Part shown: in pieces, positions 1 through 64,000 of the stretch
Numbering within the stretch: position 1 is the stretch's first letter
How the letters are laid out: every line of letters begins with the position of its first letter
From: Metellina segmentata
Lineage: Eukaryota > Arthropoda > Arachnida > Araneae > Tetragnathidae
Assembly (NCBI GenBank): GCA_947359465.1
Contig: OX375872.1
Location: 18,584,018 to 18,648,017, forward strand
Reading direction: 5' to 3'
DNA length: 64,000 nucleotides
The notes under the pieces: model-generated
The model's database searches: none
What the model was told of the DNA's origin: nothing
The model's input: the letters and a program-made list of their open reading frames with translations, nothing else
Position numbers and translations under genes: made by a program

Positions 1-2420
1 CTGCTATCGTTCTTTTGACGGTGTTTGAAACACTTCTAATAATGTAAGTATGTTGTAATAATGTAACACTTCTTCAAATGTTCAAATTACGTATAGCTGC
101 GCTGAGATACAGCATTTGTTCAAAAGGGTCTGCATGTACAGTCACAGAAAAAAATCGAACCACCCATCTTCATTCGAGCAATTTCAACAGTAGCGAAAAT
201 CCAGATGCCGTTTGACAGGAACAAGTCTTGAAATTTCATATTTAGACCAATTTTAATGATGCAGAATCTGATTATGCCATCAAAACATGGTGTTTCCATT
301 ATAAATTTTGTTGCTTGTGCAAAATTTGGTATAAAGTCGTCCCTTTATGCAATTTTTTAAAATTTGAATTTGGAGAGAACGTTATTCACTATTGAATGAA
401 AGTTTTGAATTTCTTCTAGTATAAAGAGTGCTCGAAAAAAAGGAGGTGGTCCGGTTTGTTTCATTGCCTACATACAAATACAAAAATTATCGATATATTG
501 ATTTAATAGAAAATGTTTTGAATCCACAGATGGATACTGTTTCATATGCTTCTTTTCTTAGATTTGAACTTTTAAAGTGATCTTTGAAACACTTCTGCCA
601 CATTTTTACTAACACTTCTTCAAGCTTTCAAATTACATATAGCCTTGACACAGAATTTATTTAAAAAGAGTGGTATGTGAATAACAATTCAAAATTTATC
701 GAAGCCTCGAATTAATACATTTTTGAATCCAGACGGTTATTTTTCATGCTTGATTTCTTAGATATTTGATCTTTCCTCTTCTTTTTAACAATCTTTTAAA
801 TACTTTTAATAATCAACCGTTCGAATTACAAATAGATGTTGGATATAACATGCACATAAAAAAGGTTGTATGTGTTTATTGAAATAAAAATATTCTCGAA
901 GCTTTGAGTTTAATGCAAATTTTTTTCAATCCGACACGGTTGTTGTTTTTATGAATGATTTCTTAGATTTTATCTTAATGGCATGAAACTGTTTGCACGA
1001 ATATTTCAGTTGAGTCCTTAATACATTTAATCACCCAGTGCTCAAATTACTTATAAGTTAAATATAACACTTATTTTAAAAGAGTTTAACGGGCTCAAAA
1101 TACCAAAATTACGAATCCAAGAATCAATATGAATATTATTGAAATCACAGACGGCCATTGTGTTTAGTCTTAGGGTATAATTGGGGGTTAATACAAGGTT
1201 ATTCACAAATGTATGTAGCAACGGCTTTTGTTTTCATGAGTCGTTGAGATCCTTCTAAGAAGTGTTCAAATTACGTGTATATGTTAAAACGTAATGTATT
1301 TGAAGAGGGTCGTATGCATCTAAAATAAAAAAAAATTAACAATATACGAATTAATACGAACAGTATTGAAACAAAAGACGAAAAACAATTGTTTTTATAT
1401 ACATTAATTAGATTTAATTTGGGCGGGGGGGGGGAATTAACTATACAAGGTAATTCAAAACGGATCATTTATTTTATAGGGATTGTTTGGCATATAAAAA
1501 TACAAAAATAAAATATTCCAGGAATTAATAGGAAATATATCAAAATGTGATACTATTTTTATTAGGCTTCATTTTGAGACGTTTTCTTCAGACGAGGATA
1601 TTGATTTACTGGGAAATTTCAAATGGAATTCAATTCATCTTTCTTTCAACCTAGTCATTGAAACACTCCTAACAATCCAGAGTTCAAATTACGCATAGGT
1701 TTCATATTTTAATTAATTGAAAATTGATTAAATTAATTGATTCACAGACGGTTATTGCTTTCTAGGCTTGCTTTCTTAAATTGAATAACTGTCCATTTGT
1801 AATTGAGATCGTGAAGGTAATTCAATGCTAAAATTGATTGAGATGCAAAAATTGCCTATTTTGCAGATTAGTACAAAGATTATTGGATTACCCGACTGTT
1901 GTTTTTTTAGGCCATATTTCTTAGATTAAATAATGGGGCCGTGTAATTGAGTAGCAAGGTAATTTAAAACCGAAATACTTGGAAAAATACAAAAGTTGCC
2001 GAGTTTACAAATGAGCACAAAAATTTTTGAATCCACACATACGGCTGTGGCTCTTTTCATTCTTAGTTTTAAAACTGCTGTTTATTTGTATTTGTTCAAA
2101 CATAATAATTCAAAATAAATGTCACGTAGATTTTTTATACATAACAAGAATTTGAAATACTTCCATTAAGCTAGTATTCAAATCCCATATGCATGTATCA
2201 CGATGTAGACACATCGTTTATTTTTTAAAGAGGTTGCATGCGTATAAAAATACAAAGCTTATAAGGGATACATGAATTAGAATGTAAATTATTGAGTCCA
2301 CAACCGGCTAATGCTATAGGATTCATTTCGTAGAGATAAATTACGGGCACGTAAATTATTATGCAAAGTGATTTAAAATTGATGTTAAGTTGATTATTAG
2401 AACTCGGATTTGATTTCCTA
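1..2420. repeat. Degenerate tandem array, ~210-230 bp period
   Basis: A recurring block reads roughly 'cacttctt..ttcaaattac.tatag', then an A-rich stretch, 'ttgaatccagacggttatt' and 'tgatttcttagat'. The TTCAAATTAC-like anchor occurs near 80, 629, 811, 1041, 1268, 1684 and 2170, giving spacings of about 182-230 bp or multiples. Copies are strongly diverged, so this is an old array. The copy near the left edge is interrupted by the TIR element at 139-468. No coding potential was seen; the 65-residue frame at 1271-1468 lies inside the repeat and I do not treat it as a gene. Confidence 0.7.
139..468. mobile_element. TA-flanked MITE, short copy (family A)
   Basis: Terminal inverted repeats pair 'cagtcacagaaaaaaatcg' at the left with the inverse of 'ccggtttgtttcattgcc' at the right, each followed inward by an ACCACC/GGTGGT block and TTCGAGCA/TGCTCGAA. 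TA dinucleotides flank both ends (137-138 and 469-470). The interior matches the right-hand part of the 1.1 kb element at 6975-8099 ('gatgcagaatctgatta', 'catcaaaacat', 'gcaaaatttggtat'), so this is an internally deleted relative. There is no transposase. The TA target suggests mobilisation by a Tc1/mariner-type enzyme, which is an inference. Removing it restores a tandem-repeat copy seen elsewhere in 1-2420. Confidence 0.8.
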
Positions 2421-2629
2421 AAAATTTATTTTATGCATGGTACCCTACCAATTAATTCATATTTACGCTTCTATGAATTGAATGAAAAAATAATAACAGT
2501 GAATAATCGATTAAACAGGTTCGATTTTGTTACTAAAAACTTGAAATGAATTTAATTAATCACGCTAATAGTTAAAATATTCCATTCAACTGTAATGATG
2601 ACTGTAGGATTTGCTCACTTTAATTTTAA

Positions 2630-2769
2630 CCCTCTAAGTAGTTTCGACGAGATATATCTTCCATGACGATCTGACCATCTTTTCTAATGACGAGATATCT
2701 CGTCGTCCAAGATCTGATTAGTTTTGCTAATGATAAGATATATCGTCGAGATAATTACCTCAGGAGGTA
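2630..2769. mobile_element. Palindrome-array MITE copy 1 (piggyBac-like ends)
   Basis: TTAA at 2626-2629 precedes CCTCTAAGTAGTTTCGACGAG, a close match to the family start CCCTCCAAGTGGTTTCGACG. Inside are units with diverged GACGAGATATCTCGTC palindromes separated by 'ttttctaatgacgag' spacers. The right end, 'ttacctcaggaggtat', is a decayed version of the inverse terminus and its TTAA is not preserved. Non-coding. Confidence 0.65.
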
Positions 2770-5581
2770 TAAATTAGCTTGCAAAATAACTAATAACAAT
2801 AATTATAGGCAATATGCACACTATTCACTTTTGGGTAGTCGAAATCTGACCATAAATATTTATATATAATAGTTTCAATAGTACTAACCCTAATCGTTTT
2901 AGTAAAACTCAAGTGAGGGAATTAATGAAGTGATTAACTTCCACTACGCTACAAACCGCATGGTTTATTTCCTTAATTTCAACTTCCAGACTATATGACA
3001 TAATTGATGATATTTAGCACAGAACTTTATTTTTAAGTCTTAAAAGTCTGGTAAGAGAAAGACTCAAGCAAGTGGCTATCTTATTTTGAGTTATGAATTT
3101 TGAGGAACTCCACATTTTTCCAATTCGCGTCACGTTAGTATCATTTCGTTTGTGACGTGAAATGATGGATCGGTGCTACGCAGGTTGTACCTGTTACGGC
3201 ATGTCCCAAGAAAATATTTCCGGGCTCATTAATCATGTCTCCCAACGTATCATCCGGATTCAGGTAGAATTTCTTTTGGAAACTCCTTTTGATGGGAGAA
3301 TTTTGATTTGCTTCTTTCGCATCCTTACAGTTCGCGTTTCCTTGTAAACACCCCAGTGAAATACTTTTCCTTGAAGAACTGTAATCGAACTCACAGATCT
3401 CAAATACTTTATTCGATTGAAAACTCATCCAAATGATAAATTGATGTGAAGAAAAAATTTCAAATTCAGTGATTTGGGAGATCTTTCATTGCTCCTTCAA
3501 AGCAGGTTTTCAATTTTTGAAAACATCCAATAGAGATTCCATTAGTAAGACCTTATGGGCTCATATCACACTCTTCGAATGGTAAAGTTTGTGTACCCTG
3601 ATACAGGAGCTGAAATTATTCAACATGACCGCTCCATTGCTGATATTGAAATATTGTATATACTAATATTCAAATATTGTATCTGTATTAATATTCAAAA
3701 TATTAGGCATCATTACTAAAATTCAAATCAACAGGTATCATTTCTAAAATTCAAATTATTAGGTATATCTCTATATTAAAAAAAAGTTACCGCCTCTACC
3801 GCCGCAGGATTGAAAACTCGGTTTTTTTCGATCGATTCTTATAAGTTTTCACAAGAAAGTACGGATAAAAAAATTACGAAATTTGCATTTTTTTTTTTTT
3901 AAATTTTACAGGGAACAAGAAGAAGATTTTTTTTTTCGATACGGCTATTAGTTCAGGGCGCATGAAGTGTCAAAGTCGAAAAAAGCGAAATTTCTAATGC
4001 GAGTAAGTACAAGTACAAATTTTTAGTGTTCAGCCGTGAGTTTTTTTTCGAGTACCTCTAAACGTGAATTTTTGTACCACGAAGAGTTTTTTTTTAGAAA
4101 TTTCAATTTGGTTCCTGATAGCATTTTTTTTAAATTCGTGAAAAATTCGGGACATTTTTGTTATTTATTTGTTAAAACTGTCATATCTATAGCTTATTAC
4201 TATTAGTTTTAAAAGTTTGAAAACATCACAGGAAACCTTAAAATGTACTCTTTCTTACGATAAAATTTTTTTTTTAAATTGGTTCATAAATAAATTCGAT
4301 GCAATCAAAAGTTGGTCAGACAAATTTCGTATTTTTTTCATAATGTTGATTTGCGAAGCAAAACAAATCCGATCTGTGAAAGGAGTGTTGGTTTGCAAAT
4401 CAAACCAAATGGGATTGCGTAGGGGGCAAATTATATATGGTATAATTATTTTAAAATCATTTTATAAATAAATTCAAAGCGATGAAATGTATAATTTCGC
4501 GATAGTGTACAAATTTTGCATCGCAAAAAGGAAACGCTACATCTTTTTAACTGGTCTTGAGGTGAAACTCGCTGTGACGTCATGGAAAAGGAAGACGCTT
4601 GCGAAGCAAACCAAATGGGATTTCGTTGCAATCCCCGGGGGCTGGTAGGTGTAGGCGATCAGGGTGCAAGACTTCTAGTCATTAATAAAACTCAAAATAT
4701 GAGTTAATATTTAACATGACGATGTATTACTAACATACAACTTGACTTTTCATTACTAATATTCAATATGATTTTTCATTACTAAAATTTAATATGAGGT
4801 TTCACTATTAACATTCGTTATGTGTTATCGATAAAATCTAACATGAGGTTTCATTACTCGTAGTATCCAACATAAAGTTCCATAATAATCATATCATGTT
4901 TCATCACAAAAATACAATAGGCTTCATTTCTAACATTCAGTGTGAGATTTCATTATAACTATTTAATATGATGTTTCTTTATTTGGTAAAATCAGTCTTT
5001 AAATTTTCAATTATTGTGACTTGACAGTTATTGACAATTTCTTGTGACATTCAATTATTTCACTTGAAAAGCACACAGAAATATGATGGTGTCAGTTTGA
5101 CACCAGGCAATTTTTAACGTCTAAATAGCTTTTGTTCAGCAAAAAATGGCCATAGAAAAGCAAAACAAGATTTATAACATCATTTCATTTAATAATGTTT
5201 CGATATTCGTTTATTAGACCTTGAATATTTAAGCAACCCTTTCAGAGACTGAAATGAAGCTAAGTCTAAGATTGTGCATCGTTAGAAATTATTAAAATGT
5301 TATTAAATAGTGATTTTTTTTCTATTATCAGAAAATAAAAGGTGGCTCGTGGAATAGGTTCTGAAGAAATTGAAAATCTGTTGCAAAAGCTATCAGAAAA
5401 TGAATTCGGAATAAAATTTTGATAAATAATCCGATTTACGCAAAAATAAATTACAACAACCCAAAGAAAGTTGAACAGATGCGGCAACCAATATCTATAA
5501 TAATTTGGATTTATATCACTTGGGAAGGGATATAATGGAAAATATATAATGGGTGAATGATTGCTTTGGAAGTTGGAAATA
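2770..5581. other. Non-coding AT-rich interval
   Basis: I see no gene here. 3640-3780 and 4675-4985 hold diverged ~30-40 bp repeats of the type 'tttcattactaatattcaatatgag'. A sequence with 'cgaagcaaa.caaat' and 'caaaccaaatgggatt' recurs at 4340-4430 and 4590-4625, suggesting a local duplication. The overlapping frames at 3141-3428 (minus) and 3162-3347 (plus) show no domain I recognise. Confidence 0.5.
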
Positions 5582-5857
5582 TTAAATAAGTTCCCCTAAT
5601 TTTGCCTTCCTAATTTTGAACGCCAACGGGTTAGCCCTGAGTTCAGTAGTCGATGACAAAAGCAACCAAAATGAATCATATAAATCAGAAATAACGAGAA
5701 GTCCAGCGGTGGCCGTTTCAGGGTAACGGGAGTTCCTGCCGTTCCTAGCACTAAAAGGCGTACGCGGCATCACAACTCCGAAATACCCAAGTGATCTTCC
5801 CTCCTTCATTGTGTTGCCTCTTTTGTGGCCAAATATTTCCCTTGCACCATAAGGCAC
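5582..5857 (-). CDS. Uncharacterised 91-residue ORF, possibly a repeat-derived fragment
   Basis: An open frame of 91 residues starts at a real ATG and is markedly less AT-rich than the DNA around it. The protein has a basic N-terminal third (REIFGHKRGN), a Pro/Arg-rich centre (MPRTPFSARNGRNSRYPE) and a hydrophobic stretch (SDLYDSFWLLLSS) before a basic C-terminus. No catalytic motif, signal peptide or zinc-binding pattern is visible. I do not recognise the family. It may be a fragment of a dispersed repeat that encodes a conserved-looking peptide, or a chance open frame in a higher-GC island. Nothing nearby (tandem repeats on the right, AT-rich DNA on the left) suggests a function. Confidence 0.25.
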   Translation of the reverse strand: MPYGAREIFGHKRGNTMKEGRSLGYFGVVMPRTPFSARNGRNSRYPETATAGLLVISDLYDSFWLLLSSTTELRANPLAFKIRKAKLGELI

Positions 5858-6214
5858 GATATCAACCCACCAATAGTGTTAAAAACATAACTTTGTCAAT
5901 GAAGAATCAAAGGCTACATAAAACTATATCCCGTTAATTAAGTTCAACAATTGAATATCTTAATAAATTTCCAAATTTGTTCGTCCGTAAAAATATTGTA
6001 TGCAATCAAATTCCTTCTGTGATCGTCTTATTACAATAAACCACAAAAATCCTTTCCTGGCTACCAGATTGATTTTCTCAAGCGCATTAATTGCGTCGCC
6101 CTTCTAATCAAAGTAGGATCATGCCAAGAGACAGGGAAGAAATAAATAAAACATCCAGACTTTAACGAGGTTTACTTAGCAGACCCGAGCTTAGGGGGGT
6201 GGGAAGGGAAATTT

Positions 6215-8195
6215 TCCACCGCCTCAGATTAACCAATTTGTACCCACAAAAGCCTATCAGGAGACAAAAAATAAATCTGTCAACAGACTTAGAAATCGAA
6301 TTAAAGCTGAGATTATGCGGAAGATAGATTGGCCAACAGTATAGATGAAAGAAAGTAGATGAGGACTACTGAGGAGCTTGACGATGGGACAGAAAATTAA
6401 GACTTTTGGGATGTGTGCAACTTTGAGAATATTTTTATGTCTTTGTACATTATGATATCAATTTGTAAGTTGGATTTGCAAATAGTGTGATATTGCTTTT
6501 GAACCACCGCATCAGATTAACCAATTTGTCCCCACTAAAGTCTATCAGGAGACAAAAATTAATCTGTCAACAGACTTAGAAATCGAATTAAAGCTGTATA
6601 GTCGTAAAGGAATAGATGAGATCTCGTGAGAAAAGTTTTGATGACGGGACAGAAAATGAGGACTTTTAGGATATGCAGAACTTTGTGTGTGTGAGAATAT
6701 TTATTTCTGTCTTTTTAATTTATACCATCTATTCATAAGTTGAATTTCTGAGTACTGGGGTATTGCTTTTGAACCACCGCTTCAAATTTACCAATTTGTC
6801 CCCACAAAAGTCTATCAGGAGACACAAAATGAATCTGTCAACAGACTTAGAAATAGAATTAAAGCTATGATTATACAGAAGGTAGATTGACCAACGGTAT
6901 AATCGAAAGGGAGTTGATGACAACTGTTGAGAGAAACTTTGACTATGGAAGAGAAAATGAGGATTTTTAGGATATGGAGTCACAGAAAAAACCCGAACCA
7001 CCCCTCTCCATGCGAGCAATTTTAATAGTAGATAAAAATCAAAGATGGCATTCGACAGGAACTAATGTTTTTCATGAATTCAAATGCATAAGGTTTTTGC
7101 ATAAGGGACCATATTCATATTAAATTGAGCACCAACTTCATAGTTTCCAATGAGAACCCATTTCGACTCAGTTACGAATATACAATATTAAAATTTAATT
7201 TTAAGTTTCAAATTTCATATCATTAAGTCTTACCGTTTCGAAGTTAAGAGTACAGAAATGTAGGAGGTCCTAATGTTAAATTCGTTTCTTAGATCTTTAT
7301 GGGTATCTTCCTAAATAACATTTCTATGGCTCTGATATTTTGTACCGTGTTACTGTTAAATAACCAAAACACAATTCGTTTAATATTTTATTTTAAAAAT
7401 ATTTTTAGTATGCAATAATAATTATTAAATCAATGTTTGAAAAACAATGAATTGGAAACTTACTACATTTTGATAGAAATTGATTCAAAACGACTTCTAA
7501 TATGGATATGCAAAATTTAAGCTCATTCCAATATTTAATTTTTGTGTTACATTAAATTTACTCATTATTACTACTTTAGGGAGAAACCAAAAGTTTAATA
7601 TGCGTCTGGCAAACGTAAAAAAATGTTTGAGTTTTTGATAAACGGTTGGAAATTTCATTTATGTAATCTAAAATACATTACCTTTTATCCAGTCATATAT
7701 CGTCTAGACGTCTCTGCACTTGATGATCGGAATATCAGTTAGTCTGTATTAAATAATTGTAGGTAGGCTTTTAATTGGAAACTATTGTGCTAAGAATGAC
7801 TACGGTTAATCTCTTTTTACGAATAACGATTTTTAATGTGGAGATGATCCCTAAAGTTGATAAGAACATTACCATTGAATATATCCGAATATAAATATAG
7901 TAAAATCATAGTTTCATATTAAGACAATTTAACGATGCAGAATCTAATTAAGGCGTCAAAACATTGAGTTTCGATTAAAAATTTTGTTATTGATGCAAAA
8001 TTTGATATGAAGATTTGAATATTGAATTATAGCTTTGAATTAGCTGCACAATGAATAGTGCTCGAAATAAAGGGGGTGGGTTCGTTTTTTCCCTGTCATT
8101 ACATCTTTGAGAATAATCATTTTAGTACTTGTACTTTATGCCATCGATCTTCATAGGTGAGATTTTCAAGTAGCATGGCTCTTAGCACCAACACA
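6215..8195. repeat. Three-copy tandem array, ~270-290 bp, interrupted by a MITE
   Basis: Copies start near 6215, 6501 and 6771 with 'accaccgc.tcagattaacc' and run through 'tctatcaggagacaaaa', 'ctgtcaacagacttagaaat' and 'gacgggacagaaaatgagg'. The third copy breaks at 6974 and resumes at about 8100 with 'catctttgagaata', which aligns with the 'caactttgagaata' tail of copies one and two. The intervening 1.1 kb is a transposable element. No coding potential. Confidence 0.85.
6975..8099. mobile_element. TA-flanked non-autonomous TIR element, long copy (family A)
   Basis: The left end 'tggagtcacagaaaaaaccc' plus 'gaaccacccctc' is the inverse of the right end 'gggggtgggttcg' plus 'ttttttccctgtcatt'. 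The TIR core CGAACCACCC and the subterminal TGCTCG/CGAGCA are shared with the 330-bp copy at 139-468. TA flanks lie at 6973-6974 and 8100-8101. The 1125-bp interior is AT-rich with no transposase-like frame; the right third is homologous to the interior of the short copy. It sits inside the third unit of a tandem array, so the empty site can be read from the neighbouring units. Confidence 0.8.
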
Positions 8196-8244
8196 CTGAA
8201 TGACTAAATATCTACATCTTTTGGTTGATATAATCCATGGATTC

Positions 8245-8760
8245 TTTAAACCTTTAGAAATATTCTATACTTCATTTCCTTAGAATATAATTATTTAATA
8301 GGATTCTGTTGGCCATTTCTTTTAGAGTAAATTCTTTGGAACCATTCTACTCTTCCTTTATTTGGAAGTGAATCCTTTAGATATATTTTGCTGGTCCTTT
8401 CATTAGAATATATTCATTGAGAAAGATCGTGTTGGTTTTTATTAAGCCTTTGAAGTTGCACTGGTGCAACAAAACGGGCTATTGACGACTGTCTGGGGTC
8501 AGTAACTCTTTCAAGGACATACACTATAGAATTTCCAGTCGATTATATTCTACGAAAATGACTAGCAGAATATATATTTTTGAATAGTTTGAAAGGATTT
8601 TATTTTAAGGAAATCATCAACAGAGTCTTTCCATAAGATTCTAATCTAAGAAAGCACCGATAGAATTTTTCCAAAGGATCCTTTTCCAAGGAGACGAATA
8701 TAATTTTTCTAAAGGTTAAAAGTTTCCACGAATTCTTTAAAGAAAGAGATGTAGTTATTT
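8245..8760. repeat. Dispersed quasi-palindromic minisatellite B, block 1
   Basis: Diverged ~38-45 bp units contain 'ttagaatataatt.ttta' or 'aggattctgttggcc' followed by 'tttcttagaat'. In the right half the orientation flips to 'aagattctaatctaagaaa' and 'aaaggatccttttccaagg'. The same unit recurs at 11150-11875, 30060-30195, 44536-45320, 46950-47100 and 49840-49915. Confidence 0.65.
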
Positions 8761-9722
8761 ATTCATTAAGCGTGTTGGCGGTAGGAAAATATACTACACT
8801 ACTCGTAAATTTCGCGACGCTCCGATGTCAAATCGAAAGAATAATTGAAAAGACAGAATTTTGTTTGATAGAAAAACAGATTACAACAGGATATGCAGCT
8901 CGTTTCGAATCAGGAAGCTTCAATTTTATTGTGTGAGTGATCTTGAGAAATTCCTTCTCTCACAACCACACTGTCTCAAAGAACTTATTTCCCTCTTAAA
9001 CCTTCTGAATTCATGTGTCTTGTGGTTTGGGAGTTCCACCAGAATTCCGACAGATCTACTTTAAAGTAAAAATATTAACCGTTTCTGAATTCGTATGTTT
9101 GGCCATTCTTCTCATGGAAATGTACTATACATCTGATTGTATTATGCATTACAAACTTTTCATTTTTAAATATGTTTAAAGTTGTTCTGCCACGTCCTTA
9201 TGGAATAGCTTCTATTTTGTTTTGATTTATTGTACGATGTGAATGCTTTACTTACTATATTGATAATTGAATTGGATATTTGAAATTCCTTTAGTTATTC
9301 TGAGACTTAGTATGGATTTACATTTTGTGCATTTTAAAGCATTATTCAAAATTGTGAAAGACTTATATAATTTTCATAAGTTTCAAAACAAGCTTTTATC
9401 TTTTATTAATTAATTCTATGTACGTGTAAGCTTATAAAAGACAAACCCGTATTATGCATATTACTTTAAAAATGCAAATGTAGCTGTCCCTTAATATGGT
9501 AGAACAAATCTCAGTCAAATTTGCTTTGTAGTAAATAATTGAACTTTTGTATAATATAAGTTGAAACATTTTGAGTTAGTTTCTAATGCGTAAAATGCTT
9601 AGCATTTTCCATCACTGGAAAGGGGAAAATCGGTTTAACAAGTTTATTAATGACAAATTGGTTACTAAGCTATGAAACAGTATTTTAAATTTGATTAGTT
9701 TATGCTTTAATCTAATGTTCTG
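8761..9722. other. AT-rich interval without recognised features
   Basis: Apart from a 67-residue frame at 8861-9064 with no recognisable motif, I see no gene, repeat array or transposon terminus in this stretch. Confidence 0.4.
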
Positions 9723-9726
9723 TTAA

Positions 9727-10205
9727 CCATCCAAGTGTTTTCTACGAGATATCTCGATCATCCAAATCTTATTATTTTCGCTATTAACGAGACTCATCAT
9801 TAGACCGTGGTACAAAATTACGCGTTGTCGTCAGATTTTCCCTTCAGTTTGATCCCGGACCTTTCACCAGTAGCTCGCTATGTTGCTATAGTGCGACGTT
9901 AATTAAAATACTTACCTACTTATATATTGACAAGATATCTCGTCGTCACGACTTTGACGATTTTTTTATGATAACGAGATCAAGAACTCGTCCATCGAGA
10001 ACCGACCAATTTTTCTAATGACAAGATATCTCGTCCATCAAGATCCGACAAATTTTGCTAATGACGATATATCTCGTCACCACTGGCAATTGCTTGATTA
10101 TTACGAAACAAGATAGGGTCAGTATTATTTTAATGACGCGATAACTCGTTTGTTAACATATGTTAAGTTTTGCTTACGGCTCGATACATAGTCGAGGCAA
10201 GCTAC
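9727..10205. mobile_element. Palindrome-array MITE copy 2, carrying an inserted SINE fragment
   Basis: TTAA at 9723-9726 is followed by CCATCCAAGTGTTTTCTACG and the palindrome CGAGATATCTCGATC. Units continue on the far side of a SINE 3' fragment (9802-9921) as 'gacaagatatctcgtcgtc', 'gacaagatatctcgtccatc' and 'gacgatatatctcgtcacc'. The right terminus is decayed around 10165-10205 ('cgatacatagtcgaggcaag') and its exact end is uncertain. Confidence 0.7.
9802..9921 (+). mobile_element. SINE S1, 3' fragment
   Basis: Matches the 3' third of the S1 SINE: 'accgtgg.acaaaattac', 'gatcccggacc', then 'gtgcgacgttaattaaaata' and the CTTACCTACTT tail. It is 5'-truncated, as expected for target-primed insertion, and lies inside palindrome-array MITE copy 2, so it is younger than that MITE. 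Confidence 0.75.
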
Positions 10206-11149
10206 AGGAAATTTAAACCTCGTAATTTTAAATGTAAAGGGCTTAGGGGCAGCATAGTCATCAACCACATTTACATTTTTCAGACTGGCAATTTTCAAGT
10301 TTAAAAATAATTCAAAAATTATGTTTATCCGCTATTCAAGAGGCCGTGCTATTTTTAATTTTAAGGCTAACGCGCGTACTACTTTTTCAAAAATAAGAAA
10401 ATCTTCCGTTACTCTTGATTATTTCACTTTTATTTTTTCGCATTGTGGAATTTCTATTCTTGACTGATTCTTAAGTTGCCTGGTGCACATCATATATGCC
10501 CTTTTGTACTTTTTTTTTAATTAAAGTTTTCCCCTAAGACCACGAATTGAAAATGGTGTACATTTGTCTACAATTATCACATTGTTATTTCAAAAAGAAC
10601 TTCATTACATCGCAATTGTTTTGCTGATATGAATTTGGTTTCATGGATGCCTATATGTCAATACAGCGTCGGTCACATTCATTTCTTCGTTAGATCTCAA
10701 TTTTCTACGGCCCCTGATAGCACAGTAGATATGCGACATCTCTGGATTTCGTTTATCTTTTATTATGATCTCGCAGCAACGTGCCCATCAGAAATGAAAC
10801 ATCTTAGTTCGTACTAGAGATTGCTTCGGGAAAACATATTAAGAACATCTGTAGAAGGTCTTCCGTTTTGGTACAATATTCATACCATAAATATCTACAA
10901 GAGTGCAATATGGTCAACGCTCATGACCAAAGTCGAATCTAACAAATAACAAGGTAGATAGATCAAGTAATGCGAGGAATCTGATGAATTCCTACTCATA
11001 AACCCATGAACTTTAGGAAAGTAATATACGCCATAATAACATGTATTTGTGTGAAACCGGTTATTAACTCTTGCAGGGGTTCACACGCATCATAATTTCA
11101 CCTAGCAACATGCATTCTTTTTTTCGTTTAGTATCTATATGACTCTTCT
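10206..11149. other. AT-rich interval without recognised features
   Basis: I see no gene or repeat structure. The 62-residue frame at 10629-10817 has no recognisable motif. Confidence 0.4.
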
Positions 11150-11875
11150 AGCCGTTTTTAATATTCTCTTGATCAATAAAATATTTCCAAGGGGTTCTGT
11201 TTCGTGGAAAGGACTATTAAAATCTTGTCAAACGATACTGTTCTCCGAAATTGACCAATAAATATTTCAAATAGATTCTATTTTGAAAACAGAACTAATA
11301 ACATCTTGCCAAACGATTTTATTCTAAGAAACTGTACAATAGTCTTACAAAAAGATTTTATTTTTGGGAACGAAATAATAAACCCTTGCTAACGATTTTA
11401 TTCTAATAAAACGGCCAATAAAATATTCCCGACGGATTATGTATTAAAGAAATAATTAATGAACTCTTGCCAAACTATTTTATTCTAAGTAAACGACCAA
11501 CAAAATCTTTCCAACTGCGTCTATTTTGAGGAAAGTACTAATACAATCTTGTCAAACTATTCTATTCTAAAATAAACGGCTAATAAAATATTTCCAAAGG
11601 ATTCTATTTTGAGAACAGAACTAATATCTTGCCAAACGATTTTATTCTAAGAAACCGGTCAATTAAATCTTACAAAGGGATTTTATTCTGAGGAACTAAA
11701 TTATAAACTCTAGCCAAACTATCGTATTCTAAGAAAACGGCCTATAAAATATTTTCAAAGGATTATGTTGAGGAATAGATTAAAAGAATATTTCCAAACG
11801 ATTGTTTTTTAAGGAAATGGTCGACAGAATCTTTCCAAACGAGACTACTGTAAGGAAATGATCAATGGAATCTTA
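11150..11875. repeat. Minisatellite B, block 2
   Basis: A run of ~45-60 bp units of the form 'gccaaacgattttattctaagaaa' alternating with 'caataaaatctttccaaaggatt'. The core reads AATCTTTCCAAAGGATTCTATT, nearly its own reverse complement. The array stops at the left end of the Tc1-like element at 11876. Confidence 0.7.
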
Positions 11876-13087
11876 CACAAAGTCCAGTCACATTAATGTG
11901 ACCATCTGTCAAAATCCAGAATAACCACCTTTGGCAGAGCGGACCTCTACGAGACGTGCAGGAAGAGAGTCATTAGGTTTCTGAAGGTGTTCACTGGGAT
12001 GTTGAGCCATGCCGACTCCAGTGCCGTGGCCAGCTGCGCTAGATTACGCGGTTGAGGATCCATGGCGCGAACAACCCGATCGAGGTGGTCCCACAGATTC
12101 TAGATTGGGTTTAATTCCGGTGAGTTTCCTGGCCTGGGGAGTACGGTAAACTCATCCTGGTGCACTTCGAACCACGCACATACACTGCGAGCTGTATGAC
12201 ACCTCGCATTGTCCTGCTGGTAGATGCCATCATTCTGAGGAAAAATAATTCGCATGTAGGGGTGGACATTGTGCGCAAGGACAGATGCGTACTTGTGCTG
12301 ATCCATCGTGCCTTTCACAATGATGAGTGCACCCAGTGAATGCCAGGAAAGCATTCCCCAAACCATAATGATCCCTCCTCCAGCCTGGACCCTTCCGGCA
12401 ATTGTTGCAGGGTGTTTGCTTTCAGACGTTTCACGCCATATACGCCAACGTCCATCTGTCCGATGGAGCATAAAACGTAATTCATCGGAAAAAGCCACCT
12501 GTCGCCACTCTATGGACGTCCAGTTGCGGTACTGGCGTGCAAATTGCAGCCTTCTTCGCCGATGAACAGTAGTCATCATAGGTGCATTAACCAGGTCTGC
12601 TGCGGAGGCCCATGCGCAGCAACGTTCGCTGAACCGTTGTTGAGGATACACTCTTGGTAGCCCCTTGGTTCATCTGGGCGGTCAGTTGCTCAACAGTTGC
12701 ACGTCTATTCGCTCGAACGCATCTCCGTAGCCTTCGTTCGCCTCTGTCATCTATACTACGTGATGCACCACATGTGTCACGCCGCTGATTTTGGATTGTG
12801 CCATTTTGCCAAGTATACGTTTACCACGGCGGCACGTGAACAGTTCACAAAATTAGCCGTTTCCGAAATGCTTCCACCCTTGGCCCGAAAGCCTGCAAAT
12901 TTCATGCCCTTTTGGACGTCGGATATATCACTACGTTTCTGCATTTCGCCAACGATTGAAATGCTCTCCGATGCCCTAGGACATCCTTTATATACACTCT
13001 ACTGCAATGTGCTGCCACCTGCCTTTTGTGATTGGTTATTTCACGTTGACGTCGAAAGTAGGTGGTGGTCACATTAATGTGACTGTG
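11876..13087 (-). mobile_element. Tc1-type DNA transposon (DD36E spacing), complete ends
   Basis: Inverted termini share 'cagtcacattaatgtgacca' (left copy at 11885-11904) with TA flanks at 11874-11875 and 13088-13089; the left terminus carries about seven extra bases ('aagtcca') just outside. The TIR core TCACATTAATGTGA is itself palindromic. The 1212-bp element encodes a transposase on the minus strand (separate entry) and lies at the edge of a minisatellite. Length and architecture fit a complete but dead Tc1 element. Confidence 0.9.
11947..12944 (-). pseudogene. Tc1-family transposase, inactivated
   Basis: Reading right to left, the protein begins MQKRSDISD and continues with a helix-turn-helix-like segment (GSISETANFVNCSRAAVV). 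A frameshift near 12785 moves the frame to RSIDDRGERRLRRCV, a second HTH (THVTVQRTLLRMG-like), and another shift near 12620 leads into the longest open stretch, 12100-12651. The catalytic core shows FSDE (first Asp) and YQQDNARCHTA (second Asp). The third catalytic residue is gone: the motif NSPELNPI is followed by TAG at 12100-12102, where family members have Glu (GAG) before NLWDHL. By my count 36 residues separate the second Asp from this position, matching the DD36E group rather than classical DD34E. Coding sequence resumes in frame to a stop at 11947-11949. The enzyme would normally cut and paste the element at TA sites. Confidence 0.9.
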
Positions 13088-13242
13088 TATATTATTTTGT
13101 TAGAAATGTAAAATCAAAAGTAGGTGTTCAAAGGGAACTGAATCTAGTATTTAAATATTTTAAAAATTTTACTTTACCACATTTACAAATTCCGAAGTTT
13201 AAGTAAAGAATTCCTCTTAATGAAGTGCATAAAGTTTTTATA

Positions 13243-14482
13243 CAGTGACTGCCAAAAGTGTTCGTACACTTACGAATTACGATTAAATACTGCTCTATCC
13301 ATTTATAAAAATTAATATTTCAGAATGGGAATTTTTTAATTTTTCTATAACTTGTTCTTAACAAAACTACATAAAATATTAATAAAAAATAGTAAAACTT
13401 TCTTTTTGAAAAATCAATAATCAAAAAATAACAAAAACGTGTTACCACCCAAAAGTCTTCTTACACTTTAAAAAAAATCCTTAACGTACTAGTAAATATT
13501 GTAATATTTCGGTAAATTAATACTTAGTAGGATATTCTATAGCATATCCACAGCAGCTTTTAAACGTCTGGGAATAGAATTCACCATTTTTTTTTCTTAG
13601 AATTTATGCATCAACGTCCCTCCATTGTTCAATCATTACTGTTTTTAGTTAGCTTTTCATTTTAATGTCATGTCTTCGTACTGTAACCTCCATTTCTCTT
13701 CAAATTGGGTTTAAATTTGGCAACTGAGGCGTTGTTTTCAGAACTTGTACACAATTATAGACACCAAAGGCGAACGTTGAGAGACGTGTGCTTAGGATCG
13801 TCGTCTTGATAAAAAAAATCAAATTTGTTTCCAATACCCAAATTTTGGGCTGAAAAATTTTAATTTCCATTAAAATATTTAAATACAGAGCATGATTCAT
13901 TATACCATCAATAAATTACAAATTACCTAGTCCTGATGCTGACATGCACCGCCACTGCTAGGCTTTACTGTTTCAATCAAGTTCTTGGGATTATGTTCCT
14001 CATTTTTCTTCTCCATACTACTATAGTGCCAATCTGAACCCAAAATGTTAAATTTGCTTTTATCTGCAAATAAGACATTATTCCAATACGTTTCGGGCTT
14101 AGTTATAGTTGATTTTGCGAAGAAAAGACAAAACTTTCTATTTTTCGCACCTACAAAAAAAAGTTAGGGGGGAGGGGGGTTTAAACGTCACCACAATGGC
14201 AAAAATAAAGAAAATGCGATAGACGATCCTTTTATTTATGAATTTATCTGAAAATATTTCGGTATACGATCACTTTTGTGACGTATATCTTTGCCTCCTT
14301 GCATTTTCATTTTTATAAAAAGAAATTAAGTCAATATTTAAAACAAAATGTTAGTTTCTATTCAGAATAATATGGAGATTATATGAAAAAATGTTACAAC
14401 TTATATTTTTTCGAATTCAATTCCAGGCTACAGCACTTTTCTACAAATTTTTAAACTGCATGAACACTTTTGGGAGCCACTG
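13243..14482 (-). mobile_element. Decayed Tc1-like transposon
   Basis: Left end 'cagtgactgccaaaagtgtt' and the inverse of the right end (inverse reads 'cagtggctcccaaaagtgtt') form the TIR, with TA at 13241-13242 and 14483-14484. A subterminal copy of the TIR motif, 'cccaaaagtcttcttacact', lies at 13448-13467. Length is 1240 bp. The AT-rich interior carries transposase remnants on the minus strand. Confidence 0.85.
13560..14130 (-). pseudogene. Tc1-like transposase remnant
   Basis: From the right, one frame reads YWNNVLFADKSKFNILGSD, containing the first catalytic Asp (usual form FSDE/FADE). After a stop near 13935 the D2 block appears as YQDDDPKHTS in one frame (~13790-13825). The third block, LPNLNPI (~13700-13720), is in another frame, and an extra T shifts the following EE-W context out of frame. 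At least two frameshifts and one stop separate the blocks. The N-terminal DNA-binding part is hardly recognisable. Older than the neighbouring Tc1 element at 11876-13087 and of a different subfamily, judging by its ends. Confidence 0.8.
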
Positions 14483-15324
14483 TACTTGTTTTCTATTCAT
14501 ACTCAAAACTATATTTTCGAAACATCAAAGATAAAACTCACGTTATGTAAAACACGTATATTTTAGAATAATCTTTAGTGAAAGTATGTTTATTTTATTG
14601 ATAAAGCATTGTATTGTCTACTAGTTTAGAAACCAAAGCCAATGGAGTATTGTCTTGATAAAACACAATATGTACTCAATATAAACATAAACTTATATAA
14701 TGAAGCTGAAATTCAGAATATTGTATATTGCGCATATTTTATACGTTTACTTGACTTTTTACGTAGACAAGCTTGCTGTAGTTCAATTGTGTCACTTTTT
14801 TACGTGCATGCATTCTTCATTGCTATGCTTATAACTTTCTAAATGTGAACACGAAGTAAACTACAGCAAGATAGGTAACTTAAAATGTCAAGAAGTAAAA
14901 GAAAGGGGTAAGTGTAATATAAAATCACTTATCTTCCCTTCAGTATATAAGTGAATGTTTATAGTGAGTGCACAAAAGGAATTTCAACCCTGCATCTTCA
15001 ATCTATTTTAGGAAGGATACATATAAATTGGGTAAACTAACATCGCCTGTGTGTGTGACCTCCCTTTAAAAGGCAAATACATTTTAATTTCAGGGAACGA
15101 GCTGGAGTATCCATATCCTAATATGCTGGATATTGGCCTACAATCCATAGAGCTTGTCCTACACATTTTCACCTGAGAGCCACTGAGCTTGATTGTTGAG
15201 TAATGAGATGCTACATGAAATATGCAAAGTGCATTATGAACGTGATGATAAGCCCTCATTCTCTATAATACACGGATAATACGGATGTCCTCGTCACACG
15301 GACATCGATTCTTCGATTAAAGCC
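14483..15324. other. Non-coding interval with a small inverted repeat
   Basis: No gene recognised. 'agcttgctgtagttcaa' (from ~14769) and 'gtaaactacagcaagat' (~14856-14872) are inverse partners around a ~70-base loop. The frames at 14642-14842 and 15008-15259 show no family motif. Confidence 0.4.
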
Positions 15325-15930
15325 TAGCGTTGCTTACATTAGAATCGTGTACCCAGTAAACCATTATTTCAGCGCAGTTTCTCAGATAATTTTTTTTAAA
15401 TAAGAGTTTTATAAGATAATAAAGGTATTCAGATGCAGAGTGGAGATTGAAAGATCATTCGAATAGTTCTAAGCAAGAGCTTCAGTAGGAAATGGGTTGG
15501 GAGGGAAGTTGAAATTAATTTAGTATTCCACTGGAAATGTGTATAGTGTTAGACTATGGGTAAACCATTTTGAACCGTTTGAATCGAATAACTGTTAATT
15601 TTACATCCAGTCTAAAACAAACAATAAAACACTAGCATTGCGAACGCAGGATTAATGTACCAAGTGTACCATTATATCAACGCAGTTTGTCGGACAAAAT
15701 ATTTAATGTAAGAGTCATATAAGAAAGTGTAAATATTCAGATTCCGAATGGAGATTAAAATATCAAAATGGTTCTAAGCTAGAGCTGAATTAGCAAATGG
15801 GTTGAGAGGGAACTTAAAGTATTGTACTTCAATATTCCACTGTTTAATGTGTAGAAAATAGACTATCGACAAGCCATTTTTATCCATTTGGATAAATTTT
15901 TTATCACATGAAATACATGAAACAATAAAT
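15325..15930. repeat. Two-copy tandem repeat, ~305 bp
   Basis: Both copies carry 'gcgcagttt.tc.gacaa.at', 'attcagatgc.gagtggagatt', 'ggttctaagc.agagct', 'aaatgggttg.gagggaa' and 'attccactg.aaatgtg', first from ~15350 and again from ~15660. Divergence is roughly 15-20 percent by eye. Non-coding. Confidence 0.75.
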
Positions 15931-16462
15931 CATTTGTTTTCAGTGGGTTTGCCTACCATTCTAGAAAACAAATCAGATTGTACTAAAGCACAAACATTAT
16001 TTTTATTTTGTAGTTATATTTATTTAAAAAAACATCAACTGTTTAGGTTTCAATAACAACGAAATTAGGTAAATGACTAGTAAAATAACTGGTATTTTAT
16101 AACTAGATGACATACATGTTCTATATTTTGTCGCCTAGATAAAAAGCAGTGACCTTGAAACAAGACTAACGATTATTTATTTAAACCAGGTTGTTTGAAA
16201 ATCAAATCAAATCATATGAATTCACAAAAGTAATCGTTGTGTTGGGAATATATTTATATGGCATACGGCGACTATAATAAATGGGTGTCAATAACAGAAG
16301 TAATCAATACTTAGTCGTCAAGATAAAAACAGGCTCAAAACAAGACACAATTCACTACGTTAGACAGAGATACATTACCAGAAATAGAAATTGTATACTT
16401 CAACTTGCTCATTCTTTGTCATTATTCATCTAGTCCAAGCAGATCTTATGTATTAACCTAAA
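15931..16462. other. AT-rich interval, possible second two-copy repeat
   Basis: 'tcgcctagataaaaagcag..cttgaaacaagac' near 16130 and 'gtcgtcaagataaaaacagg..caaaacaagacac' near 16315 resemble each other, suggesting an old duplication with a ~180-bp offset. No gene seen. Confidence 0.35.
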
Positions 16463-16656
16463 CCCTCCCGTTGGTTTTCTCGACAAGGTATCTCGTCATT
16501 AGTAAAACTTACTAGATCTTGATGGTCTAGATAACTCGTTATTAGGAAAAACTGATCAAATCTTGATCTCACAATTTTAATGACGATGTACATCGTCATA
16601 AGAAAAATTCGTCCGATCTTGATGGACGAGATATCTCGTCAAAACCACTTGGAGTG
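16463..16656. mobile_element. Palindrome-array MITE copy 3
   Basis: Starts CCCTCCCGTTGG after TAAA (a mutated TTAA) and ends 'gacgagatatctcgtcaaaa' plus CCACTTGGAGTG before an intact TTAA at 16657-16660. Internal units keep the 'atcttgatgg' spacer in the orientation opposite to the left end. One of the clearer copies with both inverted ends present. Confidence 0.8.
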
Positions 16657-16886
16657 TTAAAAAATTAATAATGAAGAAGAGCGAGAACACTAAAATAAAA
16701 CACTCAATAAACAATACAAATTGTATATAGCTACTTAAATCCGTTTGTTGATTAGAAATGATTTATAAAATATAATTTTCCTTCACTTTTAATCAAACTC
16801 ATACTGAATACAATTCATTCATAAGTCAATAGTATTTCACGAAAAGAAAAAAAGCTTCTGATAACTAAAGTATAGCTCAGAAAGAA

Positions 16887-17153
16887 ATGACGAGAAAATT
16901 CGTAAAAAAATCACGACATAGTCAATATACTACTGACAGATTAAAACGGGAGTTTACTGTCAGTTTTCCAGAAACCCCTCCAAAGAAGAAATACTCAAAA
17001 GTTTTATTCTGGGCTGAAAAAAGTCGCCAGCTTAAGAAGGGAAGACACAAAGTAGCTAAACTGTTTGAAGCTGTCAGTGATAATGAAATAACAAGTCCAG
17101 CGTGCTTTAAAATTGACAACGTTTATTATTCGGCAGCTGCAGCTGAAGGATAA
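16887..17153 (+). CDS. Uncharacterised small basic protein ORF (88 aa)
   Basis: An ATG-initiated frame of 88 residues, with a Lys/Arg-rich N-terminal 70 residues (FVKKSRHSQY, PPKKKYSK, RQLKKGRHK), then NEITSPACFKIDNVYYS and a short poly-Ala end. The frame is less AT-biased than the surrounding minisatellites. No family is recognised. There are no splice-site or promoter signals I can defend. It could be an exon of a gene, a fragment of an unrecognised transposon, or chance. A homopolymer-rich region (CCCCCCCCC near 17202) follows. Confidence 0.25.
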   Translation: MTRKFVKKSRHSQYTTDRLKREFTVSFPETPPKKKYSKVLFWAEKSRQLKKGRHKVAKLFEAVSDNEITSPACFKIDNVYYSAAAAEG

Positions 17154-17324
17154 GAATAAGCTTATAAATATGAAGTAATTGCAAAAAAGGGGGTTCACCC
17201 CCCCCCCTCTCCCAATAATTGTCCGTGAGCCGCAAGACCCGGCCTAATCTATCACGATGTTTAAATTTAAATTCTATCAGTGACGAGTTTGTTTGTAAGG
17301 TAAAATGTAGTTCGAAAACAGTTT

Positions 17325-17401
17325 GGTAGGATTGAATACATTATTTTCTAACACAGCACTAGTTTCGAACGGTGCGAGAAAATAATGTGTTCAATCATCC
17401 C
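17325..17401. repeat. Imperfect inverted repeat (hairpin)
   Basis: GGATTGAATACATTATTTTC in the left arm pairs with GAAAATAATGTGTTCAATCA in the right arm across a ~25-base loop. The adjacent 'atgacgagattg' and 'gtgacgagttt' may extend the stem. It could be a terminal pair of a very short foldback element; there is no other evidence. Confidence 0.6.
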
Positions 17402-17439
17402 AATCTCAATGACGAGATTGAAATGATTGATTCATAGAA

Positions 17440-18205
17440 AAAATAGCTAACAGGTAATAGTTAACTGTAGAAAAGAATAGTTAGCAAAAGAAAAAATAGT
17501 TTACAGTAGAAAAGAATAGTTAGCTATAAAAAATAGTTTACAGTAGAAAATAATAGTTAACTGTAGAAAACATAGTTAATAGTAGAAATAATAGTTAAAC
17601 ATTTAGAACAGTTAATAGTCAATTGTTAACAGTAGAAAATAATATTATTGACAGTTAGAACAACAGAAAGTAGAAAAGAATAGTATTAACAGTTAGAACA
17701 GCTAACAGTAGAAAAGAATAGTATTAACTGTTAGAACACCTAACAGTAGAAAATAATAGTAAATTAGTAGAACAGTTAGTATTGAACAGTTAAAAGTAGA
17801 GAAAATAGTTAATTAGTAGAATAGTTAGTAGTTAATAGTTAAAAGTAGAGAAAATAGTTAATTAATAGAACAGTTAATAGTTAAAAGTAAGAAAAAGGTA
17901 ATTAGTTGAACAATTAGTTGCTAATAGTTAAAAGTAAGAAAATGTTAATTAGTTAAACAATTAGTTGCTAATAGTTAAAAGTAAGAAAATGTTAATTAGT
18001 TAAACAATTAGTTGCTAATAGTTAAAAGTAGAAAAATAGTTAACAGTAGAAAATAATAGTTAACAGTATAAAATAATAGTTAACAGTAGAAACTAATAGT
18101 TAGCAGTAGGAAATAATAGTTCACAGTACAAACGAATAGTTAATAGTAGGAAATAATAGTTCACAATTCATAGTTAAAAGTAGAAAATAATAGTTAACAG
18201 TTAAT
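17440..18205. repeat. Minisatellite, ~20-45 bp units around AGTTAACAGTAGAAAATAAT
   Basis: Dozens of diverged units combine 'atagttaacagtagaaaa' with variants such as 'ttaattagttaaacaattag' and 'ttgctaatagttaaaagta'. Three near-identical ~56-bp units lie at 17890-18030, indicating recent local expansion inside an older array. Non-coding. Confidence 0.85.
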
Positions 18206-18288
18206 GAAAAGATCAACAGAAGTTACAGATTAACATGCAGTGTTCAAAAATATCCTTTATAAAACTCTTTTGCTCTTAAAGTTCATGG

Positions 18289-18507
18289 GATGCACGTTAA
18301 ACCTCTCGTCGCCTTAAATGTCTTCACATTGGCGTCGTGTGGAAGTTTGGAGAGTGGTGTGCGAGTTCAAGTGTGACCTCTGGTCATCTGACCGTGGATC
18401 AAAATTATGTGTTGTCCTCGAATCTTTCCCTTCGGAATTGATCCCGAACCGTTGTAATAACCATTTCCTGCTCGAAAGTGACGTTAATCAAAATAACTAC
18501 CTACCAA
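18289..18507 (+). mobile_element. SINE S1, 5'-truncated
   Basis: Begins in the body ('tgcacgttaaacctctcgtc'), runs through 'gtgtggaagtttggagagtgg', 'gtcatctgaccgtgg.tcaaa', 'tttcccttcggaattgatcc' and ends 'gacgttaatcaaaat' plus a CTACCTACC tail. The tRNA-like head is missing. Confidence 0.8.
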
Positions 18508-18954
18508 ATAAAGGTCTTGTTTGTCTCAAGACGAGATAGAAATGATTTAACGTGTAATTTGTTTTATTGGAGACCCAAGGTGTTGTTTCCCTTGAGATTC
18601 ACGGTTTCTTTTAAACATAGGATTCGCACTCCCGGGTTACACAAGCGATTGTTTTCTGCTCTCATCGCCTCACCCTATTCCCTAATCCGTCTATTCACCT
18701 CGTTCACGACTTTTTTTTTACTTCCAATTGTTTTGTGTTTGGAGCAGCTTGACCAAACATGGTCTTTGCGCCATAAAACCCGAAAGGAAGTAACCAATCT
18801 TCTGCATTGGAGGTAACTAACTGTTTTGATGAAATTTTGTGACTTACAATCCATTCTTCCTATTACTTTTCTTTTAATATTGAATTTCATATACTCTGTA
18901 GACGACGTTGTGATATCAATCAAAATTCACTGAACTCGTGTGTGCAGGTTTAAT

Positions 18955-19680
18955 GCAATGTAACAAAGATGCGATAAAGACGTAATGTATTCTAATAAAG
19001 ATGTGATGACGTAAAGTAATGTAATAAAAATGTGATAAAAACGATATGTAATGTAAGAAAGGCGTGGAAAAAATGAACTGTAATGAAATAAAGATATGAA
19101 AAAATACACATCATGTAATGTAATAAAGATGTGATAAAGACGAATTTGTGATGTATTGAATAAAGATGTGATAAAGACGAATTTGTGATGTATTGAATAA
19201 AGATGTGATAAAGAGGAATTTGTAAGTATTGTAATAAAGATGCGGAATAAAGACATTATATAATGTATTCTAATCTAATGTAATGAAATAAAGACATAAT
19301 GCAATGAAATAAAGACGTAATGTAATGTAAAAAAGACGTAATGTAATATACTAAAAACTTAATATAAAATAATGATAAAATACAGATGTAATGTAATAGA
19401 GACGTATTAAAATGTAATGTAATAGAGAGTATTAAATGTAATGTAATAGAGACGTATTAAAATGTAATGTAATAGAGAGTATTAAATGTAATGTAATAGA
19501 GACGTATTAAAATGTAATGTAATAGAGAGTATTAAATGTAATGTAATAGAGACGTATTAAAATGTAATGTAATAAAGACGTAATATAATGCAATATAGGC
19601 GTGATAAAGACGTAATTTAATAAATAACGTAAAATTGTTAAAAGCGTAATGCATCGCATATAATATCACATTAAAATAGG
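18955..19680. repeat. Minisatellite of TGTAATGTAATAAAGACG type with a higher-order ~49-bp unit
   Basis: The basic unit is 'taatgtaataaagacg' with variants 'tgtgataaagacgaatttg'. Between 19383 and 19565 a composite unit, 'atgtaatagagacgtattaa' followed by 'aatgtaatgtaatagagag', repeats four times almost perfectly, so the centre expanded recently. Two exact 37-bp units near 19120-19200 show the same process. The 109-residue minus-strand frame across it is a repeat artefact. Confidence 0.85.
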
Positions 19681-20414
19681 GTGGAATTGCTATAACAATA
19701 TCATTTATTTACTATATGTGTCCCTTTTTGTGAATCAAATAAAGAGTACATATTTACTAACACTTTTCGCAGAGCCATAAAACAAGACCATAAACCAAAG
19801 TATGAGACTCAAAGAGTAACGAAATACCAAAATGTCACGCTTTAAACCCCAAGAAAGTAACTTAAAATTGATTTTTCTTATCTGGTCATAAATTGTTTAT
19901 AAAAATCAAGTTGATACACCTCAGCTGATTGCCTTAATCCTGCAATCTCTTTTTGAATAAACTTTTTTTGTGGGGGCACTCGCCGCTCTTTATAGTTCTC
20001 ATTCCTCGTGAAAAGAAAACATTTTGATAGGGATACTGATTTCTCTCTTAGCTTTATTGTTAACTTTATACGATCGAGATAATATTGGCGAAAGATCAAA
20101 CTAAGTAATATTCAGTAAAAGCAGAGAATTTTTTAAGCATCTAGTTCACACGGTGGGATTTAGTTTTCCCTCTAAAATAGACACCCTAGGGCGAAGAACA
20201 AAAACCGTTGAGAGGCTCACTTCACAAAGTCTTAACGTCGTTTACGACTCTTCCTGATCCTGGAGTCTACGGCGACTTAATTTTCTCCCTTAACGGAGTG
20301 AAAGAAAACGTAAAGTCGAGATTTAGGATTGCGTTTTATTGGGCTGTGAAAACGTCGTTAAAAAAATCGGCGGAAAGTTTCACAAGACCTTCCGTTAAAT
20401 GAGGTTTCTTTATT
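19681..20414. other. Non-coding interval
   Basis: No domain is recognised. Frames at 19878-20099 (minus, 73 residues) and 20208-20402 (plus, 64 residues) are open but motif-free. Confidence 0.35.
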
Positions 20415-20880
20415 TATGCCTAACTAAAAAACAAGATGAAGGGAAGGTCAAGTGTAAAATACAGTTGCGTAAAAAATAAATGCGTTTATTTTAATTTGCT
20501 TGATTTGGCACCGAGATAGGATTACCGAATAAGAGTTAATAGATGTCCTTGTGAGCAATGAAGGGAAAGTCAAGTGTAAAATGCAGTTGAGTAAATATTA
20601 ATGCGTTTATTCTGCATTGCATGATTTGCCCCTTGATTGGATTACGCAGGAATATGCGTTACTGGATGCCACTTTGAGCTGTTTTATTTGTACATAACTA
20701 AAAAGGAAAATGAAAGTGTAAAATGCTGTTGAACAAAAATGAATGCACTTATATTACATTGCTTGATTTGGCATCTATATTGGATGACACAAGAATAAGT
20801 GTTAATAGATGCCATTATGAACTATTCCCTGTATACCTTAATAAAAACGAAAATCGAAGTGTAAAATGGAGTTAGTTGTG
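20415..20880. repeat. Four-copy tandem repeat, ~125-145 bp
   Basis: Each copy contains 'gaagggaa.gtcaagtgtaaaat.cagttg', 'aatgcgtttatt', 'gcttgatttggca' and 'aagagttaatagatg'. Copies begin near 20425, 20565, 20695 and 20825, the last truncated. Non-coding. Confidence 0.8.
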
Positions 20881-21024
20881 GTTAGCTTTGATTATATCGT
20901 AATGTTTTATTGATTGAACGTTATGTGCCTATGAATGTATCATACAGTATTTCAAGTAATGTAAGGATTTGTGATTTATAATATGAAAAATTATACACCA
21001 ATTTTTTACCGAAATATTATTTAA

Positions 21025-21227
21025 TTCTACAAGTGGTTTCAACGAGATATGGCGACCATTAGTGCTAATTACAAGATCTCATCATATTGCCGAATTTTAT
21101 TAAATTAAAATTATATAAAATCTGGCGTTTTTCTTCCAATGAAAAGAAACGACATCGTTATGAACCATCCAGAACCTGTCAGTTTTGATTATGATCAGCT
21201 ACCTCGTCGGGACAACTGTTAGGAGGG
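21025..21227. mobile_element. Palindrome-array MITE copy 4, decayed
   Basis: TTAA at 21021-21024 precedes TTCTACAAGTGGTTTCAACG. The right end 'gacaactgttaggaggg' resembles the inverse family terminus, but the flanking TTAA is lost. Internal palindromes are badly eroded, suggesting one of the older copies. Confidence 0.6.
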
Positions 21228-21472
21228 ATACAACCCTTTCTTACGCCTATACTTAAGATTATTCAAACTCCTGGTTTTTTTACCTTCGCAAGGGATCGCA
21301 TATACATCTACTGCCAGAAGTTTTCCAACATGCCTTTTAATCAGTTTTGAACTTTACCAATAAAATCTTTCAAACTATCATCGATGTGGTTATTTAGGGT
21401 GTGCTGTGGTGTAAAAGCAATACTACACCATACTCGAAAATCTCACGACGATCAGAGGCTTAAAGATGTTAA

Positions 21473-22345
21473 CCCTCCATGTGGTTTCGACGAGATATCT
21501 CGTCATCAAAAGATTGGCGATTTTTCATGACGAAGGTATCACGATCTGGTCAGTTTGTTTCTAATGGCGAGAAACCGTGTCCATCAAGATCTAACCAATT
21601 TTGCTGATAGCAAAACATCTCGCTATCAAGATACTGACATTTTAATGTCAATTCTCTTATAATGAGATATCGCAGTTATCAAAATCAGGGTAGTATTTTT
21701 CTGATAACGAGATATGTCATTCATCAACATCTGTTCAGATTTGCTTACGACCAGATACATCGTACAGGTCAACAGTACTACTCACTGTTACTTATCTAGT
21801 GTACATAGTTGCTGACTAGATAACTCGTCATCAATATATTGCTGATTTTTGTATGATGAGATGGTTTTAGTGTATGATAACTAGAGCAAGGGTCAGTTTT
21901 ATGATGACTATATATCTCGTCCAATTTGAAGATAAAGATATCGGAAATTTAGCATCTCTCACTGGAAAAAGTCTAATGAGAAATACAAACCCTCCAAGTA
22001 GTTTCACCGAGATATATCGTCCATCAAAATCTGACCAACTTTTACTGACGACATCTATCGTCACCAAGAAATCGCAGATTTATTGAATATATCAAGATAA
22101 AGATATAGTAAGTTTTCTTCTAATAACGAGATATCTCGTCCATCAAAATGTGGCCAGTTGTGCTAAGTACGAGGTATCTCTTCGAGATAACCACCAACGG
22201 GGTAACAATATAATATTTAAAGTCAATTCCGATTTTTTTTATGATTACGGGATCAAGATCTAAACAGTGTTTAATACTGACGAGAAACGACGAGATGTTG
22301 AGGGAGATATATCTCGTCTGTCTTGATTTAGTAGGGGAGGACAAT
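21473..22345. mobile_element. Cluster of palindrome-array MITE copies 5-6
   Basis: TTAA at 21469-21472 begins copy 5 with CCCTCCATGTGGTTTCGACG and the exact palindrome GACGAGATATCTCGTC. A second start, CCCTCCAAGTAGTTTCACCG, lies at 21990, and its partner end 'gataaccaccaacgggg' closes at 22202. More units (21790-21985, 22203-22345) sit between and after them without clear termini, e.g. 'ggagatatatctcgtctgtc'. The cluster is either nested insertion or array expansion across element borders. Confidence 0.7.
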
Positions 22346-23284
22346 GACCTCCTTTAAAAAATTGACTTTTCATTTTACTTTTAAGCAACAGAAGGTGATC
22401 TTTTGATTCCAGCTATTATGAGTTTTAGAGTTTTACATATTTAAAAAGGCTTAAAAAAATTCCACGCCAACTTTCACAGATGTCAAAAATTTATAAAGGT
22501 TGAAATTTATTTACATAAACTACTTTTATAAGTTACTTTTTATAATATTTTTGGTAGACTTGTTGAACAGTTTTCTAAATAAATTATTTGCTATTGTTTC
22601 TAAAGTAAGTTATTTGCCTTCCAAATGTTTAACTGCTTTTTTCTCAAAATGTGATATTTTCACACTTGGGTAAATATTTCTCAAATTGTACTCACTTTAC
22701 AAGCTTAAAATTTTGCATACTATTCCAACTATATCATATTGACACAGTTAATCTCACATTTTAATGAAAAAGTAAATATAAAAAATTTTTGACCCTTTTT
22801 AAAGGTGAATAAGACATATTTTAATGGTCGCGCAAAATAAACTCGCTTTAAATTACAAAATAAATTTTTAATTAATTTAATTTGAGGTTACTAGTATCAT
22901 TTAAAGTATTTATGAACTCTGTACAAAATCTTAGAATTCTATGTGCAGTACTTTTTTGCAAAAGTGTACCTATTATTATCAAATTTTGTGGTTTTTGAAA
23001 TATAGAGCTAAAACATAAATGATAATACATAAAAATATAATTTTTATTGGTCGTATATATCACTAAATACTTAATAAGTATAATATTAAAAAATTAAACA
23101 CGTATCTTAAAAAATTTTAATATTACCTCAGTTTACGTATGTCAATTTCTGTCATTTTTCCAATTTCTGTAATGAGTTCTATTTCACAACCTGGTTTACT
23201 ATCAGTAGGATTTAACTATGAAGCAAAAACAGATAGCAAAGCTAAAGTAAGAAAAATGCTTTTTAATTTTTTGCTGGTAATGTT
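22346..23284. other. Very AT-rich interval without recognised features
   Basis: No open frame with a recognisable motif, no transposon ends and no tandem structure were found by eye. Confidence 0.4.
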
Positions 23285-23405
23285 AATCGTCACACTCGAT
23301 CAACACCGGGGGCTATTGGCAACGGTCAGGGATCAATCCCTAAGAGAAAGATGTGAAGAAAATGCCACACGTAAATTTAAACCACGACAAGGTTACACCT
23401 GCACC
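23285..23405 (-). mobile_element. SINE S1 fragment, antisense
   Basis: 'gtcacactcgatcaacaccg' followed by 'ggggctattggcaacggtca' and 'gggatcaatccctaagag' is the inverse of the S1 3' region. 'aaaccacgacaaggttacac' matches the body. Part of the 89-residue frame at 23139-23408 is read from this SINE, so that frame is not a gene. Confidence 0.7.
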
Positions 23406-24910
23406 TGATCATTCAACTTATTGGGAAGATTTATTTGGTTTCATTGTCAATAACATGACAAATGCCTATAAAAGGATAAGAAAGGAGTGGTCCTGAGTTC
23501 ATAGTAATCTAATAAAGTGGTCTTCAGGACAAATGTCGTTTGATTTATCAACGAAGTATGCTTTTGAAGTGAAGAATCGACCACTCTCTGTGCTGGTACG
23601 GCGCTTAATAATATTCGGATTGAACTTTTGCTATTTTTAGTGAAAGACTTCAATAAATCTACATTTAAAGGAGCACTTGAATCACATAATTGCTATCAAT
23701 GTTTAAACACAGACGTTATAAAAATTAAATCTGAAAAGGTAGGTAAGTATTGTAATTAAGGGAGACATGTAAGGAAAAGCCCAAAATTCGTATTATTGAT
23801 TTTACCAAACCAATTTTTTAGTGATAACTAAGCACATATTTTAAAGCCATAATCAATAAAAAAAAAGTTTTTATTTGAAATTATATTTTATATTACGATT
23901 TTAATATGTTTTTTAAACCGTAATATAAATTTTTTTATAAATCCTACTCCTCTATCAATTTTCAATATTTTTGTATGAAACACATTTTTACAATATCGGT
24001 ACAATAAATACAAAAGACCTAGAGAGATATTTTCTAAATTTTATTTACGAGTTTTCATAAAAAAAAATATTTTACTCATTATACGTTAAATTTCTATACA
24101 AATTTCCAATTTGTTTTATTAATTTTTCTGAACTATTTATACAAAAACTCTCCCTGTGTCTGTTAAACAGTTATTCAAGACCTAAAAAATGTATACAGTT
24201 TAAATCTAAAGGCATATATCAAAAAGTCTTAGCACCAAAAAACTGATTTTGAGATAATCGCATTTTAACTAAAAAATACAACTGAAGTTAACGAAAACAA
24301 CTTACTTTTTGCAAGTACTATTTTTTAGTAATTTCTAATACATTAAGACTCTTATCAAAACAAGAGTTTTTACCGTAAACTCGTATATATTTTTTTAATA
24401 CTATCTTATCAAGTACTATCTTAAGATAAACCACCACTGTATAAACCACACCTTCTTTTTCTACAGCTATTTTTTCTGTAAACGAGCCTTTTTTGTAGTG
24501 ATACCCATGCCACAAAATTTAGAGGTTTTTTTTTCAATGTGTTTCCTTTAATGGTGTCACCACATGTTTTACATGAGGACCTGGATTTTGCCCTTTAGCT
24601 TTCGTCGATTGATAGAAAAACCAGGAGTCTACGCTTTAAGGGTATTTAAAATGTTTGGGATAATCATCGGTAGATACACTATGATATAATGTTGCATAAA
24701 TGGAGGTTTTCGTGGAAACCGAAGCCAATGGTTGGCAGTCGTTTATGTAGTTGGAAGGTCGAATAAAAGTTAAAAGGCAGCTGGTAGCAATTTCCTTCGA
24801 CTCTGAAATTTTGTCCATTTGTTCTTGAATATCTAATGCTTCGTTTTATCCAATAAACCTAAAAACACTGTTTTAAATTTGTTTTTCGAAATTTGGTGTT
24901 TGGGCCTCCC
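23406..24910. other. AT-rich interval without recognised features
   Basis: Poly-A and poly-T runs and low-complexity AT DNA. Small frames (23447-23653, 24318-24515, 24636-24818, all minus) carry no motif I recognise. Confidence 0.4.
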
Positions 24911-25054
24911 TTAACGTCGCATTGGAGTAACACAGCCGGTTATTAGCGACGGTTAAGGATTAAACCCGAAGGATAAGATCTGAGGACAATACCCCGTAAT
25001 TTTGAACCACGGTCATATGACGAGGTCACACCTGAATCCGAGGTCACACCTGAG

Positions 25055-28000
25055 GATTCTCTCCAAGGATCGTAATATAGACATTATAAATACCTACCAC
25101 CCTCCCAATAATTTAGGACTTCCGACGGATATGATTGAAGGTTTTCTTGGAGACAACACACTTGTTCTCGGAGACCTAAATGCAAAACATGCTGAGTGGG
25201 GATCCCCTACCACTAACAATAGAGGGACTGAGCTTGTAAATTTGGCAAATGACAAAGCTTTTCTTTTTCTAAATGATGGATGCCATACCTATCACTCGCA
25301 TAGTTATAATTCGACTGACGCTCTAGATATCTCTATGATCAGTCCCGGCTTGTTTCCTTATTCATCATGGAGAGTTCTAGCCGAGGTGGGAAGTGACCAC
25401 CTTCCAATACTTATAGAAATCGACTTTAAAGTGAACTACCATGGAGATAGTAGGCTCCGCTGGAACTTTCGTAGAGCCGATTGGTCTTTATTTGAAAAAT
25501 TGTCAGAGGAGATGTTCGCTCAGAGCTCTCCATCAGAGGACCTGGAGAGAGAATGGTCTGGCCTTCAGTTCATAATGAAAAAAGTCGCAAAGGCCTCCAT
25601 TCCTCGTGGAAAGTGTAAAGGGAAGAAGCGTTTATTTATTCACGCGAGCGACCCCGTCCAATCGCTCATCCAAAGGAGATCGGAACTTCATGGGGAGGTA
25701 GCTCTGAGTTCTCGTATGGACAAAAAGATTGAACTAAACAAATTAAATGCTGAAATCAAAAGACGCTATGTTGAGATAAAGCGTACTAACTGGCAGGACA
25801 CATGTAGAAACTTAGACCACAGAACCCCAGATTCAAGGCTGTGGAAATTGACAAAATGTCTTGATAAAATGCCGGTCAATAATGAAGATACCAACACTAT
25901 CGTTGGGGATGACGGTTCAACTGCTGTAAACGACCAAGAGGCAGCCGAGACTTTGGCCAAGCATTATGCTAAGGCGAGCAGAGTGACTTTCAGTAGATCG
26001 GACAAAAGGCTGTCCAGAATTACAAGAAACCTAGTGAAATCCTGCCGAGATTTGAGGACAGAGAACCCTTTATTTGATGATGATTTCACAGCAGATGAAC
26101 TATCTTACGCTCTTCAACACCAAAATCTGACCAAGTCACCAGGTCCGGATGGAATTCATGGTCAATTCCTAAGCCATCTGGGTTTTCTAGGCAAAAGTAG
26201 GCTGCTTCATCTCTTCAATTTGTCTTGGTCAACTGGGAAACTTCCAAGGCAATGGAAATCGGCCATAGTCATCCCCATTCGTAAACCCAACAAGAAAGCC
26301 AGTTCTGTTGACAGTTACCGTCCAATCTCTCTCACCTGTATTATATGTAAAATTATAGAAAGGATAATTTTGAGAAGATTGACACACCACCTTTTGTCAA
26401 ATAACTTGATTCCACCAGAGCAATATGCGTTTAGAAGAGGCCATAGCACAATGGACCAGATTCTGTTCTTCAGTCAAAGTGTTAGAGATGCCCAAAATTG
26501 CAAACCCACAAAACATACTTTGGCGGTTTTTCTAGATCTATCTAAGGCATTTGACAGGGTTTGGAAGTATAAATTACTTAACAAGTGTTACAATGACTTT
26601 AAAATCAAAGGTAGAGCTCTCCCATGGATCTCAAACTTTCTAAATCACAGAAATTTTTGCGTAAACTTTCAAAATAAGCAATCAGGATTTTACAGGTTGT
26701 ATCAGGGAATCCCTCAGGGTTCCGTACTCAGTCCTACCCTGTTTTCCATGTTTATTGCAGGAATTGAAAAAATTGTATCACCATGCCAGATTGGCATCTT
26801 TGCAGATGACATTGTGTTGTGGTCTAGTGGTTCAGACATAGGAAAACTGGAATCTAATCTAAACGGATCCTTAGAAGCTGTCCGTGATTTCTCAAACTCT
26901 CACAGGTTAAACTTCAATCCCTCAAAATCAGTTAGTAGCTTCTTCACCACTAATAGACACCTCTACAATTATTCTCCTGCAGTGTACTTTTCTAATCAGT
27001 TACTGGACTGTGACAAATATCCAATTTACTTGGGTTTTACATTGGATCCTGAGATAAACTGTAGGAAACATATAGAGAAAATAGCAGATAAAGCTAGAAA
27101 GCGTCTACAGATTTTGAAGTATATTTCAGGTAGAGACTGGGGAGCTGATGCTTCCACTCTCAGACTTACTTTTTGTTCCCTCGTGCGTCCCATTCTTGAG
27201 TATGGTTACCAGGTATTTCAAACGGCTTCTGCTTCTAACTTAAAGATCTTGGACAGAGTACAATTGAGTGCAGCAAGAATAATCACTGGGTTAAGGAATA
27301 GCTGCCCCAGTGAAGTGGTCCTATACGAAGCTGACATTTTACCTCTGACTACGAGATATAGGATTGGTTCTTTTAAATATTTTAATAAATTGTCAAGTCT
27401 TGGTGATTTTAACAGGACTGCTGAATTCACTTTGAAGTGGAGGAGTAATCAGCGTTTAAAGAGAGACACCCCGATGGAATTTGTGAGGAAGGAGGGTTTT
27501 ATTGATTTTGAGGTTATTCCTTCGACCACTTTTAACTGCTTGCCTCCGACGGTGTCCCTTGAGAATGTCAGTTTTAATGATGAACTGAAGACTCATGCCA
27601 ATAAACAGACGGATCACCCAGACCTTTTGAAACAGTTGGCCCTGGAGGTTGTCAATAGCATCCCTTCTGATGCATTGGTCATCTATACGGACGGTAGCAA
27701 ACTTGAAGACGGTAGAACCGGGAGTGGTGTTTTCATCAACAGCGCTGAGGACAAGGTCAAATGCAGCATCCGAAACCCTGACCATTGTTCAGTCTTTAGA
27801 TCGGAGATCATAGCAATTGGTGCAGCCCTTAATTATGCACAGTCCACTGATAAAAATTGTATTTGGATTTTGACTGATAGTAGGAGTGCTATACAGTATT
27901 TCAAAAATTGGCCACAAATTTTTGACATCCCAGACCAGGATATTCTGAAGCTTCTCTGCGAGATTGGCCTGAAAACACCAATAAGCCTCCAATGGATTCC

Positions 28001-28468
28001 ATCGCATATCGGGGTGTATGGAAACGAGACAGCCGATGTACTCGCCAAGAATGGCTGTGATCTCCCTATGGACTGTTTGAATCGCCTCACTCCCACTGAG
28101 GTCCACTCCCTGGGAAAACAACGTTTGCTTTCCTTGTGGCGCCGTACGCCATCCCACCATTGGTATGCTGGCAATCACCCTGGACTCTCAATCACATGCT
28201 GTGGCCCTCGGCCTTTTCAATCGGCCATGGCCAGATTTCGAAGTGGCCATCTTAAAAGTATCAAATTTCAGAACGGGGAGAGAATTTTCCCTCCTTGTTC
28301 CTGTTCCCTACCTGCCAGTCCTGATCACCTTCTTCTCTGTCTTGGCGCTTCATATAAGCAGCTGTTGGTTGATCAGGACTTTTTGCAGGTATATGGGGAT
28401 CTGGCACGACGGGGCCTTCTGGACCTGGTGTAGGCTTTCCTACACCAGGGGGATGTGCAACAACAACA
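25055..28468 (+). mobile_element. LINE retrotransposon with RNase H, 5'-truncated, CAA-tailed
   Basis: Flanked by the 9-bp direct repeat ACACCTGAG (25046-25054 and 28469-28477), which is SINE sequence and therefore the target duplication. The 3' end is a short (CAA)n tail at 28458-28470. The 5' end falls inside the endonuclease domain, a typical incomplete reverse transcription. The single long frame is essentially free of stops, so insertion is comparatively recent. EN plus RT plus RNase H in one ORF points to the I/R1/LOA side of the LINE tree; the exact clade needs a phylogeny. Confidence 0.9.
25056..28433 (+). CDS. LINE ORF2-type polyprotein: endonuclease (partial), reverse transcriptase, RNase H
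   Basis: Residue numbers count from 25002, where the frame first opens inside antisense SINE sequence with a TTG, so the native start is missing. Residues ~25-140 are the C-terminal half of an APE-type endonuclease (GDLNAKHAEWG at 57-67, SDHLPILIEI at 131-140). RT follows at roughly 360-650: SPGPDGIHG, SYRPISLTCIICKIIER, LDLSKAFDRVW, GIPQGSVLSPTLFS and the FADD box near 599-602. RNase H is at ~890-1015 with the acidic set YTDGSK, FRSEIIAIGA, LTDSRSAI and the IPSHIGVYGNETAD loop. The C-terminus has a CSCSLPASPDHLLLC cysteine/histidine motif. The protein would copy its own RNA at a nicked target. All RT and RNase H catalytic Asp/Glu residues are present, but without the N-terminal endonuclease half it cannot be autonomous. 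Confidence 0.92.
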   Translation: MLSKDRNIDIINTYHPPNNLGLPTDMIEGFLGDNTLVLGDLNAKHAEWGSPTTNNRGTELVNLANDKAFLFLNDGCHTYHSHSYNSTDALDISMISPGLFPYSSWRVLAEVGSDHLPILIEIDFKVNYHGDSRLRWNFRRADWSLFEKLSEEMFAQSSPSEDLEREWSGLQFIMKKVAKASIPRGKCKGKKRLFIHASDPVQSLIQRRSELHGEVALSSRMDKKIELNKLNAEIKRRYVEIKRTNWQDTCRNLDHRTPDSRLWKLTKCLDKMPVNNEDTNTIVGDDGSTAVNDQEAAETLAKHYAKASRVTFSRSDKRLSRITRNLVKSCRDLRTENPLFDDDFTADELSYALQHQNLTKSPGPDGIHGQFLSHLGFLGKSRLLHLFNLSWSTGKLPRQWKSAIVIPIRKPNKKASSVDSYRPISLTCIICKIIERIILRRLTHHLLSNNLIPPEQYAFRRGHSTMDQILFFSQSVRDAQNCKPTKHTLAVFLDLSKAFDRVWKYKLLNKCYNDFKIKGRALPWISNFLNHRNFCVNFQNKQSGFYRLYQGIPQGSVLSPTLFSMFIAGIEKIVSPCQIGIFADDIVLWSSGSDIGKLESNLNGSLEAVRDFSNSHRLNFNPSKSVSSFFTTNRHLYNYSPAVYFSNQLLDCDKYPIYLGFTLDPEINCRKHIEKIADKARKRLQILKYISGRDWGADASTLRLTFCSLVRPILEYGYQVFQTASASNLKILDRVQLSAARIITGLRNSCPSEVVLYEADILPLTTRYRIGSFKYFNKLSSLGDFNRTAEFTLKWRSNQRLKRDTPMEFVRKEGFIDFEVIPSTTFNCLPPTVSLENVSFNDELKTHANKQTDHPDLLKQLALEVVNSIPSDALVIYTDGSKLEDGRTGSGVFINSAEDKVKCSIRNPDHCSVFRSEIIAIGAALNYAQSTDKNCIWILTDSRSAIQYFKNWPQIFDIPDQDILKLLCEIGLKTPISLQWIPSHIGVYGNETADVLAKNGCDLPMDCLNRLTPTEVHSLGKQRLLSLWRRTPSHHWYAGNHPGLSITCCGPRPFQSAMARFRSGHLKSIKFQNGERIFPPCSCSLPASPDHLLLCLGASYKQLLVDQDFLQVYGDLARRGLLDLV

Positions 28469-28567
28469 ACACCTGAGCTGCAACCCCAATCTCCATACTT
28501 CCACACCATGCCAACGTGAGGATATTTGAGGCCGCAACATTTTTAACGTGCATCAACTTTGTATAGA

Positions 28568-29363
28568 TGTTACCGCTAAAGTGCAGTAATCAGTTATTCT
28601 ACAGATTATCTAGGTAATGTTCAGATAATTGGTAATCCGTTTTAAAGTGCTGAAAATTGTTTCCATTTCTCAAAAATTACCTAGGTAATATGCAAATTAC
28701 CTAGATACTCTGCACATTACCTACCAGGCACTCGTTAAAGTGAAAATAAGAACTCTGCTGGAACAACAGGAACGTACAGTCAACACGTCATACTTTTGAA
28801 TTATTCGATAATCTCGAGATGATTCTTTGGTCTTATAAACTTTAATTCGCTTTATATCTTCAATTATAGAATCATGCTTTCGTTTTGTCATTAAAACACT
28901 ATTATATTTTAAATCTTCGCTAAAGAGGTTTGCTAAGAATCTTTTCTTCAGTTTACTCACCAATTCGGTGCTTGCTTGCATACTAGGAGTTAAATTTATG
29001 TGCTTTAAAAAAAATCACGATACAAATTCACGCGCTAACAGGCAAAAACGAATTTGAAAACAAAATTAATTATGTTACTCACTGTCAGCCGACGCAAATT
29101 ATGAGAAATAAAAACAACCGGCGAAGACAAGACGCTGGCAAAACCAAACTAAAACTAAAAGTGGTGGGTGGGGGTAGGTGCAGGGAAAGGAAATGAGGGA
29201 AACAAACTTTTGAACTTTAACAATACGGAAGCTGTTAATGTGCACATTACCTAGGTTAAATATGGAAAACTCTTCATTCCGCACGTTAACGGAGCAAATC
29301 AGTTAATCTGCAGATCAGCTACGTAATGTGCACATTAACGGCTTTCGAGTTCTAGCGGTAACA
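28568..29363 (-). mobile_element. Ginger-like non-autonomous TIR element
   Basis: Left end TGTTACCGCTAAAG and the inverse of the right end (TGTTACCGCTAGAA) form the TIR, and further inward both sides carry 'attacctaggtaa' and 'cagttaatctgcagat'-like motifs. Flanks TATAGA and TATACA look like one target duplication with a single substitution. It contains one short transposase-like frame. TGT...ACA ends plus the encoded peptide suggest a Ginger/KRBA2-related element. Length is about 796 bp, far below an autonomous copy. Confidence 0.65.
28721..28981 (-). pseudogene. Truncated N-terminal fragment of a Ginger/KRBA2-like transposase
   Basis: 86 residues from an ATG at 28981. The segment LVSKLKKRFLANLF, then KRKHDSIIEDIKRIKVYKT and SSRDYRIIQKYDVLTV resemble, from memory, the N-terminal domain of KRAB-A-domain-containing protein 2-like and Ginger transposases in arthropods, which precedes the integrase core. 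After KYDVLTV the frame runs into the left TIR, and no integrase DDE motif follows. The interior was therefore deleted. No database search was possible, so the family name is tentative. Confidence 0.5.
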
Positions 29364-29459
29364 TATACACAACAATCTTTAGTTAAGCTGAAGACTATAA
29401 TGCGAATTATTTTTTTATACCATATGTATCATTACAAACAACTCCCATATGGCAAATGA

Positions 29460-29690
29460 CCGCAGAGGGAGATATTCAACTAGTTACCACCTTCCCAGCC
29501 TAAGCCATTCGGTGTATAGCCAGGTAATTTTGAACCACAGTCCGATGACGAGGCAACATCTGAGCTGGCACTCTCCAAACTTCCACACAAACCCAACGTG
29601 AGGACTTTCGGCCGCGGCAGATTTAAGTTTCACAAGCCACCTCTACACCATACGCTTACAAACCTCCATGTCCTGACCCGGATTGGATTC
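29460..29690 (-). mobile_element. SINE S2-type copy, antisense
   Basis: Contains the shared SINE body in antisense ('taattttgaaccacagtccg', 'tgagctggcactctccaaac', 'caacgtgagga'), then 'catgtcctgacccggattgg' plus 'attcgaaccaaggcccttc', the inverse of a tRNA-like B-box region (GGTTCGAATCC type). The head is incomplete and is followed by a second, near-identical copy, so the two may be a tandem duplication. Confidence 0.7.
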
Positions 29691-29699
29691 GAACCAAGG

Positions 29700-29997
29700 C
29701 CCTTCACGTAGAGAGAGAAATTCAACTAGTTACCACCGTCTCAGCCTAAGCCATTCGGTGTATCGCAACGTAATTTTGAACCACGGTCAGATGACGAGGC
29801 AACATCTTAGCTGGCACTCTCCAAACTTCCACACCAACCCAACGTGAAGACTTTCGTGCACGACAAATTTAAGGTGCACCAACCGCCTCTACACCATACA
29901 CTTACAAACATCCATGCACCGAACCGGATTTGGACCAGGAACCTTCCGATGAAGAGGCTAACACCTTAACCACTATACCAATTGGTCGGCGGTGGGG
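29700..29997 (-). mobile_element. SINE S2, antisense, with Glu/Asp-tRNA-like head
   Basis: The body matches S1 ('taattttgaaccacggtcag' to 'gcaccaaccgcctctacacc'), but the 5' head differs: the inverse reads 'ccaattggtatagtggttaa' plus 'ggtgttagcctcttcatcgg' and 'aaggttcctggtccaaatcc'. It has an A box (TAGTGGTTAAGGTG) and a degraded B box. Class III-type transcription from the tRNA-like head is the family norm. Confidence 0.75.
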
Positions 29998-30059
29998 AGA
30001 GAAATATAAGCCTCTGACGTTTAAAAATGTAATAGCACTTATCTTCGGACGATTATATT

Positions 30060-30195
30060 CTCCTTTCTTTAGAATATAGTCCATTGGAAAGAGATTGCGT
30101 TGCTCATTTCATTATAATAAACTATTTGAAAAGATTCCAGTAATCATTACATAAGAATAAAATCTTTTGGAAAGATTTTCTATAGGGTCAAGAAG
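30060..30195. repeat. Minisatellite B, short block
   Basis: Units 'agaatatagtccattggaaa', 'gagattgcgttgctcatttc' and 'agaataaaatcttttggaaa' match the dispersed unit described at 8245-8760. Confidence 0.6.
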
Positions 30196-30398
30196 GTTAT
30201 AATTGGTTAGAAGTCATGCAGGGAAGGGTGGAATTATACTTGACCCCCTTATACAGTTACGATTAGATGACTTACGCACTGTGAAGGACTGCAATTTCAT
30301 CTGGAAGGAATATAGTATCGATTATGTACAACGCTACATACCATGACAACCTTTGTGTTCCTTAATTTTCCGCTCATTTAAGGATTTGACGGATATTT

Positions 30399-30695
30399 AG
30401 GACCGTGGTAGACCGGTTGGAAGAAAACAGATTAGCAACCGGAGGTTTGCGAGTTAGAATCAAACCAAAGACCGTCTTGTACAAGGGGGCTGGTGCATTT
30501 GTCGACGCTTCAAATGTCCGCAAGTTGGAGTGGTGGTGGAAGTTTGGAGAATGGGGAGCCATCTCAGGTGTGACCTCGTCATCTGACCATAAAATTACGT
30601 GGGATTGTCTTCGGATCTTTCCGTTTAGGTTCGATGCCGTCGCCAATAGCCCGTTGTGTTACTTCAGTATAACGTAAATTAAGTACCTACCTATT
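30399..30695 (+). mobile_element. SINE S1, near-complete
   Basis: The 5' head 'accgtggtagaccggttgg' has an A box (TRGNNNRGTTGG type) and 'aggtttgcgagttagaatc' a degraded B box. The body ('gaagtttggagaatgggg', 'tcaggtgtgacctcgtcatc', 'ttcgatgccgtcgccaatag', 'cccgttgtgttacttcag') and the TACCTACCTA tail are present. At about 297 bp it is one of the most complete copies and defines the family order used for the others. Confidence 0.85.
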
Positions 30696-31993
30696 TGACG
30701 GATGAAGTAGACTTGTCTGAGACTGTTTCTTTATTTCAACAGATATATACTGTAGCAATCAACTATATTTAACATATAACGATGAAAAGTCAATGCAACG
30801 CAATTCTTAATGTTGCTATTGTAACGATGTATTCAAGCAGAAAGTGATGTTGGATGATAGTCAATTATATAAGCCTTAATCCTAAGTCTGTTTTAGTAAG
30901 TTCAAAGTGTAGTATATTTTTCTGGGAACTCCTTTTGTCAAATATATTAACGTGGAAAGCTCTCAACTGCACGATATATCAGATGGTGAAATAAAAATTT
31001 AACAGTATCTTTATCTATTCTGATAGTTTATCTTCGTGTCTGTTGAAGAGTGCCCTGTGGTGTCCCGTATTTGATTCAGAAACTGGTTCGAAAGTGTCAC
31101 CAGTTCTAGGCGAGAGAACATTTGTTTTTCCTACTGAGATATCATTTCCTTGGAATAAAAGGACAGATTTTTCTCGACTCGGTAGCACTATAGAAAGATA
31201 ATTATATTTTTATGTTTTTAGATTAGAAAATATTTGAAGGATTAAAAAGCAGAGATGGCATATTGGTTCACTTCCATGAACTTGCTAACGTATAAAAATT
31301 CTTACCTTTTCGTTGTTCTGTAATTAATGTTTTACGAATGTGTACTTGGAGAAATGTAATTTTAGACAACATAAAAACAGTGGTACATTCAAAAGGCAAT
31401 TTAGCCCTGTGTTCGTATTATTATATAGGAATAAAGCCGATAGCTATTCTAAGCTTTCTCTTCATAGGTTGATACAAATTGGAAAAGAAAGACTTTCTAG
31501 AAAAAATGTGCGTGGTGGTATATCTTTGCGTCGAAAACCACCTTGTAGTGGCCAGCTTGTGATACAGAAACCTGTTCCTAACTGTCCCCAATTCTAGGCA
31601 AGGCATAACTTGGTTTCTTGCATCTTCTTGGCTACTTGAATCTTCATTCCGCTAGGAATAACAGGACAGATTTGTCTCGACGTAGTATAACAACATTAGC
31701 AGAACTTAAAAGATTTCAATGAGCGAGGGTTCCCTAACCCCCATTTCCAAAATTGACCATGCAGAACCTTGAACAACGCCACCATTTGAACGGGCTTGCT
31801 GGTAAGAAATTGCGAACTACAGTTTCACTTTCACCTCTTAAACCGTTCCGATTAGTTACTTATAGTTTCAGTTCCGCATTTGTATATAACGGTTACTTCT
31901 TTGTATTCCTAGTAGTATGCTTTGTGTTCTCTAACGGTGTAGCATGTATGTGCTGTGATGTTCGTAAAATAAAAACCTTTTGATTACGTAAGC
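30696..31993. other. Non-coding interval
   Basis: No recognised genes. Two similar segments, 'cctgtggtgtcccgtatttg' near 31049 and 'ccttgtagtggccagcttgt' near 31541, each followed by 'gaaac(t)ggttc', 'ccagttctaggc' and 'aataa.aggacagatttgtctcgac', are diverged copies of one ~490-bp-spaced repeat. Frames at 31340-31597 and 31753-31983 lack motifs. Confidence 0.4.
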
Positions 31994-32040
31994 TTCAACC
32001 AGATATCGGGCGAGATATCTCGTCGAAATCTCGTGGAGGG
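31994..32040. mobile_element. Palindrome-array MITE copy 7, right-end fragment
   Basis: 'ggcgagatatctcgtcgaaa' followed by TCTCGTGGAGGG and TTAA (32041-32044) is the family right terminus with its target site. No left terminus is recognisable upstream. Confidence 0.7.
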
Positions 32041-32411
32041 TTAATACTGTTACGCTAATATTATAAGCGAGCAGAAAGCTCTATATTAGAAAACACAATT
32101 TCACATTTTTCAACTCTATGTATTTTAAATTTGTTTTTAGTCACTGTACGTAGTAGTAGTTATTGTAAGTAAGTTTTGTTCGCTAGTATGTCAATAATTC
32201 ATTTTAGTAAACATACTTGTGAGCAATGCTTTCAGTTTCTGCTTACGAAATGCCACTGAACGCAATTTTTGATATTGTAATATTTCAAGCTGAAAAAGTG
32301 CTATTGGATGGCGGTCAAATTTTTTCTCGATGGAAATGAGATGTTAACGCATGCACAATTCCTCATCATGTTTATGAACTTTTTGAGACAGACAGCAATA
32401 TTATTGACATA

Positions 32412-33443
32412 CACTCTATAACAAAAAAAATCGACGCACCAAGAAGGAGTTGTCCGATGGAGACAAAAATTGGTGGATAGGAAAATTATGTACAGAGTAG
32501 AAAATGATTAAAATTTCAGAACAATTGAATGATTTATTTCAGAGTTACAGTAACGAGCTCAATAAGTTGTTGATCCGCCTCTAGCCTAGATGCAAGCTGC
32601 CACACGGCGTGGCATAGACCGATAAAGCTCCCGGATGGTCTCCTGCGGTATTTCCTGTCAAATTTGTTCCAACTGTCGGACTACGTCATCAACATTCCCT
32701 ATCGGATGCAGTCGCCTTCACATCATATCCCAGACATGCTCGATGGGAGAGAGATCTGGTTATCTGGCTGGCCAAGGAAGTGCTTGACAAGCTTGAAGAC
32801 AGTTCATAGCAACAAGTGCCGTATGTGGTCTGACATTGTCTTGCTGAAAAATAAGCCCAGGGTACTGCGAAAGGTACGGTAGCAAAATAGGTCTCAGTAT
32901 GTCGTCAACGTACCGCTGTGCAGTAAGTGTACCTCTAATGACGACCAAAGGGGTCCGGCTATCAAGAGAAATGGCACCCCAGACCATAACTCCTTGTTGA
33001 CGGCCCGTGTGGCGTGCAATAGTGAAAGCAGGATCGGCACGCTGCCTTGGGCGTCTCCAGAAGCGTCTTAGATGATCGTCAGGACACAGTTGGAAGCGGG
33101 ATTCGTCGCTAAAGACTATACGTCCCCAGTCAGCATCATTCCAGCCTGATCGAGCCAAGCACCACTGTAATCTGGCTCGACAGTGTGCAGGCGTGAGTGG
33201 CAGGTGGCGTAACGGTCGGTACGAGCGTAGATTTCGCTCTCTCAGCCGTCTGTGAATGGTCATGGTGGACACTCGTGAGTGGGTCGCACGACTGATGGTT
33301 GATAGCGATGAATCAGGCGCTGTGACAGCTGATCTGACAATCACTCTGTTCTCGCGATATTTGGTCAAAACATTTTTGCATACGAAATTTAAAAGCAATC
33401 GGATGATTCCTTCTTGGTGCGTCGATTTTTTTGTTATAGAGTG
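32412..33443 (-). mobile_element. Tc1-type transposon, 5'-deleted transposase
   Basis: TIRs 'cactctataacaaaaaaa' plus 'tcgacgcaccaagaagga' match at both ends, about 38 bases with very few differences. TA flanks lie at 32410-32411 and 33444-33445. The element is 1032 bp. The TIR on the transposase 5' side runs almost directly into the middle of the DNA-binding domain, so an internal deletion removed the start of the gene. The near-identity of the TIRs suggests mobilisation in trans. Confidence 0.92.
32580..33370 (-). pseudogene. Tc1-family transposase, truncated and with nonsense changes
   Basis: The open stretch reaches from the right TIR to 32760. It starts in the second HTH (SRVSTMTIHRRLRERNL), continues RPLRHLPLTPAHCRARLQW, then WGRIVFSDESRFQL (first Asp), GVMVWGAISLDSRTPLVV and GLIFQQDNVRPHTA (second Asp). 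Directly before PDLSPIEHVWDMM a TAA replaces the usual Ser codon (32760-32762). TGA follows WDMM (original Gly, by family memory) and two more stops lie in the C-terminal QLEQI / RVAACI region before the end near 32580. The catalytic Glu (SPIEHVW) is retained. Missing are the first ~60 residues with the paired-like HTH. This transposase type is very common in spider and other arthropod genomes. Confidence 0.9.
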
Positions 33444-33516
33444 TAGATTCAACCTATAATTTTCTTACTCATCTTACTCAAACAATTAATGACTAAATGA
33501 AATATTTATTCATTAA

Positions 33517-33609
33517 CCTCCTGATAGTTGTATCCATGAAATATCTCTTCATTAGTATAATTGGTCAGATTTTGATTTGCGAGGTATCTCGTCGCAACCA
33601 CTTGGAGGA
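33517..33609. mobile_element. Palindrome-array MITE copy 8, minimal copy with TTAA on both sides
   Basis: TTAA (33513-33516), then CCTCCTGATAGTTG at the left end and 'gaggtatctcgtcgcaac' plus CACTTGGAGGA at the right, then TTAA (33610-33613). Only 93 bp, about two palindrome units. It shows that the family can exist as a short TTAA-bounded element, which separates the mobile unit from mere satellite DNA. Confidence 0.8.
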
Positions 33610-34147
33610 TTAAGAGAATAATTTCATTAACAGCGTGTGATTAAATAACCAATATCATATAGCAGGATGCATTCAATTTAAGTGTTAACAAGGTTGTTAA
33701 GTATGGAAGCACATTAATTATATTTAAGGCACTTACTTCTTTGAAGTTAAATGGAAAGTAGGATTTCAAGATGATGAATGGAGTAGCTCATCTGCTGTTG
33801 TACCTTTGGAGCTTTATTTCCTATCAAGATAAAATTTTTATTAATTTTCGGAGTCACAAATAAAAAGTAGAATTATTTAACAAAAAGTTCAAGCACCGCT
33901 CAAAAGTACATAGGATAATAGTGAAATAGGTTTTTGATATTTAATTTTTGGTAGATGTTGTAGTTTAAACTATTGTTAAAATCATTCACTAGAAAAATAC
34001 TAAACTTTTTATTCCGATTTGGAATTATATAAATCTTTCATATTTACATTTCCTATTATGAAGTAACTTAAACGAAATCTTGTAAGGATATCTCCAGTTC
34101 TTTATCAAAATCGCAGTTTCCTAAAGGTGATGCGTCTGATCAATTAA

Positions 34148-34325
34148 TTTTATTAATAATGAGATACCTCGTGAATAAGATATTACTGTTTTTTTATGAT
34201 GACAAGATGATTTTCTTATCAGGTTTTTTGAGACGAGATATCTCGCGTCTCGGTTGGTGACGAAATATCTCGTCTATCAAGATGTGGTCAATTTTTCTAA
34301 TGACGAGAGACGACCACCAGAAGGG
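34148..34325. mobile_element. Palindrome-array MITE copy 9
   Basis: TTAA at 34144-34147 on the left; units 'gacgagatatctcgcgtctc' and 'gacgaaatatctcgtctatc' inside; right terminus 'acgaccaccagaaggg' followed by TTAG, a one-base-altered target. It belongs to the subgroup ending ACCACCAG rather than ACCACTTGG. Confidence 0.65.
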
Positions 34326-34984
34326 TTAGCAATGCAAAATATAAATCCAAATTTTTATCTGAGATCAAAAATTAAAAGAAGTTAAAATCTGAGCAGAGAT
34401 TCCCTTAAGAGTTTGTGATAAATGCTATGTAGTAAAGTATAATATTCTTTGATTTCAGCACTAAATTGTAAGCAACTATTTTTGAAGCTAGCACTATTAT
34501 AATAAGTTACCCTTATTGTTTTAGAATATTTGACATGCATTCGTGACTTATATAATCCAGCATGTATTATTCATTATCAACTATAAACTGCTTCGAAGTT
34601 CAACTGAAAGGGATCAAAATCGATTCGAATTAGCATGGAAACAGAAATATGGAAGACATTTCTCATTAACTTATTCATCAACTCGGTATGAGAATGCCTT
34701 CCTGCTTAAATTATGTAAATAATGTCGAATTCTCAAAAATTCCAACTATATCATTAAAACTCGCAATTCGATACCTAGGTTTCAGTAGTTCCACATTTGC
34801 ATGCAAAATCTTACTAGTTCCTTGTCTTTGCAGCATTTGCTCAGTATTGATGTAAGCTTCTTAGATAATTCAATTGTGTTATTATACTATCCTTCTCGAT
34901 TCTATTCGACATTTGCATAGCCCATTCGATGCGGTGCTGTTGTTATCAAATTTAATATACCTCGGTCGGGAGTTGAACCTTTTG

Positions 34985-36620
34985 CGGTGTTGCTAGACTT
35001 CAGGAATTTGACCTTAATCAGTAATAATGGTCTTCCCTTTGATGTATTAAGTCAGGATAATGCGTGACAAGTTTAGAATTCCACAAATACTTGACTAAGT
35101 AAACATTTCAATTTAAGTGGTCTGCATGTTGTCCCGCGTCCATCGCGAAAATGTCATAAAGTGATTTTACTTTATTTCAGAACTATGTGCGAGTCAGGTT
35201 ATAAAATGTAATAGATTTAGGTCATTAGTCTCACGAAGATACATTTCAATTATATTTTAAGCACATTTTGCATAGGGCAACAACTTTAGGAATTTGACGT
35301 TTGACTTAAATCTGCAATAAATAAATCTTCGGCGAATTAAGTCAAAATAATGCGTGGCTAGTTTGGAATTTCACAAATGCTTAAAGAAGTAAACTTAATA
35401 AGGTATTGAAAGTTAAAGACGTAATAATCAAAACTTCAGTAAGTAAACTTAATAAGCAGTGGTAAGTGTTAAATAGCTAATATTTCTAAACATAAATAAA
35501 TAAATTTAATATGTACTTTTGATTTTTTTTAAGTAACTGAACTTTTTGCGATATGTTAAAAGATTTCCGGAATTTTACCTTAATCAGTAATAATGGCCAA
35601 TCCTTTAATGTATTAAGTCAAGAGATAATGTATGACAAGTTTGCAATTCAACAAATACATGACTAAGTAAACATTTCAATTTAATGCACGTTCTGCCGCA
35701 TTCATCGCGAAAAAGTTATAAAGCGGTTTTATTTTATTTTAGAACTATGTACGTTAAATAGGATCAATATAATTATTTCCTATATAGTGAGTCAGGTTAT
35801 AAAATGTAATAGATCTAGGTCATTAGTCTCACGAAAGTACATTTAAACTATTTTTAAGCACGTTTTGTTTATAGCAACAACTTTAGGAACTTGACATTTG
35901 ACTTTAATGACTAATAGTCAATAATAGACATCCTTTTCCGTAAATTAAGACATGACAATGCGTGACCATGTTTGGAATACCACAAATACATAAATAAGTA
36001 GACATCGTATTTTCAATTTAAGCGTTTTGTATGTTCTGTCTCAAGTACTTCACGAAAAAGTCAGCAAGCAATTTTAGTTTATTTTAGAAGTAATGTGCGA
36101 TAAATAAGATCAATGAAACTATTTTCCATACAGTTAGTTTGATCATAAAAAATTTAATAGATCTAGTTACATGAAAATGTGAACATTTCTAATTATTTTT
36201 ATGCACATTTTGCGTAACAGCTATGGGAATTGGACATTTTGCTTTAATGAGGCCTCCTCCTCTTCGCTAATTAAGTCAAGATAATGCCTGACAAGTTTAG
36301 AATTCCACAAATACTTGACTAAGTAAGCATCGTTATTTCAATTTAAGTGGTTTGCATGTTCTATCGCAAGAGAGAGTCCATCTCGAAAATGTCAGAAAGC
36401 GATTTTATATTATTTTCGACCTACTGTGCGAATCAATTCAAAATACTAATTTATAATGTAGTTAGTCAGTTTATAAACTTGATAACTATTTAAGGAATTT
36501 GACATTTCAATTTAATAAGGCATTCTCTTCGTCTAATTAAGCCAATATAATGCCTGGAAAGAGAGTTTTGAATTCCACAAATTCTAGACTAAATAAACAT
36601 CCTTATTTCAATTTAAGGTC
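34985..36620. repeat. Tandem array, ~6 copies of ~270-330 bp
   Basis: The anchor 'gtcaagataatgc.tgacaag' followed by 'tttagaattccacaaatact' recurs near 35052, 35339, 35618, 35947, 36275 and 36540. Copies also share 'tttcaatttaagtgg', 'gcatgttctgtc', 'catcgcgaaaatgtc' and 'ctttaggaatttgacatttg'. Divergence is moderate and units vary in internal deletions. Non-coding. Confidence 0.85.
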
Positions 36621-37015
36621 CCAGTGATCATTCAAAACAAAACTTTGCAGTTATTACCGAATTACTATACAATTCGCAGATTGTTTAGCTTCTACTAACA
36701 AGCCTATATGTAAACATTGATACAAAAATATCAACTCGTGGGGAAGTTTTTACAATAAACTGAGTCAATTATTTTGATAAATAAGCATATATGATAGGTG
36801 GCATGAGCATTAATTTTCAATGAACTATCAAAATTCTTTATTCACATTATAAAGTTTTAACGAATACAAATCAAATGAACGTCATTTGGGGTAAGTGTAT
36901 CAATCAATTGTAAAAATTCAAACAAATTTCATACTAAAATACCTAACATTTTGGGGAAAAAAGCATAGACTTAGCAACATCTTACACTAAAATTTCAAAA
37001 CACTTTCAAGCACGA
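36621..37015. other. AT-rich interval without recognised features
   Basis: No gene or repeat seen; it leads into the AT microsatellite. Confidence 0.4.
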
Positions 37016-37034
37016 TATATATATATATATATAC

Positions 37035-37076
<42 letters not shown>
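37016..37076. repeat. (AT)n microsatellite, left side of LTR element
   Basis: About 60 bases of alternating AT with one ACGTAT interruption, directly abutting the left LTR. Confidence 0.95.
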
Positions 37077-37078
<2 letters not shown>

Positions 37079-37376
37079 CATCAGAAATAATTAATTTTTT
37101 TAAGCTAAGCTAAATTCATCTTCTCACGCCGTGATGCATCTGTTGCCATCTATTTACTGTAAGATGTCCCATCAAATGATACCATATAAGGCAATGAAAT
37201 CTGTCTGAGTATTGCTGATCAAGGAATAATTAATTTGTTGATACGCAACTTTTAACTTGTTGCGCCATCTGATAGCACTCGAATCGTGACTGTGGTCTAT
37301 TAAAGACGTCTTTTTCATTGCTCTCTGTCCTGCTCGTATTTTATGAGTAAATAAGTAGTGAGACTTGTAAGAAAGT
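37077..37376 (+). repeat. Left LTR (probably 5'-truncated)
   Basis: Starts TGCATCAGAAATAATTAA and ends 'gacttgtaagaaagt'. It contains 'ctattaaagacg', where the right copy reads 'ctaataaagacg' (AATAAA polyadenylation signal). About nine differences and a 2-bp indel separate it from the right LTR. Confidence 0.85.
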
Positions 37377-37629
37377 CGTCACAAGTCGACAGGATTTAAT
37401 TCCTGTCGCAAAACCCGGCGGTACGATGCTAATTTGAATTTTAAAAAAAAGAATTAAGCACGATGAAAGTGACCAACAATGGCGGCAGTTTTTCTTTTTC
37501 TTCCGCGGTTAAAGCGAAAGAGGATTTGTTTATTGTTTCTCTTTATGATTGATAGAAGAGTGGGTGCGTTATCCAAAACAGCTGACGAAGAAAAAAAAAT
37601 TTTCCTCGCTGCCGCGATGAACTAAATTA

Positions 37630-38016
37630 ATGGTGAAAGAAAAAGCAAGGGAGAAAAAATGCTTCGTCTCACTCGCTTCGGAAAGGTTACCGACATGGAC
37701 GCAAAGTTCGCCGGCGGAAAGAACCAATCCACAGGCCCTCGGAGTTCAAGTCCCGCAGCGGAACAACCTCACCTTGGAGACGACGACCCCTGCCTTCCCA
37801 CCAAGGGCTGGATTACAGCAACCATGGAGTAGGAGACCACAACAGTATCAGGGCCCATCATCCGGACCATGGAGATCACCATATGTGCCACGACAACCTT
37901 GGAGACCTAGATCTATCCAAACCCAAAGAGTGCCACCCCCACCACGAGATAGACCCATAGCGACCTGCTACAAGTGTGGCCTACAGGGCCACTTTGCACG
38001 AGACTGCCTAAAGTGA
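37630..38016 (+). CDS. Gag C-terminal remnant with CCHC zinc knuckle
   Basis: 128 residues from an in-frame ATG at 37630, although the native start probably lay further upstream in deleted sequence. The N-terminal 25 residues are basic. The middle is rich in Pro, Gln and Arg (QQPWSRRPQQYQG, YVPRQPWRPR). The C-terminus carries CYKCGLQGHFARDC, an exact CX2CX4HX4C knuckle that binds RNA in nucleocapsid proteins. It stops right after the knuckle, as gag often does. The next frame contains the protease motif, implying frameshift or stop readthrough in the parental element. Confidence 0.8.
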   Translation: MVKEKAREKKCFVSLASERLPTWTQSSPAERTNPQALGVQVPQRNNLTLETTTPAFPPRAGLQQPWSRRPQQYQGPSSGPWRSPYVPRQPWRPRSIQTQRVPPPPRDRPIATCYKCGLQGHFARDCLK

Positions 38017-38039
38017 TTTCGTGCAGGGACCCCCACCAG

Positions 38040-38190
38040 CATGCACTGTACCGCAAATGGATTTCTTGTAACCCAGATGTGTTTTCTAGATACTGGACAA
38101 GACTTACTGGGACTCATTGACACTGGCAGCAATGTGAGTATAATAAGCGAGTCTTTTGTCAGGTCTTTAAAATATAGTGAAATGGGAGGG
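38040..38190 (+). pseudogene. Retroelement aspartic protease fragment
   Basis: Downstream of the zinc knuckle, the translation includes MCFLDTGQDLLGLIDTGSN followed by VSIISESFV. DTGS is the active-site motif of retropepsins, and the LIDTGSNVSII context is typical. The frame is lost near 38185, close to a poly-G run (38187-38193), and nothing resembling the flap or the rest of pol follows before the right LTR. The 38332-38610 frame has one stretch (HFAMQKNLPGFAEMDQNT) that may be a further degraded piece. Confidence 0.7.
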
Positions 38191-39943
38191 GGGGGGTGGG
38201 TGAACAGTTGCAGGTGATGCGGGAAACCAGTGGACTATTTTAGATGTTATCAAAATTATAGAGGTAAGTGCCAAAATAGGAGAAAATAAAAATAAAGTTA
38301 TAATGATGTACCAGATAGTGAGAATTATGATGTGATAGAAACTAGATATTTTTATAAGAATTATAATAAACATTATAGTAAAATTATTAAGTGTATTGAT
38401 AATGTTAATGTGTCAGAGGGAAGTGCTGGAGATGTTCAGCTTCTACGACAATTACAGCAAGTGGGGATTACACCCCCCTTGACTGAAAATTTTAAAAGTC
38501 ATTTCGCTATGCAGAAAAATTTACCTGGATTTGCAGAAATGGACCAAAACACAGAACTGGCATCTCTGATACTCTCCTTCCGGCACATGTATTTCATAAA
38601 ACAAATTTGATATTGGACGAATTCGAAAGGAACCTTGACAGCATGAAGTCTGTGATGAATGTTAAACTTTTTTTTTATTATTATTATTTTGTTTGTATGT
38701 AATAGGATATTGAAGGACAGTTGTTTTAGTCTTTCACATAAAGGTTTCATATTTTTCTATTAACAGCTTAAACATAAAATTATTATCACGAGAAAATATT
38801 ACTCTGATAAATTAATTGGAATTAAGTAAAGATATATTCATCCGGATTCATGCACCAAGAGAAATTTTTGAGATTTTGTTTTCGAGTTATTGTATTTTGT
38901 GTTTTTATCTCGCAAGTTTCCTGATATGGAGCTATAGAGATTATTTGTACTTAATACTTGAAGGAAGTGAAATGTGAATTACAAATAAATAGACACAGAG
39001 AATAGTAAGGGTTATATTCTATGTTGAAATAATTGAAAGGAAGTTGTGCTAATTGAAAGGAATTTGTGAAATTTTTTGTTTATTATTAGAATATATAACT
39101 AAGAAAGTCTTTGAGAATTTGTTGATGCATCCTAAAGCCTGGATTATAGTAGCGCTACCTACTTATGATTTGCATAGAATTAAATTACAGTGATGATCAT
39201 TTTATGATCTACAAGACATGTTGTACTTTCATATTGTTTTTTTAAAACTTGTATGCGACAGTAGCTAAATGAAGAGATTAGGGTAAGCCCCTGGGTCCCT
39301 GATATTATGAAGTCCGTATTGGTCACATAAGTTAATGTATTATAGTTTGAAGTATATTTTTATTATTATTGTTTTTTATTATACGATGATTATAATATGC
39401 TGTTTATAGTATTATTGTTTTTATTATTTCATTTTCATTAGGTTAGTTTTTCAGAACACAATTATCTGGAAACTGGTTGTATCATTTTGTACATTATTTG
39501 ATTTGGTATGATTGCGAACTAGTGTGGTATTGATGCTCATTGATAATTCTATTATGATTACAATTTATTGTGTTCTATTTGATTTTAGTGGATCCTCTTT
39601 TCTAATTGTTTATTGCGTTTATACTCTTTACAATGACAGAAAAAGAGTCATTAATGTTAAAAGTGTTTTTATGTTTTTGTATGTTAGTTTGTTTGTCAAT
39701 AGATGGATATCAAGTGGGTAGATAGAAGTTTTGGGTTATAGGGTTGCTAGTTTATTTCAAATTTTAGGTTTTCATTAACGGCTTCTTCCAGGATGTCCTA
39801 CACCCTATGGACGCATAGGATGTAGTCTTCTTGGGACACTTGGGGGATGTAACATTAAAAAATGATTCGTGAGAAAATTGCTTCGAGGTTAGCTGGCGCC
39901 TCCGAGTATTTTTTCACGTGCCTTTTACAGTTTCGCTGCCCAT

Positions 39944-40240
39944 TGCATCATAAATAATTAATTTTTTCAAGCTAAGCTAAATTCATCTTCCCACGCCGTG
40001 ATGCATCTGTTCCCATCTATTTACTGTAAGATGTCCCATCAAATGATACCATATAAGGCAATGAAATCTGTCTGAGTATTGCTGATCAAGGAATAATTAA
40101 TTTGTTGATACGCAACTTGTAACTTGTTGCGCCATCTGATAGCACTCGAATCGTGACTGTGGTCTAATAAAGACGTATTTTTCATTGCTCTCTCCTGGTC
40201 GTATTTTATGAGTAAATAAGTAGTGAGACTTGTAAGAAAG
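39944..40240 (+). repeat. Right LTR (visible direct repeat)
   Basis: Matches the left LTR from TGCATCATAAATAATTAA to 'gacttgtaagaaag'. The LTR proper may begin at 39848 (TGTAACATT) after the polypurine tract. It ends directly in (AT)n, lacking the GTCACA-type terminus that the left copy shows after 'aagaaagtc'. Confidence 0.8.
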
Positions 40241-40278
40241 TATATATATAATATATATATATAATATATATATATAAT

Positions 40279-40311
<33 letters not shown>
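40241..40311. repeat. (AT)n microsatellite, right side of LTR element
   Basis: About 70 bases of 'tatatatataa' blocks at ~18-base periodicity ending in pure (TA)n. The 107-residue minus-strand frame across it is an artefact of the alternating sequence. Confidence 0.95.
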
Positions 40312-40849
40312 CAGATTAGAATAATTTATCAAACGAATTTCAAGGATCTCGATAAAAATCAATTAAAAAGATCCACTTAAAGTAAAATGTCCAGGTATAA
40401 TTACCTCTCAGAGCAATAGAACTGTAGAGCAACAAACCAAATATTAAACAATATAAATATCCCAGGGTATACACGATAAAGTAACAGGAATTACATATTC
40501 AAATCAATACATCAAAATGGAATTTCACATTCCTTCAATCTTAAATTTTCAAGACAAGCGATTTCTGATCTATTTACTTTATTTGATGCAATATATGCTT
40601 ATCATTTTCTGTAACAATAGCCAGATTCTCAGAAATTTGTTCGACATCCAATCCGAAAAATTATCTTTAATTCTAAGGATGTCGATTTTTTAAAAATTAC
40701 TGAACGAACATTACCTTATTTATTAGCCTCCGTATGGAAAGTTTTCAACAATTTCGTAAATTAACATGTTTTGTTTTCAAGTGGAAAGATTAAGGACATG
40801 CTCAAATTAACCATTAATCACAACCATAATCTCAAATTAACCATAATTA
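40312..40849. other. AT-rich interval without recognised features
   Basis: No gene or repeat beyond short 'ctcaaattaaccataat' duplications near 40800-40850. Confidence 0.35.
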
Positions 40850-40977
40850 AAGATTAATCGGATCTAGGATATCATAAAGAACGCGATCTACTATCTCTCA
40901 CTTATGAAGTATCTCATCAAAAGCACAATTGATCATATTTTGATAGACAAGATATCTCGTCGAAACACTTTGAAGGG
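40850..40977. mobile_element. Palindrome-array MITE copy 10
   Basis: Right terminus 'gacaagatatctcgtcgaaa' plus CACTTTGAAGGG, followed by TTAG. At least one more degraded unit ('gaagtatctcatc') lies inside. The left end is not clear. Confidence 0.6.
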
Positions 40978-41221
40978 TTAGTCGGAAAGAATAAAAAAAA
41001 ATGAATGCAATTGCTAAATGTACTTATTGTACCGATTGTAACCTTGTAACGAATTCAATATTCACGTCAAATCTAGCGAACTAATGCAACTTCATGTTCC
41101 CTTAAACTGAATTTTCCTGCTACATGCAGGGGACTTGCAGACTAACATTTGAATTGAACTTTAATGAATAAATTCTTATTGTGCGAGGGTTCCTTCATGG
41201 CCACCTTCAGACCATCTTTAA

Positions 41222-41768
41222 CTTCTTCAAGTGGATTAGACGAGATATCTCGCCCATCAAGATTTGACCGACTTTATTCATCAAGATATATATCTAGTCA
41301 ACCACATAATACCGATGATTGTTTATGAGATCATGATCTGGACAGTTTTTCGAATGACGAGATATCTCGCCCATCAAGACCTGACCAATTTCACTAATTA
41401 CGAGATATCTCGTCATCAATACATTAACGATTTGTTTTAGGATTGCAAAATCCGCATATGATCAGTTTTTTTCTAATGATCAGATATCTCGTACATCAAT
41501 ATCTGAACAATTTTTCTAATGATGAAATATCTCGTCATCGAAGTAATACCGATGTTTTACGATGACGAGATCAAGACCAGGTAATTTTTCTTGTGATGAC
41601 GAGATATCTCGTCCATCAAGATCTCGTTAGTTTTTTTTCTAAAGACCCGATATCTTGTCAAGAGATTCTTACAATGACGAGATTAAGATTTGGTCATTTT
41701 TTGTAATGACGAGATGTCCATCAAGATCTGCTCAAGATTTACTAATGACGAGTTAACCACCAGGAAGA
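41222..41768. mobile_element. Palindrome-array MITE copy 11, longest array
   Basis: TTAA flanks at 41218-41221 and 41769-41772 enclose 547 bp. The left end CTTCTTCAAGTGGATTAGACG and the right end 'gttaaccaccaggaag' are the two terminus types. Palindrome-type sites start near 41239, 41285, 41356, 41399, 41479, 41521, 41598 and 41644. Spacing alternates between 42-46 and 71-80 bases, so the true unit is a ~117-122 bp dimer. The longer spacer holds a half-palindrome, 'gatgacgagatcaaga', and 'ctggtcagttttt'; the shorter holds 'catcaagatctgaccaattt'. No coding capacity. Confidence 0.85.
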
Positions 41769-41772
41769 TTAA

Positions 41773-41927
41773 TATTCCTTTATTTGAACGAGGTGCAAAA
41801 AAAATGACCAGATCTCGATCTCGTTATAAGAAAAAAATGACAATATCTTGATGAGGAGATAAATCATCAAACACAAAATTATTCATGTCTTGATAGACGA
41901 CTTATCTCGTCGAAACCACTTGAAAGT
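41773..41927. mobile_element. Palindrome-array MITE copy 12, adjacent to copy 11
   Basis: Begins at the TTAA that closes copy 11 and ends 'gacgacttatctcgtcgaaa' plus CCACTTGAAAG before TTAA at 41928-41931. Internal 'tgaccagatctcgatctcg' and 'tcttgatgaggagataaatc' are decayed units. The left terminus is not recognisable, so whether it is a separate insertion or the tail of a larger composite is open. Confidence 0.55.
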
Positions 41928-41931
41928 TTAA

Positions 41932-42740
41932 GCACACGTTAGTAGACCGAGTTCCATAAAAAGGGAAAGACCTAAGAACAGTCAATACGGAATTTATAAG
42001 GTTATTAAATACATCCCTACACAGAAAGAACTCCACGGAAATCGAAACGGCCCCCAGAATTTAATAGCCAATTGATCCCAAGAACAGAAATGCAACCAGG
42101 GTAAAAACCACCTTGTTCTTTCTTTCTTCGATATAACGCTCGAAAATGACTAAAGCCTTCAGAACCAATGATGTACCCTATCAGAAGGAAACATTCACGC
42201 CGTAAAATATTAGGTCAATATTTTAACCCCTTCTTGCGGAGGGATGGCTCCCCCCCCCCTCCCCGGTCGTCCAATGAAATCCTTGGGCATCACCTAGCAG
42301 GAAATATGATTTACAGCGGTCGCTATTGGGGGAGAGGGAAGGCTTTGCAATCGATTGCAAACTGCATAATCTCGCGAGAAATACCCCCGTCTTTTTCTGT
42401 CCCCTCGCCGTAAAAATGCGATGCGGAATGATAAATAATTGCTGTGCATTCCATTCTGGAGATGGCTGAGACCATTTATCCTTCACCTCAACTAGATGGA
42501 GAGTGGAAGAGAAAGGGAAGAAAGAAGAGACGAAAGTTCCCGTGTTAATAAGAATACTAAAGATTTCTTCTAAATGCCATGACTTTTCTGAACCAGATGG
42601 AGGACTCGTTTTCCTAAGGAATGGGGAGAGCAGAATGCTCTGTAAAGATGATGAAATATCTAGAGGCTTAGGCGTTGGGCTGATGTGAAATTAGAATTCT
42701 TCTTACTTTTTGACCTTTTCATTGTTTTATTGCTTAGTTT
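41932..42740. other. Mixed-composition non-coding interval
   Basis: 42150-42660 is less AT-rich than the surroundings and has homopolymer C (42250-42258). Overlapping open frames at 42168-42413, 42223-42486 (minus) and 42503-42688 show no recognised domain. It could be single-copy host DNA. Confidence 0.35.
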
Positions 42741-42744
42741 TTAA

Positions 42745-43090
42745 CCCTCATAGTGGTTGTCTCGACAAGGCATTTGGTCATTAGCAAAACTGATTTTGAT
42801 GTATCTCGTAACTAGAAGAAAGCTGGAAATATCTTTATGAACGAGGTATTCAATATTAAAACTGACCAGATCTTGATGGACTAGGTATATTGTCATTGGA
42901 AGAAATCGGACTAGATTTTGATGGGCGAGAAGAAATTAGAAGAAATCTGTCCAGATCGGGATGGACGAGGATTCCTGTCATAATAAAACTGACCAGGTCT
43001 TGATGGACGTGATAAATAGTCACAAGAAAACTGACCAGATCTCTTCATTAATAAAAATATATCAGATCTGGACAGACCAGTTATTCCGTT
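42745..43090. mobile_element. Palindrome-array MITE copy 13
   Basis: TTAA at 42741-42744, then CCCTCATAGTGGTTGTCTCG and 'acaaggcatttggtcattag'. Spacers such as 'ctgaccagatcttgatgga' recur every ~40-45 bp, but the palindromes are heavily eroded. The right end near 43090 is undefined. Confidence 0.6.
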
Positions 43091-43270
43091 GATACCGACT
43101 CACTACTAACCGGATCTGTCGCGTCTTCACGCGATTGTTCCCGTTCAGTGTCGGTGTCTTCCGTTGAGTTCCGGAGTGGAAATGACCGCATGGACAACTT
43201 GTTTTGTGGCATGTATTCCGCAAGTGCCGCAGATTGAGTGGCGGTTCAGTAGTTAACTTGGTAATGGTAA

Positions 43271-43545
43271 TTAATCAACGCAGCAACGCAACGGGCCTTT
43301 GTCGACGTCGGAAATCAATTCCCATGAGAAAGATCACTGTACAACACCACGTAATTTTGAACCACGGTCAGATGACGAGGTCACACCTGAGCTGGCACTC
43401 CACTCTCCAAACTTCTACACCATGCACACGTGAGATTATTAGAGACCACGACATATTTAACACGCACCAGCCCCCTTTGTAGATGCCGGTGTTTTGTTCG
43501 ATTCAAACTCGCAACCCTCCGGTTGCTAATCCGTTATCTTCCGCG
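43271..43545 (-). mobile_element. SINE S1, antisense arm
   Basis: 'gcagcaacgcaacgggcc', 'aatttt gaaccacggtcagatg' with 'acgaggtcacacctgagctg', 'aacttctacaccatgcac' and 'ttcaaactcgcaaccctcc' (inverse B-box region) followed by 'ggttgctaatccgttatct' give the full body and head in reverse. Confidence 0.8.
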
Positions 43546-43618
43546 GCCCGATTAACTTAGCATAACTAATTGAACTCTCTTGCAGAAGTGATTACGAGAG
43601 CATCCACGCGGGGATCGA

Positions 43619-43930
43619 GCCGTGTTAACCCAGTTGGAAAAGCAACGAATTACCAATCGGATAGTTGTGAGTTCGAAATTCAGTACAGTCAAAGACCACC
43701 GTGTACACAGGGGCTAGTGCACCTTAAATCTGTCATGGCCTCGGATGTTCTCACGTTGTCATGGCATGGAGGTTTGGATAGTCGGGTTGCAGCTCAGAAG
43801 ATACCTCGCCATCTGGCTGTGGTTCATAATTACCTGGCATTGTCCTCGGATCTTTCCTTTAGGGATTGATCCAGGACCGTTGCATAGCCCGTTGTATTGC
43901 TTCAGTGCGACGTTAATTTATCATCGTTAC
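43619..43930 (+). mobile_element. SINE S1, sense arm
   Basis: Head 'gccgtgttaacccagttgg' (A box) and 'gatagttgtgagttcgaaat' (B box, close to GGTTCGAAT). Body through 'gtgcaccttaaatctgtc', 'ctggctgtggttcataatta', 'cctcggatctttcctttag' and 'gttgtattgcttcagtgcg', ending 'acgttaatttatcatcg'. The usual CCTACCTACC tail is missing, replaced by the shared flank. Confidence 0.8.
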
Positions 43931-44004
43931 CAAGTTAATCAATGAACCGCCACTCAATCTTCGGCACTTGTGGAATACATCCTACGAAAGCAGTCGTGGG
44001 GAAG

Positions 44005-44203
44005 AGCACAGTGGCTGGTGCACGTTAGTAACTGTCGTGGCCTCAAATGACCTTACGTTGGCGTAGTTTGGAGTGCTAGCTCAGGTGTTGTCCTAGTCAT
44101 CTGAAAGTGGTTCAAAATTACGAGGCATTGTCCTTGGATCTTTCCATTGGGGTCTGATGGTGTGCTGCTCACGTGTGACATTAATTTCTACCTACCTACC
44201 ACG
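44005..44203 (+). mobile_element. SINE S1, 5'-truncated
   Basis: 'gctggtgcacgttagtaact', 'ctaccttagtcatctg'-type body, 'gtggttcaaaattacgaggc', 'attgtccttggatctttcc' and the CTACCTACCTACC tail at the end. It lies directly right of the inverted SINE pair, making this a three-SINE cluster. Confidence 0.75.
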
Positions 44204-44535
44204 TTTGGCTCAAATGACCAGACAGAAAAATGACCAGACAGAATCTGTAGAACAATTCAATTAATACTGCTCCCTAGGAATATGTTTCAAACTTCGGTAT
44301 CTTTGATTCTATCTGGTCTTCTTAAGACCACACCTGGAAAGGCACAGTTAATCATTCATCTAGCTATTATGATTTAAATGTACCGTCTTTCTCAATTCCT
44401 GTGCCAGGGGAGTGTTCCCGTAAAAATGGGAATGATATATTCCTCTTAAAATGCCATGTCTGTTATACGTGGGGGGGGGGAGCAAATTAAATATGCAATA
44501 GCCTTAAATATCTTCACAATGAGGGGGGGGTATTA

Positions 44536-45320
44536 CTATTGCTTCTCTCCTTGCAATATAATCATTTGGAAAGATTTTGTGAGATTATATTGCTCGTTTC
44601 TTAGAATAGAATCCCATAAAGATTTTATTGCTATATATTTTATAATAGAATCCCTTGAAAATATTATGTTATTACTCATTTCCTAGAATATAATCCTTCG
44701 AAAAGATTCTGTATTTTTTTTTCTTTATTATAGAATCATTTAGAAAGATTATATTGCTCATTTGCTTAGAATGCATTCGTTTGGATAATGTTTTCTCCTC
44801 TCCAAGGGATTCTATTACTAGAATTGCTCCTCTCCTTGCAATATAATCATTTGGAAAGATTTTGTGAGATTATATTGCTCGTTTCTTAGAATAGAATCCC
44901 ATAAAGATTTTATTGCTATATATTTATAATAGAATCCCTTGAAAATATTATGTTATTACTCATTTCTTAGAATATAATCCTTCGAAAAGATTCTGTATTT
45001 TTTTCTTTATTATAGAATCATTTAGAAAGATTATATTGCTCATTTGCTTAGAATGCATTCGTTTGGAAAATTTTTTCTCCTCTTCAAGGGATTCTATTAC
45101 TAGAATAGAATTTATATTCTATGAAAGAAAAATCGAAATATTCTATTCTAAAATAGAATTCCCTATTATTGAAATATATTGTTTTTCATTCTTTCCCTTG
45201 CAATAGAATCACTTGAAACTTTATCTTACTATTTTCCTTACAATTGAACTCTTGTAAAGATTCCATTACTCATTTCTTTACAATAGAATCGCTTGATAAC
45301 ATTCTGTTGCTCCTTTTCAC
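44536..45320. repeat. Minisatellite B, block with a 284-bp near-exact duplication
   Basis: Units of ~38-47 bp such as 'ttagaatagaatcc.ataaag' and 'attttattgct' fill the block. The segment starting at 44541 ('ctctccttgcaatataatc', 'atttggaaagattttgtgag') recurs at 44825 almost unchanged to about 45100, so seven units were duplicated together in a recent event. Later units include 'ttgcaatagaatcacttgaa' and 'ttacaatagaatcgcttga'. Confidence 0.85.
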
Positions 45321-45939
45321 GTTAATAAACAGAACAAATCTGAATAGGATCGTATGTCTTCCTAACAAATTTAATTTCCACGAATCGAGGGTAGTGATTG
45401 CTGAAGTCTGAATTGCTGTTTAAATCGAGCGAAATATGATAGGGGTCCCACTTTAAAGTGACATCCTATACTCTCAATTGAAGTAATTGGACCGGGAGAT
45501 GGGAGAATGAGAACCAACCGTTGAAAAGTAATAAGTTCACGTGCAGAACAAAAAACTGACTTAATATCGAGAAACAATTAATGTTATTGCCCGTGGAAAT
45601 GAAAGTAAACTTTCGTGTGCCTAGATTAATGGCGTCCTAAATATCGGGTCTTGTTCTGGATCCCTCCCGATCAATTAACAATTATTGGACTTGTCTTTTG
45701 AGTGCAGCGCTGAACATTATGTTCCCTTTAGTATTGCTTCGATCGGGTTATTATTTGAAGATGTCTCTGGCCTGGTGATGAAAAATGTTGCTCCTGGAAA
45801 GTGAAGGGGTCATTATTTCATGCGGAATGTTTTTCGTTTTTATTCACCTGCCGGACAATTAATCTTGGCTGGTAAAAATGATGTCGGTAAGAAGCGATTT
45901 TGGTTGCATAGCTTAATTAAAACTTCAGTTATCACTGTG
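45321..45939. other. Non-coding, possibly single-copy DNA
   Basis: No repeat and no gene recognised. The minus-strand 68-residue frame at 45371-45577 lacks motifs. Confidence 0.35.
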
Positions 45940-46490
45940 AAGAGTTAATGGCTGAAGGAATGGGCTCATTGTGAAGGGTTGGTTCTTAGAGTACCAGATA
46001 TGGCGTTGATGCTGTAAGGCAAGACACTGTCATTGAATTGATCGTTATATTTAGTTTTTGACATGGTGGATTGTTTGATTAATGGATGAAGAAATAGACT
46101 CACTTTGACCAGTTGGTTTTTCTAATACCAGATATGGAGTTGATACGCTAAGACAGGAGATTTTCATTGTGTTGATTAGTAGATTTATGTTTGACATGAT
46201 AAATTAATGATTGAAATTATGTATTCATGTTGAAGAGTTTATTTTTGACAGTCTTCATTTAGTACCAAATATATCGTTGATATACCGCTAAGAAAGGGTA
46301 TTTTCACTGTGCTGAGCAGCACATTGATATTTCACATGATGTATTGCTGGGTTAATGGTTAAAGAAAGAGAGTATTTGTGAAGGTTGATACACTAAGACG
46401 AGACATTTTCATTGAGGTGTCAGTACATTTATATTTGACAGGACATATTGTTTGATTAATGGTGTTGAAGGAATGGATTCGTTGAGTATA
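45940..46490. repeat. Tandem repeat, ~4-5 copies of ~120-140 bp
   Basis: Copies share 'tgattaatgg.tgaagaaat', 'taccagatatgg.gttgata', 'gctaagacaggagattttca' and 'ttgtgttgatcagtacattt'. They begin near 45945, 46080, 46205, 46345 and 46455. Non-coding. Confidence 0.75.
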
Positions 46491-46949
46491 ATTAAAATAC
46501 TTTATGCGCTAGAATCCATATATAAAGCGATTATGTCACGAAGTACTGTTAAAATCCCAGTAAAACTTTTCACTCAGCTGATGAAATCAACTGATAAAAT
46601 ATAACCACAGTAATGTGATATTGCAGTCAGTATTACAAAACACATTACTCCCATTAGTCTTCTATATAGTGCCATAAGCAAATCCATCTAAGCATTAGAG
46701 GTACATAGAATGATCAGGGCACCTATATTACATGTAATATAGCCTTGTTTTGAGAACATTATGATGCTAGTGTTCCAAGCAAACTACTCGCAAAATGATT
46801 TATCGAAATTTAAAGCATAACTCAAATCAATTACTTATCCACTTCGCGCAAGCGTGCGAATTATCACAATTTTCTCTGAGGAGTACGCATGTATGATTCA
46901 ACCTTACGAACAGCATACTTCCCTGTATGACTTTAAACCAATGTTGACC

Positions 46950-47100
46950 TTCTTGACTAATAAAATCTTTCCATAGGATTCTATTCCAAGAAAACGAGCA
47001 GTAAAATGTTTCCAGAGCTACATTCTACAGAATGGGACAATAGAATCTTTCCAAGTAATAGTATTCTTAGGAAAGGACCAAATATCTCTTAAGGATAAAA
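46950..47100. repeat. Minisatellite B, short block
   Basis: 'aataaaatctttccatagga' and 'ttctattccaagaaaacgag', then 'aatagaatctttccaagtaa' match the inverse orientation of the dispersed unit. Confidence 0.65.
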
Positions 47101-47212
47101 TAATCCATGGATTTTTCAACCTTAAGAAATATTCCATTGGACTTGAAGAGTGTGTTGAGGACAAAAAGCAACACCCCACTAGTCGGAAAAATCGCTAAGC
47201 CTAGAGGGTTAA

Positions 47213-47436
47213 CCCTTCTGGTGGTTGACTCGACGAGGTATCTCGTCATTAGCAAAACAGAATATATCTTGATGGACGAGAAATCTCGTCACTTGCAAAA
47301 CTGACCAAATAAAACATTGGCACTATCTTGAAGACGAGATAACTCGTCTTTAGAAAAATTGGTCAGATCGTGATGACGAGAAACTACGTCATTAGCAAAA
47401 TTGGTCAGATCTTGACAAGATACCTCAGCAAAAATT
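47213..47436. mobile_element. Palindrome-array MITE copy 14
   Basis: TTAA at 47209-47212 followed by CCCTTCTGGTGGTTGACTCG and 'acgaggtatctcgtcattag'. Units 'ggacgagaaatctcgtcac' and 'gacgagataactcgtcttta' follow. The bases before the TTAA read CTAGAGGG, so a GGG-TTAA-CCC junction is formed with what may be another element's end. The right terminus near 47436 is uncertain. Confidence 0.7.
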
Positions 47437-49245
47437 CCAATCAGGACAACCAGAAAAGCATCGAAATGTATGTATGTTCAATTGAATTAAATTTAAGCGA
47501 GACATCAAGGTGACATAATGGCTCTTATCAGAACGAAAACCAAAAGGAAACGGGAGAGATGTGTGAATTATTGCTTAGAACGGGCATGCAGTAATAATGT
47601 TAACACTGGAAAAGTAAGATATTTCAGGGATCACTGAGGTAATGAATTATTCCACTTCCAATCCGATTTCCCATGAGAAGGTAAAAGATTAAAAGGTTTA
47701 AGTCTGTTAAATTGCTAATGATGATTGATTATGTATAAGGCTGTTTAATAATGTGTAGAAACTAAGAATATATAAGGGGAATTAAAGCAGCTCTGAATCT
47801 TCTCTTCAATGAGCAAGTTTAAATGCAAAGTAGTAAGTACCAATTGACAAATTAATATATAGCTTCAGGGAGGAATTATAATGTTTTATGCACATTTTGC
47901 CCTCGGTATATGGGAATTCCTCACACAAAATAAAAGTTGAAATGATATTTAAAGTGGAATCCAACTTTTAGTTGTAAGTTCTTTGTATAGTGTTATATAT
48001 CATCAACACAAGCGTAAAACACACTAAATAAAAGTTGTTTTCAAATATATTTTGTTTAGTTTTCATAGACATAGACCATAATGTGATCTTTGGACTCGTG
48101 TTAATGTGTGTTCACTACGTACTTTTTTGCATATAGGGAAGATTTCTTCTTGAGAAACAAACTAGATCTAAACGTACAAAATTAACAAATGTAAAACTAT
48201 TACAGATAATTTCAGGAAAAAAAATTAAAATACACATAAAAATTTAAAAAAAAAAAAGAAATTTTAAATGTAGCAAGAAAATGTTTTTAAGATATTTTCT
48301 TACTATTTAAAATTTTATACTTTCCTTTTCCTCTTGGAATTATATTGATTACCATGCCATGTCTACAGCTTCAGCGCGCTTGCACGGTTTAGTCTTCTGG
48401 TTGATTACACCCAGGTTGTTTAATTTCTTTGCTTTTTAAATGTTTTGCGTGTCAAAAAGTTAGCGCTCTCTTTATCAAGCTTCCAGGAATCCTTCTGGTT
48501 TAATAGCAAACGTACTTCGTTACACAATCCCACACAAATGTTGAATTTAAAAGTTGAAAAGGCCGGATAATTTGCAGTTAATTCATTTAAATAAGTATGT
48601 TCTCGTCAAACAAAGCGAAAACGCACTCCCACATCCCCTTTCACAGATTAAGTGCTGCTATTTAACATCCGATCCCGGGTAAAACCGTAATTAAATAGCC
48701 TCCATAAACAAATGAGTCTAAATAATCAAAAACAGAACATCTGCTTTGAATTAAGCCACCGTAAAAAAGCAGCGTGAAATAAATACAGGTTTATTTGGCT
48801 ATAACCAACTGGTTTTGTTTGGTGAAACATAGAGCCTCCTTACTTTCTACACCCTGCGCTTTCCTTTTAAAAATGATTCGAGCACCGTTCTTGTTCCAAC
48901 AATTACATGTTGAGTGAAGTGAGAAAACTGCATTCCTTTTATAAGGAGCTCATAAATTATTCATCTTCCCACATAGGGGAAGTGAAGAATAAGGACGTTA
49001 ATTAACCTTCCGAGTGCTCTCAGCGTATTCATCATTGAATAATTTTTACTCTTTTCTCGCAGACTCGAGTTTTTCGGAACTATTGCTCTGAGTTGAATTA
49101 TTCGGGCGTTTTGACGCATTTACACCTAGGTTCTGACTGCCGCGTTACAGGAGTGTTTTTGAAGGATGACAAAGGATGAAAGAACCGATAGCTGTTGTCT
49201 GGTTGTGCTGTTTTTATGTCCAACCTGTCTCAATTGCTTTTTGTC
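47437..49245. other. Non-coding interval without recognised features
   Basis: No gene, tandem array or transposon terminus recognised. 48600-49150 appears less biased and could be single-copy host DNA. Confidence 0.4.
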
Positions 49246-49249
49246 TTAA

Positions 49250-49285
49250 CCCTCCCAGTGGTTTATTTTTTCGTCGAAAATCGCC
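49250..49285. mobile_element. Palindrome-array MITE, left-end fragment
   Basis: TTAA (49246-49249) plus CCCTCCCAGTGGTTTATT and 'tttcgtcgaaaatcg'. Only the terminus is recognisable. Confidence 0.5.
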
Positions 49286-50289
49286 TGCTGATGGCAAGCC
49301 TCTGATAAGAAACCTTCCTGCTTGAGTCTTCATCCTACAGAGGATTCGCCGCGATATGCTAAAAGGTTCAATTGGCAAGGGTGATCACGTTGCGTGTCCA
49401 CGACGATCACACGATTTATAATGTACTGATTTCTTCACTGGTATAATTAAAAGGCATCGTGTACAAGACATCATTGACACCAAAGCTGACTTATCGGAAG
49501 AATCGCCGTCTCGGCTGCTAGTGTTCGTGAATGGTAAGGCATTTTTGAGTATGGACGGTACTTTTTGCATGTACGCTGAATGGCGTGCATTAGTTGGTAA
49601 CTGCAACGGCTTAAAGTTCATATAGTGGAATTGTTAGAGCTCAACTACTATCAAACTAAAATGTGAGTTCATAGAAAGAATATTCCCATACTTGCTATTT
49701 TTTCATTTCTATACATCAGTGTACCTATTTCGTGTATATTTTAGTGTCTCTTGTGGACACTTCTCCTCGAGAATATTTATTGATTTTATTTTCTTTCCTC
49801 ACCTTAACCTTCTGAGCTTCACGAGATTTCCTAGTACTGTAATATTTCTTCCATACAATAGAATATTTCCTTAGAATAGAATATTTACTTATAATATAAT
49901 ATTTTAGTAAGATTCGGTTGACACAAAGGATCAATCAACTGCAAATAACAGACCATAACATCATAAGAAAACCGTTGAATAAAATTCACTTTTGGATATC
50001 CAATAAAAGTAATATCTGAAAGACCTATATCGTATAAATAATCAGAGATAATAAGAAACGCCCGATGATTTTCTATCAAAACCTTTGGTGACATTCGATC
50101 ATTATTACCAGATTAGTGTCAGTGATAATTTATCAAACAAATAACAGTACTAATCTATTGTCAGCTTCGATGGTACTCGCCGTACAAGTTTCCTGTAGAT
50201 ATTTCCACTGAAATAATGTCCTTAAAAGTTAAACATATTTTTTTTTAACGGCGAACACTTGGTCACTGATCATTCGCCACTAAAAGGCC
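49286..50289. other. Non-coding interval with a short minisatellite B remnant
   Basis: 49840-49915 holds three units of the type 'caatagaatatttccttag'. The minus-strand frame at 49385-49621 lacks motifs. Nothing else recognised. Confidence 0.4.
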
Positions 50290-50455
50290 ATATGTAGATA
50301 TGGCGGTAGTGCCAAGGGGCACCCAGTGGGTAGCCACACTACCCCTAACTAAGGACATAACCATTTTACGTCCATGTCCTGACCCCGGATTCGAACCAGA
50401 ACCTTACGATCCAGAGGCAAACACCTTAACCACTAGACCGGTTGGTCGACAAAGT
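50290..50455 (-). mobile_element. SINE S3, antisense, with tRNA-like head
   Basis: The inverse reads 'accaaccggtctagtggtta' plus 'aggtgtttgcctctggatc' and 'ctggttcgaatccggggtc', giving a clear A box (TCTAGTGGTTAAGGTG) and an exact B box (GGTTCGAATCC). This head resembles that of S2 (29700-29997), but the downstream part ('ggacatggacgtaaaatgg', 'ttaggggtagtgtggctacc') is unrelated to the S1/S2 body. Confidence 0.75.
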
Positions 50456-51111
50456 GAAATATACATATATCTTACCATGTATTTCTTTGGCTATTAAAAT
50501 GCACGTTTTGTGTAAAGCTAAATATAAGTGATGGTGGTGTTTCCATGTCAATGCCCTTTTCCTGTACGTATTCTGGAGGTGAAGTCAGTTTGTTGTTTTG
50601 CTAAAACGATTTCAGCACTTCGTTAATGAAAATTTCAAAGAATAAATTCCGTATTGATATATGATAATTGATCGCCAGCAACAGTTGTTTCTGCGCAAAT
50701 TAATAGTTGAAGGAAAAATTATTTCTCAATAGAATGGGATTTTTCGTTTATCAGCATGTGATTGTCATCTATTAGCACGTTATTTTCGTTTATTAGCATG
50801 CGATTTTCGTCTATTGGCATGTGATTGTTATCTATGACTTGTCATGAGCTCTGTCATCAAATAATGTCAGTATAAAACAGAATGCGTTAATAATACGAAC
50901 AGTAAATAATTATGGCTCCAGAAAAACTTCCGCCATCTCTACATTTAGGCGGACGAAAAACACCTCTTATACATAATTACTTATTACTTAGCAACTCAGG
51001 GTATTTTTAGTAATTCTTATGATTTCATCCTTAAAACCCCTGTAGAAACTAACATCGCGAATTCCCGCCTATGATTTACCAGTAATTGGAATGCCCTGTT
51101 TACTTTCAAAG

Positions 51112-51458
51112 GGAGTCGGTAGCCCAATTGGAAGATCATCGAATTAGCAACCGAAAGGCTGCTAGTTCAAAACTCGGGCCAGCCAAAGACCGTTGTGTAC
51201 GCGGGGGCTGGTGTACGTTTAATCTGTCGGTCCTCACGTTGATGTGGTGTTCCAGCTCATGTGTTCACGTTGGTGTGTTGTCTAAGTTTGGGGAGTGGGG
51301 TGCCAGATCAGGTGTTGCCTCATCATCTGGCCGTGGTTCAATATTACATGCTGTCCACGGATCTTTGGGAAACCTCTTGGATTATTGTTCCCAGACGGTC
51401 GTCAATAACACGTTGTGTTGCTCCAGTTTTACGTTAGGTAAAATACCTACCTACCTAC
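51112..51458 (+). mobile_element. SINE S1, complete with TACC tail
   Basis: Head 'gtcggtagcccaattgg' (A box) and 'ggctgctagttcaaaactc' (B-box region), body 'gtgtacgcgggggctggtg', 'tgtggtgttccagctca' with a partial internal duplication of the 'tcacgttg.tgtggtgt' segment, 'cgtcaataacacgttgtgtt' and a CCTACCTACCTACC tail. Confidence 0.85.
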
Positions 51459-51599
51459 CAGCTCAGATGTTTCTCTTGTCATTTGACCGTGATTCAAAAT
51501 TACGAGATGTTCTCTTAGGTTATTTCCCCTAATGATGAATCCCGTACCGTCGATAGCCTGTTATGTTGCTCCAGGGAATTGTTAATTAACGTACTTACT
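51459..51599 (+). mobile_element. SINE S1, 5'-truncated, directly following a full copy
   Basis: Starts 'agctcagatgtttctcttg' within the body and ends 'ttgttaattaacgtacttac'. It sits immediately after the tail of the copy at 51112-51458, giving a head-to-tail SINE dimer. Confidence 0.75.
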
Positions 51600-51999
51600 T
51601 TCGAAATCTAATGTTAATATTAAATGTTGAGTGAAGTATAATCAGTAAATGAGAAAAAAGCCCAGCACTTCAGCAATTTATTTCTCAGTTCGGTGATTCA
51701 TAAAACGTTATCTATGTTTAAATATGTCGAGAAGCGTGCCTATAGGACGATTTTTATGCAAAAGTGTGAACATCAACAAAAAAAAAACCGGAATGAGAAG
51801 ATTGTGTTCCACTACACTCGCATAATACATTTCAAGATTACTTTTAAATGTATTTTAGCGCCGTTTTGGCAACCGTTTGGTGTTTAATCTAATTGGTGCT
51901 AAACTGTAAATTCGGAATTCCTTTTTTTGAATCATTACTGGCGTAGTGCTGAAATCACATTCGAAAAACAAGCCTTGCCGACTTCAGTAATACGAAACG

Positions 52000-53800
52000 T
52001 AAACAATTATCGCTGCAGAAAAACTACCGCCTACCTTTATCGTGACGGAAAATGATTCTTCTTAATAACTCTGGGTCTTTTTTATTATATTTTGGGATTG
52101 TAACGTTAAAAAACATGTAAACATTGATATGGATAATTTCCGTTAGCAATTTATCAGTAAAAAGAATGCTGGTAATTTAAAATCCTTAATGTATTAATAT
52201 AAACAAGTCGTGCGGAGTATTATGTAAGAGCTTACTGACATAAGAAGGTGAATCCGTAAGAAACCAATGTTGATAATTTCCGTCAGTAATTTACAAGACG
52301 AAAGCTGGTAATTTTCAAAAATGTTAATATAAAATATTTCGTATAGATATAATGTATGCGCTTACTAACATAAGAAAATAACCCAGTAAGAACCTATATG
52401 GTTTTCTTCTGTTAGTAATGTACCGGTAAGAATGTCTGGTAATTTTCAAACCCTAAAGCTAATATAAACAAGTCATGTAGAATATAATGTAAGCTTACTA
52501 ACATGATAATTAGGGCAACTTTTTTGTTGCAATAAAAATGGGAAAAGTTGCATTTATCATTCCTTAAAGTTGCATTTATGGGAATAAAGTTGCATTTATT
52601 TTTGATACACTTAAATCTAAAATAAATTATTCATAAAAAATGAAAAAATTAGAATTTACTGACAATTTTAGTGGTAGACGAAAGTATTATTATTCATAAT
52701 TAAATTCAAAAAAACTTTGACGTTGTTGAACGGCTGATCCTTGGCCAGTAATATCCATTGAAAAACTGAGCTCAACAGAGACAGATGTTACCTAATGTTG
52801 TTTGCAGCAGCAAATACCAACTAGGGGGAAATCATCTCGGGAAAGTGTAGCAATAACCGTCAGGCCATTATTTTTTCAAATCGTTTTTTTAAGATACGCT
52901 TTAAGGTTGCATAGATTTTCTTTTAAGTCCATCGATCTGTTATCTTCATTCGCCGTCTCGATGTTGCACTCTTTAATCCGATTTTTCTATGAGACGAATC
53001 AAACATTCGTAGCTGCTTTTAATTTTCAGCAAACGTTTGGCACCTCTGGGTGAACGAAGCTTTGCATTTCAATATTGTATGTATATATATACATTCGGAA
53101 ATATTACTTTACAAAATAGTTATTAAATAGTTGGCTTATTTAATTTTAAGCTAAATTTTAAAAAGTTGCAAGTGTTTGCATTTATGCAAAAAGTTGCATT
53201 TATGGAAAAAATTATATTTATGTTGCGGTTATAACTCACTTACAATACACACCATGTAGGAGGAATTTTAGTTTTAGCACTTTACATGCAGCGTAGAACG
53301 TGTGAAAAAAAAGTTGCATTTGTTGCAAAAAGTTGCCCTAATGATAATGTAAATCCGTAAAACATCAATATATGGATAGTTTCCGTCAGTAATTTACAAA
53401 TGAAGTAATTAGTAATGAACTGGTAAGAATGCCTGGTAATTTGTAAATCCTAATGTTAGTATAAAACATTCCGTGTGGAGCATAATGTAAGCATACTCTA
53501 ACATGAGAAAATAACTCCTTAAAAACTGACATGAATAATCTCCGTCAGTAATTTACCAACACGAAAGCTGGAAATTTTCAAACAATGATAGTAAAAAAAA
53601 TTTTGCGTTGAGTATAATTTAATATTTTTTTACGAAGAAAATAACCCGGCAAGATCCGAGATGGAGAACTTCCGTCAGTAATTAACCTGCAAGAGAATGC
53701 TAGTAATTTTAAAACCTCAATGTTAATACAAAACATGCCGTGTAGAGCATTATGTAAGCTTGCTTACATGAGAAAAAATAGTATTCCATCAATTGATTTT
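52000..53800. repeat. Tandem repeat, ~125-145 bp, interrupted by a hAT-like element
   Basis: The anchor 'gataatttccgtcagtaatt' recurs near 52131, 52272, 52405, 53373, 53535 and 53665, with shared 'gctggtaattttcaaa.cc', 'taatgttaatataaaac' and 'taatgtaagcttactaacat'. The element at 52511-53340 splits one unit. A longer relationship links 50880-51100 and 51615-51800 with 51975-52130 and 53770-53890. Confidence 0.8.
52511..53340. mobile_element. hAT-like non-autonomous transposon with exact 8-bp TSD
   Basis: ATGATAAT is duplicated at 52503-52510 and 53341-53348. The ends TAGGGCAACTTTTTTGTTGC and (inverse) TAGGGCAACTTTTTGCAACA are inverted repeats. Subterminal regions on both sides contain several copies of 'aaagttgcatttatg' in direct orientation, typical of transposase-binding repeats in hAT elements. 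No transposase domain: the 83-residue frame at 52802-53053 has no BED finger or RNase-H-like motif. The host tandem unit gives the empty site. Confidence 0.9.
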
Positions 53801-54229
53801 TATGTTCGGTGATTCAGAAAATGTTACCGCTGTCCATATTTGTACTCGCATAACGTGTCTTTAGAACGACTTCTATGCAAATGGGCGAATCATTACCATG
53901 CGGGGAATTGCTATTAAGATCGATGATTTGCATATCGACCGACGTCCGTTGCATATCACCCGGGACAAAGAGAGGGCATTTGTTTTTACGTTTCTGGCTA
54001 TCTGCAAGACAAATTATTCTTCCTGGAATCGGGATTTATTCTGAGTGCCGCTAAAAGTTCATAAACATTGTGATTTCCAATGAATGGCACTGGGACAGTG
54101 GTTCCCTAAGTGGGGTCCGTTGAATCCCAGCTTTCCACGACTGGATTTCAGTGTGTTCCGCGGAATGCATTCATAATTTCAATAGCGAAAATAGAGAAGT
54201 TTCCAGAACAAATATAATATATCTCTAGC
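53801..54229. other. Non-coding interval left of the CR1 element
   Basis: No repeat or gene recognised beyond the tail of the tandem array; possibly single-copy DNA. Confidence 0.35.
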
Positions 54230-54587
54230 CGTTAGGTGTCGAGCAGTGTGCGTCGCGTTTTCGGAGCTCCCGCGAAATTCAAGTTTTTTTTTAGTTATTC
54301 TTCATTTATTTAGTACTAAGCACTGCATTACTTCTTTTTCTATCAGTTCAAACATTTCTAATTGTTTTTAAAGTGTTTTTATAGTCCTTGTACTTAGTTT
54401 TTGACTTGTCAAATAGTCATAAGTCAAGTCTCGTTAGGCCTAATTCACGTATGTCTCGTTGGGCCTAAATATTTTGTGTCTTGTTTGTTTTCATTCATTT
54501 CATTCAAGTGCAGTGCTTTTTCTGTGTATTTGACTTAGTGCTTTTTCTGTATGTTTGATTTTGTGTAGTGCTTTTTCTGTGCATTGA

Positions 54588-55368
54588 GTGTTACTTTGCA
54601 TAAGCATGGGTATAGTTAGAATGTTCAAGGAGATGAGGACAGAGGGAGCCAGTGGGGAGTTCTATGTGGAATGTGACTTGTGTGGGAATATGGTTGAGGC
54701 AGGAAAGGGGTGTGTGAGCGGGGTTAAAATGTCAGAGAAGGTTGAATTTACATGCAAGAGTTGTTTAGAGGTGGGTAATTTGAGGAAGGAGCTGGAGGCT
54801 TTGAAGGTGAGGGCTGCAGAGGGAGTGGAAAAGGGTGTCCAATGTGTAAACTTGGGGCATGTTGATCAGGGGGATAAGGTAACTAGAGGGGTAGTGGTTG
54901 GTGATTCAATGGTTAGGGTTTTGGGAGAAATGGTAGGGCGTAAAAAGCGCAATTTTGCAAGGTGTTGCTTGCCAGGTGCCAGGGTAAAACATGTAGTTGA
55001 GGCAGTTAAGGCAGGTGTGGTTAAAGGGGAGGAAAAGGCAGTAGTGTGGGTGGGAACAAATGACGTAGAGAGGACTACTAATGTTGAGTTTAAGAGGGAA
55101 GCAGAAACACTTTTAAGAGGCATTAAGTCTCATGGGGCAGAAGTAACAACTACCCAGGTATGGGTTAGGCAATAGGTGGTTAAATCAAAGGGCCAATAAG
55201 ATGAACGGGTTGTTAAGGGATTTGTGTGAGAGGGAGGAGGTTAGATTTTTAGATGTTTGGAAGGAGTGTAGGAGGGACTGGATAAGCAGGGACAATTTGC
55301 ATTTAAGCTTGATAGGTAATAGGGAGGTTGGCAAGCGGGTTTTGAATATTCTGGAGTCAAAAAACTAG
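54588..55368 (+). pseudogene. CR1 ORF1: zinc-finger/coiled-coil/SGNH-esterase-like protein, one frameshift
   Basis: Starts near 54588 (the first ATG in context is 54606, MGIVRMFKEMRTEG). Residues ~25-65 hold paired cysteines (CDLCGN...GKGC, FTCKSC), a zinc-ribbon or PHD-like pattern. A short coiled coil follows (NLRKELEALKVRAAE). Then comes an SGNH hydrolase-like domain: GDSMVR (block I, Ser), WVGTNDV (block III, Asn). Near 55158 the frame shifts by one base; in the other frame the domain continues to SRDNLHLSLIGNREVGKRV with the Asp-His pair (block V) and stops at 55366-55368. CR1 ORF1 proteins with such an esterase domain are known; their role is thought to be RNA or lipid binding during retrotransposition. 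Confidence 0.85.
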
Positions 55369-55400
55369 TATACAAGCAGGGATGGGAAGGACATAGAGGG

Positions 55401-58299
55401 TTGACAGTACACAGTAATTGCTTAGCAAAACTAACAGGGTCTAAATTGCAGGAGACAAACAATACAAAGGGAAAGTGCAATGTAAGGGAGAAAAACGATA
55501 CCAAGACAAATAATACAAGGGGAAAGTGCAATATAAGGGTGAAAAATAAGCTAAAAGTATTTTATTGTAATGCTCGCAGTGTGAGAAATAAAATGGATGA
55601 GCTCAAGGGAATTGCACAAGCAGAGGATATAGATATCATTGGGATTACTGAAAGTTGGGCAAGCAGTGAAGATGCACAAATTTTAGAATTAAGTGGATTC
55701 ACAATGTTTAGGGAGGACAGAGAGAATAGGAAAGGGGGTGGGGTTTTGATTTATGTGGGAGAATTCTTAAACTGTACGGAAATAAAGTTAAATAGTAAAA
55801 CTGAGGGTATAGAATCAGTCTGGGTGAAACTGAATACAGACAAAGGCAAAGGACTAATTCTGGGTAATATATATAGACCTCCTGTTTGTAGTGAAGAGCA
55901 GGAAAAGGGCATGTGCAATCTGATAAACGAAGCATGTCAAAAAGGAGAATTAATTTTAATGGGGGACTATAACTATCCAAATATTGACTGGACAAACAAT
56001 CTAGCTACAAATGGGAAAGGGGCAGAATTTTTGGAAGTGATACAGGATTGTTTTTTGTACCAGATGGTGTATGAGGATACTAGGGACAATGCAATATTGG
56101 ATTTGATTTTTAGCAATGATGAGGATAGGGTGCAGGATTTGGTTATAGGTGAGCCACTGGGAGAAAGTGATCATAGAAGTATCAGATTAAGTATAAATTT
56201 TCAGTCAGCATACACAATCAATAGTAGAATAATTCCAAATTTCAGAAAGGTAAATTTTCATAAGATAAGGGAAGAGTTAAAGGAAACATTCAAAGGGGGA
56301 TTATTAGCACTGCATCATTCTGAACAATGGGAGGAATTCAAGAATAAGTTAGACAGGGTGTTAGAAAAACATGTAACGTTCAGGAAAAAAGGAAAATCTA
56401 GAAAATTGCTCCCTATGTGGTTTTCAGGGGAAACACACAAAGCTTTAAAATTAAAACAAAGAACATACAGGGTATATAAAAGCACTGGTAACGACAGGGA
56501 CAAGGAGGCATATCAGAAAGGAGTTTAAAACTATTAGTCGGAAGCAAAAGGTGTCCTTGGAGGAAAAATTAGCAAGGGAAATAAATATAAACCCAAAAGA
56601 ATTTTTTGCATATTCAAGTGGTAAAAATAAATTTAGCACTACACTGGGCCCGTTAGAGGGGAAGGGAGGTGAATTAATTCAAGACGAGGTGGGAATGGCA
56701 AACGTGTTAAATGACTTTTTTCTGGGGGTTTTCAATGTAACTATAGTTTAAAAAAGGATCCCAAGGATGGAGCCTTTGCAGGGGGTATGATTAAAGAATG
56801 CAAATTCAACAGGGAAGAAATAGTACATCAGTTGAAAAGAATTAAGCCATCTAAAGCACCAGGGCCAGACGATATTTATCCGAGAGTACTAGTGGAATGC
56901 GCGGAAGAACTGGGGGAAGTAATTCACACGATATTTAATTCAACATATAGCACAGGTTGGGTGCCAATGGATTGGAAGTTGGCCAACATAACTCCAATTT
57001 TCAAAAAGGGAATACAAAGTGATCCGGGCAACTATAGACCAGTAAGTCTAACATCAGTAATTTGCAAAATATTTGAATCTCTGTTAAAAAAAGCATATAA
57101 TGTTATACTTGGAGGAGGGGGGACTGTTATCAGAGAATCAGTATGGGTTTAGGAAGGGCAGATCCTGCTCTACAAACCTTTTGAAGTTCTACGAAAAAAT
57201 TACTGAGGAGCTGGATAATAAGAGCAGTGTGGATATCATGTACATAGATTTTCAAAAGGCTTTTTATAAAGTACCTCATGAGGCATTACTGTTTAAATTG
57301 GAAAGGCTGGGGATTCAGGGGAAAATATTAATATGGATAAAAAATTGGTTATTGGGTAGAAAGCAGAGAGTGCAGGTAAAAGGAAATTATTCACAGTGGA
57401 CAGAAGTTATAAGTGGGGTGCCTCAGGGATCAGTTTTGGGACCAATTTTATTTATAATTTTCATAGATGATATAGGTCAGGGGATCAAGAATAGAATCAG
57501 TATATTTGCAGATGACTTAAAAATATGGGGGACAGTGGATACCAAGTTACAGATAGGAAATTTACAAGGAGATTTTGATAAGATATCCGAATGGGCTGTA
57601 AAATGGGGTATGTCATTTAATGTAGGGAAATGTCAAGTTCTGCATATGGGTTACAGGAACAGTGGAGACGAGTACTGTCTGCAGGGAGTAAAGGTAAAGG
57701 AGGGAGAAACAGTCAAGGATCTTGGGGTGATAATTCACAGGGATTTTAAAATGGGTCACCAATGTTCAGCTGCGGGTAAAAAGGCTAATAGGTTATTGGG
57801 GTATATTAAAAAGACTGTAACTTCAAGGGATAAGAATATAATCTTGCCGTTATATAAGGGTTTAGTAAGACCACATCTAGAATATGCTGTACAATTCTGG
57901 GCTCCATATATGAGAAAGGACATAGAATCAATTGAAAGGGTTCAGCACAGAGCTACAAAAATAATAAAGGGGCTAGCAAATTTCGACTATAATGAACGTT
58001 TAAGTAAGCTAAACATGTATACACTGGAAAGAAGAAGAAGGAGGGGGGATTTGATTCAGCTTTCCAAGTTTGTAAAACAAGGGGACACAGAGGGCTTAAA
58101 TTTCAATAGGGATAACAGAACAAGGGGCCATGGGTATAAATTGAATAAGACACATTTTAATCGGGATTTAAGGAAAAACTACTACTTTAATAGGGTAATA
58201 GACAGTTGGAACGCGTTGCCAGAAAATATAGTTAATTCAAAGGGAGTGTACGAATTTAAGACACAATTGGATAGTCAGTGGGAATTGGAGAATTCATAA
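55401..58299 (+). pseudogene. CR1 ORF2: endonuclease and reverse transcriptase, three frameshifts
   Basis: The frame opens at a TTG at 55401; the first in-frame ATG is inside the endonuclease, so the true start is unclear. The APE-type endonuclease is complete: CNARSVRNKMDEL, GITESW (Glu), GDYNYPNIDW and ESDHRSI (Asp-His). Frameshifts near 56516, 56735 and 57100 move the frame to 57100-58299. RT blocks: SKAPGPDDIYPRVL, NYRPVSLTSVICKIFE, YGFRKGRSC, YIDFQKAFYKVP, SGVPQGSVLGPILF and FADDLKIWG. In block A the family's second Asp (AFDKVP) is Tyr here (TAT at 57265-57267), while the metal-binding Asp of YIDF and the FADD pair are intact. The C-terminal VRPHLEYAVQFWAPY and VQHRATKII stretches are signatures of the CR1 clade. 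Confidence 0.92.
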
Positions 58300-58375
58300 A
58301 CAAAAGACCAGCCTTGTTGGGCTTGAGCCTGTAGCTGGTCGTCAATATTTGTATTTGTATTTGTATCTTCATTTT

Positions 58376-59031
58376 CTACGATTTTTTTGTTTGGTAGAGC
58401 AGAAGTTTCTTTAAGGATCGAAATTAAAGATAGAAAAAAAAAGCGAGTTTAAATATGTTATCATAGTATGAGGGAGGTGGCTACTACCGATTCTATTTCT
58501 TAATTAAACCTTTTGCAGGCAGAATTACGCTTGTATAGTTCTCTATTTTGTTAGACTTTATAAAAATAGATAGATTTCTCTAATATTTAACTTGAAAACG
58601 TATCTTGCAGATGGGACTATTTTTGCTTGTTTAAGCCGTAGAGGAAATATAAATGTAAGGAAGAAATATCGGCCTTTTTATGTGCTCAGCACCATGCTAA
58701 CAAAACTATAGGTGATATACTATTTTCATCTGTTGGGTAGAATCTAACAGTCATAATCTGATTGGAACACGGAATGGGAGAATACGCCCATCCATTCATT
58801 CATCATCTGATTGGTCTATTGATTGTCGCCACTCTGTAGAAATGATCATTCACGCACCAACTATATCATAAGATGTCATATTGCCCAACGAGGCAATATA
58901 AGCACCAAGTGGATTCTAACTGATTCGTCACGTGACTGCTAGACGACATGTTTTCCCACTTCTTGAATCCCTTCTCAATACGGATGCTCAGTCTACTTAT
59001 ATTTCACGTTTTATGGTTGAAAGTAGGTAGG
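58376..59031. other. Non-coding interval
   Basis: No gene or repeat recognised between the CR1 tail and the deleted mariner. A few motifs recur ('ctgattgg', 'cattcattcatc') without clear structure. Confidence 0.4.
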
Positions 59032-59033
59032 TA

Positions 59034-59648
59034 CGAGGGCTGTTCAATAAAGAATAATCGTAATTTTTTTTAAAGGTGATTAAAAAATTAAGATAAATAA
59101 AATTCATATCGAATGTGTAGCGGGGTAAGTGGATAATACATAGCGCAAGTTTCACGGTCATGACATCATTACTGAGGCCTTGGCAGCCGGCCAAGAACGC
59201 CTAGTTTTACTTACGCCTACGGCAAAAATGGATGTGACACGCGAAGTGCAATACACTACATTGGACTTTTGTTTTCGCTTTAAAAAAAAATACAGCTGAA
59301 GTCTATGTGATGCTACAGAAAGATTATGGGGAGAGTCATGTATGTTCCCTATACTTCATATAGTCCTGATTTACCATGCGATTTTTTTTTTCTTTTCCCG
59401 ATTTGGAAGAATCACCTACGGGAAAAACGGTTTTCATCATCACAGGAAGTGGTAAAAGTTGCGTAGGCGATTTTGAAGGACCTGCAAAAAATGATTTCCA
59501 GCATGTGTGTGAAGACTGGAAAAGAGATGGGATAAGTGCATTGCATGTAATGGGGAGTATTTTTGAGAAAGACCATAAAAATTTGGAGGATTAGTACATA
59601 AAATAATTTTTTATTAATTTATGATCATTCTTTATTGAACAGCCCTCG
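59034..59648 (+). mobile_element. Mariner element with internal deletion
   Basis: TIRs CGAGGGCTGTTCAATAAAGA at the left and its inverse at the right; TA flanks at 59032-59033 and 59649-59650. The element is 615 bp, about half the usual ~1.3 kb. Both ends of the transposase gene remain and the catalytic centre is missing. Confidence 0.9.
59229..59594 (+). pseudogene. Mariner transposase, N- and C-terminal ends fused by deletion
   Basis: From ATG at 59229: MDVTREVQYTTLDFCFRFKK, then (after a one-base shift in the A-run at 59280) AEVYVMLQKDYGESHV, the start of the paired HTH region. It then jumps to the C-terminal YSPDLPCDFF-type motif (59358-59395) and on to VGDFEGPAKNDFQHV, CEDWKRDGISALH and FEKDHKNLED before the stop at 59594. 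The segment between the first HTH and the third catalytic Asp region, including the first two catalytic Asp residues, is deleted. The C-terminal frame carries at least one further shift relative to the family. Confidence 0.8.
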
Positions 59649-59689
59649 TAGATAGTCTTAAGTTAATTAAAATATATACCTAACTTAAC

Positions 59690-59955
59690 ACAACACAACG
59701 GGCTATTGGCGACGGTCCGGGATCAAGCCCAGAGGGTAGATATGGGGACAGCAGCACACAATTCTGAATCAGTCAGATAACGAGCTCGCACCTGAGCTGG
59801 CACTTCACTCTCCAAACTTCCACATCACGCTAACGTGTGAACATCTGATGCCACGACAGATTTAACGTTCATCAGCCACCTTTGTACAAGGCGGTCTTTG
59901 GTTGTATTCGAACTCACAACCCTCCAGTTGCTAATCCGTTACTCTTCCAACCGGA
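59690..59955 (-). mobile_element. SINE S1, antisense, near-complete
   Basis: 'aacacaacgggctattggcg', 'acggtccgggatcaagccc', 'gcacctgagctggcacttc', 'caccatgc'-type body and 'gtattcgaactcacaaccct' (inverse B box) with 'ccagttgctaatccgttact' at the head end. It lies about 40 bp right of the mariner. Confidence 0.8.
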
Positions 59956-60085
59956 TTTCCTGGGGTCCTTTTCAGGTTGAAATATGCAAAGACAAATAAT
60001 TTTCTCTTCCGATTGATTTTAAACATGCGAATATTGACAACACTGTTGCAGCATACCATATTTAAACTCGTATTTTCCTCTCGTT

Positions 60086-60145
60086 TGTTTAATAGCCTGT
60101 TGTGTTCCTCCAGTGGGACGCTAATTAAAATATACCAAAGTACTA
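60086..60145 (+). mobile_element. SINE S1, 3' end fragment
   Basis: 'aatagcctgttgtgttcctc' and 'cagtgggacgctaattaaaa' match only the last ~60 bases of S1. Confidence 0.6.
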
Positions 60146-60291
60146 TACCTCCCGTTTGTTTCTGTCCTGATGATAGTGTACATATTACTCCATCATAATC
60201 GATTTGGATAATTTTGTTCACCTCTATTAATCTGAATTAGCCATATTTTGAACCTTTAACATTATTAGTAGAGTATAATTCCCTTGTATAT

Positions 60292-60570
60292 AGGACCATG
60301 GTAGCCCAGTTGGAACATAATCGAATTAGCAACCGGAAGGTTTGCGAGCTCGATACCTCATTCAGCCAAAGACCGTCGTATACACGGGGGTTAGCGCATG
60401 TTAAATTTGTCGTGGATTTAAATACCCTCATGCTGGTGTGGTGTGAAAGTTTGGGGAATGGAGTGCCAGCTCAGTTCTGCTTTTTTAAACTGACCGTGGT
60501 TCAAAATCCCGGACCGTCGCCAACAGTCCGTTGTATTTCTCCAGTTCGACGTTAATTAACTACCTACCTA
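60292..60570 (+). mobile_element. SINE S1, near-complete, best A box
   Basis: 'gaccatggtagcccagttgg' contains TAGCCCAGTTGG, an exact TRGCNNAGYNGG A box. 'ggtttgcgagctcgatacc' is the B-box region (GGTTCGANNCC type, mutated). Body and 3' end ('ccaacagtccgttgtatttc', 'tccagttcgacgttaattaa' and CTACCTACC) follow. This copy best shows that the head derives from a tRNA gene. Confidence 0.85.
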
Positions 60571-61239
60571 ACCTTGTATGTATTGGAACTTTTCGTATTT
60601 TCTTGTATAAAGATTCCCAATTCATGAAAAACCCTGACTTGATACAGAAAGGTATCAATTTTCAAGTCAGCATCAAAAGTCCATCCCAAGAACTCATTCT
60701 TTCTAAGACATCGATCACCATCTCTTCAGATGCAGGTCAGTGTTATTAACTGGACTGGCATACTTGAAGAACTTTTTATAGAAAACGTTATAGTCCTGAA
60801 AATGCTTACTTCCTCGAAAGCTATTGTCCTTGGAGAATAAATTCCGCTCTGGGGCTATTGTGGAGTTTTACAGTGAAATAAAACTTTCCCGACTTCGTGT
60901 ACCGGGGTTAAGTTTACGACTCCGCAAAATGAAACCAAGCGCCTTACGGTTCAAAGTAAGATTGTACTGAAATTGGATAATTTTGCCTTTAGGTCGTATT
61001 CTTGACAAAATAAACCCGGCTGACCATAAAGAGGAAAGGCACTGACGCCATTCCCGGCGTGCTTTCATCCACGTGTATATTTAGCTCTCTGTTTTGTTTT
61101 TTATTAAAATTCCTGCGTTATGACTGCTGAATTATTTCTATTGTGAGTGGGAAAGGAGAATTCCACCTGAAAATATGGTTCTATTAAAATTTAAATAATA
61201 CGGATCCTTTCAGCTGGGTTCGTAAATCTAGTCACGGAT
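60571..61239. other. Non-coding interval
   Basis: No gene or repeat recognised; the minus-strand 66-residue frame at 60868-61068 lacks motifs. Confidence 0.35.
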
Positions 61240-62340
61240 TTGGAACAAATGTTTATTTCCTGAAATTACTATTATACCTTAAAATGATAATAATAATAAT
61301 AACACGCAAATATTCATTATGTCGAAAAAGGAGTATCATAAATACTTACTATTTGTGTACAAATAATCAGTTTTGAAATACAAATAGAAACTATTTGTGT
61401 TGCAAATCTACAGTCAACTTTTAAGTGAATGTATTTGTTTTATTTTCTGAAAATACTTTTACTCTTCAAAATAATAAATTATAACATATAACATGTGAAA
61501 TTAAGAGCATTCTAGAATACAAAAACACACAATACTAACTATTTGTGTAGCACTTCTTTAGTCAACTTTGGGATGAGTTTTACTTTTCTTTAAAGAACGT
61601 TATTTGTACCTTAAACTATTAAAGTTAATATCACGCAAATATTGCTTAAGTCGAATAAAGAGCATTCGCAAATACAAATGTACACAAAATACTGACTATT
61701 TGAGTTTATTTTCACTTTTACTCTTTAGTGGGATTTTCAATGCATGTTTTATTTTCTGAAACCATTCTTATGCCTTACAATAATAAAGATAATAGCCTCA
61801 AATATATTGTTCATGTCAAATAAAGAACATTATCAAATATAAATATGAGTATATGCAAATACTGATTATTTGTAACAATTTGTATTTCAATTATTTAGTC
61901 AGCTTTGGAATGTGTTTTACTTTTATTTCTTGAGATTATTTTATACCTTAAATTAATAAAGTTAATAGCAAGCCAATATTGCTCACATCGAATAAAAAAA
62001 AATTATCAAATGCAAAATTCACACAAAAAAACACTGTCTGTGTACATTTGCATTGTAACTCAGTTTTGGAATATTTTGTACTTTTATTTACAAAAATTAA
62101 TTACGTATCATAAAATAATAAAGTTACATAACGCGCAAATATTGCTCATGTAAAATAAAAAATATTATCCAATGATGTACACAAATAATCGGTGAAGTCA
62201 TCCGAAGACGTACATGGATAATCAATAAAGTCATCCGAATAGATTATACAAAACTAATCAGCATTTGTGTACATCTTTGTTGGAATTTTTCAGTTAGCTT
62301 TCGTAATGCATTCTCTATATCCTAAAACAATTTTAATACG
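61240..62340. repeat. Tandem array, ~6-7 copies of ~150-170 bp
   Basis: Copies contain 'taataaagttaatagc.cgca', 'aatattgctcatgtcgaata', 'aagagcatt.tcaaatacaa', 'tactgactatttgtgt' and 'tagtcaactttgggatg'. The last motif lies near 61411, 61559, 61725, 61898, 62055 and 62293. Non-coding. Confidence 0.8.
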
Positions 62341-62407
62341 TTAATCCTCTTAGGGTTTTACACTCATAATTCCACTTAGCAACCAACAATAGCAAGTATA
62401 AACAGAC

Positions 62408-63857
62408 AAACATTATTTATTTACAACATCCCTGCAAAGTGCTTCTTTGCAGAAATGTTTACAATAAATGCTCGAAATTGCGGACACCGAACAATAATAC
62501 ATGCTTGGTAGCGTCGAAGGAGTGATTGCCGAACAGTTCCAAAGATGGCAGGCATTTCGCGCACGCTTGAAGCCGCAATGGATAGTCGAGCAACGAGGTC
62601 CTCAATTAAGTCAACTGGAGTCCCGTAAACGATGGTCTTCAGATACACCATAAGAAGTAATCGATGATCGATAAATCAGACCATCGGACTAGTCCACCAC
62701 GCCCGAAAAACTGGCATCCAGGAAATTGCTGTCAACCACGTTGAAATGGGCTGGCGCACCATCATGCTGAAACCACGTGATTACGAACGACAGTCGGAAC
62801 ATATTGCAGCAATTCTGGTAAAACCTCTTCCAGAAAAATACGATAGTGTGAGCCATTAAGTCACGTTGGTTGCAGATATGGGCCTATGAGGAAATCGTTC
62901 AGAACAAAAAAACATTCACAAGAGAAGCGTTTTTGCAATGTATGTGAACGTGCAGCGTATGGATTTTCTGTTGCCCTACACATGAGTATTGTGCACATTG
63001 AAAACGCCTTCCTGTGTAAAAGTCGCCTCATCTGTGAATAGTACAGAAGCTGGGAAATCCGACTGCAACGAACACTGACTGCTGCAAGAACCAGTGGCAG
63101 AATTCTACGCGCAACGGGTGATCACCCCCCTGCAACGCTTGGACTCTCTGAATATGGAATGGGTGTAAACGTTTTTCACTTAAGACTCTCCAAACGGTGG
63201 GTTGACTCACATGTACACGATATGCAATAGCTCGTGTACTTGTGTTTGGTGTTTCATCCACAATGTTCAATATGATTTCTTCCATGTTTGGATGTCGTAC
63301 AGTTCTTGATCCAGTTCTTTCATCGGAGCTGGCGATGAATGAACAATTTTCACAAAGGTACCGATGCAACCGCTCAAACATTATGTGGTTCGGCATACGC
63401 TTCTTCGGAAAACGTTCCTGATACAGCCGTAGCGATGCTCTGCCGTTCCCATTAGCAGCACCGTGCGCGTCATATGCATGTCCGCCTTTCCACTATTTGT
63501 AAAATATTCCATCACGGCCGACAGCACAGTTTCAAAGGACGTTTTCCCGCAGATGCATGAGATCACGGATGGCCGGGTACACTACTGCCCTCAAACCACA
63601 TAATTGCCAGTCAATCACAGCTGCCGAGTTTGTATTACTGTTGGTGGTTGCAATTTTGAGCATTTATTGTAAACATTGCTGCTAAGAAGCACTTTGCAAT
63701 GATGTTGTAAATAAACAATGTTTTTCTGTTCATGTCTCATTTTTTGTGTTCGTGCCTCTACGCGTCACTTCCGACCATACGTTCCTATACGAAAAATGTA
63801 TGCTTTAGTAACTATACTACCCCTCCAAGTTTGTCCCATGAGCGTAGAATCACCCTG
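62408..63857 (-). mobile_element. Mariner-superfamily (DUF4817-type) transposon copy
   Basis: Long inverted repeats bracket the gene: 'cattatttatttacaacatc', 'ctgcaaagtgcttctttgca' and 'gaaatgtttacaataaatgc' at 62411-62475 are the inverse of 63657-63722, about 65 bases. Outside the right copy the sequence continues to AGAATCACCCTGTA (63847-63859), a common terminus of such elements, with TA at 63858-63859. The matching outer left end was not found, so the left border may be truncated. Confidence 0.75.
62421..63566 (-). pseudogene. Mariner-superfamily transposase with N-terminal DUF4817-like domain, broken
   Basis: Reading right to left: an N-terminal segment with MGTAEHR/NGRAALRLYQERFP in two frames (frameshift near 63400) leads into PNHIMFERLHRYLCENCSF, the DUF4817-type start. 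An HTH follows (NTSTRAIAYRVHVSQPTVWRV), then RVQALQGGDHPLRVEFCHWF. After another shift near 63055 come DEATFTQEGVFNVHN (first Asp) with a TAG replacing Trp a few codons later, HDGAPAHFN (second Asp) and SIIDYFLW (third Asp). The C-terminus, KTIVYGTPVDLIEDLVARLS to 62421, is open again. At least three frameshifts and one nonsense codon. All three catalytic Asp positions are still readable. This transposase type is abundant in ants, spiders and other arthropods. Confidence 0.85.
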
Positions 63858-64000
63858 TATTTTTTAAAGGTTGAAAAATCCATTAATTCTTTCTACCCTT
63901 GGGTATTATATATAGACAATCAGTGTGTTGTGGGATAAACACAAGACTACACAACTTGTAAATCTTATAGGCCAGAGGGTTAATATAATAAGTTTAAAAC
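63858..64000. other. Right edge of window, possible palindrome-array MITE terminus
   Basis: 'ccagagggttaatataat' at 63972-63989 contains GAGGG-TTAA, the right-end signature of the palindrome-array family, but no palindrome units precede it. Otherwise unremarkable. Confidence 0.25.

Follow-up and report, generated by a model that had tools for sequence, protein, structure and literature searches.

A TTAA-bounded, piggyBac-type MITE in a spider genome with ~43-bp palindromic units spaced like the modules of the piggyBat left end

The left end of the transposon piggyBat carries a palindrome, P1LE (bp 19–30), that is held by a dimer of the transposase CRD, and it has G motifs beginning at bp 11, 55, and 99, which gives a module step of 44 bp; the right end is described, in the accessible part of that account, as having no palindrome (PMC11707139). 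In the piggyBat complex, according to the available portion of a preprint, the left end is bent around bp 25 and bp 69, at the CRD sites (PMC13405395). piggyBat is itself held back by a surplus third site. Members of the piggyBac superfamily are recognized, by the rule given in the available text of PMC2872659, by CC[C/T] termini and a TIR of 12–19 bp.

Elements with internal repeats that become satellites have been described in other superfamilies, as summarized here from the accessible sections of the papers cited. Xmix and Xstir, Xenopus T2-MITEs of the Kolobok superfamily, are TTAA MITEs whose internal segment became a satellite (PMC6004289, PMC12628747). The Tc1/mariner MITE miDNA4 of X. 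tropicalis holds one to many satellite monomers (PMC12628747, PMC9659126), and its long arrays are thought to lose their ends (PMC12628747). The internal tandem repeats of Galileo are regarded as extra transposase-binding sites, and the same has been proposed for Tetris, in which satellite arrays reach 66 copies of the repeat (PMC4079207).

The window analyzed here is a stretch of 64,000 nucleotides (C12:18584018–18648017) of the 1.665-Gb Metellina segmentata assembly, with 35% GC and remnants of non-LTR and Tc1-type elements. Fourteen elements (E1–E14), recognized by their related ends, lie between 2.6 and 47.4 kb. About fifteen sites between 2.6 and 49.3 kb had been expected from the original prediction; the elements bear this out up to E14, but the last site, at 49250–49280 on the plus strand, reads TTAA (from 49246) followed by CCCTCCCAGTGGTTT, matches the first ~16 bp only, and has no palindrome. 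This terminus (49246–49280) is perhaps the end of a related element, or even that of the missing autonomous partner. Of the ends in the window, 11 of type L and 9 of type R came from a profile search, and one further R end (E6) from a separate search. The elements comprise six L–R pairs from the profiles, E6, E12 (recognized by eye), and six one-ended remnants.

The paired copies differ in the preservation of their flanks. End profiles (nhmmer for E1) and reading of the flanks place E1 at 2630–2768 (plus strand, 139 bp; TTAA 2626–2629 at L, ATAA beyond R), E2 at 9727–10212 (plus, 486 bp; exact TTAA on each side), E3 at 16463–16656 (minus, 194 bp; TTAA 16657–16660 at L, decayed TAAA at R), and E4 at 21025–21227 (plus, 203 bp; TTAA at L, ATAC at R). 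The interior of E2 seems, by eye, to be interrupted by another repeat at about 9805–9905. E6 (21990–22202, plus, 213 bp) runs from L to R between decayed flanks, CAAA and TAAC. E8 (33517–33609, minus) is the smallest paired copy of the window, 93 bp with a single palindrome module per end, and E11 (41222–41768, plus, 547 bp) contains seven in-register palindromes and partial units. Both had been predicted to have TTAA on either side, and do so, at 33513–33516 and 33610–33613 (E8) and at 41218–41221 and 41769–41772 (E11). E12 (41773–41927, minus) has its L end at 41927 with TTAA at 41928–41931, and a decayed R end, seen by eye, abuts 41773.

Among the one-ended remnants, L ends were found in E5 (21473 to approximately 21950, plus; TTAA 21469–21472, decayed units, R end unrecognized), E7 (31989–32040, minus; TTAA 32041–32044), and E10 (40922–40977, minus; adjoining CTAA). 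The last two came from the end search with flanks read, and their remainders were unrecognized. The R ends belong to E9 (approximately 34161 to 34325, plus; adjoining CTAA, with units to the left of R), E13 (42745 to approximately 43060, minus; TTAA 42741–42744, decayed units), and E14 (47213 to approximately 47430, minus; TTAA 47209–47212, about five palindrome units), the L end being unrecognized in all of them. A CCC-type terminus, CCCTCTAGGCTTAGCG, lies on the minus strand at 47150–47212 and faces E14 across one common TTAA.

The window also contains features distinct from these elements. A 1143-aa open frame at 25002–28433, from a jockey-like retrotransposon, covers endonuclease, RT, and RNase H; among the best 120 of 331 matches, the best named relatives of this long RT are from Cordylochernes (a pseudoscorpion), Araneus, Trichonephila, and Argiope, the Argiope match being 71% identical across 30% of the query. 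Tandem repeats distinct from the MITE lie at 11174–11874 (~41/82 bp) and 44538–45106 (282 bp), and by eye these two seem to have AT-rich motifs around AAGATTTTATT in common. Several different short tandem arrays are clustered within about 2 kb at 17456–19602.

The original prediction described a minisatellite of a 16-bp palindrome. The repeat proved to be a head-to-tail unit of ~43 bp, with one 16-bp palindrome and a 27-bp spacer per unit, arranged in a higher-order triple of ~120 bp. The window and 54 fetched loci (L001–L054) together supplied the 60 L and 47 R ends on which the end consensuses are based. The L end reads TTAA-CCCTCCAAGTGGTTTC, followed by GACGAGATATCTCGTC, CATCAAGATCTGACCAATTTTGCTAAT, and the palindrome; the R end, read inward, is TTAA-CCCTCCTGGTGGTTGTCTC, followed by GACGAGGTATCTCGTC, ATTAGCAAAACTGACCAGATCTTGATG, and the palindrome. 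The two ends differ and form imperfect inverted repeats, CCCTCC terminating both (TIR comparison: CCCTCCAAGTGGTTTC at L against CCCTCCTGGTGGTTGTC at R). The matching ends first proposed were thus not recovered: the end at 41768 is of R type and holds no copy of CCACTTGGAGGG, and neither CCCTCCAAGTGG nor CCACTTGGAGGG ends occur exactly in the window, where 3 and 2, respectively, are found with one mismatch.

Inward of L, the first consensus unit measures 43 bp, the next about 44 bp, and the third, which contains half a palindrome, about 34 bp. Palindromes are centered at 24.5 and 67.5 in the L consensus and at 27.5 and 70.5 in the R consensus. Units in the window copies are oriented from L to R on reading, and among the listed unit clusters two loci, L030 and L053, have matches on both strands. 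The window copies are decayed, because only 4 palindromes are exact compared with 24 having two mismatches or fewer.

The family is abundant. Base composition predicts 0.18 exact palindromes in 1.665 Gb, where 23,054 are present, and an L-end 32-mer chosen without TTAA has 421 exact genomic copies; the reversed control gave 0 in each case. As not one of the 11 window L ends matches the 32-mer exactly, the family as a whole should far exceed 421 copies. TTAA directly precedes 231 of the 421 exact 32-mers (55%), compared with a background of 1.09% in the fetched DNA. The end profiles, which were seeded by the window ends, were likewise built without TTAA, and exact TTAA adjoins 33 of the 60 profile ends of type L and 22 of the 47 of type R in the window and L001–L054 (25/49 L and 18/38 R outside the window). 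Where TTAA is not exact, 22 of 27 L and 21 of 25 R ends are one or two bases off. Copies agree at 0.72–0.87 inside TTAA and at a mean of 0.38 across 20 outer columns. For these counts, profile matches were dropped if they started after model base 5 or ended before base 30, as was the weaker of overlapping L and R matches.

Pairing of nearest ends within 40–1200 bp gave 32 L–R pairs, two of which (L052, 51 bp, and L034) look false. Lengths fall at 94–389 bp in 27 pairs and at 486–930 bp in 4, with 28 below 400 bp. Exact TTAA stands on both sides in 7 of the 32 pairs by profile, to which 33517–33609 and 41222–41768 are added by eye.

These properties agree with the superfamily and type originally proposed. 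The CCCTCC ends carry a CC[C/T] terminus and a TIR, TTAA lies at both edges, and the element is short, non-coding, and present in high copy number with variable internal repeat number, TTAA being the putative TSD. The element is, judged by these sequence features, a piggyBac-type MITE. With 22 of the 116 scored transposase loci sampled, this filing is based on ends and target. Other superfamilies also target TTAA, among them Kolobok (T2/Xmix type), in which Xmix and Xstir have the design of a MITE with a satellite, but Kolobok ends are RR (AG..., and AGGRR in T2; PMC6004289, accessible part), while both ends here begin CCCTCC. Membership in Kolobok or the T2-MITEs was rejected on these termini, and we give such an origin almost no credence.

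We infer transposition because of the high copy number, the sharp edges, and TTAA. E11 and E12 appear to have one TTAA, 41769–41772, in common (the R end of E12 being assigned by eye), and in L043 neighboring elements have one common 4-bp edge, reading TGAG. Together with the CCC end facing E14, such common edges are as expected for new copies using a resident TTAA. The search for empty sites that had been suggested as a check found none: 18 joined-flank constructs compared with the genome yielded no spanning match among the 40 scored of 393 candidates. This set, 18 of 19 prepared constructs in a query of 2631 bases of which 3 were stray from the nineteenth, left out the copy at 41223, whose right flank is E12. 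Local searches of the fetched loci gave no convincing empty site, one of them yielding a loose pairing (L016 on L010). The pairing of L043 on L029 was rejected, as the spanning match was MITE sequence itself. No MITE was seen inside retrotransposon frames among 30 of the 120 proteins returned. At two loci on C1 (L036, 81942034, and L037, 81979045), copies 37 kb apart have an identical 20-base left flank, which probably reflects a duplicated segment with the MITE in it. To the right of position 2394 in L024, a repeat with at least 22 matches at 90–94% starts 4 bp beyond the R end, as seen at the joined-flank junction.

The family is old, because copies agree with the consensus at only roughly 0.7–0.8 per site on average. 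Selective conservation of the palindrome was looked for by site agreement and none was seen, the second palindrome agreeing at 0.72 and the spacer at 0.76; neutral decay of dead copies would likewise leave the palindrome no better kept than the spacer. Within the second palindrome, CpG sites look only slightly more decayed than the other sites (agreement 0.67 vs. 0.74).

Transposases of the piggyBac type (DDE_Tnp_1_7) are present in the genome, with at least 116 scored among 3831 candidates and many open frames. A transposase with CCCTCCAAGTGG ends had been suggested as a further check; none with MITE ends was found in the 22 piggyBac loci fetched of the 116 scored (best profile E about 1), and in many of these 22 loci the transposon's own ends were unrecognized. 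Comparison of the window and L001–L054 with eight of these transposases gave no transposase remnant by hmmsearch, the best tblastn match having an E value of 0.26 (L030). The autonomous partner is perhaps extinct or unsampled.

One pair of sister transposons in this genome has a left end comparable to that of the MITE. L058 (C5:70985218 onward, from position 519 of the fetched locus) and L066 (C12:15128868 onward, from position 469) have open frames of 600 and 573 aa and are 97.9% identical from TTAA up to where the fetched stretch stops, which leaves the right boundary unfixed. The best PDB match of the L058 transposase is piggyBat, at 206 bits compared with 137 bits for T. ni piggyBac. Their left-end palindromes are centered at 24.5 and 69.5, 45 bp apart. 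When 20,000 stretches were drawn at random from the fetched loci, MITEs among them, 23 showed such a pair; of 180 TTAAC sites scanned across the 22 loci, 3 had it, namely the L058 and L066 left ends and one AT-rich site in L075. Among six left ends inspected (L057, L058, L062, L065, L067, and L068), the pair is found at these positions in L058 only, L065 having a weaker, AT-rich palindrome at another position. Right-end candidates of L058 and L066 showed no palindrome with 7 or more of 8 pairs. The L058-type transposon may be young, because several further genome matches have 600-aa open frames with scores similar to that of L058.

The MITE palindromes thus occupy a familiar geometry: centers at 24.5 and 67.5 compare with P1LE at bp 19–30, the 44-bp period, and the bends near bp 25 and 69 of piggyBat. 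Because these positions match both piggyBat and L058, the satellite monomer is probably a binding module for a transposase dimer. Consistent with this, the 93-bp copy E8 retains just one module per end. Several observations speak against it: the second palindrome is kept no better than its spacer; both MITE ends are palindromic, unlike the right end of piggyBat and the right-end candidates of L058/L066; the palindrome sequence of the MITE differs from that of L058; and of the six left ends inspected, L058 alone has the pair. A piggyBac-type MITE might instead have captured, or grown, an incidental satellite whose palindrome plays no role in transposition. A palindrome kept no better than its spacer and a freely varying unit number would suit such an origin, and miDNA4 offers a precedent of a MITE said, in the available text of PMC12628747, to have captured a tandem repeat. 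The terminal palindromes, however, take fixed places in the L and R consensuses, are present at each end of the 93-bp copy, and coincide with the positions of the CRD sites in piggyBat and of the palindromes in L058. We therefore consider an incidental satellite unlikely, if still deserving of attention, and prefer the dimer-binding module.

Runs of six or more units occur in 4 of the 54 loci (L015, L023, L029, and L030). In the largest array (L015 94–4501 and L063 1–546; C1:8509093–8514046), a 45-bp unit is repeated about 100 times (9.6 + 80.6 + 12.1 by TRF), neighbors matching at 76–80%, and a retrotransposon fragment interrupts the series. One edge, from C1:8509030, has an R end and TTAA; no L end was seen at the far edge. 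That long arrays exist at all might suggest an older satellite of ~43/45 bp that later gained mobile TTAA/CCC ends. Such arrays are rare in the fetched DNA, however, and 19 of the 24 loci fetched solely for an exact palindrome (L001–L024) contain a MITE end within the stretch. The option raised at the outset, that the MITE spreads satellite seeds, is favored over the reverse route because the C1:8509030 array keeps its R end and TTAA and its unit resembles, by eye, the R-proximal unit of the MITE. A satellite-first history is accordingly very improbable.

Taken as a whole, the evidence is best explained, with reasonable though not strong confidence, by a piggyBac-type MITE built of piggyBat-like dimer-binding modules, a few copies of which have become satellite-like. 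The 22 sampled piggyBac loci (of 116 scored) that lack the MITE ends and the 18 copies for which no empty site was found weigh against it. The element would be laid out as TTAA, L, n head-to-tail units, R, and TTAA, each unit offering a palindrome to a pair of C-terminal zinc domains (CRDs), with a recurrence of ~43 bp that resembles piggyBat. A piggyBat-like transposase, now unseen, would spread the elements into TTAA by cut-and-paste, slippage or unequal exchange would lengthen or shorten the series of modules, and some few copies would expand into satellite-like arrays, one of them without an end. The ends, TTAA, copy number, unit structure, variable unit number, the ~100-unit array, and the agreement in position with piggyBat and L058 are observed; we infer the CRD binding, the transposase partner, and the slippage. 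It is interesting to speculate that the pool of modules acts as a transposase sink, in which surplus sites soak up or misdirect transposase, help to silence the autonomous partner, and leave palindromic satellites behind, although we rate this as rather improbable. If the modular reading is true, it supplies a concrete molecular cause for a tandem MITE interior, the monomer being the transposase's own grip and its period being set by the packing of transposase dimers.

In open-access papers, none of the matches listed contained the palindrome sequence (ACGAGATATCTCGT or GAGATATCTCGTC), no paper brought together piggyBac, MITE, minisatellite, and TTAA, and no spider-titled paper on piggyBac MITE genomics stood among the matches listed. 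One 28-place pattern had no match in viral contigs. The comparisons that follow draw on the accessible parts of the published descriptions. The piggyBat left end of Myotis lucifugus resembles the MITE in its TTAA, in a palindrome per module of ~44 bp, and in several sites in a row; this likeness is one of positions. It differs in being that of an autonomous, mammalian element with three modules at one end only, while the MITE has palindromes at both. L058/L066 have TTAA and left palindromes at 24.5 and 69.5, against 24.5 and 67.5 in the L end of the MITE, but their terminus (CCTTTAGAGTACGGGT) and the sequence of their palindromes are different. Two modules are visible on their left end, and the right boundary is unfixed; their likeness to the MITE is one of geometry. 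Xmix and Xstir have the TTAA target and an internal segment that turned into a tandem repeat and satellite, but AGGRR ends and membership in the Kolobok superfamily, and no palindromic monomer serving as a binding site is mentioned for them there. In miDNA4, as in the MITE, satellite monomers lie inside the element, but the superfamily differs. The CMITE of Acropora is, like the MITE, piggyBac-type, with TTAA, CC[C/T]T ends, and a conserved interior, but whole CMITE elements rather than internal modules form its tandem arrays (PMC2872659). Tetris and Galileo share the internal tandem repeats and the binding-site idea but are foldback elements with an 8–9 bp TSD, the 220-bp repeats of Tetris lying in long TIRs (PMC4079207). 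The binding-site idea was thus proposed earlier for foldback elements (Tetris, after Galileo), and the piggyBat complex adds a structural yardstick to it. Satellite-seeding MITEs are already known in Xstir, miDNA4, and Tetris; what is new here is a piggyBac version in which the monomer is probably a binding site.
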